From contig NC_063054.1 of the NCBI RefSeq assembly GCF_018812025.1, forward strand, positions 39,505,396 to 39,569,395: a stretch of DNA of 64,000 nt. Reading direction: 5' to 3'. Position numbers and translations under genes: made by a program. Below, piece after piece: positions 1 through 64,000 of the stretch. Numbering within the stretch: position 1 is the stretch's first letter; each line of letters opens with the position of its first letter. A model generated the notes under the pieces. That model ran no database searches. It had not been told where the DNA came from and saw nothing but the letters and a program-made list of their open reading frames with translations. The stretch comes from Megalobrama amblycephala (lineage: Eukaryota > Chordata > Actinopteri > Cypriniformes > Xenocyprididae).

Positions 1-229
1 TTTTCAAACTGTTAAAGGCATAATAGATTTTTTGTATCTAAAATCTACACTGTTGTAAGCAAAACGTTCCCAAAAAGCCTGATGTATCAAATGTGATACA
101 AAAAATATATCATAAACAAAATGAGTTGGCAATTTTTTTTTTTTTTTGATTTTGATTCAAGGCTTAATAAACATCTAATTTCCAAAAATATATAATTTTC
201 TGCCATTTTTTTAATGTGTCAGGCTTTAA

Positions 230-2710
230 AGGGTTAACAGGAAGCCAATGCAGTGTTGACAGAACTGGGCTAAAATGGTCATACTTCCTAGTTCTAGTAA
301 GAACTCTAACTGCTGCATTTTGTACAATCTGTAGTTTATTTATCAAGCGGGAGGAACAACCACCCAGTAGAGCGTTACAGTAATCTAGCCCTGAGGTCAT
401 GAACTAACTGTTCTGCATTTTTCATTGAGAGCATATGTGACAGTTAAGATATATTTTTTAGATGGAAGAATGCGGTTTTACAGATGCTAGAAACATGGCC
501 TTCCAATGAAAGATTGGTATCAAAGAGCACACCCAGGTTCCTAAATGACAACAGCCATCAAGTGTTAGACAGTATTGTAAGGTTATTACATGAAGATGTT
601 TTTGGTCCAAAAATTAGAATCTATGAATTTAGTAGTAGGAAATTTTGTGAATTGGTAAGTTTCGTCAGGGTGCGAAGAAATATAGAGAATGATGATACTG
701 ATGATACAATCACTGATGATACTATAGAGAAATATAGTATCATCAGCGTAACAGTGAAAACTAACGCCATGCTTCCTTATGATATCTCCCAAGGGTAGCA
801 TGTACAGAGTGAAAAGCAACGGTCCTAGTACTGAGCATGGCTGTACTCCATATTGAACTTGTGATCGATATGACATCTCTTTGTTCACTACTACAAACTG
901 ATAACGGTCAAATAAGTATGATTGGAACCATGCCAATGCAATTCTACTAATGGCAACATAGTTTGAGTCTATTTAAAAGAATATTGTGATCAATAGTGTC
1001 AAATGCAGCACTAAGATCCAGTAACACTAATAGAGAGATACAACCACGATCTGATGATAAGAGCAAATCATAAGTAACTCTAATGAGAGCAGTCTCAGTA
1101 CTATGGTACGGTCTAAATCCTGGCTGGAAATCCTCACAGATATTATTTCTTTCTAATATAGGAACATAGTTGTGATGATGTTGCCTTTTCTAGTATTTCT
1201 GACAGAAAAGTGAGATTTGAGATTGGCCTGTAATTGACTAATTCTCTAGGATCAAGTTGAGGTTTAGTAATAGCCAGCTTAAAATCTTTTGGTACATATC
1301 CTAGTGATAAAGACAGTCTATGATCTATGACCTCTGGAAGCATCTCTTTCAATAGCTTAGTCAGTATAGGGTCTAACATACATGTTGTTGATTTTGATGA
1401 TTTAACAAGATTAGACAATTCTTCCTCTTCTAAAGCAGTGAATGAATGTAATTTTTCCTCAGGGACACTACAATGTACTGTCTGATGCGATACTGTAGTA
1501 GACAGTTGCATGGTTGTAATTTTCTCTCTAATAATGTCAATTTTGCAAGTAAAGAAGTTCATAAAGTCATTGCTGTGCTCTTTGGAAACATCATAAGTTG
1601 AAGCTTTATTTCTTGTTAATTTAGCCACTAATCAAATTAATACCTAGGGTTGTGCTTATTCTATTCTAAAAGTTTTGAGTTTAAAAGTTTCTTTTTAAAT
1701 GTTTTTAAGGCCTTTCTGTACTCAATCATTCTCTCCACGAAATGCGAAATACTTCTAGTTTTGTTTTCTTACAGCTGCGCTCCAATTTTCTGGCTGCTAC
1801 CTTTAGGGCCTGAGTGTGCTCATTGTACCACGGCGTTGGATTAATTTCCTTAATCTTTTTTAAGCGCAAAGGAGCAACTGAATCTAATGTGCTGGAAAAA
1901 ACAGAGGCAATAGTTTCTGTTGCAACATTGAGGTCTTCTAAGCTGTCTGGTATATTAAGGAGATGAAACTGATCAGGAAGATTATTTATAAAGCGATCTT
2001 TAGCGGTAGAACTGATGGTTCTACCATAATTATGGCAGGGAGGCAGTTTAGCTGCCTTGACTAAATGTAGTATACACAAGACTAGATAATGATCTGAGAT
2101 GTTGTCACTCTTCTGCAGAATTTCAACGGCATCAATATCGATTCCATGTGACAATATTAGATCTAAAGTATGATTACGACAATGAGTGGGTCCTGACACA
2201 TGTTGTCTAACACCAATAGAGTTTAGAATGTCTGTAAATGCCAATCCCAATGTGTCTTTTTATTATCTACATGGATATTAAAACTCACCAACAACAAGGA
2301 CTTCATCTGCAGCTAGTACTAATTCTGATATAAAATCAGCAAATTCTTTGATAAAGTCTGTATGGTGTCCTGGTGGCCTGTATACAGTAGCCAGCACAAA
2401 TGTCAACTTACATGATGTTACATAAAGTACCATCACTTTGAAGGAATTATATTTGAAAGACTTTTGACTAATACTGTAAATATTACTATAAATTACAGAA
2501 ACACCTCCCCCTTTGCCTTTCTGATTAGGATTGTATCAATAATCGTAACCTTGAGGGCTAGACTCATTTAAAGTAATGTAATCATCCGGTTTTAGCCAGG
2601 TTTCTGTCAAACACAGCACATCTAGTTTATTGTCTGTGATAATATTGTTTCCAATAAGTGCTTTTGAAGAAAAGGATCTAATATTTAACAACCCAAGCTT
2701 TATCATTTGT
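230..2710 (-). mobile_element. L2/CR1-like LINE (non-LTR retrotransposon), degraded
   Basis: Non-LTR retrotransposon read on the minus strand. From about 2,705 downward it encodes an APE-type endonuclease: an N-terminal LNIRSFSSK motif near 2,690, LCLTETWL near 2,610, KGKGGGVSV near 2,520, VYRPPGHH near 2,370 and a GPTH..HTLDLIL..SDHYLV block at 2,060-2,190. A linker follows, then reverse transcriptase: a NYRPISNL motif near 1,220, the catalytic YADD box near 730, and a C-terminal block (SGLDYCNALL, LHWLPV) at 225-395. Stops and frameshifts break the frame throughout, so the copy is dead. The motif set fits the L2/CR1/Rex1 part of the Jockey group; the exact clade is not resolvable here. The 5' UTR appears truncated. 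Confidence 0.85.
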
Positions 2711-2739
2711 TTATAATTATTATCTCTATTTTTTATTTG

Positions 2740-3985
2740 TTAAACATCAATTTAATTTTTACCATTAAGTGGGTTTGGAAGTTTTTTGTTTTTACTAATT
2801 CAGGGTACAGACACATTCTCTATGTGATATCTATGTGTCAGGAATTATCTGACTTCTGCAGATCTGCCAACATGTACGCATTTTGACCTCAAAGTACGCT
2901 GGTACGATTTGTCACTCTATACTATGCAAAAACACGGTGACTCCTCTGTGCACGACTAGTACTCAAATCCAGCAAAAGAGTTCGACCAATCAGCGCTGGG
3001 TTTATTTCCCCAAATAGCAAGCGGGGATGATTGACAAATGCGTACGGCCTATCAATAAAAAGAGACTGCAAATCGACAGCAACACAAAATCCCGCTCAAT
3101 CCCTCCTTCCACTCCTGCCGTCTCAGTGACTGAATTCTCAAGCGAGGACAGCACACTCACGCACTTTAAACTTCTTAAGGTAAACGGGTATAAAATGCAC
3201 AAGTAATGTTGAACAACAAATCTAAATAAAATTGAAATCGCTGATTATGAAAATGTTGTGATGTGTGACTGACTGACAAGCGCGAGTTTGGAGTAACAGG
3301 CGTTTATTTATTTATTCTCAGTGTTGCGAAACATATAGCCTACATGTGTTGCTTTACTATACTAACTAAAGTGACTAATTATGTTACATAGCCTACTTAT
3401 TTTGTATGAAAACTAGCACATTAGTTACTTATGCATTTAAAATGACCGTTGTCTCAATGCTGCGCGAGCCCTCTCTCTCATAAACACAAACGCGCACGCA
3501 CACAGAGAGGTAAAATGAAAATTGCTGTGTTTGGTTTAAAATTTGTTCTTGCTTGTGTTATTTATTTATTTATTTATTTATTTATGTCAGAAAATATTTT
3601 TAATTATCCACCCGTGTTTTTAAGATTCGGTAAATGACGGATGCTTTAGTTAACACAACCCCTCGTTATATGACTAACTTCTTGATATTCTTGAATACTC
3701 TATTCGTTTGCTCTTATTGGTCCTTTCTATTCATTGTCAACTGTTTTCTATAAATATGTTTGTATTGGCTAACCTTTATTCAGCGAATGTTTGTCTTGTT
3801 TATAATTCAAAGACAGCACGCCACAAATAGAAACCCTTTTTTTCTGTGGGATTTAGTATCATATTTGGATATTGGAATAATAAATTAAGTATTTTTAAAT
3901 GAATCACATGTAAACTCAATGTTTACTGTTTTCTAAGGGTTTCTTAATTGAAGACTAGTTTTCATTACAAAACCTGTATAAACGA
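2740..3985. other. AT-rich stretch without a recognised gene
   Basis: I see no coding exon or complete element here. It holds a short (ATTT)n microsatellite near 3,560-3,585 and scattered low-complexity AT sequence. The short ORFs have no recognisable domain. Confidence 0.5.
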
Positions 3986-3989
3986 CTGT

Positions 3990-6900
3990 TAGGTTAGTTC
4001 CCATTCAGTCGGTCACGTTCGACGTATGTCGGACAGACCGACGAATAGGAATCTCGCTAGAGAGGCCAATCTACTTCGAGTGTAACTACAACGAGCCAAT
4101 GCACATTGGCATGCAATCATATGCATCAGCTGCTCGCCTCGCAGCTTTTCGTTTCGGAGCCGAACCGTCTGTAACAAACGGGGGTCTACGAGCGAGTGTT
4201 TGTCTTCAACGAGTCAGCTTTTTTAGAGAATCTGCTCTTTGTGTTGGTGCAGGCGGACAGCACTGCAGCGGGACCGATCTCTCCTCTTTATTTTCTCTTT
4301 TCTTTTGTTTTGCCTTTTTGAGAGAGCAAAGCCTCAGTTGTAAAAAGCCGTTCTCACGGCTGGTGAACGGTGCACTTTTGAGCGCTTAAGAGCTGTTCTC
4401 ACAGCTGGTAAGAGGGCGGCTACAAGGAGAGAGTGCACACGACAGGCTGCACTATTCCCTGTCTGTGCTGCAGCAGTCATTCCCCTGCGTGCTTCGGCAC
4501 CTAAAAGAGTAGTCCCTAAAAGAGCTTACACAAGTAGATTTGCGTCTTTTAAAAGATGACGTTCTACCTGTGTGCTTCTGGTTGCAGTCGTTTCCTGTCC
4601 TCACTGACGGCCACGATCATTGTTTCACATGTCTGGGCGCGTGTTGAAGCGATGCTCGTAGGTGATTCGTGTTTTCATATGAGAACATGATCACGTCGAC
4701 ACACCGGTCGTGACTCTTCTTTCTCCGGGAAGCTTGAGTCCCCTCTGTTGTTGGCCAGCTGCCGCTTGTGTGTAAAAGCACAGCTGCGGGTCTGCCCGAC
4801 ACTTTGGGAGACCGTAGAGATCAGCGAGAGCAAAACTCTCGCTCCTCTGCGTGTCGTGTGCCGTCGGGCTGGAGCGCGGGTTGTCACGGCAACCCAGCGC
4901 TCGCTCGGCGCTCTAGATGCGCGGTTCACTTGCCTAATCTCACTGTAGCGCCCTCTCTGGTGCACCAGAAGAGGTCTACTTTGCTGATATGGCTTGGGTG
5001 ACATGAGGTTGAGGGGTTTCTTCGGGGAACCAACCCCCTAGGGGCCCTCCCTCTCTAGCGCATTGCAAGCTGTGCAGTTTCTGGATTGGATTGCTGGTCC
5101 TTCTCATAGGGGAACTTAGCATTTCATTCAGAGCTCCAGCTGAGGGTCAGACGTCGATTGCAGCATCGGAGAGACTGCTGTTTTGCTCTGGAAATGAGGA
5201 TGACGCTGCCCACTGTGATGGTATGTGCCTATGCTGACTCAGATTCAGAGTTTATAGCCATGCTTTCCCGGGTGTCCTGGATGTGCATGGAAAACTTGGC
5301 AGTATGGAGGTATTTTGGTGCCATAAATATGGAACGCCAAAAGTGCCAAAATCTGCATAAGTTTTTCCTCTCTCACTGCCCTCCTGGATGGGGTGGCTGT
5401 ACACAGACCACTCCCACCCTGCTTGTGAGGCCAAGGCACTCTTTATGCATGAGGGTAGTTCTGAGCTGGGGTTGAGCTGCGCTTGTTGACTAACCGTGAT
5501 CAAAGTCACGGCGCAGGCCCTCAGCCAGACGATGTCCACCTCAGTGGTCCAGAAGCGCCCCCTGGCTTACCTTGTGAGGTGCGAGAGGTTGTCGAGCTAA
5601 TGCTTCTCAACGCTCCCATCCCGAGGTGGCCTTTTCGGGACATGTCGAGGACTGAGCCCAGCAGTTCTTCTCAGTTGTAGCAGACAGGGAGCTTCCCAGA
5701 CAAACCATTGAGTTCCTCTGGGCCGCCCCTCAGTCTGCTCGTTGCCAAGGGTGCTCCCCTGCAAAAAATTCCGGCCCAGCCTGCCACTGTGTCCGTTGTG
5801 GGGAGATGCACCTCCTGTCTCTGCTGCTGTTTAAGCGGTTGGTGAGAAAATCACTCCTGAGACGGGCGACCCAGAGATGGGTGGGGCTGCCCCGGAGGAG
5901 GGCCGGGTGGTAAATCCTTTTATTGGGTTTGTTTCTGTCCGCCGCAGAAAAACCTCACCACTCTCATCCCCCTCTTCTGTCGCCAGCGGACAGCAGTGAG
6001 CAGAGGGTAAACAAAGCCTTGACTGCTTCCTCTGTCCAACCGTGGAACCAGGTAAGTGTCCCGCTTGTTCGGTCTCTGCGAGCCTGGTTAGCTCCCCAGT
6101 CCGTCTCGCTGGCTCATTCGGACCATCAGGCTCAGCTATGCGATTCAGTTCGCCCGGCGTCCCCCACAAGTTCAGGGGCGTCCTCTTCACTACAGTGAAA
6201 GATGTCTGCCCCTGTCTTGCGGTGCGGAGATCGCAGTCCTACTGGCGAAGGACGCGATAGAGCCGGTCCCTCCAGCCGATATGAGGTCAGGGTTCTATAG
6301 TCCCTACTTCATTGTACCCAAGAAAGCGGTGGGTTACGACCTATCCTGGATCTGCGAGTCTTGAATCGGAGCCTTCACAAGCTACCGTTCAAGATGCTCA
6401 CGCAGAAACGCATTTTCGAATGCATCCGTCCCCAGATTGGTTTGCAGCGATCAACATGAAGGACGCGTACTTTCATGTCTCGATCCTTCCGCGACACAGG
6501 CCATTCCTGCGGTTCGCGTCAAAGGACGAGCATTTCAGTACAGAGTCCTACCCTTCGGGCTGGCCCTGTCTCCCCGCGTCTTCACGAAAGTCGTGGGGGG
6601 AGCCCTTGTTCCCATGAGAGAACAGGGTGTTCGCATCCTCAACTTTCTCGACGACTGGCTCATTCTAGCACAGTCTCGGGATCAGTTGTGCGAACACAGG
6701 GATTTGGTGCTCAGACACCTCAGTCAGTTGGGGCTTCAGGTCAACTGGGAAAAGAGCAAACTCGCCCCGTTGCAGAGGATCTCTTTTCTCGGTATGGAGT
6801 CGGATTAGTCTAACAGATAGCACGCCTCACAGAGGAACGTGCTCAGTCGGTGTTGAACTGCCTGAATACGTTCAATGGCAGGACAGCTGTCCCACTGAAA

Positions 6901-7160
6901 TACTTTCAGAGGTTCCTGGGGCATATGGCGGCCGCAGCGGCTGTAACACCGCTCGGTCTGCTTCATATGAGACCGCTTCAACACTGGCTTCACGGCCGAG
7001 TCCTGAGATGGGCGTGGCAACACGACACATTCCGGGTGGGAATCACTCAGGAGTGTCGCCAAGCCTTCAGCCCGTGGTCGGACCACTTGTTTCTTCAGGC
7101 AGGAGTGCCCTAGAACAGGTGTCCTGGCATGCTGTGGTTTTCACGGATGCCTCGACCAGG
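3990..7160 (+). mobile_element. DIRS-type tyrosine-recombinase retrotransposon, 3' truncated
   Basis: The unit opens near 3,993 with a terminal block built around short palindromic tcggtcacgttcgacg-type sequence, typical of fish DIRS ends. A gag-like region full of stops follows (about 4,100-6,150), then a reverse transcriptase to RNase H region on the plus strand (6,200-7,160). The RT active-site strand reads FLDDW near 6,645 and the RNase H start reads FTDAS near 7,140. The sequence then stops abruptly at a fragment of an unrelated MITE, so the tyrosine recombinase and the 3' complex repeats are missing. The ORF alternates between frames, so this is a relic. Confidence 0.8.
6230..7160 (+). 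pseudogene. DIRS reverse transcriptase / RNase H fragment
   Basis: Pol fragment of the DIRS element. Recognisable blocks in order are a KDAYFHV motif near 6,460, an LPFGLALSPRVF motif near 6,560, the FLDDWLI catalytic strand near 6,645, the thumb and connection region (LCEHRDLVLRHLSQLGL, then NWEKSKL) at 6,680-6,770, a LLHMRPLQHWLHGR block near 6,960-7,000 and the first RNase H strand FTDAS at about 7,140. Reading needs frame changes near 6,460 and 6,800 and crosses a stop at about 6,807. The product would have been reverse transcriptase for the DIRS cDNA cycle. The copy cannot make a full enzyme. Confidence 0.8.
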
Positions 7161-7210
7161 GGACACCTTAGCTTATATTACATCTTTTAAAAAAACGTTC
7201 TCGGGCACCT
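7161..7210 (-). repeat. Terminal fragment of TTAA MITE family A, inverted
   Basis: This 50-bp piece is the reverse complement of the left end of the complete MITE at 8,165 (AGGTGCCC, then a stretch ending ..TAAGGTGTCC). It ends in GGGCACCT followed by TTAA, the same flank seen at other copies. It marks the breakpoint where the DIRS element is cut off. Confidence 0.7.
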
Positions 7211-7214
7211 TTAA

Positions 7215-10200
7215 TTCGTTTTTGCTATGCACATTCTTCTTCAGGATGTCTAAAAGTTTGCGATATTGATATGGCAGAGCTGCACTTCACAAATTTGTGC
7301 TAGATTTTGAAAGGTTATATGGACCTGTTAATGTTTCTTTCAATGGCATTTACTGATTCATTTGACAACAGTGTGTGCAACTGGGAACCATTGTGGGCAA
7401 CCTCGACTTTTCATTTGAGCATTTATTGGGCAAAAAGGTGAGAAGTCATGGTAAGCAAGTGAGAATGTGAGGAAACTTTTTAACAAAGTACAAAGTGCTC
7501 TAGACTTACAAACAAGTCTGAGGACTTTCATAAACATGTATGGGGTTTTGGCTCCTGTAAAGGAGAGAACACTGAGTTACAAAAAACGGCTATTGACATT
7601 TTCTTCATGTGACAGTTCAATCAGGGTTATTTTACAAACGTTTATTTCTAAAGGTGATGGCTTGTGCTTTTAAATTGGATACCTCCAAGACAAATCTCTC
7701 TTGTCTTTTAGTTAAGGAGCTTGCGAGAATTTAAAATGAACTTTGCAAAGATGTTCAACTTAAAATATCCTCTACATTTGTGACTGAAGTGCATGACACA
7801 AACAATGTATTTGCTATCCATCCTTACTCACTCAAAAGAACATGTATCATGAGCAGGTCAAAAGACAAAATTTATGTTATTACAACGCCAAACAATATTG
7901 AAAGGGACTAATAGTATTTCCTGAATTATAGGCTGATATTTAAGGGTTCATGCAGTCCTATTTTTTTGTCTTTCTTTTGTATGAACTGCAATGACACATT
8001 ACTAATGTTTTTCTCCTGAATTTCCATGTCCATGTACAAACTGAATGAAATGAGAGATATACATGTAAACTTAGTGTCAGTGTTGTAAAAATATGTAGTT
8101 TCAATAAATTTAACATTTTTGTTTCCATTAGTACACTAGTGACATCTATTGTAAGGAGTTTTAAAGGTGCCCAAGAACGTTCTTTCACAAGATGTAATAT
8201 AAGTCTAAGGTGTCTCCTGAATGTGTCTGTGAAGTTTCAGCTCAAAATACCCCATAGATTTTTTTAAATTAATTTTTTTAACTGCCTATTTTGGGGCATC
8301 ATTAACAATGCACTGATTTACACTTGGCGCCGCCCCCTTAAATCGCATGCTCCCTGCCACACCAGCTGTCGACTATATTACAGCGCATTTACAAAGTTCA
8401 CACAGCTAATATAACCCTTAAATGGATCTTTACAAGATGTTCGTCATGCATGCTGCATGCATGCTTCGAATTATGTGAGTATAGTATTTATTTTGATGTT
8501 TACGTTTGATTCTGTATGAGTTTGAGGCTATATGCTCTGTGGCTAACAGCTAATGCTACACTGTTGGAGAGATTTATAAAGAATGAAGTTGTGTTTATGC
8601 ATTATACAGACTGCAAGTGTTTAAAAAATGAAAATAGCGACGGCTCTTGTCTCCGTGAATACAGTAAGAAACGATGGTAACTTTAACCTCATTTAACAGT
8701 ACATTAGCAACATGCTAACGAAACTTTTAGAAAGACAATTTACAAATATCAGTAAAAATATCATGCTATCATGGATTATGTCAGTTATTATTGCTCCATC
8801 TGCCATTTTTCGCTGTTGTTCTTGCTTACCTAGTCTGATGATTCAGCTGTGTGCAGCTCCAGACGTTAACTGGCTGCCCTTGTCTAATGCCTTTTATAAT
8901 GTTGGGAACATCATGGGCTGGCATTATGCAAATATTGGGGCGTACACCCCGACTGTTACGTAACAGTCGGTGTTATGTTGAGATTCGCCTGTTCTTCGGA
9001 GGTCGTTTAAACAAATGAGATTTATATAAGAAGGAGGAAACGATGGGGTTTGAGACTCACTGTATGTCTTTTCCATGTACTGAACTCTTGTTATTTAACT
9101 ATGCCAAGGTAAATTCAATTTTTGAATCAAGGGCACCTTTAAATTATAAATGTGTATATGAAACTTTTCTGTTAAATAAATAAATTTACAACTTATTTGT
9201 AGGGCACAAAGTTACTCTGTGTGCATTTGAAGCAAGCATGAAATAAGTACAATTATGGGGTATTTTCATTTAGTACATAAACGTGTTAAGGTATTTGCAG
9301 TATACTTAGTATAAATGATAGAATAAATGCATTTAAATGACATTTTAGTATATTTATTTCTCACTAGGGAATGCATGCTCTTTTTGGTTTTACTGAGTCT
9401 TTTACCAGTAATTACTTTTGTCTCTTGTGTCTAACTGAAAAATCTGAGGCCCAGAATGTTTATAGTGAGGATGACCTAAGGGTAGTGGTCCATGATAAAG
9501 CCAGCTTTGAGATGGGACATTCAGTCAGATACACAGTTGAACTCTGTATATTGGGGTTAAAAGAGGCTCTTCGTTGAACACTTTACAGTATTTTCATGTT
9601 TGTTCCAATTATTCCTTTGATATAATCCATGATATATTAGAGGGTGTCGCTCAGTATGAGCTGAAACTTTTATTTGGATACATGACTGAAAATTGCATAT
9701 CAAAAAATCATCTCCTTTTTAGGATTTATTCTTTTGACTTAGGTTACACAGAGCACAGAAACCGCCTGACAAACATTAACTTGAAACATTGTTGAAATTC
9801 TATAGGATTTAACTCTATAAAGACACTCTGTTTGGTGTGAAACATCATCTTACTGCACATTATTAATATTGTCTTTTCAGCTGTTGTTACTTATGGCATG
9901 ACTGTTTTTTTAAACACTTGATCAACGAGAACCATCAACTTTTAAAACTGGTGTACCATCAGAAAAGATTAATACCGAAGCATCATTTTATGGTCCATTA
10001 TCCTTTTGCAATTTGAGTCGCAAAACTTTTCAAAAACATGCTAAAAGAACATCACAAAGTCACTTGTGAAAAAACATCAAATGGCAATAGGAAGTCACTG
10101 GGAAACGCTCAGTTTACAGCGGAAAGAATTTGGACCAATGAACTATTTCTCTCTAAGTGACACTGAAAATAGTGAAGACTTGGCAAATACTTTGCAAATC

Positions 10201-10330
10201 GCAGTACAGTACCTTGCTATATGCACAGAGATAAAAGATGAGCTGCCAGTATTCTGTAAAGTCACCAGCATTCTTGTGTTGGGTGAAAATGTTTATTTTG
10301 TGGTTGACAAACCTGTTATGAGCTCTTCAT
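7215..10330 (+). pseudogene. Relic of Tnp2-like ('MHD.LEG') transposase gene
   Basis: Scattered plus-strand pieces of a transposase-like protein. At 7,290-7,560 the translation resembles the C-terminal part of the family (a YGPVNVSFN block followed by an NWEPLW-like motif). At 9,371-9,795 it gives a cysteine-containing segment and the hallmark DIIHDILEGVAQYE. At 10,066-10,320 it gives a later block (KEFGPMNYF, then DELPVFCKVTSILV). The DIIHDILEG motif matches DVMHDFLEG in the minus-strand gene at 29.2-34.6 kb, so both belong to one family. It resembles Tnp2 of EnSpm/CACTA elements by motif recall only. Fragment order and frames are broken, and a MITE splits it at 8,165-9,138. Confidence 0.55.
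8165..9138 (+). mobile_element. TTAA-flanked MITE, family A (complete, 974 bp)
   Basis: A non-autonomous DNA element starting AGGTGCCC and ending GGGCACCT, with TTAA directly outside both ends (8,161-8,164 and 9,139-9,142). It shares most of its length with the copy at 51,862-52,780. It has no coding capacity. TTAA target duplication is characteristic of piggyBac-type transposition, so this is probably a piggyBac-dependent MITE; that assignment is inference. Confidence 0.8.
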
Positions 10331-10977
10331 TGAAACAAAATTGTGACGATCTGATAGGTATGACCTTAACCACCGTATTGCCTGGCCCTGAATACCAGTG
10401 TAATTTTGTAGTCGATCAAGGAATATTTTATGATCTATAGTGTCGAACGCAGTACTGAGATCAAGTAACACTAGTATTGAGATACAGCCTTGGTCAGAAG
10501 CTAGAAGTCGTTTGTAATTTTAACGAGCGCAGTTTCTGTGCTATGATGAGATCTGAATCCTGACTGAAATTTTTCATATATAGCGAGAAAGAAAGAGCAT
10601 AACTGGGCGACACCACTTTTTCTAGTATTTTAGACATAAATGGAAGATTTGAAATGGGTCTGTAATTTGCTAATACATTTGGATCTAATTGTGGTTTCTT
10701 AATGAGAGGCTTAATAACTGCTAGCTTGAACGGTCTTGGGACGTGACCTAGAGATAAAGACGAGTTGATAATATTGAAGCTCTTCTGCTACAGGTAACAA
10801 TTCTCTCAGTAGTTTAGTGGGTATTGGATCTAATAAACATGTTGTTGGTTTAGATGCAGTGATAAGTTTATTTAGCTCTTCATGTCCTATAGTTGTAAAG
10901 CACTGCAACTGTTCTTGAGGGGCGATAATTGAGGTTGAATCATAAAACTCTGTTAAAGATTGTGCATTTACAATTGT
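10330..10977 (-). mobile_element. L2/CR1-like LINE fragment (RT region)
   Basis: Minus-strand translation gives the pre-RT and RT blocks of an L2/CR1-like element: a CLLDPIPTKLLRELLPV block near 10,810, KPQLDP..LANYRPISNLPF near 10,660-10,700, and the segment around DHKIFLDRLQNYTGI near 10,420. Frames shift several times. It resembles, but is not identical to, the element at 230-2,710. Its right end is fused directly to Gypsy LTR sequence at about 10,978. Confidence 0.75.
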
Positions 10978-13900
10978 ATGTTCACCTAGGCAAAACAAGA
11001 CTTTGCGATGTACAGAGGTGCAAGGCAGTCTTGAATCCGTGTTATGGGTTACAGCTGGCGGTGCAATCTGTCCCTGCAATCTGTGAGGGTTTATTTTGTT
11101 GCCAGACTTGATATGACTTGACAAACTGAGTTGTATCCTTGGGAAGAGATGGCCACCAGAACCGATTCTGAATGAGCTGCCTGGTAGCTGTGATGCCCAG
11201 ATGACCAGACAAAAGGGAATTGTGCACCATCTCCAGGATGCGGTTGTGGAAGTCTACGGGCACAAAGGTTCTCTCTGGGGGACAGTCAGGAGGTGTCTCG
11301 TTTCTAGCATTGGCCTGCTCCAGTTCCGTTATAATATGGATAATTTTTGGATTCAGGATGATAGGTGACAGTGAACTGAAATCGAGGTTGAGTCTCTTGG
11401 CAGTTCACAGGTATTCTAGGTTTTTGTGATCAGTTAAGAGAACAAAAGGATGTGTAGCCCCCTCCAGCCAATGGTGCCACTCCTTGAAGGCAGCTTTCAT
11501 GGCCACAGTTCCAGATCACCGACATCGCAGTTGCACTCTGCAGATGTGGATTACCTTGTCTTTGAGAGATTATAGCCCCGAGACCCGTGTTGGATGCATC
11601 CACTTCAACAAACGGGAGAGAGGGATCTGGATGGTGGAGAATGGGAGCCGAGGTGAAGTGTTCTTTAAGGTCCTGGAAGGCATTAATTGCAGGTGAAGAC
11701 CACTTGTGTCGATTTTGCCCCTTCTTCACCATGCTATTAAGTGGACAGGCTATGGTACTGATATTTCGGATGAAGCGGCGGTAGAAGTTGGCAAACCCTA
11801 GAAACCTTTGTAGTTCCTTTAGTGTATTGGGACGGGGCCAGTTCAAGATGGTAGTTACCTTCTTCTCGTCCATGGCGACGTGGGTGCTTTATGGAACTCA
11901 CATTTTTCTGCTTTGGCGTAGAGTTGGTACTGGATTATCCTCTGGAGAACCTGTCTGACCTGGGTTATACGTTCCTCCGTGTTATCCGAATAGATCAAGA
12001 TATCATCAATGTATACGATCACAAATTTGTTCAGCCTGTCTCTGAATATGTCATTAATAAAGGCTTGAAATACAGATGGGCTACTGACCAGGCCGAAGGG
12101 CATAACCAGATATTCATAGTGCCCAGTAGCCGTAGAGAACGCAGTTTTCCACTCATCACCCTCTCTGATGCGGATCAAGTATCTCAGGTTGAGATAACGG
12201 AAAGATGTGACCCTTGGGTGGTGATGTTCCTGGAATAAGATCAATAGCACAGTCGTGCAGATGATGAGGAGGTAACTGGGACACACGTACCTTGCTGAAG
12301 ACTACAACCAGATCTTGGTATTCGCTGGGGCGTTGTAAAACCAGGGGAAATTTCCATTGCCCGACTCAGAGGTGATTTCAGTGGGTTCGGTAGCCTGGAT
12401 GGTTCTAATACAAAAAGGAGGTGAATGAGGTAGATATTTGGATAAGCAATGTTTGTTCCAGTGGATGATTTGTCCTTTTCTCCAACAGATGTGTGGGTTG
12501 TGAGTGCGAAGCCACCATAATCCCAGAATGATGGAGGAGGTGGATGTGGGCAGGACATGGAATTGGATGCGCTCTGTGTGAAAGATGCTGATCTGCATGG
12601 TTAAAGGTTGAGTGATGGCATTAATGCTTCCTGAGCCCAGTGGCTGCCCATCTATAGCTTCCACTGTGAGAGAAGAGAGACTTTCAATTAATGGGATTTT
12701 CTGCTGATCAACATAGCTCTGGAATATGAAGGTTCTCGCAGCCCGGAGTCCAGTAATGAAGAGGTCTCAAGATGAACGCTGCAGCTTCTCTCCAGTTCAA
12801 ACACTAGTTTGATAGGTACAGAAACACACATATCTGAGCAATAGTGGGATTTTGAATCACTCACTGGACGGGGGCTTTCAGGGCGAGGACGCACCGGGCA
12901 GTTTCTCATATGACCAGGGTTGCCACAATACAGACACAAACGATGAGCTATATGGCGACCTCTCTCCTCCTCAGACAGATGGTAAGTGTTGATTTGCATT
13001 GGTTCAATGGTCTCTAGATCAGCCGCTGGAGGAGCGCGGGGGCTGCGTTTGGGAACAGCTTTACGGGCACGGATGAGGTTATCGATATGGATAGTGAGTT
13101 TGATAAATTTGTTCAGACTCTTCCCCTCATCTCGGCAGGCTAATTCAGTCTGTAACTCATGAGACAGTCCCCTTCTGAAACATACTTTGAGTGTGTCATT
13201 CACCCAGTTGGTCTGTGCTGCAAGTGTACGAAAAGCCAGAGCATATTCGGCCGCCGTCTTCCGTCCCTGAGTAAGTTCTATGAGGCCCCCTTGCCGTCAC
13301 CGGGATGATCGAACACCTCTCTGAATCTCTGTAAAAAAAAACTCATATGAGGGAAAAGCAGATCCATTGTCTCCCCACACTGCTGTAATCCAGTCAAGCG
13401 CTCTCCCCGTAAACAATGAACAAATTAGAGCGATCTTACTGGCGTCAGTACTAAACAAGGCAGGTTGTTGATTGATGAAGAGGGAACACTGGTGGATGAA
13501 TCCCTTACATCTTGCTGGATTGCCGTCGAACTTTTCAGGCAGAGAGAGGCGGGGATTAGACGTCGGCGGCCTCCCTGCCACGTGTTCAATGGTGGCGGGC
13601 GGTGGAGACGCTGCGGGAGCGGTGAGCTGCAAGCCCTGGAGCGCTTTCACCAGTTCCTCCGTGAGATTAGTGAGATGGTTGAGCTGGTGCTAGAGAGCAG
13701 CCAGCTGACTGGCCTGGGCAGACATGTTGGCACACAGGTGAGAGAAAGCAGCTGGATCTGGGTTTGGCGAAGTCTTCTGTAATGAATCATCACTTAGGCT
13801 GGGATCCATTTGCATGCTTTTATTATAAACAAAGTGGTCAAACAGGGGTGACAGAGGCAGACAGAATCATAGTCAGATAACAGGCAGAAGGTCAGGACAG

Positions 13901-14235
13901 GCAGATATCACTCACAGAACAGTAACCAGGCAGGGATCAAAGGGCTGGCAGCAAGGATCAGGAACAGATGTAGTCAGAGGTAGTCAGCAACAGGCAATCA
14001 AACAGAAAAATAACGCTCAGAAATGTTCACCTAGACAAAACAAGACTTTGCGATGTACAAAGGTGTAAGACAGTCTTTTATAGTCCAGGTTATGGGTTAC
14101 AGCTGGCGGTGCAATCAGTCCAAGGTATGGGCTTGTGGAAAATGTAGTGCAAGTGTGAAGTGTGTGTGTTAGTATTCGGGTGATGGCTCCCTCCGATGGT
14201 CAGAGGAGGGAACCACGGAGTTCGTCTCTGTGACA
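10978..14235 (-). mobile_element. Ty3/Gypsy LTR retrotransposon with internal deletion
   Basis: Minus-strand LTR element. From the right: a 5' LTR (about 13,815-14,235), gag starting near 13,812 with an in-frame stop near 13,690, a CCHC zinc knuckle (CLYCGNPGHMRNC) near 12,925, an aspartic-protease region at 12,300-12,660, reverse transcriptase with a YIDD active site near 12,010 and upstream MPFGL, the RNase H start VDASNTGLG near 11,600, and the integrase HHCC zinc-binding segment at 11,090-11,260. The integrase core is absent: the pol reading stops near 11,085 and is joined to about 100 bp of LTR (10,978-11,080) matching 14,027-14,120. Gene order gag-PR-RT-RH-INT is that of Ty3/Gypsy. Frames are broken, so the copy is inactive. 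Confidence 0.85.
13815..14235 (-). repeat. 5' LTR of the Gypsy element
   Basis: On the minus strand the LTR begins TGTCACAGAGACG and contains a TATA-like ctataaaag near 14,080. It runs to an AATAAA-type signal (taataaaag) just before gag. The inner boundary near 13,815 is approximate because no intact second LTR is present for comparison. A partial copy of the same LTR lies at 10,978-11,080. Confidence 0.6.
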
Positions 14236-14244
14236 ATAAAACAT

Positions 14245-14790
14245 TATCAATTAATATTTCCAATCCATTAAAGGATTATTAGGCTGCATAGATTAGGTCA
14301 GCCGGAATCAGGAACACTTCCTCTAACACCAGATGTACTCCTTACATCAGAAGAAGAATGGCATACGTTAATATTAGTCTCTCTCTTTATCCAGAGGTTT
14401 ACCGTAGTCAACCAGATCCAGGCCGTTTTCAGGTGAGATCGAGGACCTGCACCTGGACACAACCACAACGCAGCCCTGAACTATCAGCAGAGATTGAGTC
14501 AGCTAGATCATCCTTTGTGAAGGCCTCATCGACACGACAGCCAGTGGCACAGTTCCTCAACAAACCGTCTATAACGGTGTGATGAATACGATCCTCAACT
14601 GGATGGAACTGGATTAAATACTCTAAATGTTGTGATCCTATCGGACTTATGACAGTTACCTGAATCGTAACAAAGCACTTTTGCCAGAGGAGAACTGGCC
14701 TTCCGACTAAGCCTGGTTTCTCCCAAGGTTTTTTTCTCTCAATTTTATGACCTGTTAGTCACCTGTTGGAGTTTGGATTATAAAATTAAA
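14245..14790 (+). mobile_element. LINE 3'-UTR-like tail
   Basis: The segment ending with a gaactggcc...gcctggtttctcccaaggt block (14,690-14,745) is a 3' tail shared by many fish L2/CR1-type LINEs, by recall. There is no ORF. It lies immediately left of the 13.6-kb transposon and is the DNA into which that element or its neighbour inserted. Confidence 0.5.
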
Positions 14791-14878
14791 ATATTAATAC
14801 TCATGCATGTGGTTCAGGCAACGCAGTCAATCTTCACTACATGTATATTTACAACCAAACAAACTAAACACCAGATAT

Positions 14879-15394
14879 GGAGGACCAGGGGTGCCACTTA
14901 AAATTAAAAAGAAGAATCAATTAATTAATTTAATAATTCAAACATAAAAATGTAACTTTTTATATGGGCAAATTAATAGACATATTTAAAGTTGTTTATT
15001 TAATTCCTGTTTTTAAATGTAGTTTAATAAAACAATAAAACAGTAAATTTAAAAAATCTTTTTTGAATGAATAAATAAATAGACACATTTGAAATGGGAT
15101 ATTTAATTCACTTTTTAAGACGTAGATCAATAAAACAATAAAAAGTACATTAGCAAATCATTTTAAATGCGCATTTAAATCGCTTTTTAAAAAAGAATTT
15201 GGCAAATGCTTTTCTTTCTCTATTTACCAATTGCTTTTCTTTGTCAGTTTGCCAAACGCTTTTCTTTATCCATTTGTCAATCGAGTGGTAAAATGCCATT
15301 GGACAGTACACACGTGGGAGCAACCAATCAACTTTCGCCTCAATTTGAAGAGCCAGCCCTCTCTCACTTGTAACACTCACTGTCATTGGACAGT
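14879..15394 (+). repeat. Left TIR of the 13.6-kb transposon
   Basis: This TIR matches the reverse complement of 27,939-28,467 over its whole length, with only scattered substitutions and small indels. The outer ~300 bp is AT-rich. The inner part carries three tandem ~25-bp motifs ending GCTTTTCTTT (15,198-15,274) and ATTGG/CCAAT boxes near 15,299, 15,326 and 15,386. The first ATG of the integrase-like gene lies 77 bp beyond its inner edge, so this TIR probably supplies the promoter. Confidence 0.85.
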
Positions 15395-15988
15395 GAGAAA
15401 AACAATACGTTACGTCATTACAGCGGGAGTTTGAAGAAGAAGACGAGTTCGAGCAACGCAATCACGCAAAATGTCAGGGGAATCTGAATGTGTTTGGAGA
15501 GGTATTGTGGTGGATTTGTTAGCTTTAGCTGATTTTTGCGAAAGAAATTCTCCTCTCGATTATCATTTTATATGTAAAAGAGTTTTACAGTTGAGGGAAG
15601 ATGTGGCAAACGCAGCGGATAATTGTGGTTGTACAATAAATGGAAGGATTTGGGTTATGTTTGATGAGATCATTCAGCGACTCAGTCTCTCGGAATGCCG
15701 CAGCCCTCACGCTATGGTTGTACTTCCAAGCATTCTTGAACAACACCAGTCGTTAGGTGTACCAGCAGAAGAGACAGCAAGATGTATTGGTGTGTCGCTA
15801 AGGACAGTCCGACGAAAACTTGCACATAATGGTTTAAGGTATGTAAAAGAAAATGTTTTATTATGAATAGGCAGGTCAATCCTAAAATGTTTTTGGAAAG
15901 AATCAGCTACCATGCCTTGAGCGGCCTGCACACGTTTAACTTATAGCGGTCAATCGCATGACTGATTGATTCGTAGTATTATGTATAG

Positions 15989-16291
15989 CAGTGAATCTCA
16001 ACCTTTTTTGAGTAATGGACCCCCGTCATATTTAGAACCATCCTCAAGGACCCCAGAATAAAATTGGCTCATTGGTATCATTAATGTCTTTGTGACGAAC
16101 AAATGCAATCGAATGTAATTTACTACTACGTAAATTGACTTGTCCTATATTCATATCGTCAGTTATATTATACATCTATACATGTCAAATGTCAAAGTAT
16201 ACAAAAATCATATTCAGATATTTTATAAGGTCCCCCTGACGTTATGTCAAAGACCACTAGGGGTCCATGGCCCCTTGGTTGAGAAACACTG
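15989..16291. mobile_element. hAT-like MITE (303 bp)
   Basis: It begins CAGTGAATCTCAACC and ends GGTTGAGAAACACTG, an inverted pair with the CAGTG..CACTG termini of many hAT elements. The 8 bp on each side are atgtatag (15,981-15,988) and atgtacag (16,292-16,299), a 7/8 match and the length expected of a hAT target duplication. It lies in intron 1 of the integrase-like gene. Confidence 0.8.
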
Positions 16292-16628
16292 ATGTACAGT
16301 ATGTCGAAATATTAGGCTGAATATTAACTACAGTTAAGTTGGTTACGTGAAAGTAACACCCTAATGTGATTGCTTTAAAGGGCAGTGAAGTCGGAATTTG
16401 TTAAAATATTATAATATAATTTTATGTGAAACTTGTGTGTAATACCTTACTATAATTAAAAATGGTTTGTTTTTAGGAAACGTGACTTGTACACCTCCAT
16501 TACGAATGAGGAGTTGGATAGAATATTGGTGGAAATACACCACAGATACCCTAATGCTGGCTACAAGATGCTGGCACACTTAAGATCCAGGCAACTTCTT
16601 GTACAAAGTAGTAGTAACACATGCCAGC

Positions 16629-17092
16629 CCTGCTGAAAAAGACCACTATCATAGAAATTCTAATGGTTTCCATTTAAATACCATTATGAACCATTGGCTA
16701 GTGATGCACTGAAATGAAAATTCTGGGCCGGTACCGAAAATTCAGGATGCACTTTGAAGAAAAACTAAAAACACCAAAATTGGACAGAATATTTTTTATA
16801 ACAATACTAAAAAAAATATTCTTTGCAGCAGAATTTTCAGCCAAAATTCCGAAGCACACCACCCTACTGGCTTTTTCCATTAAAACCATTGCAAAATTCC
16901 TTTTTTTTTAATGTTGTGGGCATTATTTCAATAAGATTTAATGGTGTTTTATTGGTCCCCAACTGCCAGATAACATCCCATCTATAAAATCAATCACATA
17001 CCAGTAGGCACCATTATAGTTTCTGTTATAACCAATTAAACCATTAAAATTTCTATTGTTTTGGGCAAGGTTCTATTGTTTTTTTCAGCAGG
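16629..17092. mobile_element. Foldback-type MITE in intron 2
   Basis: Termini are inverted copies: CCTGCTGAAAAAGACC at the left, and the reverse complement of CCTGCTGAAAAAAACAATAG at the right. There is no coding capacity. It starts only about 20 bp after the exon 2 donor of the integrase-like gene. An A-run of about 18 nt follows the right end. Confidence 0.65.
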
Positions 17093-18935
17093 CAAAAAAA
17101 AAAAAAAAAATATCACAGTGGTGAGTAATGCTGTCAAATCACTAGCCGATTTGGTAAGTTATGTTTCATAAATTGTTCCCTCACTTTATTGGGAAGTTTA
17201 AATCAAACCAGTGCAAATTGAGCACATTTACTCAATGTGTGAGCCATGTTTTGTTGTACTTGTACATAGCCATCACTATGCAAGAAATAACCGTGCACTT
17301 GTTCGTTTGAGTCTGCTTTAAATTATTTTTACTTTAAACTTGCTTAAAAAGGCATTCAAAATGTGCAATTTTTCGTAAAAAATGCAAGATCTAACATATG
17401 AATATTATTGTTATAATCTGTTGCAGAACACAGGGTTTTAGCATCATTAAGACGAGTAGATCCTGAAGGAATGGAACTGCGCAGGTTACACCTTAAGACG
17501 TCCCGACGCCGACGTTACAGTGTACCAGCTCCCAACAGTGTCTGGCACATTGATGGGAACCATAAACTTATTCGGTAAGTATTAAGAATTTCTTTGGGAA
17601 AGTGAATGAATAATGTTACTGATGTCTAGGGTCACAGAATCTTTTCCCTTTACACATGTCCTTTTAAAAGAATCCTTTACACATCTACAAAATAAAGTTC
17701 CCATCAGTCAGGGGGGGGGGAATGTAATGGTTGCCCGGTTCATGATAAGAACAAGGGGAACAAACAGACATTCACACATTACAGGAAGAAGTGTGCACAA
17801 CCAAAGGTAGGCTTGTTACCTAGTAGCCACATGAATAGGATTTTCCTTTTGCTGAACTGGTTTGTTGAAGTTTGTTTTGTTTTTGTTTTGTTTTTTTATG
17901 CAAGAATTGAGCGGCTGTGGAGAGATGTATTTGACCAAGTAACAGACCTCTTCTACACCACCTTTCGTCGGTTGGAAAATGAAGGATGGCTTAATCCAGA
18001 CCAGGATGTGGACTTGTTTGCATTGCACTGGTCTTACATGCCACAAATTCAGAGGAATCTACAAGAATTTCAGAGTGCCTGGAATAGTCACAGTCTAAGA
18101 TCTGCAGGCAACAGAACTCCTCTGCAGCTTTGGTCAAATCATGAGAGGGATGACCCAAATCTGGTAATTTTGCAGTGATTTAGTTAATTACTTTCTTTTT
18201 TTATTCTTCCCCCATTTATTTCTTCACTGATAAATTGTTTGATACAATGGAAAAAAAGTAAAAATGAAAACTATTTTGTACTGATTTTTTTTTTCCAAAT
18301 TACTGTTTTAAATTAAGTTTTCTAAATGATTTATTCATATTGTAACTGTTTTAGATTGACATTGATGATGAAGTCAGGGAAGACCTTGAAGGGCAACAAG
18401 CAGAAGGTGTTCATGTTCCTGAGTTGGATCTACCTCGTGGCTTGACTGAAGAAGAGTTGGCAACACTACCAAACCCGGATGTACCTTTTTCAGATGCACT
18501 ATCTGTCTACATGGAAACCGTTCTTGCTATAAAACAAATGCTTGGTGAATCATAGTCTTTTCTTTTAAAGGTTTACATACTTTAGGCATAGATATCATAT
18601 ATGTGCATATCAGACAGGCCAGTTGTATTGTTGATCAGGAACCACCGACACAGTAACATCTGAAAAAACATTTAATTGAATTTATGCATTAACATACTGT
18701 AAAGAACATTTAAAAACCCTCATTAAAAGTTGGAATGAACAATGTCAGAATAGTCACTGTTAAAATTGGTTGCAAGATAAACATTTATGCATCAATTGTT
18801 TACTTTTTTTTCTAGCTACTTTTTTTGCAGTGGACAAATCCTGTAGTATGAACTATAGTGCATTGTCACTGAACAATAAAACTGCTGAACAACCGTAACA
18901 TGTTGTCAAAAAAAAGTTTTCAAACAACGATGTAT

Positions 18936-19222
18936 TTAAACCACCCAAATTAAATTTACCCCATAATTTGCTCACCCTCTTGCCATCCTAGGTGTACGTC
19001 TTCCTTTCCTCAGGCAAACACAATTGGAGTGCTAAATATAATTCTGGCAGTTCATAGCTTTCTAATGCCACTGAATGGTATTACAAAGCTATGAACTGCT
19101 AGGATTTTATTTAATGTTACTCCAATTGTGTTTGCCTGAGGAAAGGAAGATGTACACCTAGGATGGCAAGAGGGTGAGCAAATTACGGGGTAAATTTCAT
19201 TTATGGTTTAACAATTCCTTTA
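18936..19222. mobile_element. Short foldback MITE
   Basis: Two ~115-bp arms (18,940-19,070 and 19,080-19,212) are near-perfect inverted copies centred on a short loop. They contain the sequence cctcaggcaaacacaattgg and its complement. It lies between the 3' ends of the two convergent genes of the 13.6-kb element. Confidence 0.7.
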
Positions 19223-19238
19223 ATGCAAATGTGTTGAA

Positions 19239-22200
19239 CTACGCTGTGCCAAATGTTGGTACCCACAGTATACCATTGCTCATGTGGGACTCATAATTGT
19301 GATGGATAGGCAATTTTAACACAATGTTGCAAGTGTTTGCCTCTGGGAATATTTTCTCTGGTGCATCATGGGGAAATTCGATTTTGGGCTGCTGCAGAAA
19401 GCCATGAGGTGGAATGGCTGAAGACCCTGAAGTAAACTCCAGCACATTCTCCAACGTCAATGGTGAACATTCTCCATCTGTAACACAGGTAGATATTCAG
19501 TCTAACAACTGCACTGTTTTTCAGCCTGTTTGGAATGGCACAGTGTATCAGTTACTTTTGAGTAAACAGCTTGTAAATAAATTGTGTAATCATTCTCCAT
19601 GTAACTTGTTAAAAATGTGATTCATTCAGGAGAAACCATGCTACCATGTTATGTTTTGAGAAATTCAATGGTTCAGTGTTGGCAGAGCACAAATGCAAAA
19701 TTTGCAATAGTGTCTAAAATCTAATTTAGTTACATGCAATGACATCTCTACCTGCTCTCTTCTGTTGGAACAGAGAAGAGGTAAGCAAGTGAAATATCAA
19801 TATTTGTGTGAAATGTCATTTATATAAACCCTGTTGGACAAACCACTTTATAAAAGCAATATTACACCTTTAATCGTATGCAAATAAATTGTGAATACAG
19901 CAGCTGTGTATAGACTTTATAGGACAAAATATGTATAAAAAAAAAAGATTTGTAAATACCTTCAACATCAATGATCCAGTCTCTCCAGAAGCATAAGGTC
20001 CTGGTCTCTAGTTCTCTCTAGTAGGTAACTTGATCTGACAGGTTTACTTCAAAAAGTGATGTCAGGTCTGGGGATCTCAGTGGTTTTTTGTCTTCAACAA
20101 ATATGGTGTGAAACAGATCTGTGTGTGTCTGCATTTCTTGAAGAAGTCCAAGGGTGTTAAAACCATCAACAAACCTGTAAAAAACATGTAGAATCTATAA
20201 CGAACTAGGTCTAAAAACAATATCAAAGTTTTTGATATTACATACTGTTGCAGTGCAGCACTGCATCTCCCATCAGCATAATACTCGACAGCTGACTGAA
20301 CCAGGATGTCCCGCTGCTTAAGAGTGCTAATGGACCTAAAGGCTCCAATAATGGACAGGCAATCTTCTGCCATTTCAATGGCAGCTTTGGCTTCTGGAAC
20401 AGTTTCAGCTTCTTTTATCTGAAAAAGATACCAGACAAAACAGACAAACAGTCCTGTTGCAGCTACAATACAAAAACACTGCATTAATAGGGATACAGGG
20501 GTACTCTTTATGCACAACGTCCAAATTTAGCTCACTGCACTTTAAGGAAAATACTTACTTTGCAAAGCATTTCTTTGAAGGTCTCATCATCTACTTCATC
20601 CAAGGTTGCAGGAGGGGTAGGTTTACCACAAACCTGCAGAAAGAGCCTTTCTGAAAAGAAGTGCGGCCCCATTCCCCCATGAGTTATACAAACTGATATC
20701 ATTTGTGATATCTGCCTGTAAAGACCTTTATGTAAAGCTGTAAAGAAAATTTCCAAAATATTTTAATGAACTACAATGACAATGTTATGAAACCATTTTA
20801 AATAAGACAAAGCATAATATATGTCTTGTGGTATTGAATTAAAAAACAGACCCTATAAACCTTTAGTTCAAATGCTTACCTTCAGTGTCAAGCCGCAACC
20901 TCTTACTATTTTCAGGGCCCTCAAATATGCTAGATTGTTGGACAGCCTTAAGGAGCAATCTGAGGTACTCTCTAGTTGGACCACCACCGTCCACAGCCCC
21001 CTCTGCTGCTTTTGTATCATCAACAAAAATGACATCCAGTCTTGCTCCGAGGTTAAATCGTCGCCGACTAAAAGCCTGAACAGTGCTTCTCAGTATGTTG
21101 TGGGTATTGCCTTTGTAATCCCTTACAGCATTGATCTGGTTACTAGTGGGACTATCGTCATCTATCTTGGCTGAAAGGCGACTCAGTATTGTTTGGAGGT
21201 TGGTCCTGGAAAAGAATATGATTATGAATGCGAATGCAAATGACAAAAGAGGACATAGTATATCAAATGGGATACAGGTATAGAGGTAACTATGGGTTTA
21301 CATTGGTACTATAACATTTTAATTCATACTTCTGGACTGTCTTTTCCTGCTCTGATTGAGGGGAGAACGATGTCAGATGTTCATTAGAGGTGCTAGGTTG
21401 ATCCAATGGGCTGACAGTCCCAGAATTATAATCATCTTTATCGTGGTTGTCATTGCCATTAGGTGTAGGAATGGACTGCATAAATTGAACAAATTATATA
21501 AAACAGTAAATGACAGGCTAAGAAAATTTTGAAAAAATAACATTTTGTAAAAATACCTCTGCATCTTGGGAAGAAATCCACTGGACAAAAAGTGTGGTTG
21601 GTCCTGTGATATTTCTTTCAGAAATGGTTCCACATAGGTCATTTCTAAGTGGTGGTGATAAGGCTTCCTGAATATGGAACCATTCTGTAGCATCCTCTAC
21701 CTCTCCAACGAAGTCAAACAGTGCCTAAACATTTTGATTATTTCACATTTAAAGACAGAAAAATTTTGCATGCCAAAAAAATTAAAAGTAATATAAACCT
21801 TACCAACCTGAATTGAATCACTTAAAACAAATTTCCTAGTCCTCATCAAGCCACTTGGATACTTTACTTTTAATGGCACACCATGTGAAATTTCATGTAA
21901 ACTCGCCATTCGCGCTCTTCTCTCATCTATAGCCTAAAATTAAAGGATTAGTTCACTTTTAAATAAACTTTTCCTGATAATTTACTCACCCCCATGTCAT
22001 CCAAGATGTCCATGTCTTTCTTTCTTCAGTCGAAAAGAAATGAAAGTTTTTGATGAAAACATTCCAGGAATTTTCTCCTTATAGTGGACTTGAATGGGCA
22101 CCAAACGATTTAAGGTCAAAATTACTTTCACTGCAGCTTCAAATTGTTCTACATGATCCCAGATGACAAATAAGGGTCTTATCTAGTGAAACCATCGCTC

Positions 22201-25200
22201 ATTTTCTGAAAAAAATTGAAAATTATATAATTTTTAACCTTAAATGCTCATCTTGAACTAGCTCTCTTCTTCTTCTCCTCTATTTGAATTCCAGCAGTGT
22301 AGACGCTGCTAAGTGTATTACTGCCCTCCACAGGTCAAAGTTTGAACTAATTGTTATATACTATTGAACTAGCATATTGCATATAAAATTAGTTCAAACT
22401 TTGACCTGTGGAGGGCAGTAATACGCTTAGCTGCATCTACACTGCTGGAATTCAAATAGAGAAGAAGAAGAGAGCTAGTTCAAGATGAGCATTTAAGGTT
22501 AAAACTTATATAATTTTCAATTTTTTTTTAGAAAATGAGCAATGGTTTCACTAGATAAGACCCTTATTTCTCATCTGGGATCGTGTTGAACAATTTGAAG
22601 CTGCAGTGAAACTAATTTTGACCTTCAATCGTTTGGTGCCCATTCAAGTCCATTATAAGGAGAAAAATCCTGGAATGTTTTCATCAAAAACTTTAATTTC
22701 TTTTCAACTGAAGAAAGAAAGACATGGACATCTTGGATGACATGGGGGTGAGTAAATTATCAGGAAAAGTTTATTTAAAAGTGAACTATTCCTTTAATGT
22801 ATGCAAGTTTCAAAATCAAAACTGCAATAGTAAAAAAAAAAACAAAAAACAAAAACAAATATAATATAGATAACATTATAATATTTATAGATACAAATAT
22901 AAAATTCAAAGAACAAATATCAATTTGCAGTCACTACTGGATCTTCACTATCTTGTCTACATTTTTATAATTTTATAGTCTCTCCTAATTTCTGTGGTCT
23001 CGATGTGCAGTGCCTTGTAGCACTGTTACAACACATAATAAAATCAATTACCAGGAATTTTAATCACTCCCTTTCCTTCAATGCCTATGATCTTCTAATA
23101 AATATCCAAAAACATATGCTGCATAACTTAATGAAACAGTTCTTCTGCAACGAACTTATAATTGTCAATGCAACACTATATTATTTATAATTTTAAATAA
23201 AATTATTTAATTTTATTCTCAGACTAACCTATAAACTATGAATTAAAGCCCTAGTTCTATTTTCTCTATGATGATGCTTTTGTAGTATTCTTCAACTTGT
23301 AATTTGCTATAGGTTATCTGCTATATACAGGTGCATCTCAATAAATTAGAATGTCATGGAAAAGTTCATTTATTTCAGTAATTCAAATTGTGGAACTTGT
23401 GTATTAAACAAATTCAATGCAGACAGACTGAAGTACTTTAAGTCTTTGGTTCTTTTAATTGTGATGATTTTGGCTCACATTAAACAAAAACCCACCAAGT
23501 CACTATCTCGACAAATTAGAATACCATAAGACCAATAAAAAAACATTTTTAGTGAATGTTGGCCTTCTGGGAAGTATGTTCTATGTACTCGGTTGGGGCT
23601 CCTTTTGCTTTAATTTTCTGCCTCAATTCGGCGTGGCATGGAGGCGATCACCCTGTGGCACTGCTGAGGTGGGATGGAAGCCCAGGTTGCTTTGATAGCG
23701 GCCTTCAGGTCATCTGCATAGTTGGGTCTGGTGTCTCTCATCTTCCTCTTGACGATTCCCCATAGATTCTCTATGGGGTTCTGGTCAGGCGAGTTTGCTG
23801 GCCAATTAAGCACACCAAAACCATGGTCATTTAACCAACTTTTGGTACTTTTAACAGTGTGGGCAGGTGCCAAATCCTGCTGGAAAATGAAATCAGCATC
23901 TTTAAAAAGCTGGTCAGCAGAAGTGCTATAAAATGTCTTGGTAAACGGGTGCAGTGACTTAGTAAACACAGTGGTCCAAAGTCCTCTTTTCAGATGAGAG
24001 CAAGTTTTGTATTTTATTTGGAAACCAAGGTCCTAGAGTTTGGAGGAAGAGTGGAGAAACTTATAGCCCATGTAGCTTGAAGTCCAGTGTGAAGTTTCCA
24101 CAGTCAGTGATGATTTGGGCTGCCATGTCATCTGCTGGTGTTGCAGTCAACGCACCCATCTACCAGGAACTTTTAGAGCACTTCATGCTTCCTTCTGCTG
24201 ACAAGTTTTATGGAGATGCTGATTTCATTTTCCAGCAGGATTTGGCACCTGCCCACACTATTAAAAGTACCAAAAGTTGATTAAATGACCATGGTTTTGG
24301 TGTGCTTAATTGGCCAGCAAACTCGCCTGACCAGAACCCCATAGAGAATCTATGGGGAATCGTCAAGAGGAAGATGAGAGACACCAGACCCAACTATGCG
24401 GATGACCTGAAGGCCGCTATCAAAGCAACCTGGGCTTCCATCCCACCTCAGCAGTGCCACAGGGTGATCGCCTCCATGCCGTGCTGCATTGAGGCAGTAA
24501 TTAAAGCAAAAGGAGCCCCTACCAAGTACATATACAGAAAATGAACATACTTCCCAGAAGGCCAACATTCACTAAACATGTTTTTTTAATTGGTCTTATG
24601 GTATTCTAATTTGTCGAGATAGTGAATTGGTGGGTTTTTGTTTAATGTGAGCCAAAATCATCAATTAAAAGAACCAAAAAGACTTAAAGTACTTCAGTCT
24701 GTCTGCATTGAATTTATTTAATACACAAGTTCCACAATTTGAGTTGAATTACTGAAATAAATGAACTTTTCCATGACATTCTAATTTATTGAGATGCACC
24801 TGTAAGCATCTGCTATATAAATACACATAAGCCATTACAGATAAATGTAATGTATTAAAAAGGCTGCAACATCCTGATTTCATTTAATTAGACCTACCTT
24901 TCTGCGTCTATTCTCAGATTCTTCACTATTCATCTTCTGAAGTTCCTGAAACAACAAATTGCAAAATCATACATTGCATTGTAATGCAAACAAAAAGATT
25001 ATGAATGTCATCAGAGGATGTCTGTTTTAAAGTTTACCATACATACTTTGGCTTGATCTGCAATTAAAGACTGATAATATTCCTCATCCTGCTCCTCACG
25101 AATCCTCCGCCATTGACTTAAGGATTCCTGTCAATATTTTGAGATAGGAAATTTAGAAAAATAGTAATACCATAATTAAGAGCACTCTTAAGAGCATCAA

Positions 25201-27871
25201 AACTTGTGCCAAATAAATGTGGGTGATCCACAAGACTACTCTTTTCTTCAGTTCGATGAACATTATATAAAAAAAAATAGCAAAAATGAAAAATAATGTA
25301 GGCTCTTCTTTCAAATAAGAAGTGTTTTGAAATGCAAATATTGTGAACCTACAAACTGAAATTATGGCAGAAGAAAATGTTTGATGGTAAGACAAGCTCT
25401 TAGCAATGCAAGTGAAGTTTACCGTGTCTTTATTTCATCTGATAAATCGATGAACACTTGGTCAGTATTCTCCTCAGTGGGTGACTCAATGATGAGTGAA
25501 TCACTGTCTGAAGTATGTGCATTTAGGTGTTCGTTCTCTAATGCTGGTGGCAGGTGACTGGAACATTCAGTCCTTGGCCTTCAAAAACATGGAAATAAAG
25601 ATTGTTTTCCTAATAAGAAACTGAATATTAAAACTAGATTATGACCAGTCAGTGTTTTCCATACCTGCAACTCTCAATGTGAACCTTAAGTTCATTGAAA
25701 TTGAACTGTTTTTCACAGGTAAGACACCTCTCCATTGGCCCAAGCAAGGGAGATTCGCAGACAACCTTAAAAATTTAAAGAGCAATCTCAAAAGTTTAGA
25801 TAACTGTAAAAAAATAAAAATTCTATAAATAAATCTCAAAAATGGCTGGAGAATATGGCCCAAGACACCACAAAATCTGACAAAATTGCTTGGATGATAT
25901 AACTATATCTGCTGTATTTTGAAAAATTATACTTTGTAGTAAATCTCACGAACAAAACTTTTAGCCCATACTAAGATGATCCAACAGTGTGTGTTCTGTT
26001 TATCTTCCGCATGTGTGCATATGTACACAGAGATGATAGCATGTGAAATGATAATAACCACATGGCTGTTCTCTGTGAATACAGTAAGAAACGATGGTAA
26101 CTTTAACCACATTTAACAGTATATTAGCAACATGCTAACGAAACATTTAGAAAGACAATTTACAAATATCACTAAAAATATCATGTTATCATGGATCATA
26201 AACAGTTATTATCCTCCATCTGCCAGTTTTGCTGTTGTCCTTGCTTGATGGCTTCACAATACCTGCAGAACTGTGCAGGTCCACAGCGTTAATACTGCCT
26301 TCCCTAGAAGATGGGCTGATGCAAATTTTAGGGGCGTACATAAAAATGATCCCGACTGTTACAAAACAGATTTACATAAGGAGGAAACAATGGTGTTTGA
26401 GGCTCATGGTATGTGATTACCATCTACAGAAATCTTATTATTCAACTATGCCAAGGTAAATACAATTTTCACTTCTAGGGCACCTTTAATTTAATTTAAT
26501 TTAATTTAAATTTGTCTATTTGGTTTATTTTATCTATTTAATGTACATTTACTTAATCTATGATGCTCTGTTCAGTTTCAATGTGTTCAAAGGCTTTCAC
26601 GTATTTCTAGTGAATGTCTAGTTTTGCCTTGTAATTACAGTTCTGTATTCTTTAGTAATAATAATAATTTAAAAAAAAAATATATATATATATATACATA
26701 TATAAAAACTTGTTTATTTTGAGACGATGGTAGAGTGCTTATAGTGTGATGTGTCATTTGGGACACACCTGCTCTGTCACTTTTGTTTCTGTCAATGCTG
26801 CTGTAATGAACTGAAGGAACGAACGAGGGAGCAGCTTCGGATGGGAGGGTGTCACGTGATAACATATTTGTGACGTCATTCTACTCTATAAATTGTCACA
26901 TACTATAGCTGCATTCACGCCACCTCGTATTTACCGTAATCTTGAAATGACAACACGTGACGTTATATTTGGAGCTGTTCACGTCCTTTTGGTCCTTGGA
27001 CTGGGAATTATGCGTTTCCATGGCACCACTATCAACGCCTAATAAATCAATCTACAGCGGTCAGGTGGTACAGCGGCCACGTGGTACATGTGGGAGCTTT
27101 CAGAAAACTCCCAGCTTACAAGCTGTAACTACGATCTCTACGAGGACGTGAACGCTTTTTACTAGCTAGAATCTCGTAACTACAGGAATTACGAGACCGC
27201 GTGAACGCACCTAAAATTTTAATAAAACCAAATCCCCAATAAAGCCGTTTTTGATTTAGATTTTCTGTTGTCAGGCATGAAACAATATAAACAGTCACTA
27301 AACGCGACCCATTAAACAGCAGTTACTTTCACTGACATGCAAAAATCCTAATATATTTGCGACCTGATCAAAAAAAATCACCATGTACCTACGTTAAAGA
27401 GCAGCTATATGCAGTGATTTTGGATATATTGACACAGAACAAATGACGAATCAGCTGCGGTACGGTCAATGTAACACTTTCTGCACAGACACCGAGAGAG
27501 ACGATCTGAGCTGGGAAAGAAAAACTTAAAAACCTTGGTCGCCATATTGGGAATATTTTCCCTGGATGTAACGTTAAGCCAAGGCTTATTCAAAAAGAGT
27601 AAAATCCAGAAATGCCTTGTTCTTAATGTGTCATATTATGTGTCATATGTCAAATTATATGTCATAGTATTGGCATAACGTCATATGTGAACAAACATAT
27701 TCGCATACAGACAAACAACAACTTTTAAAGAGATAAGCAACTTTTCTTACCATCCACTGAGTTATGCCCTTGCGTTCCAGACGGAGTGGCTTGTCGGTCT
27801 GGGACATTTGAACCACCAACGTTATCCACTTCATTGGTGAGTCGTCTTAAAATGTTTGCAATGTCAGCCAT
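19239..27871 (-). CDS. UBZ zinc-finger / HECT-domain E3 ubiquitin ligase gene, one in-frame stop
   Basis: Hand-read exons (minus): 27,751-27,871 (ATG at 27,869), 25,665-25,765, 25,423-25,578, 25,047-25,116, 24,898-24,945, 21,808-21,933, 21,557-21,724, 21,330-21,475, 20,880-21,205, 20,559-20,737, 20,246-20,418, 19,960-20,174 and 19,239-19,477. All junction phases agree except exon 1 to 2. Exon 2 encodes a CCHC finger (CLTCEKQFNFNELKVHIESC) of UBZ/Rad18 type, a likely ubiquitin binder. Exon 4-5 is a charged helix. Exons 9-13 are a HECT domain: FVDDTKAAEGAVDGGGPTRE, ..SSIFEGP, and near the end EANTCNIVLKLPIHHNYE, with the catalytic Cys at 19,329-19,331. A TAG at 20,018-20,020 interrupts exon 12, yet homologous coding continues after it (RELETRTLCFWRDW). 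The architecture recalls the multicopy fish 'G2E3-like' proteins. It starts 68 bp inside the right TIR, so it is cargo or a partner gene of the transposon. Confidence 0.8.
21947..22798. mobile_element. 852-bp near-perfect foldback MITE
   Basis: The two halves are inverted copies: the left starts ggattagttcacttttaaataaac and the right ends with its near complement, with the centre near 22,370. A partial copy lies at 35,562-36,018. It has no coding capacity. It lies in intron 5 of the HECT gene, its edge 13 bp from the exon 6 acceptor at 21,934. Confidence 0.8.
23328..24802. mobile_element. Tc1/mariner foldback made of two transposase 3' halves
   Basis: TA flanks both ends (23,326-23,327; 24,803-24,804), and the termini CAGGTGCATCTCAATAAATT are inverted copies. 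The right half encodes, on the plus strand, a Tc1-type catalytic region: MIWAAMSSAGV near 24,110, DFIFQQDLAPAHT near 24,230 and NWPANSPDQNPIENLWG near 24,305-24,355. The left half encodes the same C-terminal part on the minus strand (23,610-23,960). The 5' half with the DNA-binding domain is absent, so it could only move in trans. It sits in intron 5 of the HECT gene. Confidence 0.85.
26050..26485 (+). mobile_element. TTAA MITE family A, 5'-truncated copy
   Basis: Matches the right half of the complete copy at 8,165-9,138, starting at the gtgaatacagtaagaaacg segment. It ends in tagGGCACCT followed by TTAA (26,486-26,489). The left end is missing. It lies in the long first intron of the HECT gene. 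Confidence 0.75.
26670..26706. repeat. A-run and (TA)n microsatellite
   Basis: A run of A followed by about ten TA dinucleotides in intron 1 of the HECT gene. Length variation between individuals would be expected. Confidence 0.8.
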
Positions 27872-27938
27872 GGTACTTGCATGATGTTAAAATGGCGCCA
27901 CAAAACCAAATTAAAGCGGGATGAAGCTCTGATCTCTA

Positions 27939-28467
27939 ACTGTCCAATGACAGTGAGTGTTACAAGTGAGAGAGGGTTGGCTCTTCAAATTGAGGCGAAA
28001 GTTGATTGGTTGCTCCCACGTGTGTACTGTCCAATGGCATTTTACCACTCGATTGACAAATGGATAAAGAAAAGCATTTGGCAAACCGACAAAGAAAAGC
28101 AATTGGTAAATAGAGAAAGAAAAGCATTTGCCAAATTCTTTTTAAAAAAGCGATTTAAATGCGCATTTAAAATGATTTACTAATGAACTTTTTATTGTTT
28201 TATTGATCTACATTTTAAAAAGTGAATTAAATATCCCATTTCAAATGTGTCTATTTATTTATTCATTCAAAAAAGATTTTTTAAATTTTACTGTTTTATT
28301 GTTTTATTAAACTACATTTAAAAACAGGAATTAAATAAACAACTTTAAATATGTCTATTAATTTGCCCATATAAAAAGTGAATCATTTATATACATTTTT
28401 ATGTTTGAATTATTAAATTAATTAATTGATTCTTCTTTTTATTTTTAAGTGGCACCCCTGGTCCTCC
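27939..28467 (-). repeat. Right TIR of the 13.6-kb transposon
   Basis: Inverted partner of 14,879-15,394. The three AAAGAAAAGC repeats (28,061-28,137) mirror those of the left TIR, and CCAAT boxes near 27,944 and 28,030 are kept. The ATG of the HECT gene lies 68 bp from its inner edge. The outer end, CCTCC, abuts ATAT. Confidence 0.85.
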
Positions 28468-28484
28468 ATATTGTGCAATGCAAT

Positions 28485-29222
28485 GCCATCATTGCAAATC
28501 ACAATGCCGTCGCAGAGTCTGCCAAGCAATTCTCCACTCTGTATGAGAAAAGATGGATGGAATCCATTTCAAGTGCTGCACTGGGTACACTTCATCAAGC
28601 CCAAATGGAATAAACCACATGTTTTGCCCTTTACACAGGATGTGTCCCTGCTGCACAAGTTTCTTGCTACTGAGCATGCTAAGTGCATGAAGGACCTTGA
28701 GGAAGAACCTAACATCAAAAGCTTTGGGAATCTTGCACAAGTGACTGACGCAGGTGGTACTATTTAACAGAAGAAGGCAAGGGGAAGTTTCAAAAATGGA
28801 ACTCCAGGCTTTCACATCCAGAAATCGTACAGAGTTGAATCCTGACATTATGATGGGCCTTACTGAGTTTGAGAGGAAGGTTACAAAGTACTTTGACAGA
28901 GTTGAGATTCGAGGTAAAAGGTCACGAATGGTGCCCGTGCTTCTCACACCTGACATGATCACTGCAATGGATCTCCTCATTAAAAACAGGAATGAGTGTC
29001 AAGTCCACACAGAGAATGTGTACTTGTTTGCACGCCCATGTGTGCTTTCCCATTACAGAGGCTCTGACTGCTTCTGCAAGTATTCAAAACGATGTGGTGC
29101 AAAAAAACCAGAGTCACTCACCTCAACAAGATTGAGGAAACAAGTTGCCACTTTGTCAACAGTACTAAACTTAAAAGAAAATGAAATGGATCAATTTGCT
29201 ACCTTTCTAGGACATGATACAG
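28485..29222 (+). pseudogene. Tyrosine-recombinase-like gene fragment
   Basis: Plus-strand coding relic read in three frames. 28,490-28,605 gives ..KQFSTLYEKRWMESISSAAL; 28,606-28,745 gives WNKPHVLPFTQDVSLLHKFL; 28,760-29,222 is open and gives LFNRRRQGEVSKM, then VPVLLTP, LRKQVATLSTVLNL and FLGHD. This pattern (an Arg in RRR.GE, then LRK.., then LGHD) recalls the multicopy tyrosine-recombinase-fold proteins of fish, related to the Crypton/phage integrase fold; it is recalled, not searched. The left part is cut by the 13.6-kb transposon. The right end stops after FLGHD, before the catalytic Tyr, at the junction with the minus-strand Tnp2-like gene. Confidence 0.55.
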
Positions 29223-29920
29223 TTTCTAGTGCCTGGTAATCAACTTCCTCACCTGGTGAAAGGACAGTCCATTCATTTTCATATTTCACACAGTATGAAT
29301 AATAAGGACAACAAAAGGATTCAGGTATTAACAGCTTGCCACACAATAACCAGTCTGTGTCCATGTAAAGAATGTACTTAATCTGAAAAAACAATGGAAC
29401 AACTTCTGCATGGAGGTGACCCACAGTAAACACATCTTTAACACAATATTTGACATCATTAATCTCTACTTCTGTAACTCGTTGAAGCTGTTTGCCTTCA
29501 AAATTGACATGGCTGTACTTCTTGTTCACACTTATTGAATGCTGGAGAGCTGAAGGTAAAGACTGAAAGGGTGTGTTCACACAACATCCAGCAACTTTCT
29601 CATATTCCCCCAACATATTAACAGAAGACAATTCCCAACATTGTTTATGCTGATGTCGGTTACTTAAAGTGGATGAAATGTTACTGAAATTTTTACAAGC
29701 GCTAGCGACCTGTTTGAAATATTGATGTTTGCCTTCAAACCTCAAACACCATAAAGAACGCAAAGGCCCATAGCATAACATCAAACGAGAGTAATGGATT
29801 AAATAATGACATTTTTGGAGTAAGAACATCACCAAACTCTTCAACTGTACATGACAAAATCTCAGAAACTAAGAGATCAAGAGTGGGAAGCCATTCTTTT
29901 TTTACAACTGGTGCCATTAT

Positions 29921-30284
29921 TGTCATGATCACCAGTGAGAGTGCCCTATCAGCCACTAGAGGGCACTCCATCTTGGACTCTTGTTTTCACCCCTTGGACT
30001 ACAATACCCATACTCACTCTTGGACTCATTATCCCACTCATTGCACTCAGCTGTTTTGTGTTTGTTATCAGTGTCTGTCTATTTAGTCTCAGTTGTTTCT
30101 GTCCTTGGTTGTGGTTTGTTATATTCTGTTATGTGCACATTTTGTACCGCTGGCTTTTGTTTTCTGTGGACTGTCACTCTGGATTTTGACCCATGCCTGT
30201 GCTGGATGTATGATTTTGGATTTCCCTTTTATTAAACTGCTGCACTTGGATCTTACCATCTTGTTTCTGTGTGCAACCGTGACA
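29921..30284 (+). repeat. 5' LTR of the gag-only element
   Basis: 364 bp, TG...CA termini. It contains an attaaa-type polyadenylation signal near 30,231. No difference from the 3' LTR was found by eye. Confidence 0.9.
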
Positions 30285-30315
30285 GAACAAACCACCACTA
30301 TATTGATCCAGCAGC

Positions 30316-32658
30316 ATGGATTTCCGGATCCCTTTCCCGGCCCGCATTACAGAACGGATGGCTCAAGTTCGGACATTGAGAGCCCTACGGCAAGAAGGAT
30401 GGGAGGTAGGGTGCTTTGCAAAGGTCTTTTGGGCGATGGCGGTGGGGCTGGATTACAATGACGCGGCTTTGAAAGACCTGTTTAATGGTTGCCTTGACGA
30501 GCCGTTGTCTCATTGTGAGATGGAAGGGCTACAGAGCTTAAACTTTTGGAAGTTTGCCGCATATCTCTGCCATCGGATAGAGTGGGCCTCACCTAGACAA
30601 CCAGCCAGTGAATCCGCTTCAGAGCCCGTTCCAGTCAGTAAGTCCGTTCCAGCTCGTGAGTCCGTTCCTGAGATCACTGAGGAGGTGGGTGCTGAATCTT
30701 CGCTTCCCACACGGAAGAAAGGGAAGCGGAGGAGGAAGGCTCCAGCCAGTGAGTCTACTACAGAGCCCGCTCCAGTCAGTGAGTCTACTACAGAGCCCGC
30801 TCCAGCCAGTGAGTCCACTCCAGAGCCCGCTCCAGCCAGGGAGTCCGCTCCAGCCAGGGAGTCCGCTCCAGCCAGGGAGTCCGCTCCAGCCAGGGAGTCC
30901 GCTCCAGCCAGGGAGTCCGCTCCAGCCAGGGAGTCCGCTCCAGCCAGGGAGTCCGCTCCAGCCAGGGAGTCCGCTCCAGCCAGGGAGTCCGCTCCAGCCA
31001 GGGAGTCCACTCCAGAGCCCACTCCAGCCAGTGAGTCCGCTCCAGCCAGTGAGTCCGCTCCAGCCAGTGAGTCCGCTCCAGCCAGTGAGTCCGCTCCAGC
31101 CAGTGAGTCCGCTCCAGCCAGGGAGCCCGCTCCAGCCAGGGAGTCCGCTCCAGTCAGTGAGCCCGCTCCAGCCAGTGAGTCCACTCCAGAGTCCACTCCA
31201 GAGTCCGCTCCAGCCAGTGAGTCTACTCGAGTGCCCGCTCTAGCCAGTGAGTCCACTCCAGTACTGCATGCTCTCCCTGTCAGTCCCGTGATGGCTAGGA
31301 GGGCTGTCTTCACTTTTTATATTTTGGCTGTCTTGCGTGCCTGGAGGATGCACTCAGAACAGCCCGAGCCCGCTCCAGCCAGTGAGTCCGCTCCAGCTCC
31401 GCATGCTCTCCCTGTCAGTCCTGTGATGGACTCAGGGCAGCCCGAGCCCGCTGCCGTCCCAGAGCAGCCCGAGCCCGCTGCCGTCCCAGAGCAGCCCGAG
31501 CCCGCTGCCGTCCCAGAGCAGCCCGAGCCCGCTGCCGTCCCAGAGCAGCCCGAGCCCGCTGCCGTCCCAGAGCAGCCCGAGCCCGCTGCCGTCCCAGAGC
31601 AGCCCGAGCCCGCTGCCGTCCCAGAGCAGCCCGAGCCCGCTGCCGTCCCAGAGCAGCCCGAGCCCGCTGCCGTCCCAGAGCAGCCCGAGCCCGCTGCCGT
31701 CCCAGAGCAGCCCGAGCCCGCTGCCGTCCCTGAGCAGCCCGAGCTCCCTGATACGGCCACGGAGGCCGTCACCGAGCTGGCCGCTCTCCCTGATACGGCC
31801 ACGGAGGCCGTCACCGAGCTGCCCGCTCTCCCTGATACGGCCACGGAGGCCGTCACCGAGCTGCCCGCTCTCCCTGATACGGCCACGGAGGCCGTCACCG
31901 AGCTGCCCGCTCGCCCTGATATGGCCTCGAAGCACCCTTGGCTAGTCCTGCCGCCGCCGTCCAAGCCTTCTGCCCTGCCGCCGCCGTCCAAGCCTTCTGC
32001 CCTGCCGCCGCCGTCCAAGCCTTCTGCCCTGCCGCCGCCGTCCAAGCCTTCTGCCCTGCCGCCGCCGTCCAAGCCTTCTGCCCTGCCGCCGCCGTCCAAG
32101 CCTTCTGCCCTGCCGCCGCCGTCCAAGCCTTCTGCCCTGCCGCCGCCGTCCAAGCCTTCTGCCCTGCCGCCGCCGTCCAGGCTGCCAGAACCATTGAGAC
32201 CCGCCTGGTCTGTTCCTCCAGCACCGCCCTGGCACTCAGCCAGGAATCCAGACCTGCCTGTGCCCGCCTGGTCAGTTCCTCCAGCGCCGCCCTGGCACTC
32301 AGCCAGGACTCCAGAACCGCTGGAACCAGCCTGGTCAGTTCCTCCAGCACCGCCCTGGCTATCAGTTGGGCACCCTGGATCTGGCCCACCATCCCTCCCC
32401 CTGATCCTCCTCCTGTCCACCTCCCTCCTGAGTTTTTGTGTTTTTGTTTTGTCTGGTGGAGCGTCTGGTAGCCGCTCCTTTGAGGGGGGTAATGTCATGA
32501 TCACCAGTGAGAGTGCCCTATCAGCCACTAGAGGGCACTCCATCTTGGACTCTTGTTTTCACCCCTTGGACTACAATACCCATACTCACTCTTGGACTCA
32601 TTATCCCACTCATTGCACTCAGCTGTTTTGTGTTTGTTATCAGTGTCTGTCTATTTAG
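30316..32658 (+). CDS. Gag-like protein with five in-frame tandem repeat blocks (780 aa)
   Basis: The ORF starts 31 bp after the 5' LTR and ends inside the 3' LTR. Residues 15-90 resemble the C-terminal half of a Ty3/Gypsy capsid (LRQEGWEVGCFAKVFWAMAV, then LDYNDAALKDLFNGCL, ..FWKFAAYL). The rest is low-complexity: about 10 copies of APARES and relatives, 11 of EQPEPAAVP, 4 of a 14-residue DTATEAVTEL.. unit, 8-9 of PPPSKPSAL, and 3 of a longer PAWSVPPAPPWH unit. No zinc knuckle, protease or polymerase motif is present. All repeat periods are multiples of three and the frame is open over 2.3 kb, consistent with a young or selected ORF. The last ~50 residues are LTR read-through. Confidence 0.7.
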   Translation: MDFRIPFPARITERMAQVRTLRALRQEGWEVGCFAKVFWAMAVGLDYNDAALKDLFNGCLDEPLSHCEMEGLQSLNFWKFAAYLCHRIEWASPRQPASESASEPVPVSKSVPARESVPEITEEVGAESSLPTRKKGKRRRKAPASESTTEPAPVSESTTEPAPASESTPEPAPARESAPARESAPARESAPARESAPARESAPARESAPARESAPARESAPARESAPARESTPEPTPASESAPASESAPASESAPASESAPASESAPAREPAPARESAPVSEPAPASESTPESTPESAPASESTRVPALASESTPVLHALPVSPVMARRAVFTFYILAVLRAWRMHSEQPEPAPASESAPAPHALPVSPVMDSGQPEPAAVPEQPEPAAVPEQPEPAAVPEQPEPAAVPEQPEPAAVPEQPEPAAVPEQPEPAAVPEQPEPAAVPEQPEPAAVPEQPEPAAVPEQPEPAAVPEQPELPDTATEAVTELAALPDTATEAVTELPALPDTATEAVTELPALPDTATEAVTELPARPDMASKHPWLVLPPPSKPSALPPPSKPSALPPPSKPSALPPPSKPSALPPPSKPSALPPPSKPSALPPPSKPSALPPPSKPSALPPPSRLPEPLRPAWSVPPAPPWHSARNPDLPVPAWSVPPAPPWHSARTPEPLEPAWSVPPAPPWLSVGHPGSGPPSLPLILLLSTSLLSFCVFVLSGGASGSRSFEGGNVMITSESALSATRGHSILDSCFHPLDYNTHTHSWTHYPTHCTQLFCVCYQCLSI
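30822..32360. repeat. Five tandem repeat arrays inside the gag-like ORF
   Basis: Periods are 18 bp (30,822-31,120), 27 bp (31,438-31,742), 42 bp (31,744-31,915), 27 bp (31,950-32,180) and about 63 bp imperfect (32,190-32,360). Copies within an array differ by few or no bases, so they expanded recently. Long minus-strand ORFs across this region are by-products of the repeats. Confidence 0.85.
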
Positions 32659-32856
32659 TCTCAGTTGTTTCTGTCCTTGGTTGTGGTTTGTTATATTCTG
32701 TTATGTGCACATTTTGTACCGCTGGCTTTTGTTTTCTGTGGACTGTCACTCTGGATTTTGACCCATGCCTGTGCTGGATGTATGATTTTGGATTTCCCTT
32801 TTATTAAACTGCTGCACTTGGATCTTACCATCTTGTTTCTGTGTGCAACCGTGACA
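32493..32856 (+). repeat. 3' LTR of the gag-only element
   Basis: 364 bp, indistinguishable by eye from the 5' LTR. It is preceded by the purine-rich tract gaggggggtaa and followed by the ATTAT target duplicate. Confidence 0.9.
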
Positions 32857-34946
32857 ATTATAATGTCAGAAATTTCACGACAAAGTAAGTAGACATGCCA
32901 ATAGCTACAGCCCTCTGTGATTCTGTGTGCTACCAAAAAGGACAGTAGGCAAAATAAACACCATTTCTGTGTGGCAGACCCTACTACATTCAAGTTGTGT
33001 AGAAGTTTGTCAGAAAGAGGAACAGGCTTGTTTTTTTTATCATTCTGTCCAAAAGTAAGTTTCCTCAGCTTCTCGTTAAACTCTTGTATGGTTATGACTT
33101 TTTCTCTGTGAGCTTTACTTAAAACAAGGCGCAACACTAGAGGAACTACACCTTCTAAAAAGTCATGCATCACATCCAGAGGAAGTGAGGTAGTGACATC
33201 AAAGTAATCCAGTTTGTCAAAAGGACAGTCTCTGGTAACACCATAAATGGCTTTCGTGTCAGGATTTTCCTTTACACACTCCAAGTGGTATCTGTGGACA
33301 TCAGCAGTTCCTAAAACAAAGTCAGATTCATTAAAACATCTCCTAATGTTGCTATGTGTGGCCATGCAGTATCTACAAATTCTACCAACATTAAATGACA
33401 TGCTGAATCCACCTATTATGTGAGAGGAAAGGTTATCAGCAGATACAACTGCAACAGCTGCACGAACATTTTTTTCCACACCATCAACAAGTACATTAAT
33501 TCCGTCTGATGAAAGCTTTTTAAGATCATCTATCAATGGCTTCAAAATTTCATTTAATCCAAATCGTTTCACAAAGCTATAGCAAGCAAGTTAAGCTAAA
33601 TGAATATGTTTCAACTGAGAAGAATACTTTGTACCTATATTTCCAATTGTATAGTAAAATACACACAGTTTGTGTTTGTTACGTTTTGAACCCAGAGGAT
33701 TACACACCTCAAACTCATCTTCATAAAGATGCAGTCTCAGGGCTTGTGGGTTATTTGCAAAGAATTTGTGGTTTTTGAAATTAAGTCCATCGCGATAATC
33801 TTTTAGAACAAGTTCATCTTTTTCAGTGTTCAACTCAGTTTGTATTTGGTCCCAAATGTCCTCATGGGAACAGTATTTCCTCAATACCTCACATATATAG
33901 GAATGTACGAGTAACTTCCAGTCTTATCACCTTATTACGAGTCTCTTAGTGTATACTGCACAGGCTCAGTCAACTCAAATTTTGATTTGCAATACTCTTT
34001 GAACATGTGTGGAGACCTAACAAGTCTCGAGGCCTCTGAAAAAAAAGTCAGGGGACTGTAGCACTTCTTGAAGTTCTGGGGATGCAGCAAGATCAAATCC
34101 ATTTTGTTTTAGATGATAAGCAAGAAATGCATCATAGTTCTCTTTGAAAAAACTAAATAAGAAATTAACGTCATCTAAAATTTCTTGCTGCACTGACTGA
34201 GGCAGGTGATTTTTTTTCTCTGCATTTCAGAACAAAGGCACATAGGTTCTCTCTTAATTGCTGAAACAGCTCCTTCATGTTTGGAGGGGGGGCAGACAGT
34301 GCAACACTATCATTAGGACATTCTTCCTCAACATCCTCAAAGAAAGGAAGAGGATCATCAGTCATAGTCCGTTGTAACACTGTATGTTTATGCTTTCGTT
34401 AAACATGACATCTAAAGGACTCGTACTTTGAAAATGTTCTCTGACAGTCATTAAGACCACAAGTTATTGAAAAATTTGCCTCGTGTGCATGAATGAGACC
34501 AATGTGCTGGATTAATTTGACAATTGTGAATGTTCTCCGAGAGCATTTGAGACAACAGAACGGGCGAGGCATTTTTGCAGATGTTACTGTAAAAGGTTGA
34601 TTACTCTGGTAACTGGAGTAGGTAGAGGCTTGTCACCATCCACAGTAAGTTTCAAAACATACCGTTGAAGAAACACCAGAGTGTTCTTCAAGTGAGGTGG
34701 ATATGTCAAATTGAAGACGAAATAGGCACAGAATGCAGCAAGAACCCCTTCGTCCACACCGCTAACCCGGCAGATCTCTATCCCATCAACTCTGATGACA
34801 GCAGTGACTCTTCTTGTAAGCACAGTTTTCCAGTCAGTGGTTTCCTGTACTTGAACAGTTGGATATGGTGAAGATGGGTCACTCTAAAAAGACAAAAGCA
34901 CATATAAGATTTTATATCAGTCAAATTTTATGATCATACAGGTTAA

Positions 34947-35340
34947 AGGTGCCCTAGAATTAAAAATTGAATTAACCTTGGGACAGTTGAATAACAAGAG
35001 TTCAGTACATGGAAATCAAATACGTGAGTCTCAAACACTATTGCTTCCTCCTTTCATATGTAAATCTCGTGCATGAAAAACACCACGGAAAAATAGGCGA
35101 ATCTCAACATAACACCGACTGTGACGCAACCGCCGGGATGTACGCCCCTAGCATTTGCATATGCCAGCCCATGACTTGCCAAGTTCGACTCAGGAGAATG
35201 AACTCCAGAGGAAGTCTGGTGATTCTGCAGACGGAAAACAGCAGTGTTCTTACAGGGTCACTCAGCTCGCTCTGGCTACTCCGGTTATCTCTGTATGTAA
35301 ACCTATTAATAGCCACACAAATGTAGTTCAGGAAACGCGT
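34947..35340 (-). mobile_element. TTAA MITE family A, divergent partial copy
   Basis: It starts after TTAA (34,943-34,946) with AGGTGCCCTAG and, reverse complemented, follows the right half of the copies at 8,165 and 51,862 with many differences. The far end is not clear. It lies between the last two SAMD3-like exons. Confidence 0.65.
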
Positions 35341-35561
35341 ACATTGATTATCTTCACTGCATATAAAATAACAAAACGAAATATAAAACAACCCTGCCTC
35401 TTTTCGTTCACATTTTAAAAAAAATATTAAGCATATTAATAAGTGGTTCAAGCAATAAGTGTGCATATATGATTATCTTCACTGTAATAAAATTAAATAT
35501 GACTTAAAACACAACTCTCGTTTCGTTAAGTTTTAATGATCAAAGAAATAACTTCACTTAG

Positions 35562-36018
35562 CCTTCTCTATTAGAATTCTGGAAGTGTAGACACTGACCT
35601 GTGGAGGGCAGTAATACACTTAGCAAAGTTTGAACTAATTGTCATATACTAGCATATTGCATATAAAAATTAGTTCAAACTTTGACCTGTGGAGGGCAGT
35701 AATACACTTAGCAGCTTCTACACTGCCGGAATTCTAATAGAGGAGAAGAAGAAGAGAGCTAGTTCAAGATGAGCATTTATGGTTAAAACTTATATAATTT
35801 TCAATTTTTTTCAGAAAATGATTGCAATGAAACTAATTTTGACCTTCAACTGTTTGGAACCCATTGAAGTCCACTATAAGGAAAAAAAATCCTGGAATGT
35901 TTTCATCAAAAACTTTAATTTCTTTTCGACTGAAGAAAGAAAGACATGGACATCTTGGATGACATGGGGGTGAGTAAATTATCAGGAAAAGTTTATTTAA
36001 AAGTGGACTAATCCTTTA
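35562..36018. mobile_element. Partial copy of the 22-kb foldback MITE
   Basis: Contains the loop and the right arm of the element at 21,947-22,798, ending in the same gtttatttaaaagtg..ctaatcctttaa terminus. The left arm is mostly missing. Confidence 0.75.
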
Positions 36019-36399
36019 AATAAGCCACATACACTATGTAGATATCAGGGAACAATTGAACTAATCTGCATTTGGAGTAAGATGATTATTATTCAGTAAA
36101 TATGTTTTAAGAATTATAAAATGCATTTATGATAGACATTCAAGTCATAGACAGAGAAACATGTGCATACCTCCCCAAGCACAATGACGTGTTCAAGCTT
36201 CTCTCTGAACTAGACTGGCAACATGAGAAGTGCTGCTTTGAAATCAATTCCTGAAACAAAAAATAACACATGATACTGACATGATATACAACCTGTCTGG
36301 GCCTTGAAAGTGGTATTTGCATAGCCATCAATGGTGGGGCAGAAAGCTGTCAGATTTCATTAAAAATATCTTCATTTGTGTTACAAAGATAAACAAAAC

Positions 36400-36478
36400 T
36401 CTTGCAGGTTTGGAACGACATGAGGATGAGTAATTAATGACAGAATTCTCAGTTTAGGGTGAACTAACCCTTTAATAA
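36400..36478. mobile_element. MITE end fragment (gttagttcaccc family)
   Basis: Reverse complement of the left end of the MITE at 45,677 (gggttagttcacccaaaaat). Only the terminal ~80 bp is present, in a SAMD3-like intron. Confidence 0.55.
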
Positions 36479-37244
36479 ATAGGATAAGATTAAAAAAACG
36501 CCAATTACCATGATGGTCTTTAACAAGAGATTCTTCTCTAGCTTCTATGAGCGGCTTTGCTAAAAGAGATTTCCCGCAAGCAAGCTGTAGCACACTGGAT
36601 GCAATGTTTCCAAAGCTTTCTTGAAAGTGCTGGCAAAGATTAACAGACTTGTACAGGAAACAAATTTCTTGATAAAGCTGAAATTTGTTAAAAAGACACA
36701 AACATAAGAAAGTCAGGATTTTTTATACAGTTTCAGTGTCCTACATGTTAATGGGTTTGTGTACTTTCATAATTTCCACACTTACCCCTGATGAACTCTT
36801 CAAGAATGAATATTTGTTGACAGCATCTTCAACAGTCATCCCACAAGTAATCTCCTTATGCCTCCAGGCAAAGGTCCTCCTCATTCGCTCTTCAACAATG
36901 CGAGCATCTGGCTGTGTCTTTTGATATTGGTCCTGTAAGACTTTCACATGTCCCTCTATTGAGGTAGCATCCTCTCCAGCAACATCCATGTCCTTGTACA
37001 CAGACAAAAACAATCAGGTAGAATATTATTTCTAACTTCTAGGCAAGAAAATAAAGAAAATGTTTGCCTTTTCTCTTATGTCTTGTCACTCGTTATAATG
37101 ATAAATTTAAGAAAAATACACTGGCAACATGTACCATTGTAAAAAGATTATAAATGTATGCTCTCACCACAGGCCTTTTAATTAGTTTGCAAGTGCTTTT
37201 TTCAGGTTCCAGAGACTTTTTTGAATGACCAAACTTCTGTTTAA

Positions 37245-38723
37245 AGGTGCTAAAGAGGATCTTTTCGTCGACTGAGAAACCAAAGACTGTTAGTGGGTTT
37301 TTTAAATGAGCGCATGTGTTACGTCCTTTTTGATGTTTTATTTTCTGTTTGTTTGACTAGGGGTAAATTAAAGAAGTAACACTTTTTGAAAATTTGTGTG
37401 TGCGTGTACAAGAGTGGTAAGAAGGCCGAGAGACAAAGAAACTGTATAAGGTGTTTTATTGTGCACAGTGCTCAAGTGGAAGTAGAATCAATATTTACAG
37501 TATTTACAGTATTTACAATGTAAGAAACAAAATAACAGTTAACAGAAAAAACAGAGGTGGGAAGGGGAGCTCGAGAGGTGCCAAAACAAAGAAAGAAATA
37601 AAACAAAACACAGCTAACTATTTCTTTACCAAACTAAGCTGACTATCAAAAGAAAAATGTAGAAAGAAAAAGGTCTTCGGCGTAGAAACGCCCTATCTAA
37701 CCTATTCTATCTAACCCCAAAAGGCAGCCAAAACATACAGCGGGTGGCACTCTCTCCTAAACTAGTGTGTCTAATACAGGAAACAAAATGTCCTTCGTGT
37801 GCACAATGTATGTCGCGCGACTTACTTACCTGCCCACACCTTCCCAGCCCCACACAACGTGATGACTGAAAAGACAGACTGACAGTAAAACGCAACTATA
37901 CACTGTACAACACAAGCTCAACAAAGGACTCTTCAACCGGGTAAAAGACACACGTACAATATACAACGAACAATATCAGAACAAAAAAAACAAAAAAAAC
38001 AGCGCAATCAACCACAAGCAAAACAAGATAAATGCAAAGCGAATTGAGCCAAAACAGCTGGAAACGCGGAGGAGATACGGGGTTTTTAACCGGGGCGCTG
38101 GAAGATGATTGGTAGCGTGAACCGGGGACGTCATCAGAGTGACAGGCTGATGGACCAATGGGATCTGGAACACACACAAGACAAGACTACCACACACACA
38201 TAAACATGACGCACACGCAGCGTGCGTTACAGCATGCGTAAGAACAACCCCCCTCCTTCACAGCTCATTTCAAGGGAACGCCTCCCAAAACTCGTGCACG
38301 AGTATTGGAACACGAGTGTTTACCACCGGCATTCGCTGTATCGTGTTAGTGGACTCACCGCAGGTAACTCATAATCTGCAGTTGTTACTTCTGTCTCCTG
38401 ACAAAAACATTGCATGCGGCACCTGTGGAGTGTGGAAAGTTACGCACGTCTCGCACAAGGAATGTCATGGCATTGATTGACAAGCCAGAGGGCCAATCCG
38501 CGCACGTCTCTCACAAGGAACGTAATGGCAGTGATTGACAAGCCAGAGGGCCAATCGTTTACACGATGATCGAGTAAACGATTGGCTGATGTTTTTAAGG
38601 CCCTACGTCGTGCACAGATGATGTATATTAATATTATTACTTTCAGTGCACCTAATAAATAGTCTTTCATCAGTTAGTAAAGACAGTAAAAATGTATAAA
38701 ACAAAACATCCTATTTAGCACCT
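37245..38723. mobile_element. TTAA MITE family B inside a SAMD3-like exon, hosting a solo LTR
   Basis: Starts AGGTGCTAAAGAGGAT and ends ATCCTATTTAGCACCT, with TTAA duplicated outside (37,241-37,244; 38,724-38,727). Without the solo LTR and its 5-bp repeat it is 559 bp. Removing it and one TTAA restores an open reading frame across the SAMD3-like exon (VKRL joined to KQKFGHSKK), which fixes the insertion point. A related copy lies at 54,942-55,434. Confidence 0.85.
37317..38231. mobile_element. Solo LTR (915 bp)
   Basis: TG...CA ends (TGTTACGTCC ... GCGTTACA) are flanked by a perfect 5-bp duplication, GCATG (37,312-37,316; 38,232-38,236). No internal domain, so it arose by LTR-LTR recombination. 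An AATAAA on the minus strand near 37,460 hints that the parent element ran on minus. The 5-bp duplication fits Gypsy-, BEL- or ERV-type integrases. It shares no obvious sequence with the other LTRs in the window. Confidence 0.85.
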
Positions 38724-39404
38724 TTAAGTCTTTTCACTTCTCCAACATCAGCCAGAGGTGTCCGTTCAAATTTAAACTTGCATTTCAGAGACATGTGCCA
38801 TGTGTGCTATTTAAAAAACATATTTTGGCAAAAAGAAGAAGAAAAAAATTAACTGTATGATTAGAACCAAGAGTAGGATATTAAGATTTACTCATCTACT
38901 TACATATCCATTGCCCTCTTTGTCCTTTAAAAAGGGGTACCTCAGAATAAGGGCCTTAGCCACTTGAACATACTCTTCATTAGTCGGATACCTGCAAAAA
39001 CATTTTAAACACGAGTGTAGCATTTAATTTTGTTTAAAATTTAATTAAAATGTAACTCATTAAAACCTTGGCACAGTTAATGGGGAATACTTACATACTG
39101 TACTGAGCCATGCTTTCATACAATGTTCTTATAATTTTGATCCTATCTGATGCTGAAAGTTTGCTTTGTTTTTGGTCCAACTTAGCCTGAACATCAAAAG
39201 GAAACTTTGGAACTTCAAAAAGTGCAGGATAAGCTGCTGATGGGCTGATATTGCTATGGTAAAAAAAGAGAAAGTAATAATTAGGCAATGAAATGTTACA
39301 GGGATACATAAAGTTTGACAAATACTGTAAAATACCAGTTCTTACTACTGAAAAGACAAATGAATACATTCATGTACAAATAACAATAACTTTGTTATAG
39401 TATA

Positions 39405-40100
39405 GGCCAGTGGTTCCCAATCACATTCCTGGGGGGCACCAACACTGCACATTTTGCATATCTTCTCAATCAAACACATTAAGGTTATCAGTATAGGGAT
39501 GGGCCAATCCAATACTCAGTCTCGGTATCGGCTCTGATAAAATACAGACCACGATACCAATTCAGTACTGAAATTTTAAAAATGTGATGCTTTGAGCACT
39601 GTTGAGCTGGAATCGTAAACACCTCTGACTGGCCATTGTGCTCACGCACTCATTGGATGCGTCTGTGATTGGCTACAATGATCAATGCACAGGAGTGTTT
39701 GAAAGCACACGGAAGTGTTTGAAAGTGCTTTGAAAGCAGGAGCGCTTGAAAGCACAAGCAGGCATCGATCAGCGGACCAGTAGGCTGATAGACGCCTGAT
39801 TTCAAACGCTCCCATGTGTATCCCATGTCAAAGCATCTGTTATCTGATCTGCATTAAGTAGTGTTTTCTGTTTATATTTTTGGCAAAGAAAATGGAAGAA
39901 ATTTCAAAACATCTATAATACTTAATGCTATAGATACAGGAAATGAATTAAGCACTAGCAGAATTACAGTGAAGCAAAGGAAACCCCCAGGTTTGAGATT
40001 TAGCCTACTTTCAGTAGGACTGTGTATTGCCAAGAATCTGGCGATACAATACGTATCACGATACAGGGGTTACGATACAATATATTGTTATACGTAGATG
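39405..40100. other. hAT-like MITE fragments, no gene
   Basis: Starts with a cagtggttcccaatc block (39,409) and a gggatgggccaatccaatac block (39,498), and closes with a gatacaatacgtatcacgatac block (40,045-40,090). These are ends of common fish hAT-like MITEs. No complete element or coding exon was recognised. Confidence 0.45.
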
Positions 40101-40704
40101 AATTCACAGTGTCTCTCACCTGTAATGAAACCAACTATTGTCATCATTCTAATAAAAATGGTTCATTATGTAAGGTCTTTATACACCACTGAAAACATAG
40201 TTATGTATATTATATTGCATTTCTGTCAATACATCATCCCAAATTTTACACATTGCATAATGTGCAAACTGAAATGTGTGTAATTTTACTTTAGAAATGT
40301 GTCTAATAATTACTTTAGTTTAGATTGAATTGAAACAAATGATCTGAAAGAAACTATAATGGACTAATCAGTAGAATGTAACTGGAGATTGAGGAAGCCA
40401 TGATGTCACACACTCCAGTATACAGCAGGTGGCGCTAAACACCTTTAACGACAGACTGAAACCCGCCAGAAAACTAAAAGAAGAAGAAAGATAGCTTGTT
40501 GGTTGTTGACACCTGAGGCCTCTGCACATGCGCATTGGCGCAGGAAACACCTTTGTGGCTAAACCTTAAGGAAAGACTATTATTACGGAATAAGTGTACA
40601 TTTCGAAGTCTTATAAACTGTCATAAATATCAAATCACGGTAAGTTCATTTATCAGCTTCTGATATCATGTCGTAATTGTTCATGTTTTTGCATCGCGTG
40701 TACC

Positions 40705-40807
40705 CAGGGTTTTCCCGAAAGCATCGTTGGTGCATGGTCGTCCCATTGAACTCTATTGGTAACGACGGAACTTGCGACCATAGTTCGCTTTGGGAAACGC
40801 ACCCCTG
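40705..40807. mobile_element. Small MITE-like repeat
   Basis: Starts CAGGGTTTTCCCGAAAGC and ends GCTTTGGGAAACGCACCCCTG, roughly inverted termini over 103 bp. The flanking 8-mers do not match, so a target duplication is not shown. Minus-strand ORFs here have no known domain. Confidence 0.45.
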
Positions 40808-40829
40808 GATAACAAACTGACATAGAATC

Positions 40830-43800
40830 AATGTAGAAACGACGTTTCTCGTGACATCGAAGCGATGCCGTTGATCTCGGCATCAGTTTGCTCATCGGGT
40901 GTAATGTTGAATCAACTGTTAGACACTAAGTCGTGCACGCAGATTGGTTTGCTTACCTGAACGTTGAAAGCGACGTTATAGTTCAACACTCAACACTAGA
41001 TCTAACTGGTTTGCTTACCCAGGTTGATGTTGATTTCATTTGGTGAAGCAACTCTATACAATTAACACATTTTCTACTCACATCTCAGACACTTAATACT
41101 AAAAGATAAGCCTGTTTACAAAATAATTATTCACATTGGTTAACATTGATTGATTTAATATTTCAAAATACAAAATACAGTTACAAATAGCCTACGTAAA
41201 CTAAACCTATACAAGACAAGATAGAAAAGGCATTTACATCAGAAAACGCATTTACACAAAGTCAAATACACACAAAGAGGTATAAAAGTTAATTAATGCA
41301 AATTTAAAGCAATATTTACTCAAGTATAAAATGTCAAATTTAAAGCTTTTGTATCAAATGTGTTATTTTTATTCACAAAAGACTAAGGTCACTTTTGTAT
41401 CCCATGTGATTATTTTGTTTGGAGCACAAAAGGAGATTAAGGCGAACATTTCAGCCTGATGAATACGAGTTCGTTTCTGACAACTTTATGACTCTTTGTG
41501 TTCCTTTTGTGATGATTTATAAAGAAATCTTACCCGTGAAAATGGAGGACAGAAAAAAGCAGATTATTGGTTTTCCTTTGCAATTAAAATGTTCCTTTTT
41601 TAAAGTAAACTCATCTGAAAAGGGTGACAGTGAAAATACAATAAAATATTTTAAATTACTTTATTTAATTTCAAAGTTTATTATTTTATTATTATTATAA
41701 AAAATTCTGCAGCAATATTTCCATGGTTTAAAAAGGATGTCAAGCATTTTTTTTTTTAAATATTTTAAATATGTTATTTATTTAAGGGACATATTTATTT
41801 AAGGGAATGATCAACAAATATATGCACAGTTAACAGGTGCAAAATCACAATGCGAAAGCCCTTTTAACAATACATAAAGGCCTAGCTTCAAAGCAGGCTA
41901 CATAAAATGTATGTGTCATTATGAAGAGAAATCTGTTATGTAAGAAATTACTCTCAATGTAATGTTCATATGTGCAAAAATGTACTGAGCTCTTTGACTA
42001 ATAGAACCTCCTGTTATAATCAATAAATTCAGACTTTGTAAGCATGCAGAACCCAATCAGTAAAGGCAATTAATGATTATAATGGATAAGGAATAACTTA
42101 AACACCTTTGGCCAATGCTTGATTCATAGTTACTGTCATTAGCTAGAATTTCCTAACATTAATGCTGTCAAAAACACATCTCATTCACAGGAAATCAGTT
42201 GCGTGCACTTACAAATATACACACAGACTGAATTTCCAAATGTTGATTTCAGGTCGGTACCTAAATTAAAGTCAGTACTACTTTGGTACTAATTCACAAT
42301 TTGAAAAACTCTGGATCTACATATAACGCAGATGATGCCCATTCTGGATTCAAAACAGTCATTTTCACTTAAAGGTGTCAAGTCTGCATCCCTGTCATAT
42401 ATTCAGTTTCCTATATCCCTAATTGTTATATTTGCATAGAAGCATTGTATTTGTGTGAGGTGCCAAATGATTATGAGTTATAAGTGATTGCTATATTGTA
42501 TTATAAGGCACAATTATGCAAATGATGTGTTAATATCTAGTATTATTGTAGCAGTATAACTGATGCACCTGCTTATGTAAGGTCATGAGACAACATGTTC
42601 AGTTAAGTCATCAAAATTGGTTGTCACAGGACGTTGATACAACTTAGACAGTATGGAAACTGGACAAACACAACCTATGAGACAGTTACACCTTGAGTGT
42701 CTATTTACATAATAGTGCAAATAGCGTCCCTTAGTTGGTTAAATACTATTTACACTAGCTCTGCCCACTAATGCCTGGTTGGGCCACTCAAGTTTAAAAA
42801 TGTAAAGCATGGCAGTGTTCAATCAGTGTTGTCACAGAAGTAACAGGTTATCAATTAAATTCAAGCACCTAACTGAATGTGAACAATGTGACGATACACA
42901 ACATTTACTTTAAGCATAGTACCGAGATTCCAGTTATATTCGGTACCCATTGATTAGGGCTATGGCAGTATTCTAAGAATACTGACACGTAATAAATACA
43001 GAGCATTGTTATACAGACAGAGTTCTAGGTTCTAGCTATTTAAATCGTTTAGAAAAAAAGCCATGGAAACATATGTGTTTTTATGCCGAATTCCTACGCG
43101 AGTCCAAAGCATTTAAGCTTCGTATTCTGTTTTATCGCGATCATCTGGTCACCTGAATCCAGAGAATTGAAACATATTCCATTAGTTATTCCACTGAACA
43201 GAGGTTGTAATTCCCAAACCTCACTCAGCATAGACGTTTCTTTCTTTCAGAATTTAGGCCTATGATAGGCTATTCGCAAATTCTTTACTGTGGTAATCAG
43301 TAGAAAAAAACACCAAGGACAGAAACCTTTTTGCTTGCACCCCCCCCCCCCCCCCCCCCCCCCCCGTTAATTAGGCCTTATATAAGGCGCGTCATAAAAT
43401 ATATAATTTGTATATATCGCGCGTTTCATACGCTGGTGATTTTTACTTATCAATTCTCTGGCAGCGTTAATAAAAACATAGACTTTGCAATGTCTTGCCC
43501 CTGCGGAGGATAGCCTACTCGCTAACTTAAACTTTTACAGCAAGTGTCAGCTGTTTGTAATTTCAGTGTTTAGAAAACATGACAGCACACTACAGACACT
43601 AATGTTGAAAATGAATCTCTTTACACTGCTACGTGTCCCACATTTCGTCTGACAAGTTTGACATTCATTGAAACTAGTGTCCTATGTTAACGTGGGCGTG
43701 GTTTGTAAAGCGTGACGGTGATGCGCATGCATCAACTGGTTGCATTAAAACTGCTCCAGTGAATAACGCAGGAACGAACTACCGAGAGTTACGACGAAGC

Positions 43801-43850
43801 GGCTTCAAAGTAGTTAACGCATTCGAAACATGTATACAACTGTTCAAACA
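40830..43850. other. Intergenic AT-rich stretch
   Basis: No exon or complete element recognised. Fragments with ggtcggtacctaaatt (42,252) and ttcggtacccattgatt (42,940) look like ends of a degraded hAT-like MITE. A 26-base C run lies at 43,340-43,365. Confidence 0.4.
43340..43365. repeat. Poly-C run (26 nt)
   Basis: An uninterrupted C homopolymer. The minus strand would be G26, able in principle to form a G-quadruplex. Exact length is unreliable in assemblies. Confidence 0.9.
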
Positions 43851-43879
43851 TGCATTTTTAAAATCTATGATCCATGGAA

Positions 43880-44545
43880 TATCGCATGTGACGAATCTGT
43901 ACGCCAGTCGATAAGCATCTGCTGGAAATCCAGGTAAAACTAATCATGCGTGCTCGCGCGCGCCCCCAGCTTAACATGATCCCCAGTTGATCCCATAGCA
44001 CCTTGTCAGTGGTTAAATGATGAAACGAAATGGCCAATGCATCCAGTGTATCAGAGATATATGATTTCACCTGATTCGACACCTCAAGTGTAGGCCTATA
44101 CGCCTGAAACTCACGTGACTTTGAACGCTCTGAACAGCAGATTCGATACACTGATTCATTTGACGCGTACAAAGCTTCCTGAAGCAGTGTTTTGAAATCG
44201 GCCATGAATTAAAAGAATAAAGTCGTAAATTTTGTTTTTTATGGCGCTCCAAAAATATTCTCGATGCTTTATAATTATCTCGCAAATCTGAGTTTGATAT
44301 CTCACTGTACTTCACAATGAAAAACTGATTGTGAGATATACTCGTTATTCTAGTTCCTTTATGGATCTTGAGAGAGGAAATATCATTGCTCCGCAATGGA
44401 GGCCTCACTGAGCCATCGGAATTGTGAAACTAAACTCATCTTAATTTGTGTTCTGAGGAATTAACGAAGGTCCGAACTGGGAGTGGAACGACACGAGGGT
44501 GCAAGTAATAAATGTCAGAATTTTCATTTAAAATTGGGTGAACTA
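43880..44545 (-). mobile_element. MITE of the gttagttcaccc family, degraded
   Basis: Reverse complement of the family at 45,677-46,270: it shares the cacgtgactttgaacgctc / cttcctgaagcagtgttttgaaat segments and the terminal ..aaaattgggtgaacta. ORFs across it have no domain. Confidence 0.55.
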
Positions 44546-45186
44546 GACTGTTTAAATAGTTACTGCCTATGTGAAATTTTTTTTATTATTTGCAGGTGCT
44601 ACTAACTGCTATGTATGTATGTCACAAATCTAAGAAACTGCATATGCTGAATTTTTTTGTAGATCAGTAAAACTGTTTGGCCAATCATGCACATTCCTGC
44701 TTTAATAGTAGACTAATCCTTGCAGGTGTCATCACCTACACTGTCTGTGAAACGTCTCATGTGGTAGCATTCAAAGGAACGTTATTCAACGATGGCTAAC
44801 TTACAAACAATTAAGACTATATTTTTTGTAATAATTAAAAAAAAAAGGCATCATCCATAAACATTTTGACTCTGTATTCCCTTTAATATAGACTAAAATA
44901 TTGAACCGCTATTTATAATGCAACCATTTAGCTACTGCGCATTTCTTGCCAAGTGACGTCATTGTGACGTCTGCTACAGTGGTCATGGTAATAACGGGAC
45001 ATTGGTGCAGTGTTGATTACTTATGTGATGGATAATAAAACAACGAATCATTTTTGTAAAGATTATATATCTTTACATTTTGACCATATATTAACGATAT
45101 TTGTTAAAAGTTTTGAATTCATTGTTTAACTGACGGAATATCTAAAGATACTGCAAAGTCTGTTACATCATATCAGGACAAGCATA

Positions 45187-45330
45187 TGCTGGTAAGTAGG
45201 TTTTGAAGCTGGTATGAGCTGGTTTGAGCTGGATTATGCTGGTCCTATGCTGGACCATGCTGGTCCAGGACCAGCACTTGACCAGCGTAAACCAGCTCAA
45301 ACCAGCATACCAGCTTCAAAACCTACTTGC
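45187..45330. mobile_element. Small foldback (hairpin) repeat
   Basis: Arms built on aagtaggttttgaagctggt and its complement (45,194-45,235 and 45,284-45,330) flank internal copies of a ctggt/accag motif. The RNA would fold into a long hairpin. It looks like a Tc1-derived or similar MITE; the family is not certain. Confidence 0.65.
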
Positions 45331-45676
45331 TTGTTTTTTCAAAACTGTGAACAAGTGTTTAATAATATTAAAAGTATTTACTGTGAAGGGTTAGTGGAAG
45401 GTGTAGGGAGGGTTTTATTCTCCCAATAAGGCAGCATCCATTTAATAATTTAATAAATATAATCATTTACACTCTATGATATTATTGCATCCTGTTAATG
45501 TACAAAAATACTGAGGTGCAAATAGTATCTGCCAATATAAAGTAGGCCTAGATAGCATCTATTTGCTCTTATTGCAAAGAACTGATACTTTTACATGGTG
45601 TAAATAGAATCTATCGTTATTTTCATCTAGTGTAAATAGCATATATTGTTTAGAAAATATGCTATTTTCAATTTAA

Positions 45677-46270
45677 GGGTTAGTTCACCCAAAAATGAAA
45701 ATACTGTCATTTATTACTCACCCTCATGCTGTTTCACACCCGTAAGACCTTCGTTAATCTTTGGAACACAAATTAAGATATTTTAGTTGAAATGGCTCTG
45801 TGAGGCCTTCATAGGGAGCAATGACATTTCCTCAAGATCCATTAATGTCAAGATAAAAACACATTAAATGTACTAAAAACACATCTAAATCAGTTCATGT
45901 GATTCAATATTAATATTATAAAGTAGCGAGAATATTTTTTGGTGATTCAATATTAATATTATAAAGCAGCGAGAATATTTTTGCTGGTGCGCCAAAAAAA
46001 AAAAAAAACGACTTGCTTAGATTTCAAAACACTGATGGCCGATTTCAAAACACTGCAGTGTATCAGGAAGAATCATTCGGAGCACAAATGAATCAGTGTC
46101 AAACTCGAAACGGCTGAAATTGACTTTGGCGCTTGTGAACAGCAAATTCGATATACTGATTCAACGGCTGAAATCACGTGACTTTGGCGCTTTGAATGCT
46201 TCCTGAAGATTCGATATACTGATTCATAACGCTCCGATGCTTCCTGAAGCAGTGTTTTGAAATTTGAAAA
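45677..46270 (+). mobile_element. MITE of the gttagttcaccc family
   Basis: Starts gggttagttcacccaaaaatg, a very common fish MITE start. It includes a 45-bp direct repeat (gattcaatattaatattataaag..gagaatattttt) at 45,901-45,985. It ends near cagtgttttgaaat. No coding capacity. Confidence 0.6.
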
Positions 46271-46497
46271 AGTTTGCAACTTGTTTTAAATTTAATTAAA
46301 AATAATAATAATAATTTACTGATGTTTGACTATTCTTTAAAAATTAGAAATCCCACTATCACAGGTGCTCAGTTTTGCTATAGTAATACCCTCACAGAGA
46401 GCATGGGTAGTAATCAGCCATCCATTTCAAAGGCAGAGGTCTTTGTGGTGTACTGTTGGTACATCTGTCCAGGCCAACATCTGATGTCCTGATGCCT

Positions 46498-47484
46498 TCA
46501 ACTGGGGATCCCTGAGATCCTGGCAATAGAAATAGTTCAGATCAAAATCATACATCAAACATACCCATTACAAAGTATCTGGTAACGTAAATTATAATTC
46601 CAGGTTTAGTTTAGGTTTAGCTCAATATTTGTGGCATGATAATGCCCAAAAGAAATTGATTTCAACTCGCCTCCATCTGAATATTCCTTTAACATGGAAT
46701 GTTGTGAGAAGACCAATGACCTTGTCACGTTCTTCTTTTACATTGTAATTTTCATATAAGGATAAATAATTAATGCAAAATATGAAACATCCATGTATTT
46801 ACAAACCTCATTTGGATAAATACGATGGTGGAAAACCTTGAATCAGTGTTACACAGGAAAGCCCTGTCAGTGATGTGCTGTAAAGTAAAAGGAAATAAAT
46901 AAATAAATAAAGGTGAAAGACACCGATAACACTGTAAAACTGTATTTTCATAGTGGGTCCTTTTATAATAAAGTCATTATATTATGTTTCTTAAAAGATC
47001 TTGTTAATTTTGTTTAATAATATGAACAATATTAATTAGTAGTAATAGTAGTAGTATATATAAATGCTAGAAAAATTTCACCATGAGCTGTTTGCATGTA
47101 AATGAACATAATGGGAACAGAAAGTAAAAAAAACAGCTCCATCTGAAACTTTTCAATCAAATCAAAGGAGTACAAGCTCCTGTTCTAAAATTATAGTACA
47201 CAAGACACACAAATGAGAGGTACAGTCTCTCCCTAATCTTACAAAATTTAACTTGACCATCCTGCAACAGCAGCACATTGAAAAGTTGTATTTGACCTCC
47301 AGACTCACGATGCAGAACACACAATCCACAGTCTCCCTCAACTATTTCCTCCTCACATATTCTTCTTTTCTTTAAAAGTGTTTTCGCTGCAAATCAGCGC
47401 ACAGGCAACTCGTATTGCAAGCTTCTTGCGGGCCCTACCGTTTTTAATAATAATCCATAATAACTCCGGTCCTTTCATCTTCAT
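46498..47484 (-). CDS. Tentative small host gene, four phase-compatible exons
   Basis: Minus-strand exons: 47,357-47,484 (ATG 47,482), 47,243-47,261 (a 19-nt exon after a strong pyrimidine tract), 46,807-46,877 and 46,498-46,519 (TGA). The phases fit at all three junctions and each site is GT-AG. The best exon is the third, HITDRAFLCNTDSRFSTIVF. The product would be about 79 residues with a basic N-terminal region (KNGRARKKLAIR). I do not recognise it. The tiny second exon and absence of a known domain leave this weak; it could be chance or part of an unrecognised element. Confidence 0.3.
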
Positions 47485-48300
47485 GATATCGCCGTTGTTT
47501 CCTTGCCTCCATGCAGTGTGTTTAGGTTAGTGAAACGTAGTTTGCGTGCCAGACCAGAGTTCCGGCGATTCTTCACTATTGTAACAGTGCATGCATTTTA
47601 CAAACCCTCTGTCGCCTAATCAAACACACGTGCAGTTTGAACACAGCAGTTCGTTACTAGAAACTGCATGGCCAGAGATTAGTATATTGCAGTGTGAGAT
47701 AAGAGGGTCAGTGTCTCTTACTACTTTGGAGAAATCGTGCAGTCTGAACTCGGCTTAACTTAATCACGTGTGGCACCTCTCAACAAATCGTGTAATGGCA
47801 GTGACGTCAGTCCCTAGTCTGCCTTCTCTTAAAAAATTACACTTTTATCAAGCTAAAATCTACATATAGTTCCCAACGAAAGTATTGTTTAGTGTAAAAC
47901 ATGCTTAAGATTGGCAAACAGGCTGTGGATTAATTAAATGTTTTGCTATTTTCCCACAAAAGCTGTTAAATCAGCATAGTGAAGACTCTCATCCATTGAC
48001 TTCCATTAAAAAAACAGCCTCCGGTCTCATTCCCTGCGTACCGCGGGGGGCGGAGCGTTAGCTTTAGCCGTTACGTTTTTTTGGCTAAAGGTTGCAGGCT
48101 TGCCGTTCCAGTGGCTTTGCTCCAAGACCAGAAATATATGGTTCAGATAAGGGAGACATTCAAAATGTGTACTGTTGGTGTGCCTCGAGGAACAGGGTTG
48201 GGAAACACTGAGGTAGAGCTACATTAGGTTAGGACAGCCTTAAGAAGTTATTCATGTGACTCATAGAAGTTATGTCAGTTATGTCCTATGGGTAGGGCAG
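46900..48300. other. Unique-looking stretch around the tentative small gene
   Basis: Apart from the two upstream exons of the tentative 46.5-47.5 kb gene, no element or exon was recognised. It has a moderately CpG-containing patch at 47,390-47,560 that could be a promoter. Confidence 0.35.
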
Positions 48301-48302
48301 GG

Positions 48303-48507
48303 CAGGGGTAGGCAAGTTTGGTCCTAGAGAGCCGCTGTCCTGCTGAGTTTAGCTCCAACCTTAATCAAACACACCTGAACAAGCTAATCAAGCTCTTCAG
48401 GATTACTAAGGCTATAGGCAGGCTGAAGGGGTTTTATTTCAGGGTTGGAGCTAAACTCTGCAGGACAGCGGCTCTCTAGGACTGAACTCTGAACTTGCCT
48501 ACCCCTG
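48303..48507. mobile_element. hAT-like palindromic MITE (205 bp)
   Basis: Starts CAGGGGTAGGCAAGTTTGG and ends ..CTTGCCTACCCCTG. The arms also match internally (cctagagagccgctgtcctgc and its complement). Flanking 8-mers gggcaggg and gggtaggg match 7/8, the hAT target-duplication length. Confidence 0.8.
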
Positions 48508-49427
48508 GGGTAGGGATAAGTATCATTCTAACGGTATTGCTACTGTTACTTATTGATCGGGTACTTCAACGGTATTCTTATTCGGTTCTTTTTATTATAT
48601 ACAAATTAAGAACATAATTAAGCATTGCTTTATACATGAAATCAACTGAAGAAAAAAGACATTAAATCTCAAGATCTCAGCAGAGGAGGATTAAACAACC
48701 CTAAACAACAGCTAACACCATGTCTACACCAGACGTGACTTTTTTTGTGTCGCGCCGCAACCGCTAAAAGCTGTCTTAACTGAACGTGACAAACCAACCA
48801 TTGCAAAGCACTTGGACTACGTCAAAAATAGAATGGGGAATCTGCTTACTGTCGGGAATTTGTTGTGTTGCGTCACTCCTCATCCAGTGTAGACAATATC
48901 ACAGATTATAACGGGTTCTATTATTAAACATGCTGAGAAGATGTTACTGTTTATGTGATCACAGATATATCATACATCAGAGCACACATGAGCTTTGAGG
49001 CAGTCTGTCTCAATCGAGATGTGTTATAGGCTGCCCACAATAGGTGTGGAAATATCCATCAGCAACTGTAAGCTCTTTCAGCTGTGGTCTACTAAAAGCC
49101 TCAAAGGCACCAGGAAGAGAAAAAAGACGTGCATCTTTAGGAAGTTTTATTTGTCCACATTCTTCACAACTTCCCATTCTTTTCTAGTAAAGCAGTAAAG
49201 ACTTACATCACTTCTCTTGTTGTCCATTGACTGAAAATTACAACCAAAAGCTGCACAATGTGGCATTGTATATTATATTCCGAGTTGTGTTGTGGTAAAA
49301 ATAGACATCGACATAGAACGCACTGTGCACCCATTGTCCAAATCGGTCCAAATATATTTTTAAATAACGTAAATCTTTCATGGGTTTTCTACTACATATT
49401 TCAGTAAGATACATCATTTACGTTATA

Positions 49428-49562
49428 TTAAACCATACAAGTCTTAACACCAGGGGTTCCTTTTAAAAGCCATGCTTGCAGAAGTTCTGCTTGACACTCT
49501 TCATCATTACTGCTATCTGGGTCTGATTCGGGCTCAATTGGATACGGCAATATAGACGCCAT
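49428..49562 (-). CDS. Short ORF or first exon of unknown element gene
   Basis: ATG at 49,560-49,562; 44 codons, acidic (PIEPESDPDSSNDEEC). The IEPESDPD start recalls the N-terminus of repeated fish proteins with a P2X7-like cysteine domain, but no such domain follows. It is probably a TE-derived exon remnant. Confidence 0.25.
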   Translation of the reverse strand: MASILPYPIEPESDPDSSNDEECQAELLQAWLLKGTPGVKTCMV

Positions 49563-49798
49563 TATTTACATTTCCACCGAAGCACACAAAATAAAGCGTT
49601 TTTTTTTTTTTTTTTTTTTTAAACGAAGCATTAAGACGCCCATAAACACAATCAAACCTATAAAAAAAAAAAAAACAGTGAACCACCCCTTTAACCCTCT
49701 GGAGCCGTATGGACTATTTTTATGATGGATGAATGCATTTATTTTGGGCTTCAAAATGTGCCCCCCATTCACAACCATTATAAATCTTTGGAGAGCCA

Positions 49799-50108
49799 CA
49801 CTGGAAAAAAATGCTTTTCTTACTTAGTATTTTGTCGTTTCCATTCCAAATATCCGGAAATTCTTAAATCAAGATGCTTTTACTAGATAGTTAAAATGAC
49901 ATAAGAAATATTTTTGTTTTCTGGGGAAAAAAAAAAAAATCAAAATCTTGTTTTAAGCAAAAACATTTCCCCCCCCCCAAGAAAACAAGAAAAAATATTT
50001 GATGTAATTTTAATTATCTAGAAAAAGCATCTTGATTTAACAATTTCTAGATATTTGGAATGGAAACGAGACAAAAATACTAAGTAAGAAATACATTTTT
50101 TTGTAGTG
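49799..50108. mobile_element. Foldback MITE (310 bp)
   Basis: Outer arms (cactggaaaaaaatgcttttcttacttag and its complement ending ..tagtg) and inner arms (aaatatccggaaattcttaaatcaagatgc and complement) are inverted copies. The middle has an A13 run and a C10 run. No target duplication is evident. Confidence 0.7.
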
Positions 50109-50954
50109 CAGGATAATGTCTTCTTTTATATTTGTTTGATTTCATCTAAGGCTGTGGCTGGAATTTTTTCTCTTTTTCTGTTCTTGTTGTTTCTTTCCTT
50201 CAGCGATTCTGCTCGTTAACAGCAGGACTGGTTTACGTCACGTGACAAGCATTGATAACAACACAATAGTGGGTAACTTCTGTCCACCTCGTCTATAAGC
50301 AAGGACTAAAATAAAGAAATTTCATATGAATTAATATCGATTCTGGAGTAAAACTATTTTTTCTTAATCGTAGCCAAAAAAAATTGCAATAGGTGAATCA
50401 GTTTTTTCTCCCAGCCCTAATATCTATATAGCAATAATAAATAGTGCGTGTAATTTTTCCAGTACCGGCGGCAGAACCGATAATGTTCAAGCTTATCGAT
50501 ACTTCGGTCTTTCATAATTTAGCCCCGGGGCCTATGGTTTAATACCAGGTTTCGGCACCCATCCCTACATATGGGTGAGTTCATAAGGATGAAAGCTTGA
50601 GTCAGTCTCTTGATTTGTGACTGTGCAGCTATTGTGAAACTCACCATCTTCATGTATCAAGTGTGAATGGCATCTTGTCCTGAAGAATCACAGCTCCAAA
50701 CGCTAGAGATTACATCTCATCTGGTAACAAGAGTACAGCCATAACTGTAAGAACTCTAATGATATATTTACCCCCTGATATTGCATCGATGATATAAATT
50801 CAAACATTAGAGGCTAAGAGTATGAGCAATGGGTAGTCTGCCCAGATTTCTGTGAAAAATAACTTACATGGCTAAAGTTGTTCGACCCCCTGGAACCACA
50901 ATCAGCATTTATAAGTAAAAATTATTTAAGAATTTATCATTAAAAAATAGCTCC

Positions 50955-52965
50955 AAGCTCCAAAGATTGTAGCATTTCTGGAGGAAACCGCTGACACAGA
51001 GGAGGAGGAAACACAGGTGAACTGAGAAAGCTCATTAAATACTTTAATATGCATTTATTTCACAATATATCTAACCTATACCACCAATGCATCTGCAATT
51101 TTCTTTTGCAAAATTACATATTTTTAATTTATTAGTTAAGAAGGCTTTGACATCCAAACGTAAGTGAACCATAATCAGCATTTATAAGTAAAAATTATTT
51201 AAGAATTTATCAGTAAAAAATACATGCACATATACAAATAAATAAATACCTTTGAGTGGAACAGTATGGCGTCTCTCTCACTTAGAAAACATAAACTCAA
51301 AAGCGGACCTAGAGAAATACAATAAAATAAATTAACGACCATGATATCCTGTTATCATAATAGTTAAATAAATGATTATAACTACAAGCATTATAACTTG
51401 TCACCTGTGTTACCTCATTTAGCTGATTATTTAGCCTACAGGCCTTTCAATGACAATCTTACTGAAACAACCAGGGGTTAATGATTTTAAAATGTGAGAT
51501 TTCTTTCAAAAACATGTAAAATATTACAGACCCACAACTTTTCAACAGTAGTGTAGTGAATGATTGAGGTTTTGCTTACTATAGTCATCTGGTTCATGGC
51601 CTTTGACAGCTATGGGGTGCAGGAAGCTATCAGCATGGAAGGATCTAGGGACATAAACATGCAATTTGTCACACAGCCAACAATATTTAGTATAAAATGC
51701 CAGGTTTATTACAAGGAACCAAGCTAGAGCAGAGGTGGAAAGAATAATATACATAATATTAAAAAATAATTTCTTAAGTTAACAGAATTTATATTTTTAG
51801 TATTAGAATTCACTATTGTACATACAGTGTCACTTACGTTTGGATGTCAAAGACTTCTTAAAGGTGCCCTAGATTGTTTTTTTACAAGATGTAATATAAG
51901 TCTAAGGTGTCCCCTGAATGTGTCTGTGAAGTTTCAGCTCAAAATACCCCATAGATTTTTTTTAAATACATTTTTTTAACTGCCTATTTTGGGGCATCAT
52001 TAACTATGCACAGATTTTTTCAGCACGGCCCCTTTAAGAGATGCGCTCCCTTTGCCACATGAGCTCTAGACTCTATATACATCGCATAAACAAAGTTCAC
52101 GCAGCTAATAAAACCCTCAAATGGATCTTTACAAGATGTTCGTCATGCATGCTGTATGCATGCTTCGAATTATGTGAGTAAAGTATTTATTTAGATGGTT
52201 ACGTTTGATTCTGTGTGAGTTTGAGGCTATGCTCTGTGGCTAAAGCTAACATTACACACTGTTGGAGAGATTTATAAAGAATGAAGTTGTGTTTATGAAT
52301 TATACAGACTGCACGTGTTTAAAAATGAAAATACTTTAACCACATTTAACAGTACATTAGCAACATGCTAACGAAACATTTAGAAAGACAATTTACAAAT
52401 ATCACTAAAAATTTCATGTTATCATGGATCATGTCAGTTATTATTGCTCCATCTGCCATTTTTCGCTGTTGTTCTTGCTTGCTTACCTTGTCTGTGCACA
52501 GATCCAGACGTTAATACTGCCTTTCCTTGTCTAATGCGTCGAACATGGGCTGGCATTATGCAAATATTGGGGTCATACATATTAATGATCCCGACTGTTA
52601 CGTAACCGTCGGGGTTATGTTGAGATCCGAGTGTTTTCCAGAAGTCTTTTAAACAAATGAGATTTATATAAGAAGGAGGAAACAATGGAGTTTGAAACTC
52701 AGTGCATGTCTTTTCCATGTACTGAACTCTTGTTATTCAACTATGCCGAGGTAAATTCAATTTCTGATTCTAGGGCACCTTTAACTAATAAATTAAAAAT
52801 ATTTAATTTTGCAAAAGAAAATTGTAGATGCTTGGTGATATAGGTTAGATATATTGTGAAATAAATGCATATTAAAGTATTTAATGAGCTTTCTCAGTTC
52901 ACCTGTGTTTCCTCCTCCTCTGTGTCAGCGGTTTCCTCCAGAAATGCTACAATCTTTGGAGCTTC
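50955..52965. repeat. Inverted duplication of a host exon and intron
   Basis: The left arm (50,955-51,167) is the reverse complement of the right arm (51,831-52,965 once the MITE at 51,862-52,780 is removed). The arms include about 62 bp of the coding exon at 52,903-52,997 with its splice donor plus about 150 bp of the following intron. The ~660-bp spacer holds two further exon candidates. A direct repeat (aatcagcatttataagtaaaaattatttaag) occurs at 50,900 and 51,174. Confidence 0.8.
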
Positions 52966-53497
52966 CCCTTTGTTGTAGAGGGGGTTTTCTGTCACCCCTG
53001 AAATTACAGAACATTATTTATCCATATTTGTTTACCATTAGAGATCAAAACGTGTTTGAAATAGTTTCAGCTAATTTTCGCACTCCACTAAGTGACGTCA
53101 CCGGATTAACGGTACAGTAAGCGCATAATTTTAGGTTAAATAAATAAATAAGTTTACTATCATTCATTGACAATTTGCCAGGAAAACCTTTACAAAACTA
53201 TTAAAACATCTCATCTACACATAAAGATGCGATTAAAAGCCTAAACTTTCATTTAAACAAGAGTTAACGTTAGCCAACTTCTTCTGAAAACGGTTGAGAT
53301 GCTAACAGACTTTTTCAAAGACACTCAATAATTTCTTTTGAGTAAATATTCAATAGAAGTGTGTCAATTACACTTAAGAAAAGTGTCAGAAACATTTTTA
53401 TATACTATTTGTGTGATTTTATGGACTAAACTTGCCTAAAAGCAGTGAAAACAACAGCGAGACGGAGTCTTGCTGCTTGACGTTTCCCCGTTTCCAT
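51250..53497 (-). CDS. Tentative host gene, several exons, minus strand
   Basis: Coding-like exons: 52,903-52,997 (31 codons, VTENPLYNKGEAPKIVAFLE.., GT donor), 51,580-51,644 (SFHADSFLHPIAVKGHEPDD) and 51,250-51,308 (PLLSLCFLSERDAILFHSK). The last two agree in phase; the join from the first to the second does not, so an exon may be missing. A possible first exon begins at ATG 53,495-53,497 (METGKRQAARLRLAVVF) and ends at a GC-type donor, but its phase does not fit 52,997. A possible 3' exon near 50,860 ends KSGQTTHCSYS. I do not recognise the protein. An X-box-like site overlaps the ATG. Confidence 0.35.
51862..52780 (+). mobile_element. TTAA MITE family A (complete, 919 bp)
   Basis: Starts AGGTGCCCTAGA and ends TCTAGGGCACCT with TTAA on both sides (51,858-51,861; 52,781-52,784). 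The opposite arm of the surrounding inverted duplication preserves the empty site (single TTAA at 51,136-51,139), proving the insertion point and TTAA duplication. Confidence 0.9.
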
Positions 53498-54030
53498 GGT
53501 AACTCAGCTCCGCTCCAGCATTTGAAAGCGATTCGAACATTCAACGCGCACGCGCATTAAAACACGCCCCAGTCATGCAGCATTTACAAACATAAACGTA
53601 GAATTATAACATTAAATAAATAAATACATCGATAATTAAAACAATACATAATTTAAAATTATTAAATAATTAAATAATTAATTTAAAATGCATTTTGTAG
53701 GTCTATCGACCCGTTCATGCAAAATGAGACAAAGTGAAACTTTAAAAGAACTTTTTTTATTTTATTTGAAAACGTGATTGGAGTATTTTTATACCAACAC
53801 TTTACTTTTGTTATATATAAAGCCAGTTTTTCGTGCTTTCAGATTCTCTTTAACTGTAAAAATAATAATAATAAAAAAATAAATGTACAATATATTAGAT
53901 TTTTTTCATGTCCACTACAATGGGCACCAGGACTGAAGCAACAAAAAAATCATATTTTAACCATACAGTGTTATGAGCTAGAGTTCAAACACAGTATGTG
54001 AACTAGCATTGAAGATTTTGAATATAACAC
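52998..54030. other. Intergenic or upstream region with possible promoter
   Basis: No element recognised. 53,440-53,580 is GC/CpG-richer than its surroundings and holds the X-box-like motif. The rest is AT-rich. Confidence 0.35.
53490..53503 (-). promoter_or_regulatory. X-box-like (RFX) palindromic site overlapping an ATG
   Basis: GTTTCCATGGTAAC is a 14-bp near-palindrome of the RFX-binding X-box type (half-sites around AT) and fits the relaxed ciliary-gene consensus. It lies in a CpG-containing patch just before the tentative minus-strand gene, and the ATG of the candidate first exon is its centre. A single motif match can occur by chance. Confidence 0.35.
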
Positions 54031-54033
54031 ATA

Positions 54034-54940
54034 CAGTGGTGGCTCAGAATTATTGGCACCCTTGGTAAATATGATCAAAGATGACTGTAAAAATAAATCT
54101 GCATTGTTTATCCTTTTGATCTTTAATTCATAAAATGAGTAAAAATCTAACCTTTCATTGAAGGAAAAGAATTGAAAATGGGGGGAAAATAACATTATGA
54201 AATAAATGTTTTTCTCCAAAACATGTTTGCCATAATTATTGGCACCCCTAGAATTTTTTATGAGTAAAATATCTCTGAAGTATATTCCCATTCATATTTA
54301 CATTTTTTAGCACACCAGGGTGATCATGAACATGAAATTGTCCAGCCATGACATCCTGTTCCACAAGAGTATAAACATGAGGAAACACAAAGACCAAATT
54401 CCCGTAATCATTCATCACAATGAGTAAAACCAAAGAATATAGTTCTGATGTGCAGCAAAAGATTGTTGAGCTTCACAAAATAGAAAGTGGCTGTAAGAAA
54501 ATAGCTAAAGCATTGAAAATCCCCATTTCCACCATCAGGGAAATAATTAAGAAGTTCCAATTAACTAAAGATGTTACAAATCTGCCTGGAAGAGGACGTG
54601 TGTCTAAATCGTCCTAATGCGTGGTGAGGAGGAGAGTTTGAGTGGCCAAAGACTCTCCAAGGATCACAGTTGGAGAATTGCAGAGATTAGTTGAGTCTTG
54701 AATCTCAGAAAGCCTAAAAAATTATCAAAAGCACCTACATCCCCACAAGTTGTTCAGGAGGTTTTCAAGAAAAATCCTCTACTTCATCAGAAAAGTCTCC
54801 AGTAATTAAGTTGTCAGACAAGACTGGAACTCAAACTGGACCAGCTTCTATGGTCAGATTAAACTAAAAAAAGAGCTTTTTGGCAGCAAACCCACCAGAT
54901 GGGTTCACCAAAAATTCACAAAATTCTAACCTTTCATTTA
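54034..54940 (+). mobile_element. Tc1-like element, plus copy, 3' deleted
   Basis: Flanked on the left by TA. The TIR contains the attattggcaccc motif twice (54,046 and 54,235), an IR/DR layout. The transposase start is open at 54,420-54,617 and encodes the paired HTH DNA-binding region (YSSDVQQKIVELHKIESGCK, then ISTIREIIKKF). The remainder to about 54,905 is broken, and the catalytic part is missing. It is followed by a MITE and an opposed second copy. Confidence 0.75.
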
Positions 54941-54941
54941 A

Positions 54942-55434
54942 AGGTGATAGAGAGGATTTTTTCGTCGTGAGAATCCAAAGACTGTTACTGAGTTTTTGAA
55001 ATGAGCGTCGTAAGAACAACCCCCTCCTTCAAGCTCACTCAAAGGAACGCCTCCCAAAACTCTAAACACTCGTATTGGAAACGAGGTTTACCACCCTGGC
55101 ATTCGCCGGCGTGTTTTTTGGATTCATTATGTCGGATCACCACAGGTAACTCATAATCTCAGTTGACTCCTGTCTCCTGACAAAAAACTGCATGCGGCGC
55201 CTTAGAGTGTGGAAAGTTACTGGAGCGCGCAGCCACGCTCGTCTCTCACAAGGAACGTCACGGCAGTTTGACAAGCAGCAATCGTTTACGATGATCCGTA
55301 AACGATTGGCTGTTGTTTTTAAGCCCTACCTCGTGCACAGGGTATATTAATATTATTACTTTCAGTCACCTAATAAAAGTCTTTTATCCGTTAGTAAAGA
55401 CAGTTTCAAAATTCAAAAATGTATAAAACAAAAA
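54942..55434. mobile_element. TTAA MITE family B, 3' end eroded
   Basis: Matches 37,245-38,723 without the solo LTR, starting AGGTGATAGAGAGGATT after TTAA. The right end lacks the GCACCT terminus. It sits in Tc1-like TIR sequence: flanks on both sides read cctttcatttaa. Confidence 0.75.
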
Positions 55435-56430
55435 CCTTTCATTTAAGTAAAACAATTGAAAATGGGTGGAAAAGCTCATTATGAAATAAATGTTTTTCTC
55501 TAGTTCATGTTGGCCACAATTATTGGCACCCAATTATTGCAATGTCCTTTTCCCAAGATAACAGCTCTGAGTCTTCTTCTATAATGCCTGATGAGTTTGG
55601 AGAACACCTGAGGAGAGATCAGAGACCATTCCTTAATACAGAATCTCTCCAGATCCTTCAGATTCCAGCTCCATGTGGTGGCTTACTTCTCTTCAGTTCA
55701 CTACACTCATTTTCTTTAGGTTTCATGTCAGGGAACTGGGATGGCCATGGCAGAAGCTTCATTTTGTGCTCAGTGACACATTTTTGTGCTGGTTTTGATG
55801 TTTGTTTTGGATCATTGTCCCAACGGATGATCCAACCACAGCCCATTATTGGATTTCTAGCAGAAGTGGTCAGGTTTTGAGTTTTTATCTGTTGGTATTT
55901 GATAGAATCCATAATACCATGTATCTGAACAAGATATCCAGGACCTCCAGCAGAAAAACAGGCCCACATCATTAAAGATCCAGCAGTATATTTAACCGTG
56001 GGCATGGAGTACTTTTTATCCATGTGTGCACCAAACCCATCTGGTGGGTTTGCTGCAAAAAAGCTCTTTTTTAGTTTCATCTTACCACGGAAGCCAGTCC
56101 CATTTGAAGTTCCAGTCTTGTCTGACAACTGAATATGCTGGAGTTTGTTTCTGGATGAGAGCAGAGGATTTTTCTTGAAACCCTCCCGAACAACTTGTGG
56201 GGATTTAGGTGCTGTTTGATCATTTTTTTTAGGCTTTCTGAGACTCAAGACTCAACTAATCTCTGCAATTCTCCAGCTGATCCTTGAGAGTCTTTGGCCA
56301 CTCAAACTCTCCTCCTCACTGCACATTAGGACGATTTAGACACACATCCTCTTCCAGGCAGATTTGTAACATCTTTAGATGATTGAAATTTCTTAATTAT
56401 TTCCCTGATGGTGGAAATGGGGATTTTCAA
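55435..56430 (-). mobile_element. Tc1-like element, minus copy, 5' truncated
   Basis: Minus-strand transposase remnant (55,658-56,248 open): VVREGFKKNPLLSS, MMWACFSAGGPGYLVQ, WDNDPKQTSKPAQ and LPWPSQFPDMKPKEN. In the last motif MKPKEN replaces the usual LNPIEN, so the final catalytic acidic region is mutated. The HTH region is cut at about 56,430. The 3' TIR with attattggcaccc lies at 55,455-55,532. It is the same family as the plus copy at 54,034. Confidence 0.75.
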
Positions 56431-56434
56431 TGTG

Positions 56435-59100
56435 TTAGCTTGTTATATAATCGATGTTATATTTTCGACGTAATAACGTTCTGATGTACCAATCAAATAG
56501 TGAACGTTGAATCAACATTGAAATTTGATTGATGACTGATACTGATCTTTACAACCAAAAATAAATGTTGAATCGACGTCTGTTTGCTATCTGGGTTGAT
56601 GTTAAACTCGATCTTAAAATGTTAACTAGTATTTCAGAGAGTTGTAATGCATGTAAAATGTTAATCTTCATATAACATCGCTCTAGATTCTGCTTTTAGT
56701 TGAGATTAATTTAGGATTATTTACAATCTGAAATATACAAAGTTGAAATGTAAACATTTAAAATAAAAGCTAAATTCTTCCTAATAAATACTAAATACTA
56801 CTAAACGCTTCTGTAGGCCAGGCGTCGATTCACGATCAGCTTTAGTGAGAAGATTGATTATGACATACAGATGTATTTTTGATGGCTACAAAAATGCCGA
56901 TCAAAGTTGTTGGTTTGTTTTATTTAAATGGTAAATATAAATAATATAACAAGATAAATAATACGACAAATAATGTCTGATAATTTTCTATTAAGTGTTT
57001 TAAAACTTTCCACTCCAAATACAACCTGCTTTTCCCAGATTTCCCAAAATGATAAATGGGGATTATAAAAATAGTATTGGGTGGATTTTTACCATTATAG
57101 GCTGGTTGTTTACACACACTGTGGACACACATCTGTGTTCAAACACCTTAAAAAGTGAATTTTGCATAATAGGTCCCCTTTAAGATAAATAAAAAATGCA
57201 TATTTTTTATCATTACTATATACAACTTTCTTTTTTTTTTTTTCAAATATATCCCATGAAAGTATTCTCACTGATGTTTTTTGGACCACATTTTTTTCAT
57301 GTTACTTTAATTGGCTGCACTTACTGATCCTTGACAAAGCCCCTGAAAGCAATTTAGATTCTGTTCCTCACTCTCAGCCTCAGTGCCATGCAGTTGAATG
57401 TAGATAAGGCTAGTGGTTAGGGTGACCACCATCAAACAAATCAAATGTGGGACGATTACTAAGTTTGTGTGGGACAATGTGGGACATGTTACCAACATTA
57501 AAACACAACCTGAAGCTAATATATAATGTCTATCTAACTTAAAGACAACATTTTGACAATGTAACATAACATGTCTTTATTTTACATGTAATTTAAATTA
57601 AACATCACTGACCCTAAAGGCAGCAGGCATCATGCAGATAACTATTTTTTAATAAGGTTACCAGATTTCTGAAATGGAAATTGGGGACATTTCCTATGTA
57701 AAAATATCACCAAAATCACATTTGATATTATCTATTTATTAAAAAACGGGGACAATACATTTTTGAATGTTTTTGTTTTTAATTGTTGTGGGTTCCTTAT
57801 AGGCCATTATTACATTAATAATTATGATTTAGTTTTATTATTAGGATTTTTGCTCTGGTTTTAATACAATTCACCAAAAAAAACTTTTACACGATTAATA
57901 GTAACCACTGTAAAAGCAGTTCAAAACAATATGCCTATTATAACATTAGTAGGACTTTACAAAAGCACATTACATTGCAAAAATAAAACAACATAAATAA
58001 GATAAACATAAAATGGCATTAACAAATATTTTTTAACATTATTGAATTTAATAATTTTCACAAATGTATCACAAATATGCAGATTTAAATTTTAAATTTA
58101 TATTTACACCACCAAAAAAAAAAAAATCTATTTTTTTTTCCGGACAAGCTACTGTTTTACTCATACAAGTGAATGACAAGGCTTACTGTCGAGCCCTGTA
58201 TAAAGTCCTAATGGGCCGCGTTTCAGTCACCATTTTATGTTGTCTGACAACAAAAGCAGAAAAATATATAGAAAAATGAATATAGATGAAATTTGGCAAA
58301 ATTTGGCTGTATTAAAACATATTATGTGAGCAAAAAGGGTAGCACCAGAGAAGCAAACAAATTGCCGCATGACGTCATCTATCGACATTTATATAATATT
58401 CATTAGGACTGATACAGAGGGCAGGGAAAGCAGACATCTTATACGCAGACAACACACTGGGTAATTATGGTCATTCTGATATGATCCCCATGTCCAAACC
58501 TGTTTGATGGTGCTGACATTTCAGTTTGCACAAACCCCACCTTTATCAAATAGTACAGACTCCAATAGACTTAAGATAAAAAGAGAAAGAAACAATGGCT
58601 ACAGTAAACATAACATAAATCAGCAGATGTGTTACATTAATTTTTTGCAGTACATTACATACAATTGTACAATTTGTTGTGAAGTTACTCATATTTTGAA
58701 TTGTATACACATGGTCAGTGACGGTGACACAGAAAGGCCACAATGTACAGTTCCAAAACGTTTAAATGCACATGCGCTGGTCTCTGGACACAACTTTTTC
58801 TTGACATGAACAATGATTTAAAAAAAAAAAAAGGACATTGTAACACTAAGTGCTTTTCATTGACTTTGCACCTGTACTTTGCATTATGATTATACAGTTG
58901 AATCCAGGATGCGATTTGTAGGGGGGATTTCCCCCCTTCTGGTCTATTTATCCCTGCCTCTGCTCTGCTAAAAAAAAAAAAAAAAAATCCCTCCCGAAGA
59001 AAAATGCTAATCCACAGAATAGTTTGCAGTTTCATCACAGAAGCCCTGCGTACAATCACATTTTCTCAAAATTATACCAACAGAGTCCATAACTACGTCA
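56435..59100. other. Intergenic stretch with MITE debris
   Basis: 57,417-57,735 contains gggtgaccaccatc and aaggttaccagatttctga blocks, inverted ends of a common fish hAT-like MITE. Elsewhere it is AT-rich with A-runs (58,115; 58,971). No exon recognised. Confidence 0.35.
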
Positions 59101-59287
59101 TTACTTCAGGTTGGATGATTTGATTGGCTACGAAACATCGCCAAGATTAAAATTTTCCGCTGTGGACAGATATAGAGCATCCGGTACCTCTTTACGAACG
59201 GATGTCCTTTTGGGTCATGACGTGGCGACACTTTTCAGATGCGCATTCCGAGACTTCCCCTCAAGCGCCAGACGAACTCTTAGTCAA

Positions 59288-60879
59288 ATGAGCGCGGAAC
59301 ATGATTACTACGTTCAAGGTGAGGTGACGAGGGAGCTTCAGTTGAACCTTTTCAAAGCATAGTGATAACTGTTCTTTTCGGTCAGATGAGGTACAGACAA
59401 TTGTCAGGCTATTTTGTAGGTTTGAAACTCAGAAAAATTAACATGACTTGTAACATACTGTGCTCGTGGCGCGCATTCAAGAACTGCATGCGCAAATGCG
59501 CCGGCGCGCGCTGCATAAACTTTATTATAGCTTAAATAAAGCGCAAAAGAAACTACGAGCAATGACTGTTGTTGTGCTGTTGAAGTTAAGTCATGAATTA
59601 TACCAAAGCATGCAGAATTCCAGAATCGCATGCCTTCAAAACTGTGGATACAGAAATGTACAATTTTTTAACATGGTTTTAAAGCAATTGTTCATCCAAT
59701 TATGTATGGCATTTAAAGACGTCATTAAAAATGCACAAAGTATGTGTACCATTTTATTTTTTACTTATTCATATCTAGGTGTAGCTTCACTATGCAGTTA
59801 AGACCCTGTGTGTAAACTGATGCGTTGTGACTGCGGAACTTTTGTGGACATTTAAAATTGTGAAACAATCGCGCACCTTGTTGAGGCCCTGTTATAAAAC
59901 GTACAAACAGTATTACTTTAATTTAATATGAATAGTTAGTATGTTACTACCTTGAAACCAATAACAATGTTTATTTTGATAGTTGATGATAATGGCGCTT
60001 TGCTCTAATCCAGATCAAAAAGTATAGAACACAAGAGGCGACACTTTGATACTTTTTGGGTAACAGCCACTAGATGGTGCTCTGGTAGCGTGGCTGCAAT
60101 TATGGGGTAAAAATACCAACTGGACCATAGAATCCTTCACATCTTACACACCCAAAATCTGCTAATTTTACTGGCAAATCAGAAGCACAGTAGAACAGTT
60201 CTTTAAATTAAGTCACCAGTAAATTGTATGGCTCCTACACAGGGTATCCGCAGGGCATTAAAAAGCATTAAGTCATTAAATGGATTTTGAGAAAATTAAA
60301 AAGCATTAAATTTTATTCCTACAGGCATTACATTTTTTAGATAGTTTTGAAGAAAAATAATACTACCAGTTTATATTGAAATAGCCTGTCATACATTGCC
60401 AAATAACTTAGTATTTAGCTGTCGTGTTATAGTTTTGTAACAAATAACCCCCCCCCCCCCCCCCCAGGCTGTTTAGAGCAAATTCTATTGGAAAATCGAA
60501 AAATCCTCAGACCCCAGACAGGTTAAAGTATAAATAATGAAGTCTCACAAATTCACATTTAGTGCATTCACATTTAAAACCTATCGCTGTCCAATCAAAC
60601 ATGACACAACAAATAAATATCTTGGACTGACCCTTGATACACTTTAGACATTCAAAGCATATTTTTACAGACTTGTAAAACAACTTCTAACTAAGTTCAG
60701 CAGCGTTTGCTGAGAATGAACCTTTCATTGTAAATGACTGAAGAACAAATCAGATGAGAGTTTAGATGACTGTCATTCTTCTCATTCTCACGTCTCTTCC
60801 TGGTAGAGGTGAAAGAAATATCAGAGCTGCTGTTCAACACAACAGATTCAGAGGAAGAAAAAGACATACAAATACTGAG
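59288..60879 (+). CDS. Tentative host gene start: two phase-compatible exons
   Basis: Exon 1: ATG 59,288, MSAEHDYYVQ, donor CAAG|gtgagg after 59,318. Exon 2: 60,807-60,879, acceptor after a cttcctggtag tract, VKEISELLFNTTDSEEEKD.., donor GAG|gtgagt. The 1-nt overhang of exon 1 completes exon 2's first codon (GAG). The upstream 59,100-59,290 is GC-richer and could be the promoter and 5' UTR. No later exon was located, so the gene presumably continues to the right or beyond the window. I do not recognise the product. The intron holds no clear element. Confidence 0.4.
60448..60465. repeat. Poly-C run (18 nt)
   Basis: C homopolymer in the intron of the tentative 59.3-kb gene; length is probably polymorphic or an assembly approximation. 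Confidence 0.85.
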
Positions 60880-60883
60880 GTGA

Positions 60884-62095
60884 GTGTTTTATCTTTCTAC
60901 TGTTGTTTTCATGTATGTGTGTTGTGTTATGATGTGTCATTGGTCACTTTATGCTTCTGAGACTTAATGCTTAAGTCATTCAGATTTTTTTAATCCTCTT
61001 TATATCATGATCAAACGGATGATCAAGTGTGTCTTTGTAAGTCAATCACAGAAAGCTGCACATTCTGATATTGTTGTCACATGGTATGAAATCACGGTTT
61101 CTCATTTTACTATTTATTGCATCTGTGATTCTTAAAAAGTATTTCTTGTCATGTGCTCTTCACTCTTTGAGAGAGAAACTATCACTCAACAGATTCATGC
61201 ATCTGCAGACAGTTTTGATGTATACTGTGTCTATATAGTAAACTCTATGAAAGACTCATTCAATTAAACGTGCAGCAATTTTACTTTATTAACACTCTTT
61301 TACTAAAGTTTACTGTAAGCGTTGAACACAACAGAGTTATAGAAATATATACAACTCCCGAATATAAAACTCCCATTACAAAAATAAAGTGTTCATAAAT
61401 GCATATAGTTTGTTCAGTTTTCAGTGTAGATCCATGAAGTGTGAGACTGTGTAACGTCTGGATGGATCCGTTCAGAGTCAATAAACTTTGGAGTTTTCAG
61501 AACGCTTTTAACCTGGTGAACTTTGTTTATAAATCACTAAATCGGCGCCGGACGGCTGTGACTTTCGGCAGGTTTGTGGGCCTGCGATGGTAAACAGAAA
61601 AGTCCAACTTCCTCACTTTGGTGACTTCAAAAGGAGCACCCCCCCAGAGACTGACCAGATCCACATTCCAACACTCCACACACACAGGGACACACAAAAA
61701 CACACACACAGACACATACAGAAACACACAATCATACATTTTTAACTGTATATGTGAACTACCACTATGCTGGAATATATATATGATATATTGTAGAGCC
61801 TATGCATGTTTCCTAGTGTTTGAATGAGTGTATTTGTGCTAGTGTGCATTTTAATAGGGGAATCCTGTCTGTAAACCATAACTTCTTCCCTATGCCTTTC
61901 CGACCTATCGAGTTTGATCTCGTTTTAAAGCTCCGGACTTGAGCTATTCATTGAGACATGTCACAAAACGGACAAATGCATTTTTCTATGTGTTTAATGA
62001 TCCTGTGAAGAACACACTCCATCTCGAAATCCGATCTGATAGCCATTAAGTATGCAAATTCAGCTAGGAGACCAAACAAAGCAACTTTGCCCGCC
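60884..62095. other. Stretch without recognised gene
   Basis: Probably intronic to the tentative plus-strand gene. It contains a (CA)-rich patch near 61,676-61,732. ORFs here have no domain. Confidence 0.3.
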
Positions 62096-63030
62096 AAATA
62101 GTGCTGCGCCTCTATTGGCTGCTACAATTCAGGAGGTGTGTTAGCTTGGGTTTCCATAAAGACAACGACACAACCTTCGCTCGCTCTCTTGTCTTTTCGC
62201 GCTTCGCTCTTCTTCTTCTCCTTTGTCTCCCGACTGACTCACGAGCACCTCGTGCACGGACGCCTCAGGTGACCGCGCTTCCCAACCACGCGCGCAGTTC
62301 GGGAGGACCACTTCCTTAGACTCTCTCTCTCTTTGGCCAAGTTACTTAAGCTTAAACCTCTTTTGAAAACCCCGCCGGAGAAACCCTCTCTGAAAGGACC
62401 AACCCAGCCAGGCGCATTGAAACTGCTACACACGGACTTGAACCAATAAGCAAGTATTATCATTTATCTGAATTTGTCTAAACTGATTTCTGTGCTGGCT
62501 CTCTCTCTCTCAAAAGGGTTTACGTTAACTGTGTAATTTGCCATCCTTTGATCATCTTTCTTTCCATGTCTTTTCTTCATTCTCACTCTTGTGTATATAT
62601 ATGTGTATACTTCTGTATATAATTTAGACGTATAATCTCGGTAGCCGTAGCTGCATATATTAAACACATAATTCATGCTCGATTGTTCTGTTGTTCTTTC
62701 AACTGAAGACCAAGTCACTTTAACGTTTTTCGATCGCTTTATGCTTTAGTTATTTTCATGGCCAGAAAATAACTCTGTTTATAATATTCTGTGAGGGACT
62801 TAGTTTGCTGGACAAACGAACAGTTTTCTAGATAATTATTAAACCAGAACTAATCATATATGTAATTGATTATAATTCGTTGTAATTGATTCACAATATA
62901 TGTTTAATTCTCCGTTGGGTTGATATATGAATCATAATTTATTCATAACCTTATGAATTATTATATTCATATTTCATCCATAAATTAATTAATAACTGTA
63001 CGAACCGCTACATTCGTTACAACTGGAAAG
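62096..63030 (+). other. Possible LTR or 5'-leader of a retroelement
   Basis: 62,100-62,460 is GC- and pyrimidine-rich with a ccataaag TATA-like box near 62,153. AT-rich sequence follows, ending cgctacattcgttaca at 63,023. The composition and the ..TTACA end suggest a solo LTR, but I found no matching TG start or target duplication. It could equally be a host promoter and leader. Confidence 0.25.
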
Positions 63031-63051
63031 GCTTAATAGCTTTATATCATC

Positions 63052-64000
63052 CAGTGCTTCCCACACATAGACTTTACTTGGGTGGGCCGCCCAGGTATAT
63101 TAACGGCCGCCCAAGTATATTTGGAGACAGATTTATGCTTTTATTATTTTTATCCTCTTATACTTTTGTATCCACCCAAGATAATGAAACCATCTGCGAT
63201 CGATTAACTAGTGGAAAATCTCCCCTCACCCTACGCGTTTCGTACCTGCTCGTTATGTGTGCTTCAGAAATGTTTACTCGAGCTGACATTCCCACGTGTG
63301 CTGCAGATACGTGGCAAATATTTCACAAAGAGCGGTGCATGTTGCAAAGTCATGAGGCTGCGCTGTTGCGTGTTCTATACTTCTACAGGCTCACGCAACG
63401 CTTCAGACTGCTTCAAAGTGATCAGCCTGCAATAGTACAGACATTTCAAAATAAGAGTCCCAGTGTATTTCGGGCTTGTTTATAATTAAAAGTCACACGC
63501 TAAATTTTTTTTTTCTTCTTCTGGACATTATTGGTATTTTGGGTTCACAATAATTTGTATTTAATTTGATTTCCATTTAATTCATAGTAAATTATTGTAG
63601 TCTCCCCCACAGGAAGAAAAGACTAAGAACATTATTTGACACATATATTATTCATTTATAAATTTTACTGGTAAAATCTGTGTCCCATTCACTGAGAGAG
63701 ACACTATATGACAGCAAGGAGAACATAGGAAAAGGAGAACCATTTAAATGCTGTAATTTTGCATAATTTACAATGCATAATAATTAGTGGTGTGCATAGA
63801 TTAATTTTTTTAATCTAGATTAATCTAGATTAAAATGGCTCATTTGAATTCTGCTGAAGACATTCAGAATATGTGAGATACCCAAATTGTCCCTGCGTCC
63901 CAATGTCCGTACTATCCATCCTAAATAGTATGTGAGATTAAAATAAGTGTGTCCCAAAGCATAGTATGTTTAAAAGAGTATGCCAAAAGTCCCCGGATGG
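63052..64000. other. hAT-like MITE sequence and AT-rich tail
   Basis: Starts CAGTGCTTCCCACACATAGAC with ggtgggccgcccagg, a familiar fish hAT-like MITE end. The 143-codon ORF at 63,054-63,485 runs through this repeat and is not taken as a gene. 63,800-63,835 has taatctagattaatctagatta, part of another MITE. The remainder to the window end shows nothing. Confidence 0.45.

Follow-up and report, generated by a model that had tools for sequence, protein, structure and literature searches.

Probable IS3EU-type DNA transposons with a HECT ubiquitin ligase as second gene in Megalobrama amblycephala

We report that several families of IS3EU-superfamily DNA transposons in the fish Megalobrama amblycephala probably carry a gene for a HECT E3 ubiquitin ligase convergent with their DDE transposase gene, the two genes starting beside the two ends of the element. 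Based on sequence comparison we put the probability of this reading, which includes the probable identity of the copy in the window (the whole 64,000-nt stretch of DNA analysed) as a decayed autonomous copy of such a cut-and-paste element, at roughly 0.88. Specifically, 14 transposase exons in the M. amblycephala genome (13 pairs, and a fourteenth that merging had hidden) are accompanied by a convergent HECT gene at a distance of 0.5-3.7 kb, where about 0.02 (0.023) would be expected, and in two families, A and B, both genes lie between matching ends flanked by a target-site duplication (TSD). This bears out the expectation that HECT homologues would lie near such TIRs.

The element in the window

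Positions 14876-28470 constitute a single element of 13,595 bp with TIRs of about 0.52 kb at both ends (Table 1). The initial annotation had placed the ends nearly correctly, at 14879 and 28467, but the exact ends, TATGGAGG at 14876 and CCTCCATA at 28470, lie 3 bp farther out on each side. Three pairs of inverted-repeat arms (15045-15398/27935-28288, 97%; 14944-15064/28270-28390, 92%; 14875-14954/28392-28471, 99%) together with the exon matches confirm the proposed arrangement of two TIRs flanking two convergent gene systems, with the transposase and HECT genes starting about 70 bp inside opposite TIRs. In the TIR tree both window TIRs fall in one clade (support 0.987) and have eight changes in common relative to the consensus of 27 other TIRs; they are therefore the TIRs of one element. 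Comparison of the two flanks revealed no 6-bp TSD around this copy, and its decay is also apparent from a gap in the transposase, a stop codon in the HECT gene and palindromes in a HECT intron.

That the transposase has a DDE integrase fold, as had been proposed, was upheld by the match of one exon to rva_4 (PF24764, E 2.5e-28, Pfam); some 44 residues are lacking ahead of the second catalytic Asp, whose motif is unreadable. A Carassius relative (P0080), 87-92% identical in three of four exon matches, has a D, D, E triad with 34 residues from D2 to E, as read from its sequence. The identity of a Carassius HECT relative (P0001) to the window gene is similar, 85-97% in 9 of 11 exon matches, and other cypriniforms have HECT homologues at 85-90% identity.

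The HECT domain (PF00632) was found in the window gene and its relatives, and all 19 proteins aligned share the catalytic C732. Of the zinc finger plus HECT ligase in the initial annotation, the HECT assignment stands (E 3.4e-7), but the C2HC finger scores poorly (E 4.9e-5; 23.4 bits, under the Pfam cut-off of 27) and a putative FAF1-like UBX region, in the ligase besides finger and HECT, had been overlooked. The UBX Pfam score lies above the curated cut-off in P0022 (25.0 versus 21) and below it in P0001, P0003 and P0007; FAF1 chains were matched by profile over the helix and UBX region with E 1.7e-6, the window's own UBX-like stretch alone giving only E 0.015. For P0001, AlphaFold gives a model of low overall confidence (pLDDT 58.6), with residues 251-330 at about 78-89. 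Moreover, exon 1 of the window HECT gene matches the N-terminus of the Carassius carassius protein P0003, and in P0006, a HECT protein predicted for grass carp, the first 25 residues are encoded within the window-family TIR: all 25 are identical to 28040-27966, and 24 of them to the left TIR.

Table 1. Features of the window element and complete two-gene units elsewhere in the genome
Feature	Position	Strand	Remarks
Left flank ACCAGA	14870..14875		differs from right flank TTGTGC, 28471-28476
Left TIR (TATGGAGGACC...)	14876..15398	+	523 bp
IS3EU-type transposase gene	15471..18552	+	ATG 15471; about six exons, limits approximate
Transposase exon, helix-turn-helix	15471-15839	+	exon match
Transposase exons	16475-16606; 17691-17807; 18355-18552	+	exon matches
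Transposase exon, first catalytic Asp, WHIDGNHK	17420-17575	+	exon match
Transposase exon, catalytic Glu, RIERLW	17903-18175	+	exon match
C2HC-finger/UBX-like/HECT ubiquitin ligase gene	19242..27871	-	ATG 27871; exon limits approximate
HECT gene last exon, C-lobe, catalytic Cys, PEANTCNIVLKLP	19484-19242	-	PF00632 E 3.4e-7
In-frame TAG ahead of C-lobe exon (VTY*RELETRTL)	20018..20020	-	
HECT gene exons	21475-21329; 21204-20881; 20738-20556; 20418-20245; 20173-19961	-	exon matches
HECT gene exons, UBX-like	21933-21808; 21724-21557	-	exon matches
Palindromic insertion in HECT intron	21939..22798		arms 95%
Palindromic Tc1/mariner-type remnant, HECT intron	23326..24804		two inverted DDE_3 pieces
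HECT gene exons	25580-25434; 25127-25047; 24948-24898	-	exon matches
HECT gene exon, C2HC finger	25765-25664	-	exon match
HECT gene exon 1, MADIANILRRL	27871-27751	-	exon match
Right TIR (...GGTCCTCCATA)	27935..28470	-	536 bp
Family A copy	C1:21801175-21810206		TSD TAAAAG; TATGGGAGGCCG ends
Family A copy	C5:3745143-3754174		TSD GAATTG; TATGGGAGGCCG ends
Family A copy	C18, start 7615445		TSD TTTTTA; TATGGGAGGCCG ends
Family B unit with both genes	C14:37062278-37070735		TSD CTTTTG, exact (1/1 tested); ends match 11/12

Pairing of transposase and HECT genes in the genome

The 14 pairs fall in nine sequence families with fixed order and orientation, and the transposases of these families are 39-75% identical in the compared exons. 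Distances among the transposases and among the HECT genes agree in part (Mantel r 0.42 over nine families; 139 of 20000 permutations reached this value), with trees that are incompletely congruent, M, N and J differing. The candidate pair C14:22048292/22059538 was dropped after an orientation check, being divergent.

Family A includes four complete units (not counting four other places where its TIRs match in part), all of which hold both genes; the query exons are identical among the copies, as is the HECT-side TIR where compared, and a transposase exon matches rva_4 (PF24764) with E 2.7e-79, the match spanning positions 12-194 of the 194-position profile. Perfect 6-bp TSDs, each different, abut the TIR tips of three of the four copies, the flanks of which differ; a left flank common to two of the four shows that one duplication or rearrangement took place. 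By these sequence features family A looks recently active. In the search for ends, which covered A, B, E (C1:20628k), G, H and I, both ends with a TSD enclosing the two genes turned up for just two of the nine families, A and B; no ends were found at E, H and I, and at G, which starts at the same left tip as the family B unit, only the left end was found. The window unit has both ends and no duplication.

The left TIR of the window has matches at 91-100% in at least 43 places of the genome (40 over most of the TIR, 3 partial), a minimum figure, as scoring covered 40 of the 230 first-look candidates. Neither transposase nor HECT was present in any of 15 other TIR-bounded units of the window family, drawn from 32 of the 41 other places of this TIR; 11 of these units have an exact 6-bp TSD, two have one with a single mismatch and two have none, as judged by eye. 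Non-autonomous copies lacking HECT are abundant. The idea that copies of the TIRs enclose the HECT gene holds for family A (4/4 units); none of the other window-family units does so (0/15), but the absence of the transposase as well makes these units uninformative on HECT specifically. For 58 of the 75 transposase hits, no HECT in any orientation was detected within 12 kb, and the pairing may therefore be a sub-lineage trait; among three unpaired loci examined, no HECT was seen at C90 and C17, and at C12 there is a convergent HECT gene of very divergent sequence (E 2.2e-4).

Weighing the alternatives

Chance capture, in which one IS3EU copy took up, or inserted around, a host HECT gene and the pairing is meaningless, could draw on the abundance of HECT in the genome (135 exon-level PF00632 matches) and on the 15 window-family units devoid of it, but is extremely unlikely in view of the 14 convergent pairs in nine families, their fixed order and orientation, and the ends and TSDs of A and B; the identities of 39-75% make a recent common ancestor of the other pairs improbable. 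Two adjacent host genes, one derived from IS3EU and the other of HECT origin, anciently co-domesticated and spread by segmental duplication with the TIRs being incidental, would fit the left flank common to two family A copies and the homologues at 85-90% in other cypriniforms. We regard this as very unlikely: the flanks of three family A copies differ, each of these copies has its own perfect 6-bp TSD at the TIR tips, and the query exons are identical on C1, C5 and C18.

The HECT gene could also be hitchhiking cargo that moves with the element and brings it no benefit, which would agree with the 58 of 75 transposase hits without detected HECT and with the many non-autonomous copies lacking the gene. 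Against this stand the invariant catalytic Cys (19/19), the retained gene order and the low ratio of HECT pN (0.18-0.25) to pS (0.63-0.89) in six between-family comparisons, although most of the comparisons suffer from saturation at silent sites and the transposase gives a similar ratio. The HECT exons appear to be under purifying selection, a stop codon within the N-lobe exon of family I notwithstanding; we consider mere cargo quite unlikely, and the HECT gene very probably a selected part of the element.

Possible role and relation to known systems

As a selected part of the element, the ligase would be produced at the same time as the transposase and raise the transposition or survival of the element; the substrate that it ubiquitinates would be either the complex of transposase and product DNA or a host factor that acts in repair or silencing. 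Such a host factor is a plausible target at somewhat below even odds, and the element may manipulate such host proteins; the transposase or post-transfer complex is a more doubtful one. The UBX domain of FAF1 hands over to p97/VCP, and in one clade the presence of a UBX-like region suggests that the ligase could pass its substrate to this unfoldase. A further-reaching and rather unlikely reading is that the ligase is an ancient and regular second gene throughout a large IS3EU branch in vertebrates, overlooked through its annotation as host 'G2E3-like' genes, and a built-in disassembly machine: it would ubiquitinate transposase that stays on the product DNA, and the UBX region would summon p97 so that the transposase is stripped off and the host repairs the ends. 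For phage Mu this disassembly is done by ClpX. A transposon with its own ligase would offer a direct handle on the way in which ubiquitin comes into transposition or into the conflict between transposon and host, and family A, apparently recently active, makes the question testable.

Like G2E3, the ligase has a HECT domain, and in databases the G2E3 name is given to many relatives: the window HECT (P0005) is recorded as 'G2/M phase-specific E3 ubiquitin-protein ligase-like', and 33 of 77 HECT relatives found bear this name by our count. G2E3 carries PHD-type fingers. In P0001, P0003, P0007 and P0022, Pfam (E up to 0.1) detected only HECT, zf-C2HC_2 and UBX and no PHD finger, with a C2HC finger and UBX-like region present instead; orthology to G2E3 was therefore rejected, and the suggested link to the numerous G2E3-like fish genes survives as a matter of naming. 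Such fish genes would be recast as probable transposon genes, which would affect claims of gene-family expansion in fish genomes. With FAF1, a UBX-domain p97 adaptor, the ligase has the profile match over the helix and UBX region in common; FAF1 is not known to have a HECT domain.

With the IS3EU superfamily the present elements have in common TA..TA termini (TATGGAGG..CCTCCATA, TATGGGAGGCCG and TATGGAAAGCCG; pattern TATGG..CCATA), usually a 6-bp TSD (in window-family units and families A and B, not in the window copy itself) and an IS3/IS481-like DDE core (rva_4 matches on window and family A exons); no HHCC-type finger was matched in the transposases scanned. The main text of the superfamily paper mentions neither HECT nor ubiquitin, whereas the second gene of the present elements codes for a HECT E3, and the view that no such family had been described agrees with our search of the open-access literature (Repbase and Dfam lie beyond it), which yielded no transposon with a HECT ligase. 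Fungal TET+ IS3EU elements (PMC12730594) have an alpha-kinase gene oriented opposite to the transposase with TET/JBP between, TAYGG..CCRTA ends and a 6-bp TSD. The placement of the second gene, the similar ends and the TSD length are as here, but that gene is a HECT ligase here and an alpha-kinase there, HECT and ubiquitin being absent from that text. In Ginger1 (PMC2836005), OTU or Ulp1 protease domains that remove modifiers are fused to the transposase, the TSD is 4 bp (CCGG/CCGT), the ends are TGTNR and its authors proposed that the ubiquitin pathway has a role in transposition. The 6-bp TSDs and TA ends do not fit Ginger1; both systems tie an integrase-type transposase to the ubiquitin/SUMO system, but here the enzyme is encoded by a separate gene and would add ubiquitin. 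DNA transposons with de-ubiquitinating or SUMO proteases are known already, and what appears to be new is a transposon with a ubiquitin ligase of its own, kept across highly divergent families.

Genome-wide pairing of transposase and HECT genes

Pairing of an IS3EU-type transposase gene with a HECT ubiquitin ligase gene is general in the Megalobrama amblycephala genome and not confined to the window copy. Transposase exon queries from the window element and from family A, another transposase-HECT family, matched 74 and 71 places, respectively (one of the latter was new and was added), and two HECT exon queries matched 30 and 48 places; after merging, 75 transposase hits and 57 HECT loci remained. 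A convergent transposase was present within 5 kb of 13 HECT loci, while other orientations numbered one divergent and no same-strand within 5 kb, and three divergent and one same-strand within 12 kb. A 14th convergent pair (transposase C1:21798535, HECT exon C1:21796117) had been counted as divergent because two neighbouring elements had been merged. The proximity of HECT homologues to this type of transposase is borne out by 14 convergent pairs vs approximately 0.023 expected by chance within 12 kb.

For 58 of the 75 transposase hits, the exon queries gave no HECT hit, in whatever orientation, up to 12 kb away. Of the three such loci fetched, those on C90 and C17 had no HECT, and at C12 the convergent position is taken by a HECT C-lobe of high divergence (E 2.2e-4 with hmmsearch; E 0.02 with Pfam, where 232-304 align). 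Since the queries missed this HECT, 14 pairs is a lower bound. Similar genes may lie beside other "unpaired" transposases, and many IS3EU elements may truly be without a HECT gene. By eye, an IS3EU transposase copy in L053 (C17:40152000-40159200) adjoins a T-cell-receptor-like V segment open frame.

Mobility of the gene pair and copies of the window TIR

Families A and B prove that the transposase and HECT genes move together as one unit (see table for target-site duplications, TSDs). In all four family A copies the HECT-side end is identical to the terminal inverted repeat (TIR) query (382/382), the opposite end matches it at 98%, and the query exons of both genes are 100% identical. The two C5 copies have the same left flank and different right flanks (L041/L043; C5:3744700 and C5:3806300), and therefore reflect a duplication or rearrangement that includes the element. 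Partial family A TIR matches occur at four further places; a partial TIR at C14:41234605 is approximately 3.7 kb from a HECT hit (C14:41238621) that has no nearby transposase hit. Full reading of family A was limited to the C1 copy, where the transposase has two long open exons (rva_4, E 2.7e-79), the recognised exons of the putatively spliced HECT gene are in open frames, and the HECT start exon, MADSKAAAEAVNILRNLL, is also just inside the TIR. Family B copies G and H carry both genes; G has the same left tip as the C14 copy (96.6% over 7,990 bp) and H matches it in pieces (86-96%), and their other ends were looked for but not found.

The left window TIR matches at least 43 genome places, two being the window's own, a lower bound since 40 of 230 candidates were scored. 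In 20 fetched loci, spanning 32 of the 41 other places, two TIRs face each other in 15, with 6-bp duplications (read by eye) that are exact in 11, have one mismatch in two and are absent in two. None of the 15 matched transposase or HECT exons in blastn, and we therefore consider them non-autonomous; the remaining five show a single TIR in approximately 10 kb and no exon match. Since these 15 units of the window TIR have no transposase either (0/15, either gene), they are uninformative on the HECT gene as such; the copies of families A and B enclose both genes. By eye, long open frames resembling reverse transcriptase lie within one non-autonomous unit of the window-TIR family (L024, C5:9647121-9657100), probably as a nested retroelement.

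Features of the window element and related loci (window coordinates unless a contig or stretch is named)
Feature	Position	Strand	Length	TSD	Remarks
Left TIR	14876-15398
Transposase gene	ATG at 15471				left gene; integrase core
HECT gene	ATG at 27871 to 19242	minus			right gene
Palindrome	21939-22798				between two HECT exons, same intron as next
Palindrome, near-perfect	23326-24804				between two HECT exons
Right TIR	27935-28470
Family A, C1 copy	C1:21801175-21810206		9,032 bp	TAAAAG, both sides	ends TATGGGAGGCCG
Family A, first C5 copy	C5:3745143-3754174			GAATTG, both sides
Family A, second C5 copy	C5, starts at 3806742
Family A, C18 copy	C18			TTTTTA, both sides
Family B	C14:37062278-37070735		8,458 bp	CTTTTG	ends TATGGAAAGCCG/TATGGCAAGCCG; both genes present
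Divergent HECT C-lobe	L052:4019-4405	minus			convergent to C12 transposase

The window copy and the shared history of the two genes

The TIRs of the window element (exact tips TATGGAGG and CCTCCATA) enclose 12.5 kb, and the two genes do begin beside opposite TIRs and converge, as initially annotated, with ATGs 73 bp (transposase) and 64 bp (HECT) inside. The transposase has rva_4 (PF24764, E 2.5e-28) in its later exons and a weak helix-turn-helix region (E 0.0061) in its first. For the other gene, annotated as zinc finger plus HECT ligase, the HECT domain stands, the C2HC finger (zf-C2HC_2, E 4.9e-5) is under its cut-off, and a putative FAF1-like UBX region is also encoded. Its start exon is backed by Carassius carassius P0003 (MADIANILRKL vs MADIANILRRL in the window), and P0005, a 416-residue M. 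amblycephala protein, is 100% identical to the window HECT.

This copy is dead: relative to the read-through Carassius transposase P0080, approximately 44 residues are missing ahead of the second catalytic Asp, whose motif is unreadable, and a TAG (20020-20018) precedes the HECT C-lobe exon. Although the 6-bp flanks differ (ACCAGA vs TTGTGC), the two TIRs are a pair: placed in a tree among 27 others they form one clade (support 0.987), and 8 of the right TIR's 11 changes also occur in the left. The first palindrome has arms of 284 bp (95%) and further inverted repeats nested inside, and the second is built from two Tc1/mariner-type DDE_3 transposase pieces in inverted orientation. In the right flank, a 164-aa open frame (28745-29239, plus strand) ends in ...FLGHDTVSSAW and has no Pfam match.

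Among nine families (B, G and H as one), identity between transposases is correlated with that between HECT C-lobes (Mantel r 0.42, a value reached in 139 of 20,000 permutations). A and E are paired, and W, B, I and K close, in both trees; M, N and J are placed differently between them. In six between-family comparisons HECT pN is 0.18-0.25 vs a mostly saturated pS of 0.63-0.89; transposase pN is 0.18-0.37 vs pS of 0.77 and above. In family B, the B-G comparison gives a ratio of 0.09 for HECT and 0.64 for the transposase, and the B-H comparison 0.27 and 0.53; frame damage, at least in G, contributes to the transposase values. All 19 HECT proteins aligned, of 77 found, have the catalytic Cys. 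Carassius has relatives of both window genes at similar identity: for transposase P0080, three of the four exon matches are at 87-92% and the fourth, which is damaged, at 77%; for HECT P0001, nine of 11 stretches are at 85-97% and the two that run into introns at 66-67%. Moreover, the first 25 residues of the predicted grass carp HECT protein P0006 are encoded inside the window-family TIR, so that, as far as a predicted protein can show, HECT gene and TIR are linked in a second species as well.

Possible role and known systems

Our data show a two-gene mobile unit with its second gene kept. The transposon-made E3 ligase would act on a protein that limits transposition, possibly a host factor for silencing or repair, or else the transposase on the product DNA. 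The finger has a UBZ-like pattern. In family A the window-type query finds no UBX match in the HECT protein, and by eye its exon L029:5725-6111 contains a UIM-like motif, DEDEELYTAIIASIEDQ; families may thus differ in the part that binds ubiquitin. The finger, the UBX-like region (one clade) and the UIM-like motif suggest binding of ubiquitin and p97.

A HECT-carrying transposon may be novel: in a search limited to the open-access literature, no listed title or abstract start describes one, and the word HECT is absent, by term search, from a zebrafish transposon survey (PMC9341512) and from the main texts of PMC10045372, PMC12730594 and PMC2836005. IS3EU elements have TA..TA ends and usually a 6-bp TSD (PMC10045372). 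In fungi, IS3EU elements with TET/JBP also have a gene for an alpha-kinase, oriented against that of the transposase (PMC12730594). In Ginger1, OTU or Ulp1 proteases are fused to the transposase, and the authors of that study proposed a ubiquitin pathway role in transposition (PMC2836005).
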